Assembly (NCBI GenBank): GCA_030057915.1
Contig: JASGUC010000053.1
Coordinates: 1 to 44,696 of the forward strand
From: Pseudomonadota bacterium
GTDB lineage: Bacteria > Desulfobacterota > Syntrophia > Syntrophales > UBA8958
DNA length: 44,696 bases
Direction of reading: 5' to 3'
Position numbers and translations under genes: made by a program. Numbering within the stretch: the stretch's first letter is position 1; each line of letters starts with the position of its first letter. Under the pieces are notes generated by a model. That model had not been told where the DNA came from and searched no databases. It was given only the letters and a program-made list of their open reading frames with translations. Positions 1 to 44,696 of the stretch are shown here, piece by piece.

Positions 1-365
1 GGCCAGACAATAAAAACGATCATCTGAGCCCCCTCACAAAAATATGTAGTACCCAAACGACCGTTTCGCCGCTCGTAAGCACTCGATAATGCTAATAATA
101 TTTTTTACGATCATGAACTTGGGCTAACGTCCTGTATCTTCTCCATCGTAAGTAAACACCTTTCCTCCTCGTACCCCTTAAATCGGACACAAGGGCCTAT
201 GATGGGACGCGCTATGCCTGCAAAAGGTTTTGCATATTTTTCCATTTTTTTTCTTGCAACAAAATAAAAATTTGCGTGCCGCCATGAGTGATGATAGCCG
301 TCAGGGTGACGGGTCCACTGTAAATTGCAAATAACGACCATGACTGTGACGGGCGTGACCGACGG
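1..365. other. Stretch without a recognisable gene
   Basis: The first 365 bases are rather AT-rich. They hold only one weak open frame (minus strand, about 111-341, 76 residues) that resembles no family I know and has no clear ribosome binding site. I see no RNA gene, terminator or promoter I can support. It may be the decayed edge of the island that begins with the repeat at 366. Confidence 0.3.
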
Positions 366-660
366 TTGAAAATGGGCCGATTGCGACAGAAATTGTGGCG
401 TGAACGACGGGTGAGAATGGGCCGATTGCGGCAGAAGTTTTCAGGTGATTTTTCAGGTGAAAACTTTTTGACCGTCGTCGATTCCACCTATAAATTCAGG
501 TATTTTACCTATGCCGGCGCGCCGGCATAGGTATTGGCAATCTGTCCTATAATCGCCGTCTCTCGGCCTTGGCGAGGTGGTTCGCAGGTATCTTGACGGG
601 CAACAACCGGCGCGGCCCCGGGGCGCTCATTCTGGGGCGTTCATTCCCGGGGCGCTCATT
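366..660. repeat. Long direct repeat element, copy A
   Basis: This copy and a second one at about 7779-8090 align almost base for base by eye. In order it holds two imperfect 46-bp tandem units (each with GGGCCGATTGCG), two TTTTCAGGTGA motifs, the segment AAAACTTTTTGACCGTCGTC, a 26-bp perfect palindrome at 507-532, a conserved stretch around CTTGACGGGCAACAACCGG, and a short GC-rich tail of GGGGCGCTCATTC-type repeats. It has no convincing coding frame. Its right end replaces the rest of the res gene at position 660/661. Together with copy B it brackets the decayed defence island. It could be a MITE-like element or a transposon end; I do not recognise the family. Confidence 0.75.
507..532. repeat. 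26-bp perfect palindrome in repeat copy A
   Basis: The half-site ACCTATGCCGGCG is followed directly by its exact reverse complement, with no loop. The identical palindrome recurs at 7916-7941. Such a site could be a dimeric protein-binding or recombination site, or extrude as a cruciform. No function can be assigned from sequence alone. Confidence 0.85.
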
Positions 661-1212
661 AACATTGATGCCCGCGTCCGACGAAAAGCTTTCCAAATGA
701 TGCAACTGCCTGGAGTTGTAGGCAAAGAAGCGGGCCTTTTTGCCGTAGGTCTCGGTGAAGTGTTCGGCGGTGATTTCCAGAGACTTGAGGACGCCTTCCC
801 GGATGGCGATACTGGGAACGATCACAATAAACTTGGTCCAGCCGTACCGTTTGTTCATCTCAAAAAAGGTTTTGATGTAGCAGTAGGTCTTTCCGGTCCC
901 GGTTTCCATTTCCACATCGAGATTGATCCTGCATCCGGCGCTTTCCACCAACCTATCGGACAAAGGCAGGTTCTGCCGCCGCTGTACGGCCTGGATATTG
1001 GAAAGTAGCCGGGCCTCGGTAAGTTGAAGATCTGCGTTTTTGAAACCCTGGCTTTCGAGTAGGGTTGCTTGTACCTGACCACTTTTAGATTTCTCAACGC
1101 CCGGGTCAATCCGGTAGGCAATGCGCGAGGTATTTGTCTGCCCGGCAAAGCAGTCCACCACGGAATCCACCGCGCTGGTCTGATAGGGCTGGATTTTGAA
1201 TTTAAGCTTCAT
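547..1212 (-). pseudogene. res: Type III restriction enzyme Res subunit, N-terminal remnant
   Basis: The first ~184 residues match the start of type III restriction endonuclease Res subunits (DEAD-like helicase domain): an opening KFKIQPYQ segment, the Walker A motif METGTGKT and the following [10 protein letters not shown] helicase segment. Family members are about 900-1000 residues. Here the homology stops after a GINV motif at base 661, and the frame runs on into repeat element A (NERPG-type residues) to a chance stop. The helicase core beyond motif Ia and the PD-ExK nuclease are lost, so the enzyme must be inactive. The start overlaps the stop of the upstream yhcG-like gene by ATGA, so this was the third gene of a mod-yhcG-res operon. 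Confidence 0.85.
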
Positions 1213-2264
1213 GATTCGATACCTTCCATCAGTGCGGCAATCTCCCTGGGCGAGGGTAACTGGCCTTTCAGCGCCTTGGGCAAGGTCTTGGTGATTTCAT
1301 ACGTTGTGACGCCAATGGGCTTACGGGCGTCGTACAAGGCGTATTCTACAATTGTGCGGTTCTTCTCCTTGCACAAGATGATACCGATAGAGGGGTTCTC
1401 GTCCGCCTGGCGGACCTGCCGGTCCAGAGCCGTCAGATAAAACTGCATCTTGCCAACGAACTCCGGCAGGAATTCGCCGACTTTCAGTTCAATGGCTACC
1501 AGGCACCGAAGACGACGGTGAAACAGAAGCAGGTCAATGAAAAATTCCTTGCCGCCCACCTCTATCCGATACTGGCTGCCCATGAAAGCGAACATGTTGC
1601 CCATGGCTCGCAGGAAGTCTTCTATCCGGGCGATCAGCGCCCGTTCCAGCTCCCGTTCGCTGTGTTCCTTGCCCAGCCCCAGAAAATCGAAGGTATATTC
1701 GTCCTTTACCGCCAGCTTAGCCTGGGCGCGAAGTTCTGACGTCAGCGCCCGGTCGAAGTTGGTCTGGCCGAGCAGGGATTTTTCATAGCTCTGGTTGTCA
1801 ATCTGGTGAATGAGGACATTTTTTGACCAGCCGAACTTGCGGGTCATGCGCAGATAGAATTCTCGCTCTATCGGGTCTTTGCAGCGTTCCAGAATGACCA
1901 GGTTGTGACTCCAACCGATTTCTCGCACCAGTGGTGCGAGTTTTTCCAGACCGGTGTATGCCTCGAAAAAGGCCTTCATACGCCAGAGGTTGGAAGCCGA
2001 AAAACCGCCCACATCGGGAAACTCAGTCCGCAGATCGGCGGATAGCTGTTCCACCACCGCCTTGCCCCAGCCTTCAGCATCCTGCCGCTCCACGATCATC
2101 CGTCCGATGTCCCAGTACAAGCCGACCAATTCGGTGTTGACCGCCTTCAGTGCAGCATACTGCGCCGACCGCACCCGCTCCTTGACCAAAGCCAGCAGTC
2201 TCGCATAGTCCATGGGAAGGTCCGGTTTGTCCTTTTTGCGCTTTTCGCGTGTTTCGCGGGTCAT
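1209..2264 (-). CDS. PDDEXK nuclease domain protein, YhcG/DUF1016 family
   Basis: This 351-residue protein has the usual length and layout of YhcG (DUF1016) proteins. The N-terminal helical DUF1016 domain includes [22 protein letters not shown] and [12 protein letters not shown]. The C-terminal PD-(D/E)xK nuclease domain carries [23 protein letters not shown], with D and the ExK pair in place (about residues 240-265). The family is often encoded with restriction systems and is thought to be a nuclease of mobile DNA or defence loci. It overlaps mod at its start and res at its end by 4 bases, so it was translated as the middle gene of the operon. It is the only member of the operon that still looks intact. 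Confidence 0.85.
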
Positions 2265-3208
2265 ATCGAGCGTACCTCCGTATGAGGTGCCATCTGTCTG
2301 AATATCTGTTCCACGTTGATTTTTGCCGCATCGGAGGCAAATCCGGTGTCACGGAATACAACCCTTAAGGGTTTAAATTTGGTCAGTTCTTTGACCAGCT
2401 CCTCGTTGATGCCGGTATCGAAACAGGCGATCAGGGCATTCTCGTCCACGAAAAAAACTTCGAACTCTTGGAAAGATGAAGGATGAATTGAGGGCACCGA
2501 CTCTTTCTTTTCATCCTTTAGCCTTCCGCCTTCATCCTTTTTGACTCTGACATTTTTCTTTGAAATTGGTAGGGTTAAATCAACGCCCCAGTCCAGCAAT
2601 ACCTGAAACAGCAAATCTTCGGATGTGCGGTCGGGCTTGATGTTGTCGGTTTTCAGCCTTGGATACATCATTGACAGCCAATCCGAATGAAAGCGTCCAT
2701 TGCTTTCGGTATTGGCTACCAGGCGATTGCCCTGTTCGTCCTTTTGGTTTGATCGTTTCAAAAATTCTTCTGTGTTTTCGGCAAAGTCATCTTCATAGAT
2801 GAAATCGTTTCCTGTGTTGTACGGGGGGTCGATGTAGATCATCTTGACCTTGCCCAGGTAGGTCTCCTGCAGGAGCTTCAGGGCATCCAGGTTATCGCCT
2901 TCTATGAACAGATTTTTGGTGGTATCGAAATCGACGCTTTCTTCCCTGCAGGGACGCAGGGTTTTGGCAATGGGGGCGTTGGCGGTGAGCAGTGCCTCCC
3001 GCTTTCCGGGCCAGTTCAGGTGATAGCGCTCCTGCGGGCCTTCCACGATGGATTCAGACAACTCCTGTCGCAACTGGTCGAGATCGACCGCAAGCCTCAC
3101 CTTACCGTCGTCGCCCTTGGCTTCGGTCACGCAACCGGGAAACAACTCGCGGATGCGGGCAATGTTTTCCTGGGTCAGATTCGGGGAGTGCATTTTCAGT
3201 TTTTTCAT
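2261..3208 (-). pseudogene. mod: Type III DNA methyltransferase Mod, internally deleted
   Basis: The N-terminal ~195 residues are a type III/beta-class adenine methyltransferase up to and including the catalytic DPPYNTGND motif and a SMMYPRLK segment. The sequence then jumps directly to the C-terminal part (DNIKPDRTSEDLLFQVLLDWGVDL...). The roughly 250-300 residues in between, which should hold the AdoMet-binding FAGSGTT motif and the target-recognition domain, are missing without a frameshift. A lysine/glutamate-rich insert (about residues 238-266, including KKDEGGRLKDEKKE) interrupts the C-terminal part where relatives have a short ISK-FFVD turn. The start chosen is the ATG at 3208; an upstream ATG at 3238 is possible but overlaps the Abi gene. 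Loss of the AdoMet motif should abolish methylation. Confidence 0.8.
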
Positions 3209-3210
3209 TT

Positions 3211-3531
3211 TTATGCTCTTTTCTGATGATAAGCCCAACGGGTACGCAAAGATACTTCAAGCCGCTCCACAGCGTCCATGACCAAAAGCCGAAGCCGCCG
3301 GTCAAAAACATAATGTTCTAAAATGAGGTCAAACCAGGTGCCTGGTTTAAAACGGTGGGTTGCGTGATCTTGTTCAAACGGGAGCCAATAGGCGGCAAGA
3401 CGATAATAATTCAGGTGGGAAAGATACCTTTTGGCGCGTTCAGGGTTGTCGATTATCATCCCTCGTGAACGGAGGATGCCTATCTGCTCGTCAAAGGTCT
3501 TTGGGGGTTTTAAAACGCATGATAGCCCCAT
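3211..3531 (-). pseudogene. Abi_2 (AbiD/AbiF-like) abortive infection protein, N-terminal remnant
   Basis: The 106 residues match the N-terminal third of Abi_2 proteins: KPPKTFDEQIGILRSRG, then YLSHLNYYRLAAYWLPF and a DRRLRLLVMDAVERLEVSLRTRWAYH segment. Family proteins are about 300 residues. Here the frame stops 4 codons after WAYH, right at the mod start codon, consistent with a deletion that joined the middle of abi to the mod leader. The family is linked to phage exclusion, so its place upstream of a type III system fits a defence island. Function is presumably lost. No clear ribosome binding site precedes the ATG. Confidence 0.75.
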
Positions 3532-3585
3532 AAAAGAAAAAGTAACCCCCCATGGTGCGCAGAGCTTACGGGATGCGTGGGGGGT
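3532..3585 (-). terminator. Probable rho-independent terminator, minus strand
   Basis: A perfect 8-bp stem, ACCCCCCA (3545-3552) and TGGGGGGT (3578-3585), is followed on the minus strand by a T-rich run (TTACTTTTTCTTTT). It would end transcripts coming from the DUF4391 remnant and separates it from the abi-mod-yhcG-res operon. Confidence 0.55.
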
Positions 3586-3666
3586 GTTGTTCGATGTTTA
3601 AGGGGTGCCATATAGATAATCTCTTTTTTCTATTTTGGCAAGATTTTTTTTCGTGTTTTTCGTGGT

Positions 3667-4074
3667 TCATAAAATAAGTCCTTCCAGTTCGTGCTTCAGG
3701 CTACGCAGCTCTGAATTGATTTCAACCTTGCGGTTGAACTGTTTCTCTTTTCGCAGCCGGGCCTCACAGCGTTCCATCTCTCGTTCTTTCAACCGTGCGC
3801 ACTCCATCCGTTCCACCCACTTTTGCAGGGTTTCTCCAGGGCGGGCCGGATATGGCATTAGGGGTGCAAGCAGTTGGCTGTAGAGCGCCTTGAGATCGAA
3901 AACTATCGGCAGGGGTTTGCGCGACCTGTCGGCCATCGTCCAGGGGCCTCCAAAATACTCGCTGATGACCCATTTGGCGGCGTCCGCTTCGCTGGGCCGT
4001 TTGAAGGCGGCGATGGGTTTTACTTTCCCGGCGAACTGAAGCTCGAAAATGATCGGAAAGGGAATAGCCTGTAA
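3667..4074 (-). pseudogene. DUF4391 protein, C-terminal remnant
   Basis: The minus-strand frame is open from a stop at 4077-4075 down to 3667. It encodes about 135 residues typical of the C-terminal half of DUF4391 proteins: IPFPIIFELQFAGK, KPIAAFKRPSEADAAKW, SEYFGGPW, LKALYSQLLAPL and a charged coiled-coil tail (KEKQFNRKVEINSELRSLKHEL). The family usually has more than 200 residues and is encoded beside SNF2 helicases or restriction-modification genes in defence loci. The N-terminal half and start codon are missing; the break is near 4075. An internal ATG at 3936 would give only 89 residues. Confidence 0.75.
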
Positions 4075-4175
4075 TCACCAGTTTGAATATCCCCCGAAAA
4101 CATCGATTCGGTGGCCCCCCCCCTTGTAGCCCTTTTTTTACTTCCTTTAGTTCCTGAAAAACGGACAAAAGATAT

Positions 4176-4194
4176 TTTATTTTGAAAATCAACA
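4176..4194. repeat. IS-end-like repeat, copy 1
   Basis: The 19-mer TTTATTTTGAAAATCAACA occurs here and identically at 5279-5297. Its last 14 bases recur at 6131-6144, where they border sequence that looks like an IS21-family end. It is best read as a scar of insertion-sequence activity just upstream of the truncated DUF4391 gene. Confidence 0.5.
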
Positions 4195-4286
4195 CGGGTA
4201 TGCTGACGCGATGATATTCGCGCCGTTAATTACCACTATTTGCTTGATATTACAAAGGATAAAATTGGCATAGTCGGAAAATAAAA

Positions 4287-4315
4287 AGGCATCGCCGGAA
4301 TTGGCCGGGATGCCT
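4287..4315 (-). terminator. Hairpin, possible minus-strand terminator
   Basis: AGGCATC and CCGG pair with CCGG and GATGCCT around a short loop, with one unpaired G. On the minus strand the hairpin is followed by TTTTTATTTTCC. No gene that it would serve is obvious, so it may be a leftover. Confidence 0.35.
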
Positions 4316-4363
4316 ACTTTATGCATGGGCAATGAATCCGCTTACCTAAAAAAGTTTGCATTA

Positions 4364-4382
4364 ATTATCATCTGGTGATAAT
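4364..4382. promoter_or_regulatory. Inverted repeat upstream of the TumE-like gene, possible operator
   Basis: ATTATCA and TGATAAT form a perfect 7-bp inverted repeat with a 5-base spacer, ending 10 bases before the ATG at 4392. TA operons are normally autoregulated at such sites; a binding protein (likely the downstream HTH antitoxin) is inferred only. Confidence 0.45.
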
Positions 4383-4391
4383 TTGCACGCC

Positions 4392-4772
4392 ATGAAGAAT
4401 AATCATTATTCCAAGGAAGACGAAACCCTTGCCACCCTGCTGAATCTGGACGGTGAAATCTTTCCCATGCATAGTGGTTATTGGATCAAGTTCGAAGCGT
4501 ACCGGGTAAATCTGGAACCGCATATTCCTCACGGCGTCAGGTATTCTCTGACCCTTCACGACCGGCACAATTGTCGCGTCCTGGGATTCGACAACGCCCA
4601 TGCCATGAAGCGGGCAAGGAAGGGATACGGTGCCCGTAAGATCACATGGGATCACAAGCATAAACGCGATACGATATCGCCCTATGAGTATGAATCGGCA
4701 AGCCAGTTGCTGGAGGATTTTTGGCGTGAGGTCGAGCGGATCATGGGGCAAGAAGGAAAGGTAGAAAAATGA
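4392..4772 (+). CDS. TumE-like toxin (DUF6516 family)
   Basis: About 126 residues resembling the DUF6516/TumE toxin family. A basic, aromatic N-terminal half is followed by the conserved pattern seen here as LGFDNAHAMKRARKGYGARKITWDHKHKRD and SPYEYESASQLLEDFWREVERI; relatives have YDN..KGDHRH..., then PY.F.S...LL.DF. The family is encoded with an HTH partner, as here: the stop overlaps the next gene's ATG by 4 bases. I chose the ATG at 4392; an in-frame TTG lies at 4383. The spacing between the DN and DHKH motifs is longer than I expect, so activity is uncertain. Confidence 0.65.
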   Translation: MKNNHYSKEDETLATLLNLDGEIFPMHSGYWIKFEAYRVNLEPHIPHGVRYSLTLHDRHNCRVLGFDNAHAMKRARKGYGARKITWDHKHKRDTISPYEYESASQLLEDFWREVERIMGQEGKVEK

Positions 4773-5173
4773 AGCAGAAAGTGCTCCATATTGGCATCAT
4801 GTCCTATGAGGATTATAAAAAGCGATCGTTGGCCATCGCCCGGGGGGAATATCGCCCGCAGCCAGACGAGCCCAAGATCTGGTTTGAGTCGCTGCAATCC
4901 ATGGCGCAGGTCCTCAGCGATGAAAACCAGTTACTGCTGAAGACCATCCTGGAGAGGAAACCGGAATCCTTGAAAGAACTGGAAGCGGTGACGGGACGAA
5001 GCAGCAGTAATCTCTCACGGACATTGAAGACAATGGCCCGCTACGGCATTGTGAAAATGGAGAAGGTGCGCCGTAACATCAGGCCGATCGTCGAGGCGAC
5101 GGACTTCACGGTTCAATTCGGGCTATATGCCGGCGGACACCCCGAAAGTAGTGCAAACGCTATTCGGAGATAA
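4769..5173 (+). CDS. HTH antitoxin, TumA/HVO_A0114-like
   Basis: 134 residues. The central part (about residues 50-105) is a winged-helix domain of the MarR/HVO_A0114 type: LKELEAVTGRSSSNLSRTLKTMARYGIVKM. The N-terminal segment (MSYEDYKKRSLAIARGEYRP, WFESLQSMAQVLS) is typical of antitoxins paired with TumE toxins. Its role is to neutralise the upstream toxin and probably to repress the operon. It overlaps the toxin gene by ATGA and is followed by a strong hairpin at 5191-5223, so the pair forms a two-gene operon. Confidence 0.7.
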   Translation: MKQKVLHIGIMSYEDYKKRSLAIARGEYRPQPDEPKIWFESLQSMAQVLSDENQLLLKTILERKPESLKELEAVTGRSSSNLSRTLKTMARYGIVKMEKVRRNIRPIVEATDFTVQFGLYAGGHPESSANAIRR

Positions 5174-5190
5174 AATGAAGATACGGATAA

Positions 5191-5226
5191 GAAGGCAGCC
5201 CCAATCCGGTCCGGGCTGCCTTCTCT
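5191..5226 (+). terminator. Hairpin terminator after the TumEA-like pair
   Basis: GAAGGCAGCCC (5191-5201) and GGGCTGCCTTC (5213-5223) form a perfect 11-bp stem with an 11-base loop, followed by TCTATAA. The U-run is short, so termination efficiency is uncertain. Confidence 0.55.
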
Positions 5227-5278
5227 ATAACCCGACAATACAAAAAACAGTCCCATTTAATCAGACAATTCCCGTCCA

Positions 5279-5297
5279 TTTATTTTGAAAATCAACA
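5279..5297. repeat. IS-end-like repeat, copy 2
   Basis: Same 19-mer as at 4176-4194, in the gap between the TumEA-like operon and the AbrB/RelE-like operon. The rest of the gap (5227-5420) holds no gene I can recognise. Confidence 0.5.
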
Positions 5298-5426
5298 GCA
5301 CCCTGCTCCAACATTTTCAAACCGCCACATTTGATACATTTTCACGCCGCCGCTGACAAGCCGCTCCATGGTCAGCGTTATTTTGCCAGGACGGAAAAAA
5401 ATCTGATCATTGGCACTTAAAACTGC

Positions 5427-5456
5427 TTGACAAATGTCGAAGCCATGGTACTACTA
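5427..5456 (+). promoter_or_regulatory. Candidate promoter of the AbrB/RelE-like operon
   Basis: A perfect TTGACA at 5427-5432 is followed after 16-19 bases by TACTAC/TACTAA, then by a very AT-rich leader up to the ribosome binding site. Confidence 0.4.
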
Positions 5457-5527
5457 AATTGTAAATTTATAAAAATTCAAAATTTAAACTTTAAAAAAAT
5501 ATGCACAACAAACAAGAGGTGAAAAAA

Positions 5528-5812
5528 ATGCCCCTGATCAAAGTAAAGCAGAATTATCAGATCACGCTGCCTAGCAGCTTGCGCAAGTATTTGAATATTG
5601 CCGTTGGCGACTATATGGAGGTCGTCAAACAGGACGGCGAGCTTGTGTTGAAGCCGGTCAAGGTAGTGCACCCGGAACAGGCCTACTTTTACAGCAAAGA
5701 ATGGCAGAATGGCGAAGCCGAAGCCGACAAAGACATCGACAAGGGCGACGTTTTGGGTCCTTTCGATAACATCACCGACGGCCTCGCTGCCCTGAAGACT
5801 GCCAAGATATGA
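5528..5812 (+). CDS. AbrB/MazE-type antitoxin
   Basis: 94 residues. The N-terminal swapped-hairpin AbrB domain is clear: IKVKQNYQITLPSSLRKYLNIAVGDYMEVVKQDGELVLKPVK. The acidic C-terminal tail is the usual toxin-neutralising region. The ATG at 5528 is preferred over the ATG at 5501 because AGAGGTG lies at the right distance in front of it. The stop overlaps the start of the RelE-like gene by 4 bases. Its likely role is to bind the toxin and the operon promoter. Confidence 0.8.
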   Translation: MPLIKVKQNYQITLPSSLRKYLNIAVGDYMEVVKQDGELVLKPVKVVHPEQAYFYSKEWQNGEAEADKDIDKGDVLGPFDNITDGLAALKTAKI

Positions 5813-6135
5813 ATATAGCCTTCACAAAAACCTTTATCCGGGATTATCGCAAACTTCCCCGCGAGATGCAGGAAAGCGTCGATAAGCAGTTAGATCTGCT
5901 GTTATCCAACCAACGGCACCCGTCTTTGAATATAAAAAAGATGAACGATCCAAGGGATATTTGGGAAGGCAGAGTGACGGCCTCTTACCGCTTTACCTTT
6001 CAGATCGAAAGCGATGTTTATGTTTTGCGCCGAGTAGGCACCCATGACACTTTGCATCGGAACAGGGTGGCGGATTCCTCCGGAATCGGGTGGCGGAATC
6101 AGCGGAATACGCACTTCGGTGGTAGTTCACTTTGA
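5809..6135 (+). CDS. RelE-family toxin with a foreign C-terminal tail
   Basis: The first ~84 residues form a RelE/YafQ-like mRNA interferase: IAFTKTFIRDYRKLP, HPSLNIKKM, WEGRVTASYRFTFQIE, VYVLRRVGTHD. Relatives end within a few residues of the GTHD motif. Here about 24 extra residues (RVADSSGIGWRNQRN...) are encoded by sequence that looks like an IS21-family terminus. The fold-defining core is complete, but the active-site C-terminal edge may be disturbed. It is translationally coupled to the AbrB-like gene. Confidence 0.7.
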   Translation: MNIAFTKTFIRDYRKLPREMQESVDKQLDLLLSNQRHPSLNIKKMNDPRDIWEGRVTASYRFTFQIESDVYVLRRVGTHDTLHRNRVADSSGIGWRNQRNTHFGGSSL

Positions 6136-6144
6136 AAATCAACA
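6056..6144 (-). mobile_element. Remnant terminus resembling an IS21-family element
   Basis: Read on the minus strand the segment begins TGTTGATTTTCAAAGTGA and carries two copies of the 12-mer type GGGTGGCGGATT (plus-strand 6065-6076 and 6088-6099, the second ending AAT). Multiple short terminal repeats of this kind with GATTCCG/CCGCCACC words are familiar from IS21-type elements. No transposase gene is present. The segment supplies the last codons of the RelE-like gene, so it is a deletion or excision scar. Family assignment is from memory of such termini. Confidence 0.5.
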
Positions 6145-6232
6145 CCCTGGCCTTAAATTATCCGGTGAATCTGGCCCTGTTCCTGACCGGTGATGACAAT
6201 TAAGTGCGCAGCTTACGGAAGGTTAATGAAAC

Positions 6233-6508
6233 CTATGCGATATTGACCTCCAGCCGTTTTCCGAGCGCTTTGGCAACCCGATCCAAAGTAGATAACTTAA
6301 TGTCTTCCGCGTGGTTTTCGATTCTTGAAATCGCTGTCTTATGGGTTTTGAGACGAAGGGCCAGTTCCTCCTGAGTCAATCCCGCGGATTCTCGAGCCTG
6401 ACGCAGGAGAACCCCGATCTTGAACTGCTCGTAGCCTTCCTCGAAACCTTCCGCAAATGCCTTGTCCGTTCTTTTCCGTTTCGCGATATATTTTTTCAGA
6501 TCACTCAT
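6233..6508 (-). CDS. HigA-like XRE antitoxin
   Basis: 91 residues. A charged helical N-terminus is followed by a Cro/C1-type HTH (about residues 32-88): IGVLLRQARESAGLTQEELALRLKTHKTAISRIENHAEDIKLSTLDRVAKALG. AGGAG precedes the ATG. It is the downstream partner of the HigB-like toxin, separated by about 35 bases, the gene order typical of higBA. Confidence 0.85.
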   Translation of the reverse strand: MSDLKKYIAKRKRTDKAFAEGFEEGYEQFKIGVLLRQARESAGLTQEELALRLKTHKTAISRIENHAEDIKLSTLDRVAKALGKRLEVNIA

Positions 6509-6543
6509 CTCTTTACTCCTTTACGATTCAAATAATCACGCCG

Positions 6544-6864
6544 CTATGATTCGGCTCTATCTATTTCCTGCCTGGGTGTTTTCATGCTCTTTTTCTCGAA
6601 GCCGTGGGTCAGTATGACCACTGAACGACTCTCAAAGAAACACAATATCCGGTAAATATTGGAAGCATGTCGGATTCTGCATTCCCAGATGTCCTCCGTG
6701 CCGATCAGCTTTTTGAAATAGATGACCGGAACCATCTCCAGGTCCTCCAGCAGACGGAGTACCCAAACCACTTTTTGAGCCACCTTGCCGGACAACCCAT
6801 CGAGAAAATCCTGAACAGGGCATTTCCCGTCCACTGTTGTGTAGAAGATGATCGTTCGGTTCAC
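6544..6864 (-). CDS. HigB-like toxin (RelE superfamily, Gp49-type)
   Basis: 106 residues. It matches phage-derived Gp49/HigB-like proteins: CPVQDFLDGL, then KVVWVLRLLEDL, FKKLIGTEDIWECRIRHASNIYRILCF and VVILTHGFEKKSMKTP. The family cleaves mRNA at the ribosome. The start is a GTG at 6864. It lies just downstream of a good promoter overlapped by two GTTAAC sites and upstream of its antitoxin gene. Confidence 0.85.
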   Translation of the reverse strand: MNRTIIFYTTVDGKCPVQDFLDGLSGKVAQKVVWVLRLLEDLEMVPVIYFKKLIGTEDIWECRIRHASNIYRILCFFESRSVVILTHGFEKKSMKTPRQEIDRAES

Positions 6865-6870
6865 GGCTGC

Positions 6871-6915
6871 ATGTTAACCCACATGTTAACTTTTTTGTCA
6901 AGATGATCTTGACAG
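6871..6915 (-). promoter_or_regulatory. Promoter and operator sites of the higBA-like operon
   Basis: On the minus strand TTGACA (plus positions 6896-6901) is followed after exactly 17 bases by GTTAAC (6873-6878) as a weak -10. Two direct ATGTTAAC units (6871-6878 and 6883-6890) overlap the spacer and -10, and a near-palindrome TCAAGATGATCTTGA lies just upstream. The leader to the GTG start is only about 8-10 bases. Autorepression by the HigA-like protein is inferred. Confidence 0.55.
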
Positions 6916-7050
6916 ATGATCTTGGCGATACTCTTTTCATGGGACCTTCCTGCCGCTTTTTTTAAAAATCTCCTTGACCGAACAGCGAACATTGATTACC
7001 ATCTCTACACCTCATACGAGTCTCTTCGCTGGTCTCTATGAGAAAGGGCG

Positions 7051-7596
7051 GTGCCTCTTAGAAAAGCCCGCCGCCCTCCTAAAACAAAAAACCTCCCAAA
7101 GAGAGGTCCATATATTCCAACATTCCAATCCTTCTTGTTAAACCATTCTGAGAATGTCACCCCTGTCCTTGATCATATATTGTGGAAACCTACAAGCACG
7201 GCAAGTGAAGAATCAGGCACCTTCAAAGGTAAGTCCCAAGTAACAGGTGAAGTTATTGGTGGAGTCTCCCCGAAGGAGTGGAGCAAGTCGGGCCTGACTG
7301 GGGCCCATGGTGAGGCCCATGATGGGGCTCATGATGGGGCCCATGAGCCCATGAGCGAAATCGAACAAAGAATCCTGCACGCCTGTTCCGATGCTCCGCA
7401 AACCACGCCGGAACTGCTTGCTCTGCTTGGATATGAAAGCCGAACGGGGAACTTCAAGAAGGCACTCTCACGCTTGATGGATTTAGCTTATTTGGAAATG
7501 ACAATTCCGGATAGGCCCAGAAGCAAGAATCAGAAATACCGGCTGGCGGATGCAGGCAGACAGGTGTTGACCAGAACCCGGGGAGTTGTAGAGTGA
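7051..7596 (+). pseudogene. C-terminal winged-helix remnant of a RecG-like/Fic-type regulator
   Basis: Only the part from about 7230 on is recognisable. VTGEVIGGV plus a GAHDGAHDGAHE linker (a 12-bp GCCCATGATGGG-type repeat) leads into a winged-helix domain with EQRILHACSDAPQTTPELLALLG, FKKALSRLMDLAYLEMTIPDRPRSKNQKYRL. This is the usual C-terminus of AlbA_2/RecG-like or Fic-type proteins; a full AlbA_2 protein occurs at 39451. The catalytic or ATP-binding body is absent. The GTG at 7051 is a chance start; the true 5' break is probably between 7051 and 7230. Confidence 0.55.
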
Positions 7597-7649
7597 TGAA
7601 GTTCAGAGTTTCTAATTTTTGGTTTGGAGTTTCTGGCTGAGGGTGAAGG

Positions 7650-7778
7650 ATGGAAAATATAAAGAAATTTGAGGATATCGAAGCCTGGCGGGGGTCAAGA
7701 CAACTTGTCAAATCCGTGTATGACGCCACATTCAAAAAACAACAACCACGGGGAAGCCCACATCGGGCTTCCCCGTGA
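7650..7778 (+). pseudogene. Four-helix bundle (23S rRNA IVP-like) protein, N-terminal remnant
   Basis: From the ATG at 7650 the frame reads MENIKKFEDIEAWRGSRQLV KSVYDATFKK, the characteristic first helix of S23/IVP-type four-helix bundle proteins (usually about 120 residues). After about 30 residues it runs into a hairpin and the edge of repeat copy B and stops at 7778. GGGTGAAGG precedes the ATG. Confidence 0.65.
7747..7777 (-). terminator. Strong hairpin at the left edge of repeat copy B
   Basis: CACGGGGAAGCCC and GGGCTTCCCCGTG form a perfect 13-bp stem around a 5-base loop. On the minus strand it is followed by GTTGTTGTTTTTTG, so it could act as a minus-strand terminator. It has no equivalent at copy A. 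Confidence 0.5.
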
Positions 7779-8210
7779 AAGTGGGCCCATTGCGGCAGAA
7801 ATTGTGGCGTGAACGACGGGTGAGAATAGGCCCATTGCGGCAGAAATTTTCAGGTGATTTTTCAGGTGAAAACTTTTTGACCGTCGTCGATTCCACCTAT
7901 AATATCAGGTACTTTACCTATGCCGGCGCGCCGGCATAGGTATTGGCAATCTGTCAGATAATCGCCGCCTCCCGGCCTTGGCGAGGTGGTTCGCGGGTAT
8001 CTTGACGGGCAACAACCGGCGCTGCCCCCGGGACGATGCCCGGGGGGCGCTCATTTCCGGGGGCGTTCATTCCCCCGGGTGTTCATTCCCCCGGGTGTTC
8101 ATTCCCCGGGGGTGCTCATTCCCGGGGCGCTGCCCGAGGGCGTTCATTCCCCGGGGCGCTCATTTCCGGGGGCGCTGCCCCCGGGGCGCTCATTTCCGGG
8201 CGCGGATGCC
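7779..8210. repeat. Long direct repeat element, copy B, with expanded GC-rich tail
   Basis: Copy B repeats the order of copy A: the tandem 46-bp units (GGCCCATTGCGGCAGAAATT type), two TTTTCAGGTGA motifs, the same palindrome, and the CTTGACGGGCAACAACCGGCG segment. Its tail (about 8024-8210) is expanded into a long run of GGGGGCGTTCATTCCC-like units of about 15-18 bp. Open frames across it (Gly/Ala/His/Phe-rich in one, Asn-Glu-Arg-Pro-rich in another) are by-products. Downstream, 8211-8374 shows nothing recognisable except a motif shared with the YfhO-like gene at 8254-8277. Confidence 0.75.
7916..7941. repeat. 26-bp perfect palindrome in repeat copy B
   Basis: Identical to 507-532; both half-sites and the absence of a loop are conserved although neighbouring bases differ between the copies. 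Confidence 0.85.
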
Positions 8211-8374
8211 CCATGAGCGGTTGCCATTTACGCCCATGTCTGTGCGGGGGCATGGGCGAAAGGTGGAAATATCCAAATGCTTGCAGGCATTTTTGTGCGG
8301 AGGTGCAAATGTCTTCCACCCTTGACAAGGCCCTGAATTAGTGGCGCCCAAGCCGTTTATATTTATATAACTAC

Positions 8375-8404
8375 TTGACATAAAAGAAAAATAAGTGATA
8401 TTTA
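8375..8404 (+). promoter_or_regulatory. Candidate promoter of the polysaccharide locus
   Basis: TTGACA at 8375-8380, then 18 bases to TATTTA at 8399-8404, in an AT-rich stretch just before rfbG. The -10 match is modest. No JUMPStart or ops element was found. Confidence 0.4.
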
Positions 8405-8426
8405 TCCTTTTACAGCTTGAGGCAAT

Positions 8427-9608
8427 ATGACATTTCGAAATTGTTACAAGAATCGTCGTGTTCTCGTGACCGGCCACACCGGCTTCAAGGGTTCCTGGCT
8501 GGCTATCTGGCTCAAGGAATTGGGGGCGGAGGTGATCGGTTATGCCCTGGCGCCGCCAAGTGAGCCCAGTATTTTTGCCGCGACGGGTTTGGCCGACAAG
8601 ATCGTTCATGAGCATGGCGATGTCCGCGATTTGGATCGCCTTTCGGATGTCTTTACCCGGTTTCGGCCGGAGATGGTTTTCCATCTGGCCGCCCAGGCTT
8701 TGGTCCGTTCATCCTATGATGACCCCAAAACCACCTTCGATACCAATATCGGCGGCACGGTGAATGTCCTGGAAATGGTGCGTCGGACAGATAGCGTCCG
8801 GGTCTTGGTCAATGTCACCAGTGACAAATGCTATGAAAACCAGGAATGGGTTTGGGGATACCGGGAAAACGATCCCATGGGCGGCCATGATCCCTACAGC
8901 GCCTCCAAGGGCTGTGCGGAACTTGTATTTGCCGCCTATCTGCGCTCCTTTTTCAGTTATCCAATCGGTGCTCGGTTCGCTGAGGGACCCGTGACGGCTG
9001 ATTCCGCGGGAAGGAACTCAACCTCCAGCGCGGCGACCGGCGGCGTCAGGCAGATCGGCGCCGCTTCCTGCCGGGCGGGCAATGCCATCGGCGGTGGCGA
9101 TTGGGGACAAGACCGCCTCCTGCCCGATTGCGTGCGCGCCTGGACCGGAGGAACCGCCGTGGCGATCCGTAATCCCCGGGCGATCCGCCCCTGGCAGCAT
9201 GTCCTGGAGTTGCTCAGCGGCTATCTGTGGCTGGGGACCCGCCTCTGGGAGGAGCCGGAGAAATACAGCGGGGGGTGGAATTTTGGGCCGCCGAACGAGG
9301 CCCATGTGAACGTGGGCGAGGTTGTGAACCGTTTTCTTCAGGTTTGGGGAAGCGGTCAATGGCAAGATGTGTCCGGACCGGGGACGTTCCATGAGGCCGC
9401 CACGCTCCGGCTCTGCTGTGACAAGGCGGGAAGCTGCCTGGGCTGGCGCAATGCGCTTTCGCTGGAACAGGCTATCGACCTGACGGCGACATGGTACAGG
9501 ATGTTTTACGTCAATGATGGGGCTAACAACATATACGAATTATGCGTTGAACAGATTCGCAACTATACCGACATCGCGGGACGCAGTAACATCTCCTGGA
9601 CTATGTGA
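8427..9608 (+). CDS. rfbG: CDP-glucose 4,6-dehydratase
   Basis: 393 residues of the extended SDR family. It converts CDP-glucose to CDP-4-keto-6-deoxyglucose in the cytoplasm. The NAD site VTGHTGFKGSW is at residues 13-23, the substrate-specific segment TSDKCYENQEWVWGYRENDPMGG follows the middle, and the catalytic pair is in DPYSASKG. AIRPWQHVLE and WNFGPPNE are hallmark motifs. It is about 30 residues longer than usual: between AAYLRSFFS and the RAGN-IGGGDW motif there is a Ser/Thr/Gly/Ala-rich stretch (about residues 179-212) where relatives have about 20 fewer residues. This may weaken the enzyme. It is the first gene after the defence island and is followed by rfbH. Confidence 0.9.
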   Translation: MTFRNCYKNRRVLVTGHTGFKGSWLAIWLKELGAEVIGYALAPPSEPSIFAATGLADKIVHEHGDVRDLDRLSDVFTRFRPEMVFHLAAQALVRSSYDDPKTTFDTNIGGTVNVLEMVRRTDSVRVLVNVTSDKCYENQEWVWGYRENDPMGGHDPYSASKGCAELVFAAYLRSFFSYPIGARFAEGPVTADSAGRNSTSSAATGGVRQIGAASCRAGNAIGGGDWGQDRLLPDCVRAWTGGTAVAIRNPRAIRPWQHVLELLSGYLWLGTRLWEEPEKYSGGWNFGPPNEAHVNVGEVVNRFLQVWGSGQWQDVSGPGTFHEAATLRLCCDKAGSCLGWRNALSLEQAIDLTATWYRMFYVNDGANNIYELCVEQIRNYTDIAGRSNISWTM

Positions 9609-9733
9609 AAAGAGATGCATTGGCGTGGAAAACATGGAATACAGAGCTGTTATTGAGAATCTGGAGACTGACGGCCTGGTAGGCTAATGATCCGCCGACT
9701 GATGAGGTCATCGGGCGCTAATCGGAAATTGCC

Positions 9734-11062
9734 ATGAACGATGCGGGACTGAGAAAACAGATTCGTGATGCCGTGGGGGATTATTATCGTGCCTTCCATG
9801 AACCTCGGCAACAGGCGCCGTTTGTCCCCGGGGAAACCTTTGTGCCCGTGTCGGGCAAGGTCTATGACGGGGATGATATGACCACGGTCATGGAGGCCCT
9901 CCTCGATTTCTGGCTCACTGCGGGGCGTTTTGCCCAGGCCTTTGAAAAATCATTCGCTGAGTTTCTCGGTGTGCGTCATGCCCTGCTGTGCAACTCCGGC
10001 TCTTCCGCCAATCTGCTGGCCATCGCCGCCCTGACCTCACCACGCCTGAAGGAGCGGCGCCTGCGACCGGGAGATGAGGTAATTACGCTGGCCTCCGGTT
10101 TTCCCACCACCGTCAATCCGATTATTCAGCAGGGGATGATCCCGGTCTTCGTGGATGTCCACATCCCCACCTACAACGTCGATGTCTCCCAGTTGGAAGC
10201 GGCCCTCGGCCCCCGGACAAAGGCGGTGTTTCTCCCCCACACCCTGGGGAATCCCTTCGCCCTGGATGCCGTGGAGGACTTTTGCCGCGCCCGGGATCTC
10301 TGGCTCATCGAGGATAGTTGCGACGCCCTCGGGGCGGTCTATAAAGATCGTCTCGTCGGCGGCTTCGGGGATTTGGCCACCTTCAGCTTCTATCCCGCCC
10401 ACCACATCACCATGGGCGAGGGCGGGGCGGTGGTCACGGGGGATGGGGAACTCAAGAAGATCATTGCCTCGCTGCGCGACTGGGGGCGGGACTGCTGGTG
10501 CGAGACGGGGCATAACGACACCTGTCGGCGGCGCTTCGAGCAGCAATTCGGCGATCTCCCCTTCGGCTATGACCATAAATACGTCTATTCCCATATCGGC
10601 TACAACCTGAAGCTCACGGATTTCCAGGCGGCCCTGGGGGTTTCCCAGTTGAAGAAGCTGCCCCGGTTTATCGAAACCCGCCGGAAAAACTTTGGCATCC
10701 TTTATGAAGGTTTGAAAGAACTGGAAGAGTTCTTTATCCTGCCCGAAGCGACGGCGCATTCGGAGCCAAGCTGGTTCGGCTTTCCCCTGGCGGTCCGGCC
10801 GGAGGCGCCTTTCACGAGGCATGAGCTTATTCGCCATCTGGATCAGGCCAAGATCGACACCCGTCTCCTCTTCGGCGGTAATCTCACCCGGCAACCGGCT
10901 TACCGGGATGCCCCGCATCGCAAGGTCGGCCCCCTTGCGAACTCCGATTTCGTCATGAATCAGGTCTTCTGGATCGGGGTGTATCCGGGGTTGAGGAGGG
11001 AGATGCTGGATTATATTTTGAGTATATTCGAAGAGTTGACAAAAAAATTAGGAGAAAGGTAA
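9734..11062 (+). CDS. rfbH: CDP-4-keto-6-deoxyglucose 3-dehydrase (E1, PMP and [2Fe-2S])
   Basis: 442 residues of the aspartate-aminotransferase-like fold. It uses pyridoxamine phosphate and an iron-sulfur cluster to remove the 3-hydroxyl in CDP-3,6-dideoxyhexose synthesis. The usual PLP lysine is replaced by histidine in [13 protein letters not shown] (about residue 222), the hallmark of this dehydrase. The cluster cysteines are visible: one in IEDSCDALG and the [11 protein letters not shown] group, giving the CX1CX7C part. Its 3' end (from about 10852) is repeated at 12186 and 13132. The stop overlaps hicB as TAATG. The partner reductase RfbI/DdhD is not in this window. Confidence 0.92.
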
Positions 11063-11310
11063 TGGATAAAAAAGCAATAAATGTGGAAGCCCATTGGGAT
11101 CATGAGGCCCAGGTTTGGGTTGCCTCGAGCGATGACGTGCCCGGGTTGATTACGGAGGCGGAAACTACGGAATTACTTTTTGAAAAGTTAAAAATATTGA
11201 TTCCCGAATTGCTTGAAGCGAACGGCATGTTGACAAGGGAAGAATGTGTAGATATTCCAGTCAATCTCCTGAGCCGACGGGAAGAACTTATCAAAGCGCG
11301 AGCACAGTAA
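11062..11310 (+). CDS. hicB: HicB-like antitoxin (DUF1902 type)
   Basis: 82 residues: INVEAHWDHEAQVWVASSDDVPGLITEAETTELLFEKLKILIPELL is the partial RNase H-like HicB fold of the DUF1902 group. A short C-terminal part lacks an obvious DNA-binding domain. It starts within the rfbH stop codon (TAATG) and is followed one base later by hicA, so translation is coupled. It is the first cargo in the rfbH-rfbF array. Confidence 0.75.
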   Translation: MDKKAINVEAHWDHEAQVWVASSDDVPGLITEAETTELLFEKLKILIPELLEANGMLTREECVDIPVNLLSRREELIKARAQ

Positions 11311-11311
11311 A

Positions 11312-11506
11312 ATGGCCGATTATTTTCCAGCAGTGAAGAGAATACTGATTGACAATGGCTGCAAAATTGAAAGACAAGGCATGGGTGATCATACAATTTG
11401 GTTTAGTCCCATTACAGGGAGGAGATTTCCCGTGGATAGTAAAATTAAGTCACGACATACTGCAAATGGCATTTTGAAGCAGGCGGGGTTACCAAAACAA
11501 TTTTAA
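11312..11506 (+). CDS. hicA: HicA-like mRNA interferase toxin
   Basis: 64 residues with the dsRBD-like HicA fold: VKRILIDNGCKIERQGMGDHTIWFSP, with the catalytic histidine in GDHTIW, then a basic KIKSRHTANGILKQAGL end. Family length is normal. It cleaves mRNA when not held by HicB. Confidence 0.8.
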   Translation: MADYFPAVKRILIDNGCKIERQGMGDHTIWFSPITGRRFPVDSKIKSRHTANGILKQAGLPKQF

Positions 11507-11517
11507 TCAACAAGCGT

Positions 11518-11560
11518 ATGCAGCATATGAAGAGAGAACATATTCCCGTAGTTATCCTTT
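11518..11560 (+). pseudogene. rfbF 5' end, 14-codon remnant
   Basis: ATG CAG CAT starts a short frame (MQHMKREHIPVVIL) that matches the start of the rfbF fragment at 12938 (MQHHKRKKDIPVVIL). TATTCCCGTAGTTATCCTTT is identical in both. Homology ends abruptly at 11560, where a 5'-truncated DUF4258 gene begins. It is the smallest of four rfbF 5' ends in the array. Confidence 0.7.
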
Positions 11561-11747
11561 ATGGAGAAACATCACAGAATCAGAAGTGATGTTTGTTCTT
11601 GATAATCCTGATCGCACTGAGGATACAGACAAAGGGAGAAAGAATGCTTACCGTATAGTAAAGGATCAATGCATTGAAGTTACGTTCAGGACTACAGATG
11701 AGGAAATTCTTGTAATCAGTGCAATGAGAAAAAAGATCGGGGGATGA
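11561..11747 (+). pseudogene. DUF4258 (toxin-like) gene, 5' truncated
   Basis: In frame from about 11565: RNITESEVMFVLDNPDRT, then GRKNAYRIVKDQCIEV and EEILVISAMRKK. This is the C-terminal two thirds of a DUF4258-type protein, a family usually encoded beside DUF2283 or YgiT-type partners in TA-like pairs. The N-terminal HARERM-like part and start codon have been replaced by the rfbF remnant. The stop lies 4 bases before the DUF2283 ATG. Confidence 0.65.
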
Positions 11748-11751
11748 TGCC

Positions 11752-11973
11752 ATGAAAATTGAATATAGTGAAACTGCGGATGCCCTTTATGTTTATTTCA
11801 AAGAAGATTATGTTGCTGAGTCCAAAGAAATAGATGATGGCATCGTTATAGATTACAATAAGGAAGGTCAATTAATAGGCATAGAAGTTCTCGATGCACG
11901 TCAACGATACGGCAAAGCCGATATCGCCAATATCAACATAGTGAATATGCCAACAGAAGCGCAACTTGGGTAA
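11752..11973 (+). CDS. DUF2283 protein, probable antitoxin partner
   Basis: 73 residues: KIEYSETADALYVYFKED, ESKEIDDGIVIDYNKEGQLIGIEVLDA. This is a complete DUF2283 domain of usual length. These small proteins commonly follow DUF4258 genes, as here, and are taken as antitoxins; a direct role is inferred. With the toxin-side gene broken, it is probably an orphan. Confidence 0.7.
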   Translation: MKIEYSETADALYVYFKEDYVAESKEIDDGIVIDYNKEGQLIGIEVLDARQRYGKADIANINIVNMPTEAQLG

Positions 11974-11997
11974 TTGAATCATTTACGTGGCAAAATA

Positions 11998-12185
11998 ATG
12001 AGTATTCAAAATCTAAAAATTCCCGTAGTTATCCTTTGCGGCGGCATGGGGACGCGCCTGGCGGAACAGACGGAGGTGCGCCCGAAGCCCCTGGTCGAGA
12101 TCGGCGGTCGGCCCATCCTCTGGCACATCATGAAGCATTACTCCCGTTACGGGTTTGACGAATTCATCCTTGCCCTGGGCTACAA
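11998..12185 (+). pseudogene. rfbF 5' fragment (about 62 codons), joined to an rfbH 3' end
   Basis: From the ATG at 11998 ([16 protein letters not shown]) the sequence is nearly identical to the full rfbF at 13919 through [11 protein letters not shown]. It then switches at TACAA/ATCGAC to an rfbH 3' end in another frame. The first codons differ from those of the other rfbF starts, so it derives from a distinct allele. Confidence 0.85.
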
Positions 12186-12386
12186 ATCGACACCCGTCTC
12201 CTCTTCGGCGGCAATCTCACCCGGCAACCGGCTTACCGGGATGCCCCGCATCGCAAGGTCGGCCCCCTTGCGAACTCCGATTTCATCATGAATCAGGTCT
12301 TCTGGATCGGGGTGTATCCGGGGTTGAGGAGGGAGATGCTTGAATATATAATAACTCAATTTCAAGTATTTAAGAGAAAATTTTGA
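12186..12386 (+). pseudogene. rfbH 3' fragment, copy 2
   Basis: Frame [19 protein letters not shown] through [18 protein letters not shown] matches residues about 374-432 of the full RfbH. The tail then diverges (ITQFQVFKRKF instead of [14 protein letters not shown]). The stop overlaps the ATG of the following DUF4258 gene (TGATG), just as full rfbH overlaps hicB. Confidence 0.85.
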
Positions 12387-12712
12387 TGGAAACCATAATA
12401 ACGTCGATTCAAGAATGTTTCCGATGTAGCAAAGTTCTATATACGAAGCACGCAAGGGATGAAATGGAGCATGAAGAGTACGGTGAGATCTTTCATTATG
12501 AAGTTTCTCAGGTTGTGACTTTTGGTAAGATCATAGAAGAGTACAGTGATGATGCACCATATCCAAGTTGTTTGATTTATGGGACAACAGAGAATGGTAG
12601 GCCTCTTCATGTGGTGTGTGCTTATTCGGATGAAGAAAACCTCACAATAATTATAACAGTTTATCAACCAGATCCCCGGAGGTGGATGAATTATGAGAGG
12701 AGAAAAAGATGA
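12386..12712 (+). CDS. DUF4258 protein, probable toxin
   Basis: 108 residues, complete: VLYTKHARDEMEHEEYGEIFHYEV, PSCLIYGTTENGRPLHVVCAY, LTIIITVYQPDPRRWMNYERRKR. It carries the H-A-R-D/E-M and terminal RRW motifs of DUF4258 proteins that pair with YgiT-type zinc-finger proteins. Its stop overlaps the next ATG by 4 bases. An RNase-like toxin role is inferred from family context, not shown. Confidence 0.7.
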   Translation: METIITSIQECFRCSKVLYTKHARDEMEHEEYGEIFHYEVSQVVTFGKIIEEYSDDAPYPSCLIYGTTENGRPLHVVCAYSDEENLTIIITVYQPDPRRWMNYERRKR

Positions 12713-12951
12713 AATGCGTTATTTGCAGAGGCGATGATATTGTGAAAAAAATGGTTGATGAAGAGATTAGGATAGGAAACGACATTGTGCTGGTGTCAAT
12801 GGAATTGCTGGTTTGTAATGGCTGTGGCGAGAGATATTATGATCAACGTGCCATGAAAAAAATCGAAGATTTAAGAGCAGCCATGAAAGTTGAAGGGTTG
12901 CCGACCCAAGCGGTTGTAGGTAAGGTATATCGTGCGTATGCAGCATCATAA
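12709..12951 (+). CDS. YgiT-type zinc-finger protein, probable antitoxin
   Basis: 80 residues with two zinc-binding pairs, CVICRG and CNGCGE, in the MqsA-N/YgiT arrangement, then a helical end. There is no C-terminal HTH such as full MqsA has. It is coupled to the DUF4258 gene by ATGA. Its last codons overlap the ATG of the following rfbF fragment (12938). Confidence 0.75.
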   Translation: MKCVICRGDDIVKKMVDEEIRIGNDIVLVSMELLVCNGCGERYYDQRAMKKIEDLRAAMKVEGLPTQAVVGKVYRAYAAS

Positions 12952-13131
12952 GCGAAAAAAAGATATTCCCGTAGTTATCCTTTGCGGCGGCATGGGGACG
13001 CGCCTGGCGGAACAGACGGAGGTGCGCCCGAAGCCCTTGGTGGAGGTGGGCGGTCGGCACATCCTCTGGCACATCATGAAGCATTACTCTCGTTACGGGT
13101 TTGATGAATTCATCCTTGCCCTGGGTTACAA
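12938..13131 (+). pseudogene. rfbF 5' fragment (about 64 codons), second fusion
   Basis: [18 protein letters not shown] through [11 protein letters not shown], then the same TACAA/ATCGAC junction as at 12185. The start overlaps the ygiT-like gene in another frame. One rfbF motif differs (GGRHILWHIM instead of [10 protein letters not shown]). Confidence 0.85.
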
Positions 13132-13329
13132 ATCGACACCCGCCTCCTCTTCGGCGGCAATCTCACCCGGCAACCAGTTTACCGGGATGCCCCGCATCGC
13201 AAGGTCGGCCCCCTTGCGAACTCCGATTTCGTCATGAATCAGGTCTTCTGGATCGGGGTGCATCCGGGGTTGAGGAGGGAGATGCTGGAATACGTGGTTG
13301 AGAAACTTGAAGCATTTAGTTCCAAATAA
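13132..13329 (+). pseudogene. rfbH 3' fragment, copy 3
   Basis: [19 protein letters not shown] to [17 protein letters not shown], with a third version of the C-terminal tail (VVEKLEAFSSK). It ends at TAA 13327-13329, about 50 bases before the next hicB. Confidence 0.85.
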
Positions 13330-13379
13330 AGGCGACCATGTTCTCTTCACACCGCACGACAAAGAGAAGGAGTATCGAA

Positions 13380-13643
13380 ATGACGAGCATTGAATTTGAT
13401 ACGATTGTTTTCCAGGAAGGTAAAATATATGTTGCCTATACTCCAAAGCTCGATGTCTCAAGTTGTGGAAGTACAGTCGATGAAGCTCGAAGAAATTTAA
13501 AGACAGCGGTTCGTCTCTTCATCGAGGAAGCAGAAAAAATGGGGACCTTGGAAGATATTATGTGTGAAGCGGGTTATGAAAAGGGATCATGCGGTGATTG
13601 GATGGCGCCACGTTTGATTGTCACCGAGCATATGTCGTTATAA
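13380..13643 (+). CDS. hicB: HicB-like antitoxin
   Basis: 87 residues: FDTIVFQEGKIYVAYTPKLDVSSCGSTVDEARRNLKTAVRLFIEEAEKMGTLEDI is the HicB fold of the archaeal/bacterial short type. GAAGGAG precedes the ATG at 13380, which makes this start better than the upstream in-frame codon at 13338. The following hicA is frameshifted, so this antitoxin has no working partner here. Confidence 0.75.
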   Translation: MTSIEFDTIVFQEGKIYVAYTPKLDVSSCGSTVDEARRNLKTAVRLFIEEAEKMGTLEDIMCEAGYEKGSCGDWMAPRLIVTEHMSL

Positions 13644-13648
13644 GTTAA

Positions 13649-13881
13649 ATGCCCAGAATAATACCAATTCTGGCTCGGAAACTGATGAAGGTTTTTGAAA
13701 AAGCAGGGTTTCCTGTACACGAAGCGAAGGCAATCATTACGTATATATCAAAGACGGTATTGCCAGACCCATTGTAATACCGAATTGGCCGGAGGTGCCG
13801 GTGTTTATCATTAAGAACAATCTGCGTTCAGCCAATATAAGCCGGGAAGAATTTTTTCATTACCTTGACGAAATTGGTTAA
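13649..13881 (+). pseudogene. hicA: HicA toxin gene with a frameshift
   Basis: From ATG 13649 the frame reads MPRIIPILARKLMKVFEKAGF. After GGGTTTCC the HicA sequence continues in another frame as CTRSEGNHYVYIKDG, IARPIVIPNWPEVPVFIIKNNL and a final EFFHYLDEIG to TAA 13881. Both parts together give a normal HicA with the GNHYVY histidine. One small indel near 13710 breaks it. It could also be a sequencing error. Confidence 0.75.
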
Positions 13882-13918
13882 TGTTTATGTCCATAATTAT
13901 TAAGAAAAGGCATCTGAT

Positions 13919-14695
13919 TTGAAGAAAATTCCCGTTGTTATCCTTTGCGGTGGCATGGGGACGCGCCTGGCGGAACAGACGGAGGTACGCCCGAAGCCCC
14001 TGGTCGAGGTGGGGGGGCGGCCCATCCTCTGGCATATCATGAAGCATTACTCCCGTTACGGGTTTGACGAATTCATCCTTGCCCTGGGCTACAAGGGGGA
14101 GATGATCAAGCGCTATTTCCTCGATTTCCACACCCTGCAACAGGATTTCACGGTCACCCTGGCGGATGGCCAGAGCAGGGTGATCAAAGAGAATCACGGT
14201 GAAAAGTGGACGGTACATCTGATGGATACGGGTCAGGAAACCCTCACCGGGGGCCGCCTGAAGCGCCTGGCGGGGCTGATTGGCCCGCGGCCCTTCATGA
14301 TGACCTACGGGGACGGCGTCTGCGATGTGGACCTCGATGGGCTGTGGCGCTTCCACGAAGAGCAGCGCCCCCTGGTGACCCTCACGGCGGTGCGCCCCCC
14401 GGCCCGCTTCGGCGCCCTCACCTTCGCGGGGGCAAAAATCGTCCATTTCAAAGAGAAATCCACCCTCCATGAGGGATGGATCAACGGCGGCTTTTTTGTC
14501 ATTGAACCAGGGGCGCTGGACTATATCCGGGGTGATGTGATGTGGGAACACGATCCCATGGAAACCCTGGCGGCGGCGGGGCGGGTCTGCGGCTATCGGC
14601 ACGAAGGCTTCTGGCAGTGCATGGATACGGCTCGGGATCTGCGCTATCTGGAGACCCTCTGGGCGGCGGGAAACGCGCCGTGGAAGACGTGGTGA
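13919..14695 (+). CDS. rfbF: Glucose-1-phosphate cytidylyltransferase
   Basis: 258 residues, the usual length. It makes CDP-glucose from CTP and glucose-1-phosphate, the entry step for RfbG and RfbH. Motifs: [22 protein letters not shown] (nucleotide-binding loop, residues 5-26), GYKGEMIKRYF, GGRLKRL, YGDGVCDVD, WINGGFFV and GFWQCMDTARDLRYLE. The start is a TTG with AAGAAAAGG in front; the three fragment copies use ATG. It lies after, not before, rfbG-rfbH, with the TA array in between. Confidence 0.93.
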   Translation: MKKIPVVILCGGMGTRLAEQTEVRPKPLVEVGGRPILWHIMKHYSRYGFDEFILALGYKGEMIKRYFLDFHTLQQDFTVTLADGQSRVIKENHGEKWTVHLMDTGQETLTGGRLKRLAGLIGPRPFMMTYGDGVCDVDLDGLWRFHEEQRPLVTLTAVRPPARFGALTFAGAKIVHFKEKSTLHEGWINGGFFVIEPGALDYIRGDVMWEHDPMETLAAAGRVCGYRHEGFWQCMDTARDLRYLETLWAAGNAPWKTW

Positions 14696-14803
14696 GGCGG
14701 GATGAACCTAATGGTTTAATTGATTTCAATCTTTTTGATAACGGAACCTGTTTCGCACAGAACTCAGAAATTTCGGATTGGAAATAATTCAATCTTGAAA
14801 ACA

Positions 14804-15856
14804 ATGAAAGAAAATCACGATAATCCATTAAAGGAAGATTTAGAGCATATTTTGTCTCATACGGCAGGCCGGTGGGAAGAACTGCGGGGGAAAAGAATAT
14901 TTATTACCGGTGGCACGGGATTTTTCGGCACTTGGTTCCTGGAGAGTTTTGCCTGGGCAAACAGAAGGCTGAATCTAAAATCGTCAATGCTTGTATTGAC
15001 AAGGGATGTAGATGCATTCAAGAAAAAGGCGCCCCGCCTTGCCGCCAATCAATCTATATCTTTCCATGAAGGCGACGTTCGTTCATATGAATTTCCCAAC
15101 GGCGTATTTGAATATATTATTCATGCCGCCGCATCGTTCCAGTCAAATATGTCTGAAGAAGACGCTTTAGACGCATTTGAGATCATCGCTGATGGAACGC
15201 GACATACCCTCGAATTTGGCAAACATTGCAACTTGAAGAAGTTCCTTTTGATAAGTTCGGGCGCCGTTTATGGCAAGCAGACACCAAACATGAAACACAT
15301 TCATGAAGATTGCCATCAGGGACCTGATCCAACTGATTGGCGTTCTGCCTATGGTGAAGGCAAAAGGGTTGCGGAACTGCTAACCGTCCTGAATGCACGG
15401 AAATATAATTATGAAGCAAAGATCGCCCGTTGTTTTACTTTTTTGGGGCCGTATCAAAGATTGGATGGTAAATGGGCAATCACGGATTTTATCAATGATG
15501 GACTGAACGGCGGTCCCATTGTGGTAAAAGGGGATGGCATGCCCTGCCGTTCCTATTTGTATGCCGCAGATTTGATGATTTTTTTGTGGACGATATTATT
15601 TGATGGGAAATCATGCTGGCCTTACAATGTGGGATCTGATGTAGAAATCAATATCCGAAACCTTGCGGAAATGGTGGCGGTTTCGTTCGAGATGGATGAG
15701 AATGTAGTCCTTTCCGAAAAAAAAATAACGGATCGCAATAGCGCTCGCTATGTGCCGTCCATCCAGAGAGCGCGAGAAGGGTTGAGTTTGAGTCAATATA
15801 TTGATCTAGAGAGTGCAATCAAACGGACGATTGAGTTTAACAAACTTCATAATTAA
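14804..15856 (+). CDS. NAD-dependent epimerase/dehydratase (extended SDR)
   Basis: 350 residues. The dinucleotide motif ITGGTGFFGTW is at about residues 28-38, followed by HAAAS, a LISSGAVYG strand and the catalytic SAYGEGK. The C-terminal half (SYLYAADLMIF, YNVGSD) is typical of nucleotide-sugar SDRs such as CDP-paratose/abequose synthases and UDP-sugar decarboxylases. Being next to rfbF, it is a candidate for the 4-keto reduction of the CDP-dideoxyhexose; this is inference. An upstream in-frame ATG at 14720 would add 28 unrelated residues. Base composition drops from here on. Confidence 0.75.
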   Translation: MKENHDNPLKEDLEHILSHTAGRWEELRGKRIFITGGTGFFGTWFLESFAWANRRLNLKSSMLVLTRDVDAFKKKAPRLAANQSISFHEGDVRSYEFPNGVFEYIIHAAASFQSNMSEEDALDAFEIIADGTRHTLEFGKHCNLKKFLLISSGAVYGKQTPNMKHIHEDCHQGPDPTDWRSAYGEGKRVAELLTVLNARKYNYEAKIARCFTFLGPYQRLDGKWAITDFINDGLNGGPIVVKGDGMPCRSYLYAADLMIFLWTILFDGKSCWPYNVGSDVEINIRNLAEMVAVSFEMDENVVLSEKKITDRNSARYVPSIQRAREGLSLSQYIDLESAIKRTIEFNKLHN

Positions 15857-15867
15857 GGATACAGGCT

Positions 15868-16737
15868 ATGAAAAGCGTAAAGATCGGTAAACGCAACATA
15901 GGGGATGGATACCCATGTTTCATTGTTGCTGAAATCGGGATCAACCATAACGGCGATGTCGATATTGCTAAAAAACTGATTGATATCGCTGTATTTTCCG
16001 GATGCGACGCGGTTAAATTCCAGAAACGCACGGTTGATATCGTTTACTCGGCAGAGGAACTGGCCAAACCTCGCGAAAGCCCTTTCGGTACGACAAACGG
16101 CGATTTAAAATACGGGCTCGAATTCGGGAGTAAGGAATACAAAGAAATTGACAGGTACTGCAAGGCAAAGAAGATCATGTGGTTTGCGTCCTGTTGGGAT
16201 GAAGCTTCCGTTGATTTCATTGATCAATTCAATGTTCCCTGCTACAAGATCGCATCCGCAAGCCTCACCGACGACGGACTTTTAAGATACACCCGTGCAA
16301 AAGGAAAACCGATAATTCTTTCGTGCGGGATGAGTGCGCTGCAGCAGATTGATCACGCCGTCGAGGTTCTTGGCAAGAAAGATTTGATCATTCTGCACAC
16401 GTGCAGTACCTATCCATCTGATTATAAAGAGCTGAATTTAAGGGCAATCCCGTCTCTAAAAGAGAGATATAAAATCCCCATCGGCTATTCGGGACATGAA
16501 ACCGGTATTCCTTCCTCCAGTGCCGCTGTCGCTTTGGGTGCATGTGTTGTGGAAAGACATATTACTCTTGAGCGTTCCATGTGGGGTTCCGATCAGGCCG
16601 CGTCACTCGGACCCAGCGGCATCATAAAACTCGTAAGAGACATACGCCTGGTGGAACTATCCCTTGGCGACGGCGTAAAACAGGTTTACGAAAGCGAAAA
16701 ACCCGTCATGATCAAGCTGCGCAGAAAAGGTCAGTAA
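15868..16737 (+). CDS. NeuB-family nonulosonate synthase without SAF domain
   Basis: 289 residues. The TIM-barrel of sialic acid synthases is clear: FIVAEIGINHNGDVDIAKKLI, DAVKFQKR, PCYKIASASLTDD, PIILSCGMS, LHTCSTYPSDYKELNL, IGYSGHETGIP and VERHITLERSMWGSDQAASL. The family condenses phosphoenolpyruvate with an amino-sugar to a nine-carbon acid. The C-terminal SAF (antifreeze-like) domain of standard NeuB (~345 residues) is absent: the frame ends about 20 residues after SDQAASL. It overlaps the HAD gene (TAATG). The true acceptor sugar is unknown. Confidence 0.85.
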   Translation: MKSVKIGKRNIGDGYPCFIVAEIGINHNGDVDIAKKLIDIAVFSGCDAVKFQKRTVDIVYSAEELAKPRESPFGTTNGDLKYGLEFGSKEYKEIDRYCKAKKIMWFASCWDEASVDFIDQFNVPCYKIASASLTDDGLLRYTRAKGKPIILSCGMSALQQIDHAVEVLGKKDLIILHTCSTYPSDYKELNLRAIPSLKERYKIPIGYSGHETGIPSSSAAVALGACVVERHITLERSMWGSDQAASLGPSGIIKLVRDIRLVELSLGDGVKQVYESEKPVMIKLRRKGQ

Positions 16738-17222
16738 TGGTTAAAGACATTAAAGCGGTGGCCCTTGATGTCGATGGCGTCCTGACGGACGGCACATTCG
16801 TCTGGGGAACCAACGGCGAGGAATTTAAGAAATTTTCATTTATGGATGTCATGGGTATTTCTCTCGCGTCGAAAACGGGAATTGTTTTCGCCTTGATTTC
16901 CGGTGAAGACAATATTCTGGTCGATAGATTTGCCGAAAAAATGAAGATTGACCATGTATTTAAAGGAATAAAGGATAAGGCGAAGGCCTTGCGTTCATTT
17001 GCCGAGATAAACAAGCTGACGATGGAACAGATCTGCTTTATGGGCGATGATGTGAATGATCTTGGGGCGCTGAAACTGGCCGGTTATTCAGTCGCGCCGT
17101 CCAACGCACACGAGAGCGTGAAGCGCACAGTCGATCTCGTAACCACCAAAGCCGGCGGAAACGGCGCCGTAAGGGAATTGTTGGATGGGATTTTAGCAAA
17201 GAAAGCCTCCGGTAAATCATGA
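16737..17222 (+). CDS. HAD phosphatase, KdsC-like
   Basis: 161 residues: VALDVDGVLTDGTFVWGTNGEEFKKFSFMDVMGI (nucleophile and acid/base aspartates at residues 10 and 12), ISGEDN, KDKAKALRSF and MGDDVNDLGALKLAGYSVAPSNA. This matches KdsC/C1-subfamily HAD phosphatases that remove the phosphate from Kdo-8-P or nonulosonate-9-P. Placed directly after the NeuB homologue, it probably acts on that product. The start sits in the NeuB stop and the stop overlaps the next ATG, so the genes are coupled. Confidence 0.85.
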   Translation: MVKDIKAVALDVDGVLTDGTFVWGTNGEEFKKFSFMDVMGISLASKTGIVFALISGEDNILVDRFAEKMKIDHVFKGIKDKAKALRSFAEINKLTMEQICFMGDDVNDLGALKLAGYSVAPSNAHESVKRTVDLVTTKAGGNGAVRELLDGILAKKASGKS

Positions 17223-19024
17223 AACTTTCCGATTATGTCATGCAGTTTATCGCACGTCAGGGAATCGAACACATATTCTATCTGCCTGGCGGCGGCGCCA
17301 TGCACTTGGTTGACTCGCTGGGTAAGCTTAAGGACGTGGAAAGCGTCTGCTGTCTGCACGAACAGGCTGTGGCCATTGCCGCTCAATCGTATGCCATGCA
17401 TACCAATCATCTGGGTGTAGGTCTTGTAACCACCGGCCCGGGCGGCACCAATGCCATTACGGGTGTTTGCGCAGCCTGGATAGATTCCGTTCCCTGCTTG
17501 TTTGTTTCCGGTCAGGTCAAAAGATCGGATATGATGACGGGAAAGAGACTCCGGCAGTTGGGAATCCAGGAAGCGGATATCATTGCCATGGTTCATCCCA
17601 TTACAAAATACGCGATTACGGTGAAAGAACCGTCTTCGATCAGATATCATCTGGAAAAAGCTCTTTTTCTTGCAAAAAACGGGAGACCGGGACCCGTATG
17701 GCTTGACATACCCTTGGATGTTCAGGGAACCATTATAGACGAAACCTCCCTGGAGGGTTTCAATATCGCGGAGATCAAACAAAAAAAACCGGAAGCTTCT
17801 TTCATAAAGAAGGCTGTCGGAAAAATTTTCGGCTACTTGAATAAATCCAAGCGGCCCATAATTATTGCCGGAGACGGAATCAAGATTTCCAAATCGAAAG
17901 ATTTATTTCTCGAAATAATTAACCATCTGGATGTCCCCGTCGTGCCCACCTGGAAGGCCATGGATATGCTCCATGAAAAACATGGCTTATATGCGGGGAG
18001 ATGTGGAATCCTGGGGGAACGTTCCGCCAATTTCGCGGTGCAAAATTCCGATTTGCTTTTATGCATCGGTTCCAAACTGGATTTTACCCAAACGGGTTTT
18101 GATACCAAATCTTTTGCCCGCGCTGCCAAAAAAATTGTCATTGATATCGATAAAAATGAAATTAAGAAACTGGATTTCAAAGTAGATTTAAAAATTATCG
18201 CCGATGCCGGATTAGTCCTTAAGGAAATTGCTGATCAGTTGAATAATCTAAAACTCAAAGACAGAAGTGATTGGAAAGATAAAATAAAACAATGGCGAAA
18301 GAAATACCCGATAGTATCGGCGGAATATTACACAGAATCCGGGCTGGTCAATCCGTACATGCTGATAGATGTTTTATCAGAGGAGGCGACGTGCGATGAC
18401 GTTATTCATCCCTGTTGCGCCGGTACCGCTGCCGAGTATAACTTTCAGGCATTCAAGATTAAAGAAAACCAGAAATTCATCACCAATCATGGTCTAGGCC
18501 CCATGGGTTTTGAATTGCCCGCCAGTATCGGCGCGTGTCTTGCCAATCGCGGAAAACGGACGATCTGTGTAGCCGGCGACGGCGGTTTCCAATTGAACAT
18601 TCAGGAATTGGAAACACTGCGCAGGCTTAATCTACCCGTAAAAATATTTATTATGAACAACAATGGATATTCTTCGATCAGGACGATGCAGGAAACGCAT
18701 TTTGGTGGACATCATGTCGGCAATGACCCTTCTTCGGGATTGACGTTGCCCGACATCATAAGAGTTGCGGAGGCTTATAAAATAAAGGCCACCCGGATAT
18801 ATGACGCGAGCGAACTGCGAGCTAAGGTCAAGGAAACGCTCGAATACCCAGGGCCTGTTGTATGTGACGTTATGGTCATCCCCGACTTTAAAGTTTCACC
18901 GAAAGTCGCTGCACAGCGCAGGGAAGACGGAACCATGGTGTCCAAACCACTAGAGGATCAATGGCCGTTTTTAGACAGGGATGAACTTGCAGCCAATATG
19001 ATGATTCCATTGGTTGGGGAATAA
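17219..19024 (+). CDS. Thiamine-diphosphate enzyme, acetolactate-synthase-like
   Basis: 601 residues with the three-domain order of AHAS-like enzymes: the N-terminal Pyr domain has the activating glutamate in LHEQAVAIAA (residue 48), followed by TTGPGGTNAI and HPITKYAITV. A central domain contains IIAGDGIK. The C-terminal PP domain carries the ThDP/Mg motif GDGGFQLNIQELETL...NNNGYSSI (from about residue 452). In a sugar cluster the nearest known precedent is YerE, which adds a two-carbon unit from pyruvate to a CDP-4-keto sugar (branched sugar yersiniose). Such a role, or ketol formation on a nonulosonate precursor, is inferred. A fragment of an allele of its 3' end occurs at 25572. Confidence 0.8.
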   Translation: MKLSDYVMQFIARQGIEHIFYLPGGGAMHLVDSLGKLKDVESVCCLHEQAVAIAAQSYAMHTNHLGVGLVTTGPGGTNAITGVCAAWIDSVPCLFVSGQVKRSDMMTGKRLRQLGIQEADIIAMVHPITKYAITVKEPSSIRYHLEKALFLAKNGRPGPVWLDIPLDVQGTIIDETSLEGFNIAEIKQKKPEASFIKKAVGKIFGYLNKSKRPIIIAGDGIKISKSKDLFLEIINHLDVPVVPTWKAMDMLHEKHGLYAGRCGILGERSANFAVQNSDLLLCIGSKLDFTQTGFDTKSFARAAKKIVIDIDKNEIKKLDFKVDLKIIADAGLVLKEIADQLNNLKLKDRSDWKDKIKQWRKKYPIVSAEYYTESGLVNPYMLIDVLSEEATCDDVIHPCCAGTAAEYNFQAFKIKENQKFITNHGLGPMGFELPASIGACLANRGKRTICVAGDGGFQLNIQELETLRRLNLPVKIFIMNNNGYSSIRTMQETHFGGHHVGNDPSSGLTLPDIIRVAEAYKIKATRIYDASELRAKVKETLEYPGPVVCDVMVIPDFKVSPKVAAQRREDGTMVSKPLEDQWPFLDRDELAANMMIPLVGE

Positions 19025-19033
19025 TCAAAAAGA

Positions 19034-19786
19034 ATGATGATGAAAGATCTATTTTCCGTCAAAGGCAAGGTCATTATTCTAACGGGTGGCAGCGGTTTTC
19101 TCGGTGCTCAATTCAAACGGCATTTGACTTTATGCGGCGCGGAAGTCGTCATATTTGACGTTAAGGCGAAGAATTCCGTTGATATCACCAACCCCGAAGA
19201 TGTGAAAAAGGCCGTGGATAGAACCCTGAAAGTTCATAAGCGCATTGATGGCATGGTTAATGCTGCCGCGATCAATGCCGTTCCGGGAAGCGAAACATCG
19301 AAGAATTTCTGGGAGCCCTATGAAAAGTATCCACTGGAACTCTGGAAAAATGAACTGGAAGTCAATCTTACCGCTGCCCATGTTGTAACGCAGGCCGTAG
19401 CGCCAGTAATGATGAAACAAAAAAGTGGCGCTATTGTTTTTCTCGCTTCGGATCTGGCGATCATCGCTCCCAACAACAGTATCTATGATGAGGGAAATTT
19501 CAAAGATATTGCATACGTTACATCCAAGACCGGATTGTTGGGATTGATGCGTTCCTGGGCCTCCTATCTCGGCAGATATAATGTCCGGGTGAATGCGGCA
19601 GTTCCCGGCGGTATGTTCAACGGTCAGCCGGACAAATTTGTAGAAAAGAACAGCGCTTTGAATATGCTCGGACGAATGGCGAAAAAAGGTGAATATAACG
19701 GTGTTATCCAGTTTCTCTTATCCGATGCGTCTTCCTACATGACGGGCGCGGCACTCGTTGTTGACGGCGGCAGGACGGCCTGGTGA
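19034..19786 (+). CDS. Short-chain dehydrogenase/reductase (classical SDR)
   Basis: 250 residues: cofactor motif ILTGGSGFLGAQF, then VNAAAIN, FLASDLAIIAPN, the catalytic YVTSKTG and the C-terminal VRVNAAVPGGMFNGQP and MTGAALVVDGG. It resembles PtmA-type SDRs found with nonulosonate genes. It would reduce or oxidise a sugar intermediate, perhaps the product of the ThDP enzyme. The stop overlaps the next ATG (TGATG). Confidence 0.8.
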   Translation: MMMKDLFSVKGKVIILTGGSGFLGAQFKRHLTLCGAEVVIFDVKAKNSVDITNPEDVKKAVDRTLKVHKRIDGMVNAAAINAVPGSETSKNFWEPYEKYPLELWKNELEVNLTAAHVVTQAVAPVMMKQKSGAIVFLASDLAIIAPNNSIYDEGNFKDIAYVTSKTGLLGLMRSWASYLGRYNVRVNAAVPGGMFNGQPDKFVEKNSALNMLGRMAKKGEYNGVIQFLLSDASSYMTGAALVVDGGRTAW

Positions 19787-20787
19787 TGAAATTCTTGATT
19801 TGCGGCATCGGTTCCGCCGGACAGCGCCATTACAGGAATTTAACCTCGCTTGGACATCAGCTTGCCCTGTTTCGCACCGGCGGTGGCGCCAACGCTCCTT
19901 TCATAGAAAAATTTTTATCTGAAGAATCATCGGCGGGAAGAAAAGTAAAAGCTTACGGCAATCTTAAGGACGCGATTGAAGATTTCCGCCCAGACGCTGT
20001 TTTTATCACCAACCCCAACAGCAAACATCTGGAGACAGCACTGCTTGCCGCAAGATCAGGCGTCAATCTTTTTATTGAGAAACCCCTGTCGCACACCCGT
20101 GCCGGGCTGGAGGAACTACAATCGCTCGCTGAAGAAAAGAAACTAAAAATCATGATCGGCTATAATCTCCGCTGGCATCCGCTTTTGATAAAGATGAAGG
20201 CCATGGTTGCCGAAGGCGTGATAGGCCAACCGCTTTGCGCCAATATTGAAATGGGCGAAAATATCGAAGATTGGCATCCCTGGGAGGATTACCGTCAGAG
20301 CTACGCCGCTCATAAAGACGGCGGAGGCGGAGCCGTACTGTGCTTCAGCCATGACATCGATTATATGTACTGGTTTTTCGGCATGCCTGAAAAAATTCAT
20401 GCGGTTGGAGGCAAGATAACCCCTCTCGGCGGCGATGCGGAGGATATGGTAAAGGCATTGCTGGAATATAAAAATGGGTTCATTGTTTCCCTCCATCTTG
20501 ACTATTGGCAGAGACCGCCCCGGCGCGTATTTGAAATTATTGGCACAAAAGGAAAAATAGCCTGGGATTATTATGCGAAAATCCTGACGTGGGTTCCCCG
20601 AGATGGCAAGGCCACGCCATCAAAATATCCGGTTCCTGAAAATTTTGACCGAAACGATATGTTCGTTGATGAAATCAAAGAGTTCATTTCCGTTTTGAAC
20701 GGCAAAAAAGAATCCCGGATACCCCTTCAACAAGGGATAGATGTTCTGGAAATATCGCTGGTAATAAAAGAACAGATAGGTCCTTAA
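19786..20787 (+). CDS. Gfo/Idh/MocA-family oxidoreductase
   Basis: 333 residues. The N-terminal Rossmann domain has FLICGIGSAGQRHYRNL, ITNPNSKH and the family signature LFIEKPLS; the C-terminal domain carries NLRWHP, GGGAVLCFSHDIDYMYWFFG and the likely catalytic histidine in SHDIDY. It acts on a sugar, NAD(P)-dependent. ATG 19786 is preferred to an in-frame GTG one codon upstream. It sits in the coupled run neuB-HAD-ThDP-SDR-Gfo. Confidence 0.85.
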   Translation: MKFLICGIGSAGQRHYRNLTSLGHQLALFRTGGGANAPFIEKFLSEESSAGRKVKAYGNLKDAIEDFRPDAVFITNPNSKHLETALLAARSGVNLFIEKPLSHTRAGLEELQSLAEEKKLKIMIGYNLRWHPLLIKMKAMVAEGVIGQPLCANIEMGENIEDWHPWEDYRQSYAAHKDGGGGAVLCFSHDIDYMYWFFGMPEKIHAVGGKITPLGGDAEDMVKALLEYKNGFIVSLHLDYWQRPPRRVFEIIGTKGKIAWDYYAKILTWVPRDGKATPSKYPVPENFDRNDMFVDEIKEFISVLNGKKESRIPLQQGIDVLEISLVIKEQIGP

Positions 20788-20814
20788 ATCAAAACATTGG
20801 GCCAAGTTACTGTT

Positions 20815-21954
20815 ATGGATTACAAAAAAGAAATTTCCGATTACCTGGATGCAGTACTGGAAAGAAAAGAATTCAGTATCGACAGGATAAAGGCGCAGAT
20901 TAAAAGTTCGGGGTTTGTCTGTGTTTTCGGAATAGGCGCCATTTCTTATCCCATCATATCCTCCATAAGGAATTTTACAGATATTAAGATTGACTTCTTA
21001 TCCGACAATGATCGGACAAAATGGGGGAAAACTTATCATGATGATTTAAAATGTATATCCCCGAAGGAGCTGGAAGCATATAAGGATGACATCGCCATTC
21101 TTATAACCACCCGGCACTACAAGAATATATATAAGCAATTGTCGGAGAAAGGGTTTAAAAAGATATATGCAGTTACAGAATACAGACTCCTGAATGACCC
21201 GTATTTCAAAAACAAAGAAAATATTCAGACGATAAAGGATAACGTGCTGAAGGTAACGGATATACTGGAAGATGAACGATCCAAAGAAATCATGTTCACG
21301 GTGATAAAAAACTGGTTTGATTTTGACGTTGATACGGAAGGTTATGAAGGTATTTTTACCAACGATCAATATTATCCGGCCGATATCATTAAATTAAGCG
21401 CCAGAGAGTCCTTCGTTGATGTCGGCGCATATAACGGCGATACGGTAATCGATTTCCTCAAAGAAACCAATAACCAGTTCGACTCCATTTTTGCTTTTGA
21501 ACTGGATAAAAAGAACTTTAAAGAAATGGAATCAGTGGTTGATAAACTGGCAGCACCGGTAAAGAAAAAAATAAAACTATATAATTTCGGTCTTCTGGAT
21601 GAAGAAAAAGAAGTCTATTATGAAACAGGCGGTTCCGGTATGCAAAGCACTTTTATCAACGTCATCAACACCGCGAGCGACTGTGGCAAAACCGTGCGGT
21701 TAACCGATATCCTGAAAAATGAGAAGGTTACCTTCATTAAAATGGATATAGAAGGTTCAGAGGTAAAGGCATTGTCAGGCGCTGAAGTGATAATAAAAAG
21801 ACAAAAACCCAAGCTGGCCATCTGCGTGTATCATAAACCGGAACATCTCTGGGAGGTTCCTCTATATGTTAAAACAATTGTGCCCGAATATAAGATGTAC
21901 CTCCGGCATCATACGCCATTGGAGTATGAAACAGTCTGTTATGCCCTAATTTAA
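20815..21954 (+). CDS. FkbM-family methyltransferase with N-terminal Rossmann-like domain
   Basis: 379 residues from ATG 20815 (a TTG at 20797 is possible). Residues ~1-120 form a Rossmann-like domain (FVCVFGIGAISYPIISS, FLSDND, AILITTRHYKNI) seen in some sugar-tailoring proteins. The C-terminal half is an FkbM AdoMet methyltransferase: SFVDVGAYNGDTVIDFL, IFAFELD, KTVRLTDIL and FIKMDIEGSEVKALSGA. It probably O-methylates a glycan residue. Lower GC matches its neighbours. Confidence 0.8.
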   Translation: MDYKKEISDYLDAVLERKEFSIDRIKAQIKSSGFVCVFGIGAISYPIISSIRNFTDIKIDFLSDNDRTKWGKTYHDDLKCISPKELEAYKDDIAILITTRHYKNIYKQLSEKGFKKIYAVTEYRLLNDPYFKNKENIQTIKDNVLKVTDILEDERSKEIMFTVIKNWFDFDVDTEGYEGIFTNDQYYPADIIKLSARESFVDVGAYNGDTVIDFLKETNNQFDSIFAFELDKKNFKEMESVVDKLAAPVKKKIKLYNFGLLDEEKEVYYETGGSGMQSTFINVINTASDCGKTVRLTDILKNEKVTFIKMDIEGSEVKALSGAEVIIKRQKPKLAICVYHKPEHLWEVPLYVKTIVPEYKMYLRHHTPLEYETVCYALI

Positions 21955-21985
21955 AGCTGAAGTTGCCATTTGAAAAATAGCGATT

Positions 21986-23038
21986 ATGATTACGGAAAAA
22001 GAAATCGAACAGCAAAAAAGAGCAAAACTGAAAAGGGAAAAACCTGAAGTTTTTGAAAAAGTCATCAGAATCGAAGAACGTTTCAAGCAGGGAATCCCGA
22101 CGCCGATTATCGATATCGCTTACAACTATGCCTGCAATCTCAAATGCAGACACTGTACAGCCTCCAGATTCAAGAAAGAAGGCCGAAAACTCACGCCAAA
22201 AGATTTGCTCAATATCAGTAAACAGGCACACGAACTCGGTTTCTGCCAGTTTTGTCTTTCCGGTGGTGAACCGCTGATCTTTAAAGATCTTGATGAAGTC
22301 ATCCTTGCGCTTCAGCCGGACAAGTTTCATCTAACCATGAGTACCAATGGTCATTTTATGACGCTGGGGAAAGCCAGGCATTTGAAAAAACTGGGGCTCG
22401 ACAAGGTCAAAATAAGCCTTGACGACTTTGATGAGGAAAAACATAACACAAACCGCAACAATGAAGGGGCATACCGCAAAGCCATTGACGCCATGATGAA
22501 CGCTAAGGAAGCGGGATTGAGCGTGGTTATCCAAACCGTTGTCACCCATCAGAACTGTCAGACAGAAAGTTTGTTTCAGATGGCGGAGTTTGCCACGATG
22601 CATGGGTTCACCATTGACGTGTTGATAGCCCGATGCACCGGCGAATGGGAAGGCAAGCATGAAGTTTTAATCAGCGAGGAAGACGCGGAATTCCTGATGA
22701 AGGCGCATGCGGTACATCCGGTCTTGCACCGTGACACTTTCCCCTCCTACGGCATGGACAAAGGATGCGGGGCGGTGACCGCGTGTCTGCATATTACCCA
22801 GTATGGCGATGTTCTTCCCTGCGTTTATATCCATATCGGAATCGGCAATATCTTCGAAGAAAGCCTTAAGGATATTATGAATCGGGGCATGAGCATAAAA
22901 CACTTCAGGGAATACAACCCAAAATGCTTATCAGGCGAAGACAGGAACTTCATCGAGAACTACATGACAAAATTTTATGGTAAACAACTCCCCGTTCCTT
23001 ACACGGAAATTTTTAACAAGGATGATTTCTGCGATTAA
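21986..23038 (+). CDS. Radical SAM protein with SPASM-like C-terminus
   Basis: 350 residues. The [4Fe-4S]-AdoMet motif is CNLKCRHC (about residues 48-55), followed by LSGGEPLIFKDL, STNGHFM and KISLDDFDEEKHN. C-terminal cysteines in KGCGAVTACLHITQYGDVLPC and NPKCLSG suggest auxiliary cluster ligands of a SPASM/twitch type. The order of motifs is that of peptide- or sugar-modifying radical SAM enzymes. The substrate is unknown; its position suggests tailoring of the surface polysaccharide. Confidence 0.8.
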   Translation: MITEKEIEQQKRAKLKREKPEVFEKVIRIEERFKQGIPTPIIDIAYNYACNLKCRHCTASRFKKEGRKLTPKDLLNISKQAHELGFCQFCLSGGEPLIFKDLDEVILALQPDKFHLTMSTNGHFMTLGKARHLKKLGLDKVKISLDDFDEEKHNTNRNNEGAYRKAIDAMMNAKEAGLSVVIQTVVTHQNCQTESLFQMAEFATMHGFTIDVLIARCTGEWEGKHEVLISEEDAEFLMKAHAVHPVLHRDTFPSYGMDKGCGAVTACLHITQYGDVLPCVYIHIGIGNIFEESLKDIMNRGMSIKHFREYNPKCLSGEDRNFIENYMTKFYGKQLPVPYTEIFNKDDFCD

Positions 23039-23067
23039 ATAAATTTCTCTAACAAGGACAGCAAAGG

Positions 23068-24003
23068 ATGCAAAAGCTCATCACTATCGTCACACCCTGC
23101 TTCAATGAAGAGGAAAACGTCAGGGAAGTTTATCAACAGGTGAAGGATGTTTTTGCGCAAATTCCTGCTTACCGATATGAACATATCTTTATTGACAATG
23201 CCTCAACGGATAGAACTGCTTCGATATTGCGTGAAATCGCTCAAAATGACTTTAATGTTAAAGTCATTATCAATTCTCGAAATTTTGGTGTTGCCAGATC
23301 TCCCTATCATGCCCTAATGCAATCCCGGGGAGACGCCTCAATAGTTGTAATGGCTGATCTTCAGGATCCGCCGCCAGTCATCAAAGATTTAGTTAGAAAA
23401 TGGGAAGAAGGTTATAAAGTTGTTTTTGCAATCAAGGAAAAAAGTGAAGAATCATCCGTCATGTTTGCGATCAGGAAGTTTTATTACAATCTTTACAATA
23501 AAGTATCCAACATCCAGATTGTTTCAAATTACTGCGGATTCGGGCTTTATGATAAAACCATCCTTGATATATTGAGAAAACTGGATGATCCATGCCCTGA
23601 CATTAGAAGCCTCCTTGGTGAAATAGGTTTTGAAAAGGCGATTGTTAAGTATGTTCAACCTATAAGGAAAAAAGGAAAGTCAAAAAACAATTTCTATAAT
23701 TTATATGATCAGGCCATGCTGGGAATCACCAGAGACTCAATTATTCCTCTTAGGATTGCCAGTTTTATTGGTTTTTTCGTTGCCGCTATCAATTTCATGG
23801 TGGCGATGGCATATTTCATATACAAGCTGATTTACTGGGATAGTTTCCAACTGGGTATGGCGCCAATGATAATCGGGATTTTTTTCTTTGGTGGCGTGCA
23901 GTTGTTTTTTCTTGGCGTTATCGGAGAATATATCGGCGCCATCTTTACACAGGTCAAAAAACGACCGCTGGTTATTGAGAAGGAAAGAATCAATTTTGAT
24001 TAG
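23068..24003 (+). CDS. GT2 glycosyltransferase, GtrB/DPM-like, with two C-terminal membrane segments
   Basis: 311 residues. GT-A domain: IVTPCFNEEENVREVY, IDNASTDRT, SRNFGVARS and VVMADLQDPP (metal-binding aspartates). Two membrane segments follow (about residues 233-257 and 270-295), as in GtrB-type bactoprenol-phosphate glucosyltransferases. The C-terminus ends RPLVIEKERINFD. It would load a sugar onto polyprenyl phosphate, with GtrA as flippase. Its 3' end is repeated at about 26226-26353. Confidence 0.85.
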   Translation: MQKLITIVTPCFNEEENVREVYQQVKDVFAQIPAYRYEHIFIDNASTDRTASILREIAQNDFNVKVIINSRNFGVARSPYHALMQSRGDASIVVMADLQDPPPVIKDLVRKWEEGYKVVFAIKEKSEESSVMFAIRKFYYNLYNKVSNIQIVSNYCGFGLYDKTILDILRKLDDPCPDIRSLLGEIGFEKAIVKYVQPIRKKGKSKNNFYNLYDQAMLGITRDSIIPLRIASFIGFFVAAINFMVAMAYFIYKLIYWDSFQLGMAPMIIGIFFFGGVQLFFLGVIGEYIGAIFTQVKKRPLVIEKERINFD

Positions 24004-24021
24004 TTACAACGGTGCCTGGCT

Positions 24022-24150
24022 TTGAAAAATCATGGCGACAATTATGGCTGGATCATCAGTTGAAAATTTGCTTCCCCATTATCAATGTCTGTAACACCAT
24101 TTTCGGATATGGAGTTTCCCTTTTATGCTCTTGGTATTTAAGCATTTTTC
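24022..24150 (+). pseudogene. gtrA 5' fragment
   Basis: The frame LWLDHQLKICFPIINVCNTIFGYGVSL aligns with LWRRHQVKIRFLIVGVWNTLFGYVVFL of the intact gtrA at 26369, and the spacer after the GT2 stop also matches (GGTGCCTGGCTTTGAA against GGTGCAGCTTTGAA). Homology ends near 24130-24150, just before the methyltransferase gene. A frame break lies near its start. Confidence 0.7.
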
Positions 24151-24171
24151 TCTTGCCAAGGTATATGACAG

Positions 24172-25311
24172 ATGACCGTAATTAACACTTGCAGGGTTTG
24201 CGGCAGAGAGTTTTTCACGGCGCCGTTGCTGCGGTATGCGAACATGCCGAAGGCCGCGCAAAATTTTCCGGACGCATCAGTTTTGGCGCTCGACAAAGGC
24301 GTTGATCTGGAAGTCTGCCAGTGTTTTGGTTGCGGCTTGGTACAGTTGAGCAACGAACCCGTTCCATATTATCGTGAGGTAATTCGCGCCTCCGCTGTTT
24401 CGGAGGTTATAAAAGCTGACAAAATGCGGCAGTTTGCCGATTTTGTCCATAGGTATTCCCTTCGAGGTAAGAAAATTATTGAGTTCGGATGCGGACGGGG
24501 CGAATTTCTTTCTCTGCTTTCGCTACTTGATGTCAAAGCCTATGGGTTGGAGTATTCGGAAAAGGCGGTTGCGGAGTGCCTGAAGAATGGTTTGGATGTT
24601 TCGCAAGGTTATCCCGATGGGGAAACATGTGTGTTGGAAAAAGCTCCCTTTGACGCATTTCTCTTGTTGATGTTTTTGGAACACATGCCCCAGCCCAACG
24701 TCGCGTTGCGGGTGATTTATGATAATCTGGCGGACAATGCCGTTGGTTTGATCGAAGTCCCGAATTTGGCCATGGTGTTGCGAAAAAACCTTTTTTCTGA
24801 ATTTATCGGCGACCATCTGCTGTACTTTACCAAAGAGACGCTACAGACCACCCTGCGGCTTAACGGTTTTGACGTGATGGATTATCAAGAGTTGCGTGAC
24901 GCCTATGTCATTTCCGTTGTTGTAAAAAAGCGGACTCGGATAGACATTTCGCATTTTCATGATTATCGGATAAAAATCAAAGACGAAATAGACGCATATC
25001 TAAACCGGTTTGCGGTGAAGCGTGTGGCTGTTTGGGGTGCTGGGCATCAAGCCTTGGCCGCTATCTCACTAACCGGCATTGCGGATAGAATCAGATACGT
25101 GGTTGATTCCGCTCCTTTTAAACAGGGGAGATATACTCCGGCCACACATCTGCCCATCGTTGCCCCCGAAGCACTTCTTTCGGACCCGGTGGACGCAATA
25201 ATCATTATGGCGGCCAGCTATTCCGACGAGGTGGCGGCAATTATCCGGCAACGGTTCGGCTCCCACATGCCGGTTGCCATATTGCGTGATTTTGGGTTGG
25301 AAACGGTTTGA
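24172..25311 (+). CDS. Sugar C-methyltransferase (class I SAM, zinc-binding N-terminus)
   Basis: 379 residues with the TylCIII-like three-part layout: an N-terminal zinc-binding segment (CRVCGREF, CQCFGCGLVQL), a central AdoMet domain (KKIIEFGCGRGEFLSLL, then FLEHMPQP) and a C-terminal domain (KRVAVWGAGHQALAAISL, VVDSAPFKQGRY). These enzymes C-methylate nucleotide-keto sugars. The gene lies between a 5' and a 3' fragment of a gtrA gene, so it looks like inserted cargo. Confidence 0.85.
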   Translation: MTVINTCRVCGREFFTAPLLRYANMPKAAQNFPDASVLALDKGVDLEVCQCFGCGLVQLSNEPVPYYREVIRASAVSEVIKADKMRQFADFVHRYSLRGKKIIEFGCGRGEFLSLLSLLDVKAYGLEYSEKAVAECLKNGLDVSQGYPDGETCVLEKAPFDAFLLLMFLEHMPQPNVALRVIYDNLADNAVGLIEVPNLAMVLRKNLFSEFIGDHLLYFTKETLQTTLRLNGFDVMDYQELRDAYVISVVVKKRTRIDISHFHDYRIKIKDEIDAYLNRFAVKRVAVWGAGHQALAAISLTGIADRIRYVVDSAPFKQGRYTPATHLPIVAPEALLSDPVDAIIIMAASYSDEVAAIIRQRFGSHMPVAILRDFGLETV

Positions 25312-25368
25312 TTTAGGCATTGAACAGTTTGCTAATGGTGGAAATGTGATTACATTCTCGGATTTGCG

Positions 25369-25569
25369 TTGCTTCCACTTTTTGTTGAGGTTCTGTCGTT
25401 TGATCCGAAGACCGCCGGTGCTTTTCTCATTCCCATAACCACGGTTGTAAGTTATTTTGGTCATTCACGATTTTCATTCCGGCAAGGGGATAGCAACACA
25501 AGGAATTCTTTGCAAATGGATGCCCATGATGGAATCTTTGGGTTCCTTGGTCAGTGGATAATCTGCTAA
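25369..25569 (+). pseudogene. gtrA 3' fragment
   Basis: LPLFVEVLSFDPKTAGAFLIPITTVVSYFGHSRFSFRQG aligns with the C-terminus of the intact GtrA (LPIFVELAGMTPQIAAAV...VFSYLGHSRFSFRSR). It then runs on with unrelated codons to a stop at 25569. With the piece at 24022 it represents one gtrA whose middle has been replaced by the methyltransferase gene. Confidence 0.75.
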
Positions 25570-25571
25570 CA

Positions 25572-25772
25572 ATGGAATCCAAGCCAATGGAAGACATGTG
25601 GCCGTTTTTGGATCGGGAAAGAGTTTTGATTTACGCTCAATTGAAAGAAGAAGGCTTGCCGGTACATATCATTGTTGACTATTCTCTTCGTGAAGAACCT
25701 GTTATCGTTACTGCGTATGTGCCGGATAGCAATTATTGGCTTAACTATAAAACGAGGAAAGCAAGAAAATAA
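25572..25772 (+). pseudogene. Chimeric frame: 3' end of a ThDP-enzyme gene fused to a DUF4258 C-terminal half
   Basis: The first ~15 codons (ESKPMEDMWPFLDRE) match the C-terminal SKPLEDQWPFLDRDE of the ThDP enzyme at 17219. The frame then continues as a DUF4258 C-terminal half: LIYAQLKEEGLPVHIIVDY, VIVTAYVPDSNYWLNY, comparable with LIYGTTENGRPLHVVCAY at 12386. It is in frame, so a hybrid protein could be made, but both partners are incomplete. Confidence 0.65.
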
Positions 25773-25784
25773 AGAGGTGGCGTA

Positions 25785-26084
25785 ATGGCACTGATAAGGA
25801 AGCGAAAATGCCCCGAATGTGGCGGAGAGATGGAGGCTAAATTAATCAACCTGCACTACAAAAGGCAAAATGTTGAAATGGAAGTGGAAGTGATAGGCAT
25901 TCCAGCCAATGTTTGCACTCGGTGTTTTTACCGTATTATCCCTGGAAAAGTGGCAAAGTATATTGACGCCTTGGTTGACCCGATCTTCGAATCAGAGAGT
26001 CGTATCATAGAAAAGATCTTGCCGTCACCCTCCATTGACATTCAATTCCCATTTATCAGCCGAGATGTTTATGCGGATCAGTGA
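25785..26084 (+). CDS. YgiT-type zinc-finger protein, probable antitoxin
   Basis: 99 residues with CPECGGEME and CTRCFYR zinc-binding pairs around a beta-rich middle (MEVEVIGIPANV), as in YgiT/MqsA N-terminal domains. AAAGAGGTGG precedes the ATG. It follows a DUF4258 remnant, the same pair order as at 12386-12951, but it is a different subfamily member. The toxin-side gene is truncated here. Confidence 0.75.
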   Translation: MALIRKRKCPECGGEMEAKLINLHYKRQNVEMEVEVIGIPANVCTRCFYRIIPGKVAKYIDALVDPIFESESRIIEKILPSPSIDIQFPFISRDVYADQ

Positions 26085-26353
26085 TGCATAAAGCAAACAA
26101 GCGTGGATGGACGGATCGGATGCCAGAATTTGGTAGCCGTGCATATTATTCAAGAAAAGCAATTGATGAATTGGAGTCATCTGTTCAAGGCCCCACGCAG
26201 GAGCTTCCTGAGGATCTGTTCCTTGTGCTGTTTTTCTTCGCCTCCGTTCAGCTCTTCTTCATCGGTATCGTGGGTGAGTATATCGGCGCCATCCACACCC
26301 AGGTCCTGAAGCGGCCACTGGTCATCGAGAAGGAGCGGATCAATTTTGACTGA
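26081..26353 (+). pseudogene. GT2 glycosyltransferase 3' fragment
   Basis: From about 26226 the frame LFFFASVQLFFIGIVGEYIGAIHTQVLKRPLVIEKERINFD is the last membrane segment and C-terminus of a GtrB-like protein, close to the end of the GT2 at 23068 but of higher GC. The preceding ~46 codons (MPEFGSRAYYSRKAIDELES...) are unrelated to GT2 and unrecognised. It leads directly into the intact gtrA with the usual spacing. Confidence 0.75.
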
Positions 26354-26368
26354 ACGCCGGGTGCAGCT

Positions 26369-26803
26369 TTGAAGACTAGGGGCGGGTCGTTATGGCGGCG
26401 GCATCAAGTCAAGATACGCTTCCTGATTGTGGGCGTCTGGAACACCCTTTTCGGCTATGTCGTTTTTCTTGTCCTGTATGCCCTGTTCCGTGATCTTCTC
26501 TCCCCCCACTATGTGGCCTATATGACGGCCAGCGTGATCGGCAGCATCCTGGCCATTACGAACGCCTTTTTTTTCCATAAGCATATCACCTTCAAGTCGC
26601 CCGAGAAGGGGTGGGCGGCCCTCCGGGAATATGTCCGCTTTGCCGGCACATACCTTTTCAGTTTTGTTTTGAGTCTGATCCTGCTCCCCATCTTTGTAGA
26701 ACTGGCGGGAATGACCCCGCAGATCGCCGCCGCGGTGATTATCCTGATCTGCACGGTTTTCAGCTACCTCGGCCATTCCCGTTTTTCTTTTCGTTCCCGA
26801 TAG
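26369..26803 (+). CDS. GtrA-family membrane protein (polyprenyl-P-sugar flippase)
   Basis: About 144 residues from a TTG at 26369. Four membrane segments are visible: KIRFLIVGVWNTLFGYVVFLVL, the AYMTASVIGSILAITNAFFF block, YLFSFVLSLILLPIFVEL and AAAVIILICTVFSYLGH. Conserved ends are VGVWNTLFGY and FLGHSRFSF-like. GtrA proteins move bactoprenol-linked sugars across the inner membrane for the GtrB partner. Its natural partner is now only the 3' fragment upstream; the full GT2 is 2.4 kb away. Confidence 0.85.
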   Translation: MKTRGGSLWRRHQVKIRFLIVGVWNTLFGYVVFLVLYALFRDLLSPHYVAYMTASVIGSILAITNAFFFHKHITFKSPEKGWAALREYVRFAGTYLFSFVLSLILLPIFVELAGMTPQIAAAVIILICTVFSYLGHSRFSFRSR

Positions 26804-26814
26804 GAGGGGTATTT

Positions 26815-29712
26815 ATGAGCGACGCACGCCCCGAATCCGGATCCTTTCGTCAAGCCCGCGACAATCGTCCATGGGACGCCTTCGACTGGCGCCACGCCCT
26901 GTTTGTCCTGGCGGTCCTGATGCTGGGGATGTTCGGCGATGTCCTCTTCTTCGACGACGGTCTGATCCTGTCCGCCAAGGGTCTGGACCTCTATAACGGC
27001 GAGTTGTCCGGCTTCGATTTTCTCTCCCGTGAGTTGAGGAAGGGCAATCTTTCCCTGTGGATTCCCCATGTCTTCTCGGGAACATTTTCTCTTGCCACGG
27101 CCCTTTATCCGTCCCTCGCGCTGCATCTTTTTCTTCCCCTCCCGTTGGCCGTCAATTGGGGTATCGCCCTGCATGTCCTGCTGGCGGGCTTCTTCATGTA
27201 CCTGTGGACGGCCCGGCGGGGCCTGCATCCTTTGGCCGCGCTCACGGCGGCGGTGATATTCATGTTTTCCGGGCCTTTCTATTTGCACGTCCTCGCGGGG
27301 CATGTGTGCAACCTCTGCGCCATGACCTGGGCGCCCCTGATCCTTATGACGGTGGACGGGATGGTGGAGCGGCCGTCTTTGCGGTGGGCGCTGCTGGGGG
27401 CCTTTGCCGTGGCCATGCAGGTCCTCACCGGGCAGTTTCAGTACGTCTATTATATGGGTCTGACGGCGATCCTGTACAGCCTTGTCCGCCTGTCGGGGGT
27501 CAAACGCCGGCGGGCGGCCATCCTGGGGCTCTTTGGCATTGCCGCGGGCGGGCTGCTCCTGAGCGCCTTTCATCTCCTGCATGCGCTTGCGGCGGCGGGA
27601 GAAGGGGTGCGGGCGACGGGGGTCGCGGTGAGCTTTGCCGCCATGTTCAGCTTTCCCCCGGAGAATTTCCTCACCCTGGTCGCGCCGTTTTTCTTTGGCG
27701 ACATCCAGGATTTTCCCTACTGGGGGCGCTGCTACCTGTGGGAAATGTGTCTGTTTACGGGGGTAGTCGGTTTCTGCATGGCCGTCTTTGGCGCATTGAA
27801 AGGAGATCGACGGCGCCGGTTTGAATTGTTCGTCATGATCGCCATCCTGGCGATTGTGGCATTGGGGGCGCATACGCCGCTCTTCAAGCCGCTGTTTTAC
27901 TGGCTCCCCGGTTTCGACAAGTTTCGCGGGACCTCGAAGTTCATGTTCTTTGCGTCGATGTTCTGGATCATGCTGGCCGGTTACGGATGCGATTTGGTGA
28001 TCCGGGGGGCGGGACGTGAGGCGAAAGGGGAGGTGAAGGGGGATGCGAAAGGGGAGGGGAGACAGGCGGCAAGTCGGGGAGTGGAACTGGAGGCGAAAGG
28101 GACGGCGGGATCTGAGACTGACATAGGGCGGGAAGAGACCTCCGGAGTGGCGCCCGCGGCGGGGAGGGAGGTGAAAGGGGAGGTGAAGGGGGGTGCGAAA
28201 GGAGAGGGGAGACGGGAGGCAAGTCGGGGGGCAGACCTGGAGGCGAAAGGGGTGCCTGGATCTAAGGCTGACATAGGGCGAGAAGAGACCTCCGGGGCGG
28301 CGTCCGCGGCGGGGCGGGAGGCCGGGTATGCGCCGGGGTGGGAGGCGAACCCGGCGGCGGGATCTGGCATAGGACGGGAGGGGGAAGCGGGGGACGCCGG
28401 GGTTGGCGCAGTGAGGACGTCCTCTGTGTTTGCCGAGATTCCCCTCGTGGTGGCGGTGCTTTTGGGCGGTTTGGCGATCTGGCTGTATTATGCGCCTTTT
28501 CCCGGCGGGGAAGCGGCAACGGGCGGTCCTTCTCTCTGGAATGCCCTGGTCAGTCTTGTCGCCGGTTCGAGAGAATCCTATCTGTCCGGGGAATTATACA
28601 AAAACCCACATTTTCTCCATGACGCCCGGCAATTTGCCGCCGCCGGCCTGTTCGCCGCCGCGGGGGTCGCGTTCATAGCCGGGGGGCTCATTTATCTGCG
28701 GCGTTCATCGCCAAGGGCCGTCTATGCCTTGATCCTCCTGGCTGTTGTGGAGATGTTCATCTTTGGACGTGCGAGCCGCCCGACCTTCGCCTATGAGGAT
28801 TTGCAGATTTCTCAATTCAAGGGCTTTCTTGCGGCCCATCCCGGCGATTACCGGGTCCTGAACCTTGTCAATCCCAATACGGCCTTGTCCACGGGGGCCC
28901 AGGACATCTGGGGATACGGGCCGGCGGCGCTGGGGAGGTATGTGCAGTTCATGGCCTGGACCCAGGGGGCCGACCCGGACCGGGCGACGACCTACCTGAA
29001 AATTAATCAATATCATCCCCTCTTCAGGATGCTCCGGCTGCGGTATGCCTTCATCGCGGGAGAAAAAGGCATCGAGGTCCGGGAATTCGGGGATTGGTTG
29101 CCGCGGGCGTTATTGGTGGGCGATTGGCGGGTCGCGGGAGACAGGGAGGAGGTCTTCCGGGAATTGGGGAAGCCGACCTTTGATCCGCGCCAGACGGTGA
29201 TTCTCGAAAGGAAGCCGAAGCTTGCAATAACACATGCCGGCATGACGACAGATTTGCCGGCGACCGATGCCAATATGGCGGTGGATTCACCGCGTGTGCC
29301 GGTGAACATTCCTGGGGGCGAAGGTGGAAATATCCAAAAGAGCGCCCCGCCGCCTTTGCCCATGTCCGGGCCTGTGAAGGCGGGCACCCGAAATACCTGC
29401 GCGATTTTGGAGAGCGGGGGGGATCGCTTGACGGTCAAGGCGCATATCGCCGTCCCCGCGATGTTGCTTGTCACCGATAACTACAGCCGGGGTTGGCGGG
29501 CGCGCTCGCTAACGGCGGGGAAACAAAGGGAGTATGAAATTATGCCGGCCAACTACACCCTGATGGCCATACCCCTTGCTGCGGGTGAACACCTGTTGCG
29601 TGTCGAGTACCGCCCCCGGCCGTTCATCATCGGCGTCTGGGTTTCTACGTTTGCCTGGATTGGCTTTGGCGCGCTGCTTGGCTTGGCCTTCCTCAAGCGA
29701 AACCTGCTCTGA
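26815..29712 (+). CDS. YfhO-like multi-spanning membrane protein with large in-frame insertions
   Basis: 965 residues from ATG 26815, which has a strong AGGAGGGG site in front. It has a dozen or so membrane segments, beginning LFVLAVLMLGMFGDVLFF. The early loop (LDLYNGELSGFDFLSRELRKGNLSLWIPHVFSG) and the C-terminal beta domain with VTDNYSRGWRA are typical of YfhO/GT-C-like membrane proteins involved in glycan modification. Two regions look foreign: residues ~400-538, a Lys/Glu/Gly/Ala-rich segment made of 150-bp repeats, and residues ~805-860, a Pro/Ala-rich stretch. Both are in frame. Whether the protein is still functional is unknown. Confidence 0.75.
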   Translation: MSDARPESGSFRQARDNRPWDAFDWRHALFVLAVLMLGMFGDVLFFDDGLILSAKGLDLYNGELSGFDFLSRELRKGNLSLWIPHVFSGTFSLATALYPSLALHLFLPLPLAVNWGIALHVLLAGFFMYLWTARRGLHPLAALTAAVIFMFSGPFYLHVLAGHVCNLCAMTWAPLILMTVDGMVERPSLRWALLGAFAVAMQVLTGQFQYVYYMGLTAILYSLVRLSGVKRRRAAILGLFGIAAGGLLLSAFHLLHALAAAGEGVRATGVAVSFAAMFSFPPENFLTLVAPFFFGDIQDFPYWGRCYLWEMCLFTGVVGFCMAVFGALKGDRRRRFELFVMIAILAIVALGAHTPLFKPLFYWLPGFDKFRGTSKFMFFASMFWIMLAGYGCDLVIRGAGREAKGEVKGDAKGEGRQAASRGVELEAKGTAGSETDIGREETSGVAPAAGREVKGEVKGGAKGEGRREASRGADLEAKGVPGSKADIGREETSGAASAAGREAGYAPGWEANPAAGSGIGREGEAGDAGVGAVRTSSVFAEIPLVVAVLLGGLAIWLYYAPFPGGEAATGGPSLWNALVSLVAGSRESYLSGELYKNPHFLHDARQFAAAGLFAAAGVAFIAGGLIYLRRSSPRAVYALILLAVVEMFIFGRASRPTFAYEDLQISQFKGFLAAHPGDYRVLNLVNPNTALSTGAQDIWGYGPAALGRYVQFMAWTQGADPDRATTYLKINQYHPLFRMLRLRYAFIAGEKGIEVREFGDWLPRALLVGDWRVAGDREEVFRELGKPTFDPRQTVILERKPKLAITHAGMTTDLPATDANMAVDSPRVPVNIPGGEGGNIQKSAPPPLPMSGPVKAGTRNTCAILESGGDRLTVKAHIAVPAMLLVTDNYSRGWRARSLTAGKQREYEIMPANYTLMAIPLAAGEHLLRVEYRPRPFIIGVWVSTFAWIGFGALLGLAFLKRNLL
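28012..28430 (+). repeat. In-frame 150-bp tandem repeats inside the YfhO-like gene
   Basis: Units start at 28012, 28162 and 28312, exactly 150 bp apart. The first two each encode GRE(A/V)KGEVKG...KGEGR(Q/R)(A/E)ASRG...LEAKG...DIGREETSG; the third begins GREAGYAPG and degenerates by about 28430. The coding strand is very G-rich. Within each unit short KGE/KGD/KGG words repeat again. The segment lies in a loop between membrane spans. Confidence 0.9.
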
Positions 29713-29727
29713 TGCCCAAAAGTCCTC

Positions 29728-29756
29728 TTGACACATTGGCCTCAAGATGGTAGTTG
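29728..29756 (+). promoter_or_regulatory. Candidate promoter of the TonB/ABC uptake operon
   Basis: A perfect TTGACA at 29728-29733, then 17 bases and TAGTTG at 29751-29756 as a weak -10. It ends just before a perfect inverted repeat, which fits a regulated promoter. Confidence 0.4.
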
Positions 29757-29760
29757 CCAT

Positions 29761-29796
29761 TTTTAACATATGCAATTATAAACATATGTTAAAAAT
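29761..29796. promoter_or_regulatory. Perfect 13-bp inverted repeat, probable operator
   Basis: TTTTTAACATATG (29761-29773) and CATATGTTAAAAA (29784-29796) are exact reverse complements around a 10-base AT spacer. It lies between the candidate promoter and the TonB-dependent receptor gene. It does not look like a standard Fur box. A dimeric metal- or ligand-responsive repressor is inferred; no regulator gene is adjacent. Confidence 0.7.
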
Positions 29797-29825
29797 TATA
29801 TATCCCATCGGAGGTTGTCGCCGCA

Positions 29826-32066
29826 TTGCAATCCTGTTCATTCCCCAAGCGCCATGTCGCTTCTTCCGTCTCAAGTTTAAACGATCATCATAACAAGGGA
29901 GCCATTTGGAAACGTAAGAAATTGTTTTTATGGCCGTTGTTTAGTCTTTTTCTATTGAACATCTGCTGGGCCGTGGAACCGTCAATCGCACCGCCCAGTG
30001 AAACCAGCGTCTCCGCGGAAAAATCCGGCGTCAAGGAGACCCGCGCCGCAAAAAACGGGAAGGAATTCGAGGTCTATGAGCTTGGAGAAGTCGTGATTTC
30101 CGCGGAAAATGCCGGGATCAAGGAAGTAGCCATCGTCAACGAAATAACCGCCGGCGATATCGAGGCCACGAACAGCAAGACCCTGGCCGAGGCATTATTT
30201 CATGCCCCCGGCGTTCGCGTAGCCACGGGCGCAAAGAACGCGCCCAATGTCTCTATCCACGGTTTTGCTCAGCACCGGATTCTCGTGCTGATCGATGGGG
30301 TACCCTATTATGAGACCAGATATGGCCTGCTGGATTTGAACCAGATTCCCACAGAGAATATCGCCAAAATCGAGATCACCAAGGGCGCCGCTTCCGTCCT
30401 CTACGGGGCCAATGCCCTGGGCGGGGTCATCAACGTTGTCACCAGGAAGCCCTCCGACAAGCCCTACGCCAGGGCCTCCATGGAGTTTGGCAATTACGAG
30501 TCGCAACGTTATTCCGCCACGCACGGCATGAAGGCCGGGATATTCAATTACTGGCTGAATTACACCCATGCCAGGTCAAACGGTTATCGTCTGTCCGAGG
30601 ATTTTGAGCCCACGCCAAGCGGGATCGGCAATAAAAAAGGGAAACCCCAATTTTTAAGAATCGTTCAGGAGAAGGGTCAACGGGTCAATTCGGACTACAT
30701 AAGCAATAATGTCTGGGCCAAGGTCGGGATAGAACCAACGAAAGATTCCGAGTATTACGTGAATTTTCATTACCTGGACCGAGATAAGGCCTGGGCGCCC
30801 TCCACCAATTCAGCGGCCAATTCCATAAGGTATTTCCCCGATAAGCCCGCTTTCACCAATTTTGCCCGCCTTCCCAATTATATCGACTGGGGGATCGATC
30901 TGGACGCCAAACAAAAGATATCTGACAAGGTAATCCTGAAGGCGAAGCTCTTTTATCACGATCACACCGATGACCTCGCGTCCTATGATGATGAAACATA
31001 TGACAGGAAGCTCGCCCTCAGCACGTACAAGGATTACTTAATGGGCGTGTCCTTCTTTGCCGATTATCTACCGGTTGCCTGGGATACCCTGAGATTTTCC
31101 GCCCACTACAAAAAGGACAATCATGAGGAGCGCGCCGATAATTACCTGCCTTTTGACGAATCCACCTCCTTCACCGGTTCCGTGGGCGTGGAAAATGAGT
31201 TCAACTTCGTGAAGAATTTGTCCGTTGTGGCCGGCATCAGTTATGACTGGTTCAAGGTGGACAAAGCGGAGTCAACAAAAACCAAGAAGAACGGCGATTT
31301 CGATTATAAGACCCAACACCCCACGGGCAACACCGATACCTGGAATCCCATGGGGGGTGTTGCATACACCTTCGCCGATAAAACGAAATTATTCGGTTCC
31401 GTGGCCAAAAAGACCCGTTTCCCGAATCTGGGCGAGCTATTCGGCGGCGACAAGCCGAATCCGGATCTGAAGCCGGAAAGAAGTCTGAATTACACCCTCG
31501 GAGTGTCACGCCCCTTATCCACGTATGCCAAAGCCGGCGTTTCGGCATTCTATTACGATGTTGACGACATGATCACCAGGGACACCCCGCCCGAGTTGAA
31601 ATATCCGTCTTACGTCAACTACGACAAGGTCGAACTATACGGCCTGGAGGTGAGCGCCGAGATTTACCCCCTGGATGATTTGGTGCTCCGGGCCGACTAT
31701 ACATACGAAGAGGCCCGCAATCGTAGCGAAGGGCGGGTGACGGACGATGTGACCTATGTTCCGAGGCATAAGGTAAACCTCGCCATGCAATACTCCCTAC
31801 CCGTGATCAAAACCCGCCTCGATTTCGACATGACCTATGTCGGAGACTTGTACTGCCAACTCCCGACCCCGTCAAAGCCGACCAATGAAGTACAGAAGAC
31901 GAGTGATTACACGATCTTCGATGCCAAGCTCACCCAACCGATCTGGAAATATTTTGAGGCTTATGTGGCCTGCAAAAATATTTTCGATAAAAACTACGAA
32001 CCGGAGGTCGGCTACCCGGCGCCGGGACGCAGTTTCTGGGTAGGGCTGGCGGCGAAATATCTTTAG
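29826..32066 (+). CDS. TonB-dependent outer-membrane receptor
   Basis: 746 residues from a TTG at 29826 with GGAGG 10 bases upstream. A signal-peptide core (KRKKLFLWPLFSLFLLNICWA) starts near residue 30, so the true start may lie further in; an ATT with AGGGAG before it is also in frame. A TonB-box-like FEVYELGEVVISAE precedes the plug domain (LAEALFHAPGV, ILVLIDGVPYYE, IAKIEITKGAASVLYGANALGGVINVVTRK). The beta-barrel ends with the aromatic C-terminus FWVGLAAKYL. The ligand is unknown; the neighbours suggest a metal complex, corrinoid or similar. First gene of the ten-gene operon. Confidence 0.9.
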   Translation: MQSCSFPKRHVASSVSSLNDHHNKGAIWKRKKLFLWPLFSLFLLNICWAVEPSIAPPSETSVSAEKSGVKETRAAKNGKEFEVYELGEVVISAENAGIKEVAIVNEITAGDIEATNSKTLAEALFHAPGVRVATGAKNAPNVSIHGFAQHRILVLIDGVPYYETRYGLLDLNQIPTENIAKIEITKGAASVLYGANALGGVINVVTRKPSDKPYARASMEFGNYESQRYSATHGMKAGIFNYWLNYTHARSNGYRLSEDFEPTPSGIGNKKGKPQFLRIVQEKGQRVNSDYISNNVWAKVGIEPTKDSEYYVNFHYLDRDKAWAPSTNSAANSIRYFPDKPAFTNFARLPNYIDWGIDLDAKQKISDKVILKAKLFYHDHTDDLASYDDETYDRKLALSTYKDYLMGVSFFADYLPVAWDTLRFSAHYKKDNHEERADNYLPFDESTSFTGSVGVENEFNFVKNLSVVAGISYDWFKVDKAESTKTKKNGDFDYKTQHPTGNTDTWNPMGGVAYTFADKTKLFGSVAKKTRFPNLGELFGGDKPNPDLKPERSLNYTLGVSRPLSTYAKAGVSAFYYDVDDMITRDTPPELKYPSYVNYDKVELYGLEVSAEIYPLDDLVLRADYTYEEARNRSEGRVTDDVTYVPRHKVNLAMQYSLPVIKTRLDFDMTYVGDLYCQLPTPSKPTNEVQKTSDYTIFDAKLTQPIWKYFEAYVACKNIFDKNYEPEVGYPAPGRSFWVGLAAKYL

Positions 32067-32111
32067 GAGGACAGGGGGCAGGCGTAAGGCGGCTGTTTTC
32101 GGGAGCGAACA

Positions 32112-32546
32112 ATGGAGTGGCTAAGCATTGCCATAGACTATGGAGTCATCGGCTTGCTGGTATTTCTCAGCGTGATTGCCCTGGGAATTGCCATTGAACG
32201 GTTCTATTTCTTTAAGCATATAAAACTCGAGGCTTTTCCGGATAAAACCACGCTGGAAATGGAACTCACGAAAAAGATTCATCTCATTGCCACCATCGGC
32301 AGCAATGCCCCGTATCTCGGTCTGCTGGGAACGGTTCTGGGCATCATGCTCACTTTTTTCATGATCGGCAAGGAGGGACTCATGGACACGGGCAGGATCA
32401 TGATCGGACTGGCCCTGGCCCTGAAAGCCACGGCCGTCGGCCTGTTGGTGGCCATTCCCTCCATATCGTCATACAATATCCTCCTGAGGAAAATTAAGGT
32501 GCTCCTCATGAGCTGGGAGATTGCCCATGGAAGAAAAGAGCTTTGA
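32112..32546 (+). CDS. exbB: ExbB/TolQ/MotA-family proton channel subunit
   Basis: 144 residues: an N-terminal membrane helix (GVIGLLVFLSVIALGIAIERFYFF) and the conserved pair of helices APYLGLLGTVLGIMLTFFMIG and RIMIGLALALKATAVGLLVAIPSI. It forms the inner-membrane proton channel that energises TonB. It is a short form lacking the large cytoplasmic loop of E. coli ExbB. GGGAG precedes the ATG. Confidence 0.9.
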   Translation: MEWLSIAIDYGVIGLLVFLSVIALGIAIERFYFFKHIKLEAFPDKTTLEMELTKKIHLIATIGSNAPYLGLLGTVLGIMLTFFMIGKEGLMDTGRIMIGLALALKATAVGLLVAIPSISSYNILLRKIKVLLMSWEIAHGRKEL

Positions 32547-32907
32547 CTACATCAATGTCATCCCCCTCGTGGATGTCATGCTGGTGCTCCTGACTGTTGT
32601 CCTCACCACCTCCTCCTTTATCGCCGTCGGCGTGATCCCCCTGGACCTGCCCAAGGCGCGCCATACTTCGGGTGAATCCCTGAAAACGCAGATGATCGAA
32701 ATCGACCGGGATGGGGTGGTGTATTTGAACTCCCGCCCCGTTTCCCTCGGCGACTTGAAAGCCAACCTGGATGAAATGAACAGGAAGGCCCCTGTCTTGA
32801 TCCGCGCGGATCGCCTTTGTCACCTCCAAAACTTTGTCGGCGTCCTGGATGTCGTCAAGGGTTTGGAATTTACCCGCGTCAGTCTCCAGACCGAGGAAGG
32901 GTCATGA
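32527..32907 (+). CDS. exbD: ExbD/TolR-family protein
   Basis: About 126 residues: FDYINVIPLVDVMLVLLTVVLTTSSFI holds the single membrane helix with the essential aspartate in PLVDVML. The periplasmic domain follows (IEIDRDGVVYLNSRPVSLGDL, PVLIRAD). It overlaps exbB by about 20 bases and tonB by ATGA. Confidence 0.9.
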   Translation: MEEKSFDYINVIPLVDVMLVLLTVVLTTSSFIAVGVIPLDLPKARHTSGESLKTQMIEIDRDGVVYLNSRPVSLGDLKANLDEMNRKAPVLIRADRLCHLQNFVGVLDVVKGLEFTRVSLQTEEGS

Positions 32908-33644
32908 ATTACCAAGTCAGGGCCTTCCAGTTGTCTTTTTTGATGCACATGGCCATCCTTGTTCCGGCGATCATTTCCGGCATCTTCATGGAGCAGGGCA
33001 TAAAGGCGACGGTCCTCGATTTCGATCTCCTTCCCTCCCCACGGGTCGCCAAAGTGGTTGAGGCGGCGCCGGCGCCTCTTCCCGAGGCCAAGCCCATAAA
33101 GACCGCCGCCCTCCCCACGGTCAGGAAGGGAGAAGCTCCGCAACGGTCGGCGGCGAGTCTCGTGCGTCCTTCCACGGTGGAGGTGATGCCTTCGGCCACG
33201 CTTCCGGAAACCCGGGAGCTGGAAAGGATGCCCATGGGCATAGGCATGCGGGACGAGGAGGAAGCGGGAACGAATGAGGCCCGCGAACTTGTCGGGGGAA
33301 AACAAGAAGCTCCAGGGGTAAAAGCGGAGTCGGTCGCCGGCGATGTTGTCACAAGAGCGGCCAGGGCCAGATATTTGAGCGCCCATTTCGCCTATATCCG
33401 GGACAGGATACTCAGGAATGTTACCTACCCCGAGGCGGCCAAGCGGATGGGCTGGCAGGGAAAGGTCGTTCTCTCCTTTGTCATCGCCGCGGACGGCTCG
33501 GCGAGGGCCTTCAGGATCATTCAAGGCTCGGGTTTCAAGATGCTCGATAGAAGCGCCATCGAGACCGTGCAAGAAACGGCGCCCTTTCCCAGGCCGCCCG
33601 TGGAAGCGGAGCTGGTCATCCCCATCGTCTATCGCCTGGAGTGA
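32904..33644 (+). CDS. tonB: TonB-family energy transducer
   Basis: 246 residues: an N-terminal membrane anchor (FLMHMAILVPAIISGIFM), a Pro/Ala/Glu-rich periplasmic linker, and a C-terminal TonB domain with YIRDRILRNVTYPEAAKRMGWQGKVVLSFVIAADGSA, GSGFKMLDRSAIETVQ and PFPRPP. It couples the ExbBD proton channel to the receptor. ATG 32904 overlaps the exbD stop. Confidence 0.9.
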   Translation: MNYQVRAFQLSFLMHMAILVPAIISGIFMEQGIKATVLDFDLLPSPRVAKVVEAAPAPLPEAKPIKTAALPTVRKGEAPQRSAASLVRPSTVEVMPSATLPETRELERMPMGIGMRDEEEAGTNEARELVGGKQEAPGVKAESVAGDVVTRAARARYLSAHFAYIRDRILRNVTYPEAAKRMGWQGKVVLSFVIAADGSARAFRIIQGSGFKMLDRSAIETVQETAPFPRPPVEAELVIPIVYRLE

Positions 33645-33803
33645 CGGCAACGACCCCGCGCAAGGCATGAGGAATGAAGAAAAGCCCGTCAACGCTTGCG
33701 CGCCCGTGCCCTGGGGATGGAGAGACTTTACCGCGAACAAGGCGCCCTTGCACCTCTTTACCGATAACAGCCACGAGCGCAAAATCAGATGGAGGAAGGA
33801 AAG
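33645..33803 (+). other. Short gap inside the uptake operon
   Basis: 159 bases without a recognisable gene. I looked for a cobalamin or other riboswitch and found no convincing box. GGAGGAAGGAAAG at its end serves the FmdE-like start. Confidence 0.4.
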
Positions 33804-34403
33804 ATGGAGACGAATCAAATGCTGGACTTTGAAAGCTGTCTAAAGGAAGCCAAGGCGTTTCATGGAGAGGCCTGCGCCGGGACCGTCATCGGCGTCAGGA
33901 TGGCCATCCTTGGGCTCCGCGAGATCGGGATCACCGATCCGAAGGGCGCCGACAGAAAAAATCTTATCGTCTATTTCGAGATGGACCGCTGCGCAAGCGA
34001 TGCGATTCTGGCGGTGACGGGTTGTCACCCCGGAAAGCGCTCGTTGAAGATCTGCGATTACGGGAAAATGGCGGCGACCTTCATCAACCTCAAGACGGGC
34101 AAGGCCGTCCGGGTATGGGCGAAAAATAAGGAAGGGAACAAAGTGATGACCAGGGAAGATATCGAAAAGGCGCCCCATACGGAGGCATACACCATGTTGC
34201 CTCTGGAGGAGCTTTTTGAAACCAGGGAGGTTCGTGTCGAGCTGAAACCCGAAGACCTGCCGGGCCGACCCCTCCTTATCGTCACCTGTGAAAGCTGCGG
34301 AGAGCGGGTCATGGATATGCGGCACGAGGAGATAAACGGCAAATTCCTCTGCCGGCCCTGCGTGGCGGGGAAGAACTATTACTCACTGCGGGAGGAAAAG
34401 TAA
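33804..34403 (+). CDS. FmdE-family protein with C-terminal zinc ribbon
   Basis: 199 residues. The FmdE domain shows AFHGEACAGTVIGVRMAILGL (relatives: HGHLCPG...G), then MDRCASDAILAVTGCHPGKRSLKICDYGKMAATFINLKTGKAVRVW. Conserved Cys and His could bind a metal. The end carries a zinc ribbon, CESCGERVMD...FLCRPC. FmdE-like proteins were named from a molybdenum formylmethanofuran dehydrogenase operon but are widespread without that enzyme. Within an ABC/TonB metal-uptake operon it is likely a metal or cofactor handling protein; this is inference. The ATG at 33804 has the better ribosome site than ATG 33789. Confidence 0.85.
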   Translation: METNQMLDFESCLKEAKAFHGEACAGTVIGVRMAILGLREIGITDPKGADRKNLIVYFEMDRCASDAILAVTGCHPGKRSLKICDYGKMAATFINLKTGKAVRVWAKNKEGNKVMTREDIEKAPHTEAYTMLPLEELFETREVRVELKPEDLPGRPLLIVTCESCGERVMDMRHEEINGKFLCRPCVAGKNYYSLREEK

Positions 34404-34405
34404 GG

Positions 34406-35284
34406 GTGAATGACAAATCGGTCCCGGGGGAATCCCGCGCCGGACCAGCCGAACCATTTGAATTGCCCTATGAAATCACCGATATAAAGTCTGTCGATTG
34501 GAACCGTGTCTGGCGGGCCCAGTTTGCCTTGCGGGACTTCCAAAAGCGGGATGCCTCCTTCTGGGACGGGAGGGCGGCCTCCTTTGCCAAGCTCAAGGAT
34601 ACGGACTACATCGGCCAGCTTATATCCATCATGCAGCCCGAACCCCACTGGACGGTCCTCGATATGGGCTGTGGAAGCGGCGCCCTTGCCCTTCCCCTGG
34701 CGAAGCTGGTCACTTCCGTCACGGCGGTGGATTTCTCCCGGGAGATGCTGGACGAGGTCAACAAAGGCTGCGCGGCAACTGGTGTCAGCAACATCAAAAC
34801 CATTCACGGCGGTTGGGAAGATGACTGGCGGGAGTTGGGGATTGGCGCCTACGAGGCGGCCGTCGCCTCCCGCTCCATGTTTGTCCGTGATTTGCAAGCT
34901 TCGATTATGAAGCTTGACGCAGTTGCGAGGAAACGTGTTTATATCGTGACCGTCGTCGGGGACGGACCCCGTGACCGGCGTCTCTTCGATGCAATCGGCA
35001 GACCTTTCGATCCCGGTCCCGACTACATCTATTATTACAATCTCCTCTATCAGATGGGCATCCGGGCGAATGTGGACTTTATTCAGGAAAGACGCAACAA
35101 GGCATACCGCGGCCTTGAAGAGGCCGTGGAGTCTGTCCGCTGGATGTTCGGCGATTTGACCTCCCAGGAAGAAGATCGGATCTATGCCTATTTTCGGGAA
35201 CACCTGGCCTATCATTCCGGTTTCTGGAGGCTATTGCCCGCCCATGTCGTCCGCTGGGCGGTAATATGGTGGGAGAAGGAATAA
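34406..35284 (+). CDS. Class I SAM-dependent methyltransferase
   Basis: 292 residues from a GTG. The AdoMet motif is WTVLDMGCGSGALALPLAKL (about residues 86-105), followed by VTAVDFSREMLDEV and the EAAVASRSMFVRDL strand. The C-terminal part (YYYNLLYQMGIRANVDFI, WRLLPAHVVRWAVIWWEKE) resembles methyltransferases that recur next to FmdE and BtuC-type ABC genes in anaerobes. It may modify a metal chelator or cofactor. Two bases separate it from the FmdE gene. Confidence 0.8.
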   Translation: MNDKSVPGESRAGPAEPFELPYEITDIKSVDWNRVWRAQFALRDFQKRDASFWDGRAASFAKLKDTDYIGQLISIMQPEPHWTVLDMGCGSGALALPLAKLVTSVTAVDFSREMLDEVNKGCAATGVSNIKTIHGGWEDDWRELGIGAYEAAVASRSMFVRDLQASIMKLDAVARKRVYIVTVVGDGPRDRRLFDAIGRPFDPGPDYIYYYNLLYQMGIRANVDFIQERRNKAYRGLEEAVESVRWMFGDLTSQEEDRIYAYFREHLAYHSGFWRLLPAHVVRWAVIWWEKE

Positions 35285-35285
35285 G

Positions 35286-36302
35286 TTGAAGGTGAAGAAG
35301 GTCCTCTTTCCCCTCCTGTCGATCATCCTGGCGCTAACGGCGGCTGTTTCGTTGACCATCGGCAAATACCCCCTCGAGCTGATCGATATCGCGGGTTTCT
35401 TTCTGTTCAAAATATTCAACGTCGGCGTCATGGACCCCGAGCGGTATGGTTTGCTCAGGAGCGTCCTCCTTGACATTCGCATGCCCCGCATCCTGGCGGC
35501 GGCCCTCATCGGCGCCTCCCTCTCCGTGGCCGGGGCCTCCTTTCAGGCCATGTTCGTAAATCCCCTCGTATCGCCTTCCCTCCTTGGCGTCCTCGCCGGG
35601 GCCTCTTTGGGAGCGGCCCTGGGCATGGTCTTTTCCGATTCCTGGCTCGCCGTGCAATGCCTCACCTTTATTTTCGGTTTGTTCTCCGTTTTGATCGCCG
35701 TGGGCATCGCCAAGATGCACAAGGGAAACGCCATCCTCCTCCTGATTCTCGGCGGCGTCATCAGCAGCGCCCTCTTCACCTCCCTGTTATCGATCATCAA
35801 ATACATTGCCGATCCCACCAACCAGTTGCCCGCCATTGTCCAATGGCTCATGGGCGGCCTGTCCATGGTGGATTGCCGGACCCTGGTCTTCGCCGGCGTC
35901 CCTCAATTGGTAAGCATTATGCTCATGATCCTCTTTTCCGGGTATCTCAACGCCCTCGGCATGGGGGACGAAGAGGCGCGCTCGCTGGGTATTCCCGTGG
36001 AAGGGATACGGATGTTGCTCATCTTCCTGGCCACGCTGATGAGCGCCCTGACGGTGGTCCTGGCGGGGATGGTCGGCTGGGTCGGCCTCATCATTCCCCA
36101 TATCGCCCGGATGCTCGTAGGCCCGGACAACAAGATCCTCATCCCCGCCAGCGCCCTCATCGGCGCCATTTATCTCATCATTGTCGATGACGTGTCCCGG
36201 ATGCTTTTCAGCGTGGAAATCCCTATCGGCATCACCACCTCGCTCATCGGCATACCATTTTTTGTCGCTATTCTAAGGAAGGCCAAAAGGGGATGGGACT
36301 GA
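35286..36302 (+). CDS. BtuC/FecCD-type ABC transporter permease
   Basis: 338 residues from a TTG with GGGAGAAGGA in front. The family pattern is complete: RMPRILAAALIGASLSVAGASFQAMFVNPLVSPSLLGVLAGASLGAALG, then GGVISSALFTSLL, the coupling-helix region LGIPVEGIRMLLI and GMVGWVGLIIPHIARMLVGPDNKILIPASALIGA. About ten membrane helices. It forms the inner-membrane pore for metal-chelate, heme, corrinoid or molybdate-type ligands. Confidence 0.92.
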   Translation: MKVKKVLFPLLSIILALTAAVSLTIGKYPLELIDIAGFFLFKIFNVGVMDPERYGLLRSVLLDIRMPRILAAALIGASLSVAGASFQAMFVNPLVSPSLLGVLAGASLGAALGMVFSDSWLAVQCLTFIFGLFSVLIAVGIAKMHKGNAILLLILGGVISSALFTSLLSIIKYIADPTNQLPAIVQWLMGGLSMVDCRTLVFAGVPQLVSIMLMILFSGYLNALGMGDEEARSLGIPVEGIRMLLIFLATLMSALTVVLAGMVGWVGLIIPHIARMLVGPDNKILIPASALIGAIYLIIVDDVSRMLFSVEIPIGITTSLIGIPFFVAILRKAKRGWD

Positions 36303-37141
36303 ATCCGTTGATCAGATTGGAAGGAATATCCTTCGGCTATACCCAGAAGGCCGTCCTTACCGGCATCGATATGACCATTGGGGAAGGTGAAGTCGTTGCC
36401 CTGCTCGGACCCAACGGCTGCGGCAAGAGCACGCTGATCAAGATCATCCTGGGCGTTTTACGTCCCGACCGGGGCCGTGTCTTCTATAACGGCGAGGATA
36501 TCCGGCGGTTGGGGGCCAAATATGTCGCCAGACAAATGGCCTATGTGCCCCAGACCCACAAGACTTCCTTCCCTTACACCGTTCGGGACATCGTGATGAT
36601 GGGGAGAATCCCTCACAAGACCTTCTTTTTCAGATACACAAAATCCGACGGGGAGATAGCCAAGAAGGCCCTGGAGAGCCTTTCCATCCTCCATCTGGCC
36701 GATCGGGCCTACACGGAGATCAGCGGCGGAGAGCGACAGCTTGCCCTCATTGCCCGGGCCCTTGCCCAGGGGGCGAGGACCTTCATCATGGATGAACCGG
36801 CCGGCGGCCTCGATTACGGCAATCAGTTGAAGCTCCTCGATCAGATCATCAGGCTGTCACGGGACGGATACACGTTCATAAAGGCCACGCACTCTCCCGA
36901 ACACGCCCTGTGGATTGCGGATCGGGCCGTCATGATCAAGGACGGCACCGTCATGGCCGCCGGCGCGGCGGAAGAGATCATCAACACGCAGAACCTCCGC
37001 CGACTCTACAACGCCAGCGTCAACGTGCTCGACAATGGCGTTTTCCGGGCCTGCGTTCCCCAGACGATCTGCGGCTGCATGGGAGATGCCGGTCAACGGG
37101 AGGGGCGAACAATGGTGATGCGCAAGGTCGCAAGGGGATGA
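36293..37141 (+). CDS. ABC transporter ATP-binding protein (FepC/BtuD type)
   Basis: 282 residues: Walker A LLGPNGCGKST, Q-loop AYVPQTH, signature ISGGERQLALIARAL, Walker B TFIMDEPAGGLD and H-loop ATHSPEHAL. The start overlaps the permease gene by 10 bases. A C-terminal extension after the ATPase core has a Cys-rich CVPQTICGCMG stretch that could bind a metal and is unusual for this family. Confidence 0.92.
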   Translation: MGLNPLIRLEGISFGYTQKAVLTGIDMTIGEGEVVALLGPNGCGKSTLIKIILGVLRPDRGRVFYNGEDIRRLGAKYVARQMAYVPQTHKTSFPYTVRDIVMMGRIPHKTFFFRYTKSDGEIAKKALESLSILHLADRAYTEISGGERQLALIARALAQGARTFIMDEPAGGLDYGNQLKLLDQIIRLSRDGYTFIKATHSPEHALWIADRAVMIKDGTVMAAGAAEEIINTQNLRRLYNASVNVLDNGVFRACVPQTICGCMGDAGQREGRTMVMRKVARG

Positions 37142-37234
37142 TAAGGAGAGTCGATTGCGCGGATGCAAGACATGACAAAGGCGCCTGAAAAAGGCGATGG
37201 ATAGAATCGAGAATTCTGAATTGCAGGAGGAATC

Positions 37235-37999
37235 ATGGAAGTGCTCAAGAGAATAATGGAAAACATCGAGGATGACGCCCCGGTGGAGCATGTACGACGG
37301 GGGCTCCATTGGACGGCGGTGGTGAGCAGACGGGTGGGCCTGGCCTCGACGATGGCTCAGGATCTGATGTGCAGCCACGGTCACGGAGAGGGCAGGGAGG
37401 GCTCGTTCACCGAGATGAGTGCCCTCGCACTGGCCCGGCACTGCCTCGACGGCAATACGGGGCTCGCCTCCCTGGGCCTTGCCGCCATCAACTCCCTGAT
37501 CGAGATAGATGCGAACAGATACGCCGATGTCGATGGACTGCAAATGGCAAGCGATGTGGGCAAGGGGAAGAATATCTCCATTATCGGTCACTTTCCCCGT
37601 CTGGATGCCTTGGCGAAAGAAGCCGGGAACCTCTGGATCATTGAGAAACGGCCCCGGCCGGGGGACTATCCGGAGGAGGATGGAAGCGTTTACCTCCCCC
37701 AGTCGGACATAGTTATCATCTCCAGCACTACCCTCTTGAACAATACCCTTCCCGGCATTCTCGGACTTTGCCGCCCGGATAGCGTCAAGATGCTTCTTGG
37801 CCCCACCACGCCCCTTTCCGAGATATTTTTTGACTATGGCATCGACGTTCTGGCGGGAAGCGTGGTGACACAAAAAGAGGTGGTGCTGAGATCTGTCGGC
37901 GAGGGGGCCTCTTTTATGCAGATCAAGAGGACAGGCGGTATTCGCTTTGTGACCATGATCAAGGACTACGATGATATCGTCAGGAGGCTGTCGGCGTGA
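37235..37999 (+). CDS. DUF364 (DUF4213 + DUF364) protein
   Basis: 254 residues. The N-terminal DUF4213 part (VEHVRRGLHWTAVVSRRVGLAS, NTGLASLGLAAINSLI) leads into the DUF364 domain (ISIIGHFPRLDALAKEAGNLWIIEK, LPQSDIVIISSTTLLNNTLPGIL, MLLGPTTPLSEIFFDYGIDVLAG). The family is thought to chelate heavy metals and occurs with metal-uptake genes. GGAGGA precedes the ATG. The HGHGEGREG stretch (about residues 49-57) could add metal ligands. Confidence 0.85.
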   Translation: MEVLKRIMENIEDDAPVEHVRRGLHWTAVVSRRVGLASTMAQDLMCSHGHGEGREGSFTEMSALALARHCLDGNTGLASLGLAAINSLIEIDANRYADVDGLQMASDVGKGKNISIIGHFPRLDALAKEAGNLWIIEKRPRPGDYPEEDGSVYLPQSDIVIISSTTLLNNTLPGILGLCRPDSVKMLLGPTTPLSEIFFDYGIDVLAGSVVTQKEVVLRSVGEGASFMQIKRTGGIRFVTMIKDYDDIVRRLSA

Positions 38000-38077
38000 C
38001 GGGAAAGGTCATCGTTAAGGACGAAGCCACGACCTTCATGTGATCGTATGTTCGGCAACGGACAGCGGAGGCAAATA

Positions 38078-39148
38078 ATGGGAATTGCCAAAACGAGGCA
38101 GCCGACGGCGCGACGCTGGCGCCTGGGCCTGTTGATGGCTCTTTCTTTTGTGGCTCTCCTCGTGCCTGCCCAACAATCACCGGGGAGGGAAATCACCGAT
38201 ATGTTCGGGCGGAAATTCTCCATCGCCGCCAGGCCCCAAAAGGTTTACAGCCCTTCGCCGTCCCTGACCAATCTGCTTTACGCCCTCGACCCCGACATGC
38301 TCGCCGGGCTCGCCGCTCCCATCCGTAACCATGAGCGGCCCTATCTCCGCAGCAGGATGATGTCCCTGCCGTTGCTCGGCGGCTGGTACGGCCAGGCGAA
38401 CAAACCGAACGTGGAGATGATCTTGAAGGTAAAACCGGAGATCATCATTATCCAAAAGCGTAACTCCGCCTTCGATTCGAAGGCCAATGAAGCGGTAATG
38501 AAGGTCGTACCGGCGCCCGTTGTGGCCGTAAATCTCGATGTCGTTCATGACTATCCCGTGGCGATCATGTATCTGGGCCGCCTGCTCGGCCGTGAAGAGA
38601 GGGCCAAGAAGCTCGCCGCTCATACCGAAAAGACCCTCGTCGATATCAAGGCATTTACCGCCGGGATCGATGAGCGGCAAAAGGTTTCCGTATATTACGC
38701 CGAGGGGATGGATGGCCTCAATACCGATTGCGATACCTCCATGCACACGGAACTCATCGATCTGGCCGGCGGACGGAACGTTCATCGCTGTTTGGCCCGG
38801 GATACGTACGGCATGGAGAAGATCTCCCTCGAACAGGTGCTGTTTTATGATCCCGATGTGATTCTCGCCTTCGAGGGTGCTTTTTACCGCACTGTGTTTG
38901 GCGATCCCCGCTGGCAAAGTCTCAGGGCCGTAAAGAATAATCGGGTTTATCTCATCCCCAACCAACCCTTCAACTGGTTTGACCGGCCCCCTTCCTTCAT
39001 GAGGATCCTGGGCGTTAAATGGGTTGCGAGTCGTCTCTATCCGGACCGCTTCCGTATCGACATGGTTAAGGAGACCCAACAGTTTTTCAAACTTTTCCTC
39101 GGGGTTGACCTCTCCGCCGCGGAAGCGAAACGGCTTTTGCACCGATGA
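38078..39148 (+). CDS. Periplasmic ABC substrate-binding protein (FepB/BtuF type)
   Basis: 356 residues from ATG 38078 with GGAGG in front. A signal peptide (RRWRLGLLMALSFVALLVPAQQ) is followed by ITDMFGRKFSIAARPQKVYSPSPSLTNLLYAL, IIIIQKRN, the VDLAGG-like LIDLAGGRNVH and the end PNQPFNWFDRPPSFMRILGVKWVASRLYP, characteristic of class III binding proteins for metal-chelate-type ligands. It delivers the ligand to the permease. Last gene of the operon. Confidence 0.9.
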   Translation: MGIAKTRQPTARRWRLGLLMALSFVALLVPAQQSPGREITDMFGRKFSIAARPQKVYSPSPSLTNLLYALDPDMLAGLAAPIRNHERPYLRSRMMSLPLLGGWYGQANKPNVEMILKVKPEIIIIQKRNSAFDSKANEAVMKVVPAPVVAVNLDVVHDYPVAIMYLGRLLGREERAKKLAAHTEKTLVDIKAFTAGIDERQKVSVYYAEGMDGLNTDCDTSMHTELIDLAGGRNVHRCLARDTYGMEKISLEQVLFYDPDVILAFEGAFYRTVFGDPRWQSLRAVKNNRVYLIPNQPFNWFDRPPSFMRILGVKWVASRLYPDRFRIDMVKETQQFFKLFLGVDLSAAEAKRLLHR

Positions 39149-39450
39149 GGCCTGATCGGCTCTCATCCGCGACCATTGCGCGTATCCCGGAAATCCTTAT
39201 AACCAGGGCGCAATGGCGGCGATTCGCCGGGGAGGCAAAAACTTTTTGGCCTCCTTCGATTGCCAAGAAATATCACTGTGTTCCAGAGCGCCGGATTTCG
39301 GCGCCGCGGGTGACGCCACAGCTTTGCGCTGCCTGTTTGTCCGCGAATCGTTGCCTCCGCTTCCGTCGTAAAGTTGTTTATGGTATGCAGGGATAACCCA
39401 AGAGCCTTGGGATCGATTAGGGATAATTGTCATTGATAGGGGGGATTGTC
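39149..39450. other. Intergenic stretch
   Basis: No gene I recognise. An 83-residue frame (39145-39396) looks accidental. At about 39238-39262 AAAACTTTTTGGCCTCCTTCGATT faintly resembles the AAAACTTTTTGACCGTCGTC segment of repeat elements A and B. AGGGGGGATTGTC just before 39451 is the ribosome site of the next gene. Confidence 0.35.
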
Positions 39451-40719
39451 ATGTTCAATACCGTTACGGATCTGCTCGGTAAAATCCGGCTTGGCGAAGA
39501 TACTTACCTCGAGCTGAAGACGGTGCGCTTTGCCGGCAAACGAATCAGCGCCCCCCGCCGCGATGCCCTGGCCGACGAGTTGGCGGCCTTCGCGAACTCC
39601 AGGGGTGGCGTCTGCCTGCTGGGCGTGGATGACAAAACACGCAATGTGACGGGGATTCCGGTCGAGCGGCTGGATGCGGTTGAGGATTTTGTCAGGGAGA
39701 TATGCGCCGATTCCATCGAACCGTCGCTGGTTCCTCAAATAGAACGTCTTCTGTTGCCCGACGCCGCTGGCGAGAAACTCCCGGTCATCCGGATCGATGT
39801 GGATCGCAGTCTTTTCGTGCATCAGAGCCCGGGCGGATATATGCATCGCGTCGGCAGCGCAAGGCGGTCAATGCGTCCCGATTACCTGGCCCGCCTCTTT
39901 CAGCAGCGCAGCCAAACCCGCATCATCCGTTTCGACGAGCAGATCGTTGCCGATGCGGCTGTTGATGATCTCGTGACGGATCTCTGGCGGCGTTTTTCTT
40001 CGCCTCTGTCCAGGGATGCCCGCGAGGATCTGCTGGTGAAGCTCGCCATGGCCCGGCAAGATGCGGACGGTGTCATCAGGCCGACCGTTGCCGGCCTCCT
40101 GCTTGCCACGCATGATCCAAGGCGCTGGCTCCCGAACGCTTTCATTCAGGCGGTCGCCTATCGCGGGATGACGGTAACATCCGATCCCGAAGAGGCATAC
40201 CAATTGGACGCCGCGGACCTCAACGGCCCCCTGGACCGGCAGATCCTGGAGGCCTGCCATTTTGTGAGGAAAAACATGAAGGTGGCCGCATACAAAAACA
40301 TGGGGCGCCGCGATCTGCCGCAATACGATTTGAGGGCGGTCTTCGAGGCTGTTGTCAATGCGGTGGCTCACCGGGATTATTCGATCCACGGCGCGAAGAT
40401 CCGCCTGAAGATGTTTGCCGACCGGCTGGAAATCTATTCTCCCGGAACGATCGTCAACACCATGACGATCGAGAGCCTTCCATATCGACAGGCTGTGCGC
40501 AACGAGGCGGTTGCCAGCCTACTCGCCCGTTGCCCCGTTGAACAAGGGAAGGATGTTTTTGCTCCACACAGACAATTCTTCATGGACAGGCGCGGCGAAG
40601 GGGTGCCCATCATCCTCGAGGAGAGCATTAAACTGAGCGGACGCGCTCCCATATACCGCCTTTTTGACGACTCAGAGCTGCTTCTGACGATCTTTGCCGC
40701 CAATCCCCTTGACCCCTGA
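39451..40719 (+). CDS. AlbA_2/RecG-like ATP-binding DNA-binding protein
   Basis: 422 residues. The N-terminal Schlafen/AlbA_2 domain has LGEDTYLELKTVRFAGKRI, ALADELAAFANSRGGVCLLGVDD, and FVHQSPGGYMHRVGSARRSM. The middle-to-C-terminal HATPase_c_4 region has DLRAVFEAVVNAVAHRDYS, IRLKMFADRLEIYSPG and RNEAVASLL. These proteins are often annotated as RecG-like transcriptional regulators. Usual relatives add a winged-helix C-terminus; here the chain ends at about residue 422 without one, while such a domain survives alone at 7051-7596. Confidence 0.8.
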   Translation: MFNTVTDLLGKIRLGEDTYLELKTVRFAGKRISAPRRDALADELAAFANSRGGVCLLGVDDKTRNVTGIPVERLDAVEDFVREICADSIEPSLVPQIERLLLPDAAGEKLPVIRIDVDRSLFVHQSPGGYMHRVGSARRSMRPDYLARLFQQRSQTRIIRFDEQIVADAAVDDLVTDLWRRFSSPLSRDAREDLLVKLAMARQDADGVIRPTVAGLLLATHDPRRWLPNAFIQAVAYRGMTVTSDPEEAYQLDAADLNGPLDRQILEACHFVRKNMKVAAYKNMGRRDLPQYDLRAVFEAVVNAVAHRDYSIHGAKIRLKMFADRLEIYSPGTIVNTMTIESLPYRQAVRNEAVASLLARCPVEQGKDVFAPHRQFFMDRRGEGVPIILEESIKLSGRAPIYRLFDDSELLLTIFAANPLDP

Positions 40720-41043
40720 TGCGATTGGTTGTTTAACCCAAATTTTCCATTGGAAGACTCACGGGCCCATGATTCATGACGCGATGCCCCTGGGTCATGG
40801 GCCAACGGGTCGCTTGGCGAAGACGACATAATGAAAGCGATGAAGAATTTCTGACGGTTTCCTTGGGGCAGCATCCGGAAATCCTTGCGGCCGCCATCTG
40901 CGGCGCCGCCTAGAGAGGGCGGGAACCCCCTGATGGAAGATTTGGGTTTAAGTGAGTTTGCACAAAACGGAAATCCGCCCCTCCTCCCATGACGACGGGG
41001 TTCTGCTCGCCCCACGGATTCAGGTGTCCAGGGGCCGGGACGA
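40720..41043. other. Intergenic stretch between convergent genes
   Basis: About 320 bases between the AlbA_2 gene and the end of the minus-strand response regulator. I see no gene, and no hairpin strong enough to call as a terminator. Confidence 0.35.
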
Positions 41044-42384
41044 TCAGCGAATGACCCTGTTGAGCCTGTCCCGCAGGGTTTTGCGGTCGATCCCCAGGAT
41101 CGCCGCGGCGCGCGACTTGTTGCCGCCCACGCTGGCCAGAACCCTGAGGATATAGGCGTTTTCCTCTTCGGCCAGCGACCGGAGGGGGAGGTCGCCGGGC
41201 ATGGCGGAAAAGCGCATGAACGGCGGCAGGTCGGGGAGATCTATCCTTTTCCCGTCCGTCATGACGAGGAGGCGATGGATAAGGTTTTCGAGTTCCCGGA
41301 CATTTCCCGGCCAGCCATAACCCATGAAGGAGCGCAGCACCTCGTCGGTGAAGACCGGGGCGCGCCCCCCGATTTCTTCCATATACTTCCTGGTGAAATG
41401 GGTGACCAGCAGGGGGATGTCGTCCGGCCGCGCTCTCAAGGGGGGAACCGTAATGGTGATGACGTTCAGGCGGAAGAAGAGGTCATCGCGAAAGAGATTT
41501 TTGTCGACCAGGGTTTTCAGGTCCTTGTTGCTCGACGCGATGATGCGGATATCGATCTTCTGCATCTTTCTGGCGCCGACCATGCAGACCTGCTTGTCCT
41601 GAAGCACCCGCAGGAGCTTCACCTGCATGGCCGGGCTCATTTCGTTGATCTCGTCCAGCAGGATCGTGCCGCCGTCGGCCGTCTGGAAAAACCCCGCCCG
41701 CGCCTCGTTGGCGCCGGTGAAGGCCCCCTTGACGTAGCCGAAGAGTTCGCTTTCCAGCAGCTTCTCCGGGATTGCCCCGCAATTGACCGGAACGAAGGGC
41801 GCCGAGGCGCGTTTGCTGCTGTAATGGATGGCCCGGGCGACCAGTTCCTTGCCCGTCCCGCTTTCACCAAGAACCAGCGCGGTTGCCAGGGAACGGGAGG
41901 CCTTCTCGATTTCCCGGAGCAATCTCCGCACGGCCTTCGATTTGCCGATGATGCCGAAGTTGTCCGCCGTCGCGTAAGGCTTCCCGTCCTGAACGATTTT
42001 GCGCAGTTCCTGTTTGTTGAGGGCCCGGTCAACGGCGCTGAAGAGTTCCTCGTCCGTAAACGGCTTGGGCAGGTACTCCTCCGCTCCCATCTTGACGGCC
42101 TCGACGGCCCCCTTCACGGAGGCGTAGCCGGTCACCATGATGACCTCGGTCTCATGAAAGTTGGAACGGATGTGGCGGATCAGGTCCAGACCGCTGATCC
42201 TCGGCATCTTGTAGTCCGTAATGACGAGGTCGATGGAGGCGCTCTCCAGAATCTTCACCGCATCCGCCGCATTGGAAACCGTAAAGACGCAATGGCCTTT
42301 AGAGGCGAGATTGCGTTGCAGGATGTCCAAGGCGTCCGGGGTGTCGTCAACGACCAGGATGCGTTTGTTCCGTGGGTCTTTCAC
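41044..42384 (-). CDS. Sigma-54-dependent response regulator (NtrC family)
   Basis: 446 residues. Receiver domain (ILVVDDTPDALDILQRNL, phospho-acceptor Asp in LVITDYKMPRISG, then MVTGYAS and YLPKPF); AAA+ domain with Walker A LGESGTGKE, the sigma-54 contact loop GAFTGANEARAGFF, Walker B GGTILLDEINE and the R-finger region; and a Fis-type HTH (SRAAAILGIDRKTLRDRL). The intact GAFTGA loop implies activation of sigma-54 promoters. A GTG at 42384 with GGAGGAGA in front and a GTGA overlap with the kinase stop is the likely start; an upstream in-frame codon at 42417 is less good. Confidence 0.92.
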   Translation of the reverse strand: MKDPRNKRILVVDDTPDALDILQRNLASKGHCVFTVSNAADAVKILESASIDLVITDYKMPRISGLDLIRHIRSNFHETEVIMVTGYASVKGAVEAVKMGAEEYLPKPFTDEELFSAVDRALNKQELRKIVQDGKPYATADNFGIIGKSKAVRRLLREIEKASRSLATALVLGESGTGKELVARAIHYSSKRASAPFVPVNCGAIPEKLLESELFGYVKGAFTGANEARAGFFQTADGGTILLDEINEMSPAMQVKLLRVLQDKQVCMVGARKMQKIDIRIIASSNKDLKTLVDKNLFRDDLFFRLNVITITVPPLRARPDDIPLLVTHFTRKYMEEIGGRAPVFTDEVLRSFMGYGWPGNVRELENLIHRLLVMTDGKRIDLPDLPPFMRFSAMPGDLPLRSLAEEENAYILRVLASVGGNKSRAAAILGIDRKTLRDRLNRVIR

Positions 42385-43667
42385 GGCGTCTCCTCCCCCG
42401 CGAGGGTTTCCCGACAACGGGGAAAGGTCACGGAGAAACAGGCCCCTTTACCCGACTTGTCCTCGAGGCATATCTCGCCTCCGTGGGCGGACACGATGCC
42501 GTGGGCCACCGCAAGTCCGAGCCCCGTCCCCTGGTCCACATCCTTTGTGGAAAAGAAGGGGAGGAAGATGCGGTCTTTAAGCTCCTCCTCGATTCCGTCA
42601 CCCGTATCGTCAACCCGCAGGCGCACGGAGTCCTGGTCGAAAGAGGTCTGAAGCGTAAGGATGCCTCCCCCGGGCATGGCCTGCAGGGCGTTGACGATCA
42701 GGTTGGATATAACCTGCCTGATCTGAGATTGATTGGCCGGGATCTCCGGCAGGTCGGGGGCGACGATCCTCCGGAGTTCCACGCCGGCCTTCTCGCACAG
42801 AGGGACGAAGAGGTTCAGGTCTTCCATGACGATCCGGTTCAGGTTCACCTGGGCGCCGCCGGGCTTGCCCTGACGGGCGAAAATCAGCAGTTCCCGAATG
42901 ATATTGCGAGCATGTAGGGCCGCATCGGCAATTCTCTCTATGTCCCTTCGCGTCTGGGAGGGCAGATCCGGCGTCTTCTGGGCCAGTTGGGCAAACCCCA
43001 AAATGGCATTCAACGGCTCGTTGAGTTCGTGGGCCACGCCCGCGGCCAGTTGGCCGATGGCGGCCAGACGATCGGCCTTGATGAGTTGTTCCCGAAGTTC
43101 CGCCTTGGCGGCTACGGCCTCCTCATGTTCGATCATGAGGGAAATCTGCCTGGCGATATTGTCGATCAGATTCCGCTCTTCGTCGAGAAAGGGCGTCTTT
43201 CCCCTCAGGTCGCGGTCTTCCGGATAATGGACCTCCACCGCGCCCCGGACCCTCTCGGCGATGCATATGGCGGCGCTCTGCCGGCAGGCCCCCTCCCGGA
43301 AATTCGGAGTCTGGAAGTCCTGCCCGTCCAAGACGATCCGGGCGCGGGCCCGTCTCGGATACCGCCAGGCGGGCGGGAGGCGCCGGACGATCGCCGCCAG
43401 CTTGCTTTCCAGGGAGAGATCGAAGTCCGAGGCGATCTGGGCGATGCCGTAGAGGCAGGTCAGTTCCTTTACCCGCTCCCGCAGGACGGTCCGCGAGCCG
43501 GCGGCGGGAGAGCGGGCCGCTCCGGATCCCCTCCCGGGGGCCCTGGTCCTTTTTGAACGATCAGCGAGCTGCGAATCTGGAACGGTCAAGAATCCACCCT
43601 GTCCAGCCGTTGGACGTCCCGTTTCCCGACGGGAACGTGCGTTATCCCCCGGCCCCGCCGGGTTCAT
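42381..43667 (-). CDS. Sensor histidine kinase, GAF-like input, NtrB type
   Basis: About 428 residues from ATG 43667 (an upstream ATG at 43730 adds a low-complexity leader). The N-terminal ~60 residues are Arg/Pro/Gly-rich. A GAF-like domain follows (LRERVKELTCLYGIAQIASDFDLSLESKLAAI ... EERNLIDNIARQISLMIEHEEA). The H-box is GVAHELNEPLNAILGFAQL, the N-box NLIVNALQAMPGGG, the G-boxes VDDTGDGIEE and GTGLGLAV. No membrane segment, so it is a cytoplasmic sensor. It is coupled to the response regulator and is its likely partner. Confidence 0.9.
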   Translation of the reverse strand: MNPAGPGDNARSRRETGRPTAGQGGFLTVPDSQLADRSKRTRAPGRGSGAARSPAAGSRTVLRERVKELTCLYGIAQIASDFDLSLESKLAAIVRRLPPAWRYPRRARARIVLDGQDFQTPNFREGACRQSAAICIAERVRGAVEVHYPEDRDLRGKTPFLDEERNLIDNIARQISLMIEHEEAVAAKAELREQLIKADRLAAIGQLAAGVAHELNEPLNAILGFAQLAQKTPDLPSQTRRDIERIADAALHARNIIRELLIFARQGKPGGAQVNLNRIVMEDLNLFVPLCEKAGVELRRIVAPDLPEIPANQSQIRQVISNLIVNALQAMPGGGILTLQTSFDQDSVRLRVDDTGDGIEEELKDRIFLPFFSTKDVDQGTGLGLAVAHGIVSAHGGEICLEDKSGKGACFSVTFPRCRETLAGEETP

Positions 43668-43677
43668 GCCTCGAGAC

Positions 43678-43798
43678 CTTTGAAAATCCCGTTTCTTAGC
43701 CCCTATCGCCATCCCAGTGGCAGCCGGCATCCGGCGCTTTCAAGGCATTCCCGACCCCGGATTTTACCGGGGCGAGGGGAACGTATGGATTTTCAAAG
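43678..43798. repeat. Inverted 12-mers flanking a short intergenic segment
   Basis: CTTTGAAAATCC (43678-43689) and GGATTTTCAAAG (43787-43798) are exact reverse complements about 97 bases apart. Between them CCCCGG and CCGGGG form a small hairpin (43755-43772). The segment separates two minus-strand kinase genes; whether it is a terminator, promoter or a small repeat element is unclear. Confidence 0.5.
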
Positions 43799-43826
43799 AT
43801 TTCACTTCAGGGGCGTGATGCCGCTT

Positions 43827-44696
43827 TCACAAGATCGCAGCCAACGCCTCCTGCACCTGCGCGAGTCGGTAAGGTTTTATAAGGGCGCTTCGAAAACCGT
43901 ACCGGGCATAATCAGACATCACCGGGTCATTGGAATACCCGCTCGCGACCATAGCCCGGACGTCTTTGTCCATCTCCAGAAGGGCCCCGATGGTCTCTTT
44001 CCCTCCCATACCGCCCGGGATCGTCAGGTCCAGGATCACCCCATCGAACCGTTGTCCCGCTCCCAAGGCCTCTTTATAGGCCCGTATCGCCTCCTCTCCG
44101 TTTTTCACGGTGATTGCAGTATGCCCCATGAGATCCAGCATGTCCGTGATCATATCCCGGATGTATTCCTCATCGTCCATGACCAGGATCCTACATCCCG
44201 ACATTGCAGGCTGGTGGACGGACTCTACTGTTTGTGCTGTCTCTAAAACAACGGTGGCGGGCAAATAGATGCTGAATCTTGCCCCACGTCCAGGGGGCGA
44301 TTCCACCGTGATCCGACCCTTGTGCTTATCAATGATGGAGTAGGCCACGGCCAGCCCCAACCCGCTGCCCTTGTCCTTTGTCGTAAAGTACGGGTCAAAA
44401 ACCCGCTTGAGGTCCTGCTCCCCGATGCCCGGCCCCTGATCCTGCACGGTTAGCCGGACGTAGTCGCCCTCGGGCAGGGTCAGTTCATTGTCGGAAGATA
44501 GGCGGATGTTTTCCCCTGTCACCTCGATCACCCCTCCCCGGGGCATGACCTGGACCCCATTGAGGACCAGATTGTGAATGACCTGGGATATCTGTCCTCG
44601 GTCTATTTCGGAGGCGTGCAAATCCGGCGGCAAGGTGAAGTTGCAGCGGACATTGGAACCGGTCGCGGCAAACGTCGCGGACTCCTTCACCAGGTC
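43827..44696 (-). CDS. Hybrid histidine kinase, C-terminal part (runs off the window)
   Basis: The frame enters from beyond 44696. Visible: an HATPase domain (QISQVIHNLVLNGVQVMPRGG, VQDQGPGIGEQDLKRVFDPYFTTKDKGSGLGLAVAYSIIDKHKG) followed by a C-terminal receiver domain (CRILVMDDEEYIRDMITDML, phospho-acceptor Asp in GVILDLTIPGGMGG, VASGYSNDP, ALIKPYRLAQVQEAL). The H-box and sensor domain lie outside. It could feed the same sigma-54 regulator encoded downstream on this strand. Confidence 0.88.
   Translation of the reverse strand, partial: DLVKESATFAATGSNVRCNFTLPPDLHASEIDRGQISQVIHNLVLNGVQVMPRGGVIEVTGENIRLSSDNELTLPEGDYVRLTVQDQGPGIGEQDLKRVFDPYFTTKDKGSGLGLAVAYSIIDKHKGRITVESPPGRGARFSIYLPATVVLETAQTVESVHQPAMSGCRILVMDDEEYIRDMITDMLDLMGHTAITVKNGEEAIRAYKEALGAGQRFDGVILDLTIPGGMGGKETIGALLEMDKDVRAMVASGYSNDPVMSDYARYGFRSALIKPYRLAQVQEALAAIL

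Follow-up and report, generated by a model that had tools for sequence, protein, structure and literature searches.

The locus considered here raises a question about a membrane enzyme: why does a gene for a YfhO-like glycosyltransferase carry a tandem repeat that lengthens one loop by a charged stretch of more than a hundred residues, and does the added sequence do anything for the protein? The window, that is the whole 44,696-nt stretch of DNA analysed, had received a first-pass annotation that left the matter between a tolerated expansion and a variable functional loop. Repeat structure, homologues, a structural model and the wider repeat content of the genome were compared.

Architecture of the repeat

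A single array with a period of 150 was found by TRF (28018-28322, 2.0 copies, 86% match, score 470). Units 1 and 2 are ~87% identical, where the insert's base composition would give about 37%, so that the identity is far beyond chance. The first-pass annotation had described three exact 150-bp units; the period holds, but the copies are not exact (130/150 bases match), and next to two full units the third is a degenerate remnant, parts of which only are in register. A 26-nt motif of the repeat is spaced by 150 nt and then by 102 instead of 150. The 12-bp sub-repeats at the start of unit 1 (Table 1) have similar counterparts in unit 2 (28166-28219, TRF).

Table 1. Coordinates of the repeat, its host gene and neighbouring genes in the window.
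Feature	Position	Strand	Evidence
YfhO-like GT-C-fold membrane glycosyltransferase gene, 965 aa	26815..29712	+	Pfam, structure matches, orthologues
Lineage-specific charged and purine-rich insert (AGREAKGE...GAV), residues ~399-533, with predicted disorder	28009..28413	+	homologue comparison, pLDDT
Repeat unit 1, 50 codons	28018..28167	+	TRF, unit comparison
12-bp sub-repeats GAGGCGAAAGGG, encoding EAKG/EVKG/DAKG, start of unit 1	28018..28057	+	TRF period-12 rows
Repeat unit 2, 50 codons, matching unit 1 at 130/150 bases	28168..28317	+	unit comparison
Decayed third unit, about 48 nt missing	28318..28413	+	26-nt motif spacing; weak ungapped match to unit 2
gtrA-like gene immediately before the YfhO-like gene; product a likely lipid-sugar flippase	26369..26803	+	Pfam GtrA_DPMS_TM E 4.4e-23
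GT2 gene, CsbB/GtrB type, likely maker of lipid-linked sugar	23068..24003	+	Pfam Glycos_transf_2 E 1.6e-25

The insert comprises ~135 codons, slightly fewer than the 140 first given, in frame with the gene starting at 26815; a period of 150 keeps this frame, as had been noted. It encodes 44 charged residues (20 K/R, 24 D/E), in agreement with the charged loop described earlier. Its coding strand is 70% GC and, again as first read, purine-rich (74%), and no other 400-nt window in a 1.14 Mb sample of the genome is as purine-biased (0.742, window sd 0.043). No known domain was matched by the insert in NCBIfam or PDB, and no structured RNA was matched in Rfam within the window. A G-quadruplex-like pattern occurs once, at 28376, beyond the two full repeat units.

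The host protein and its gene neighbourhood

In a profile search, the 965-aa protein is matched by Pfam YfhO (PF09586, E 7.8e-9, 34.9 bits vs a cut-off of 28.5), while in a genome-wide six-frame YfhO search its C-terminal part alone scored, under the cut-off. Orthologues are 37-65% identical in an alignment of ten, the closest at ~65%. With 30 homologues as input, AlphaFold gave a model with a pTM of 0.81 and 599 residues at pLDDT of at least 90; the best Foldseek matches of this model are GT-C enzymes (AftD, PglB, OST, ArnT and PMT; probability about 1), at query-normalised TM of just 0.16-0.29. The model shows a predicted GT-C glycosyltransferase core that is intact despite the insert. D42 and D58, almost invariant in 31 homologues and both present in this protein, are candidates for the conserved acidic (DxD-like) residues that GT-C enzymes have in an extracytoplasmic loop. 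The enzyme regions flanking the insert have pN/pS of 0.34 and 0.43 against G002, with synonymous sites near saturation, and by this estimate the flanking enzyme is under constraint.

A second, shorter insert is seen in the C-terminal domain (~29227-29370, residues 805-852, pLDDT < 50), with a 24-residue counterpart in the closest relative, L035. Within it, a 16-bp sequence at 29323 recurs in an intergenic region at 8262, these being the only two exact copies in the genome; this match was dismissed, as two such matches with at most 3 mismatches were found in 13/100 shuffled windows.

Between the GT2 gene and the gtrA-like gene lie a methyltransferase gene and a gap, and the GT2 protein has two hydrophobic segments near its C-terminus. 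In three-component systems, the lipid-linked sugar comes from a GT2 enzyme, its flipping is attributed to a GtrA protein, and its transfer outside the membrane is the work of a GT-C enzyme (PMC8035078). A GT2 enzyme, a likely flippase of GtrA type and a GT-C transferase are encoded together at this locus too. As the YfhO-like gene follows gtrA and is near GT2, its product probably acts as the last, extracytoplasmic transferase in such a system, and it probably attaches sugars to cell-surface polymers. The YfhO match, the GT-C membrane protein and the C-terminal beta-rich domain are shared with CsbB/GtcA/YfhO systems (PMC8035078; also PMC5836110 and PMC7389260), as are the adjoining gtrA-like gene and the nearby GT2 gene (PMC8035078). 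The present system differs from those of PMC8035078 in belonging to a Syntrophales-related, Gram-negative lineage, in which teichoic acid is presumably not the acceptor, and in carrying the 135-residue insert. In L035, judged from sequence, a GtrA-like ORF is also immediately upstream of the insert-less orthologue. Downstream in the window (29826-33644), a TonB-dependent-receptor-like ORF is followed by ExbB-, ExbD- and TonB-like ORFs, again judged from sequence.

The insert is specific to this lineage

The insert is flanked, in the alignment of ten orthologues, by LVIR (398) and TSSVFAEIP (from ~534); at this place the closest relatives have a few residues only (QEIPLRK, QEITSPK). This loop is the site of the largest insertion in a 31-sequence alignment. 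The distance between the anchors G372 and W575 is 56-78 residues in homologues, 204 in the window protein and 150 in L057, which carries at the same loop a P/T-rich insert of ~85 residues, unrelated in sequence. In L040 (Candidatus Magnetocorallium paracelense), the loop has three exact 18-nt copies of GAGAGAGGAGAAATCAGA (ERGEIR; L040 4620-4673), probably a recent and independent expansion. The insert sequence itself was found neither elsewhere in its own genome nor in any of 40 relatives, in which the same fixed insert, named in the first-pass annotation as evidence that would tell against its reading, had been looked for. A protein-level match in C36 was weak (E 0.245) and was judged to be chance: the region looks like normal coding sequence, and no repeat was seen in it.

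The insert is predicted to be a disordered cytoplasmic loop

The first-pass annotation placed the repeat between membrane spans, and in the AlphaFold model it does form a loop between transmembrane helices. Residues 413-531 have pLDDT < 50 and hardly any secondary structure, and the helices bordering the insert (373-405 before, 537-559 after) are mostly confident. Counting helices from the N-terminus, and backward from the C-terminal domain if this is taken as extracytoplasmic, puts the loop on the cytoplasmic side in both cases; R and K are abundant in several of the short loops there. The insert thus shows in the model as an unstructured coil in a predicted cytoplasmic loop. The active side of GT-C enzymes is outside the membrane, and from the family the insert would therefore be away from it.

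Divergence of the units and reading frame

The 20 differences between units 1 and 2 are spread over the codon positions as 6/7/7, with dN 0.13, dS 0.20 and dN/dS 0.66. Divergence of the units appears nearly neutral, and a dN/dS of 0.66, drawn from 20 differences alone, would be compatible with weak constraint as well. Frame 0 of the insert has zero stops, while each of the other two forward frames contains several, indicating that the reading frame was maintained. In codon usage, the insert scores 4.9 sd below neighbouring coding windows (z -4.9), as expected if a DNA process had set the sequence.

Repeats in the rest of the genome and window

Tandem arrays were surveyed in 1.14 Mb of the host genome (~40%) and in about 95-100 kb from each of four relatives of different GC content. 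The host sample has 113 arrays, or 9.9 per 100 kb, versus 1.0-6.0 in the samples of the relatives. Arrays with a period of at least 30 inside ORFs of at least 300 aa have periods that are multiples of three in 8/8 cases, versus 10/18 elsewhere, some of the counted ORFs probably being spurious antisense ORFs. This pattern of long-period, in-gene arrays with periods in multiples of three has been described for prokaryotic coding satellites (PMC6749651). The 150-bp repeat likewise consists of head-to-tail copies inside an ORF, with a period above 30 nt that is a multiple of three, a unique sequence and an array-rich genome; it differs from the satellites of PMC6749651 in having two full copies only, and in lying in a loop of a multi-span enzyme, not in a surface protein domain. 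The same genome has further long tandem arrays at L077 5003-5290 (period 117), L087 11790-12001 (75) and L095 17315-17680 (168).

Separately, the window has two copies of a dispersed repeat of ~75-90 bp (444-533 and 7853-7942, + strand), which has ~40 copies in the genome and ends in a perfect palindrome, ACCTATGCCGGCGCGCCGGCATAGGT. G008 has weaker relatives of it (76-79%) and G004 has one; six further genomes of the genus have none. Both window copies are within a ~240-bp duplication (~380-622 and ~7789-8031, ~95% identical, 7.4 kb apart), and tandem arrays of a GGGGCGCTCATT unit come after both duplication copies (617-660 and 8030-8212).

Origin of the insert

Most probably, the insert arose by neutral local tandem duplication that was filtered for reading frame and tolerated by a permissive cytoplasmic loop, giving a charged linker with the enzyme core intact. 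The process may have started from a short purine-rich stretch in this loop. Units of 12 bp would have expanded first, with a 150-bp block later duplicated at least twice, by slippage or unequal exchange. Selection on the enzyme would have removed any change that disrupted the frame or introduced a stop, leaving the amino acids of the insert nearly free to drift into a disordered charged linker. The tolerated expansion offered at first reading as one of two options is supported by a lineage-specific insert that is predicted to be disordered and cytoplasmic, by near-neutral units and by unrelated expansions in other homologues.

It is unlikely that the insert is a functional cytoplasmic tether, in which the KGE-rich loop would bind the GT2/GtrA partner, RNA or lipid head groups, tuned by repeat number. 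The predicted side of the loop is that where the GT2 partner works, both units retain a similar charged pattern (EAKGE...DIGREETSG), and the L040 loop likewise has a charged E/R repeat. However, the insert is missing from the closest orthologue although a gtrA-like ORF adjoins there, the L057 insert is unrelated and P/T-rich, divergence is near-even across codon positions, and the insert is predicted to be disordered. For the variable functional loop of the first-pass annotation, nothing was found to point to it in the homologue, divergence or model comparisons.

An assembly artefact, with a wrong copy number or a chimera, is very improbable. Tandem repeats are a known cause of assembly errors (PMC6868369), the genome is in 64 contigs, and 150 is a common read length; against this, the units differ at 20/150 positions, so that they are not duplicated reads, the reading frame stays open at the unit junctions, and the third unit has diverged further. 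The true copy number could, though, be higher than assembled. A mobile coding repeat inserted into the gene, like the Rickettsia palindromic element, was rejected as barely credible: the in-frame insert has atypical codons and the genome does hold a ~40-copy dispersed family, but the insert has a single locus where several copies would be expected, is absent in the 40 relatives, and has no inverted repeats of at least 20 nt.

Implications

A broader reading, given very little weight here, is that YfhO-like transferases have, in the cytoplasmic loop between TM10 and TM11, a tuning loop that has expanded repeatedly and in which repeat number alters partner recruitment or glycosylation level; if true, the loop would be a length-based modulator of surface glycosylation. 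Under the favoured explanation of neutral duplication, the insert represents repeat growth of a common kind and no new system, and the permissive loop that holds it has lengthened in at least three homologues. It would be a clear case of a new disordered segment arising in a polytopic membrane enzyme through duplication, a frame filter and a permissive loop, and suggests that a large insert in such an enzyme need not imply function.
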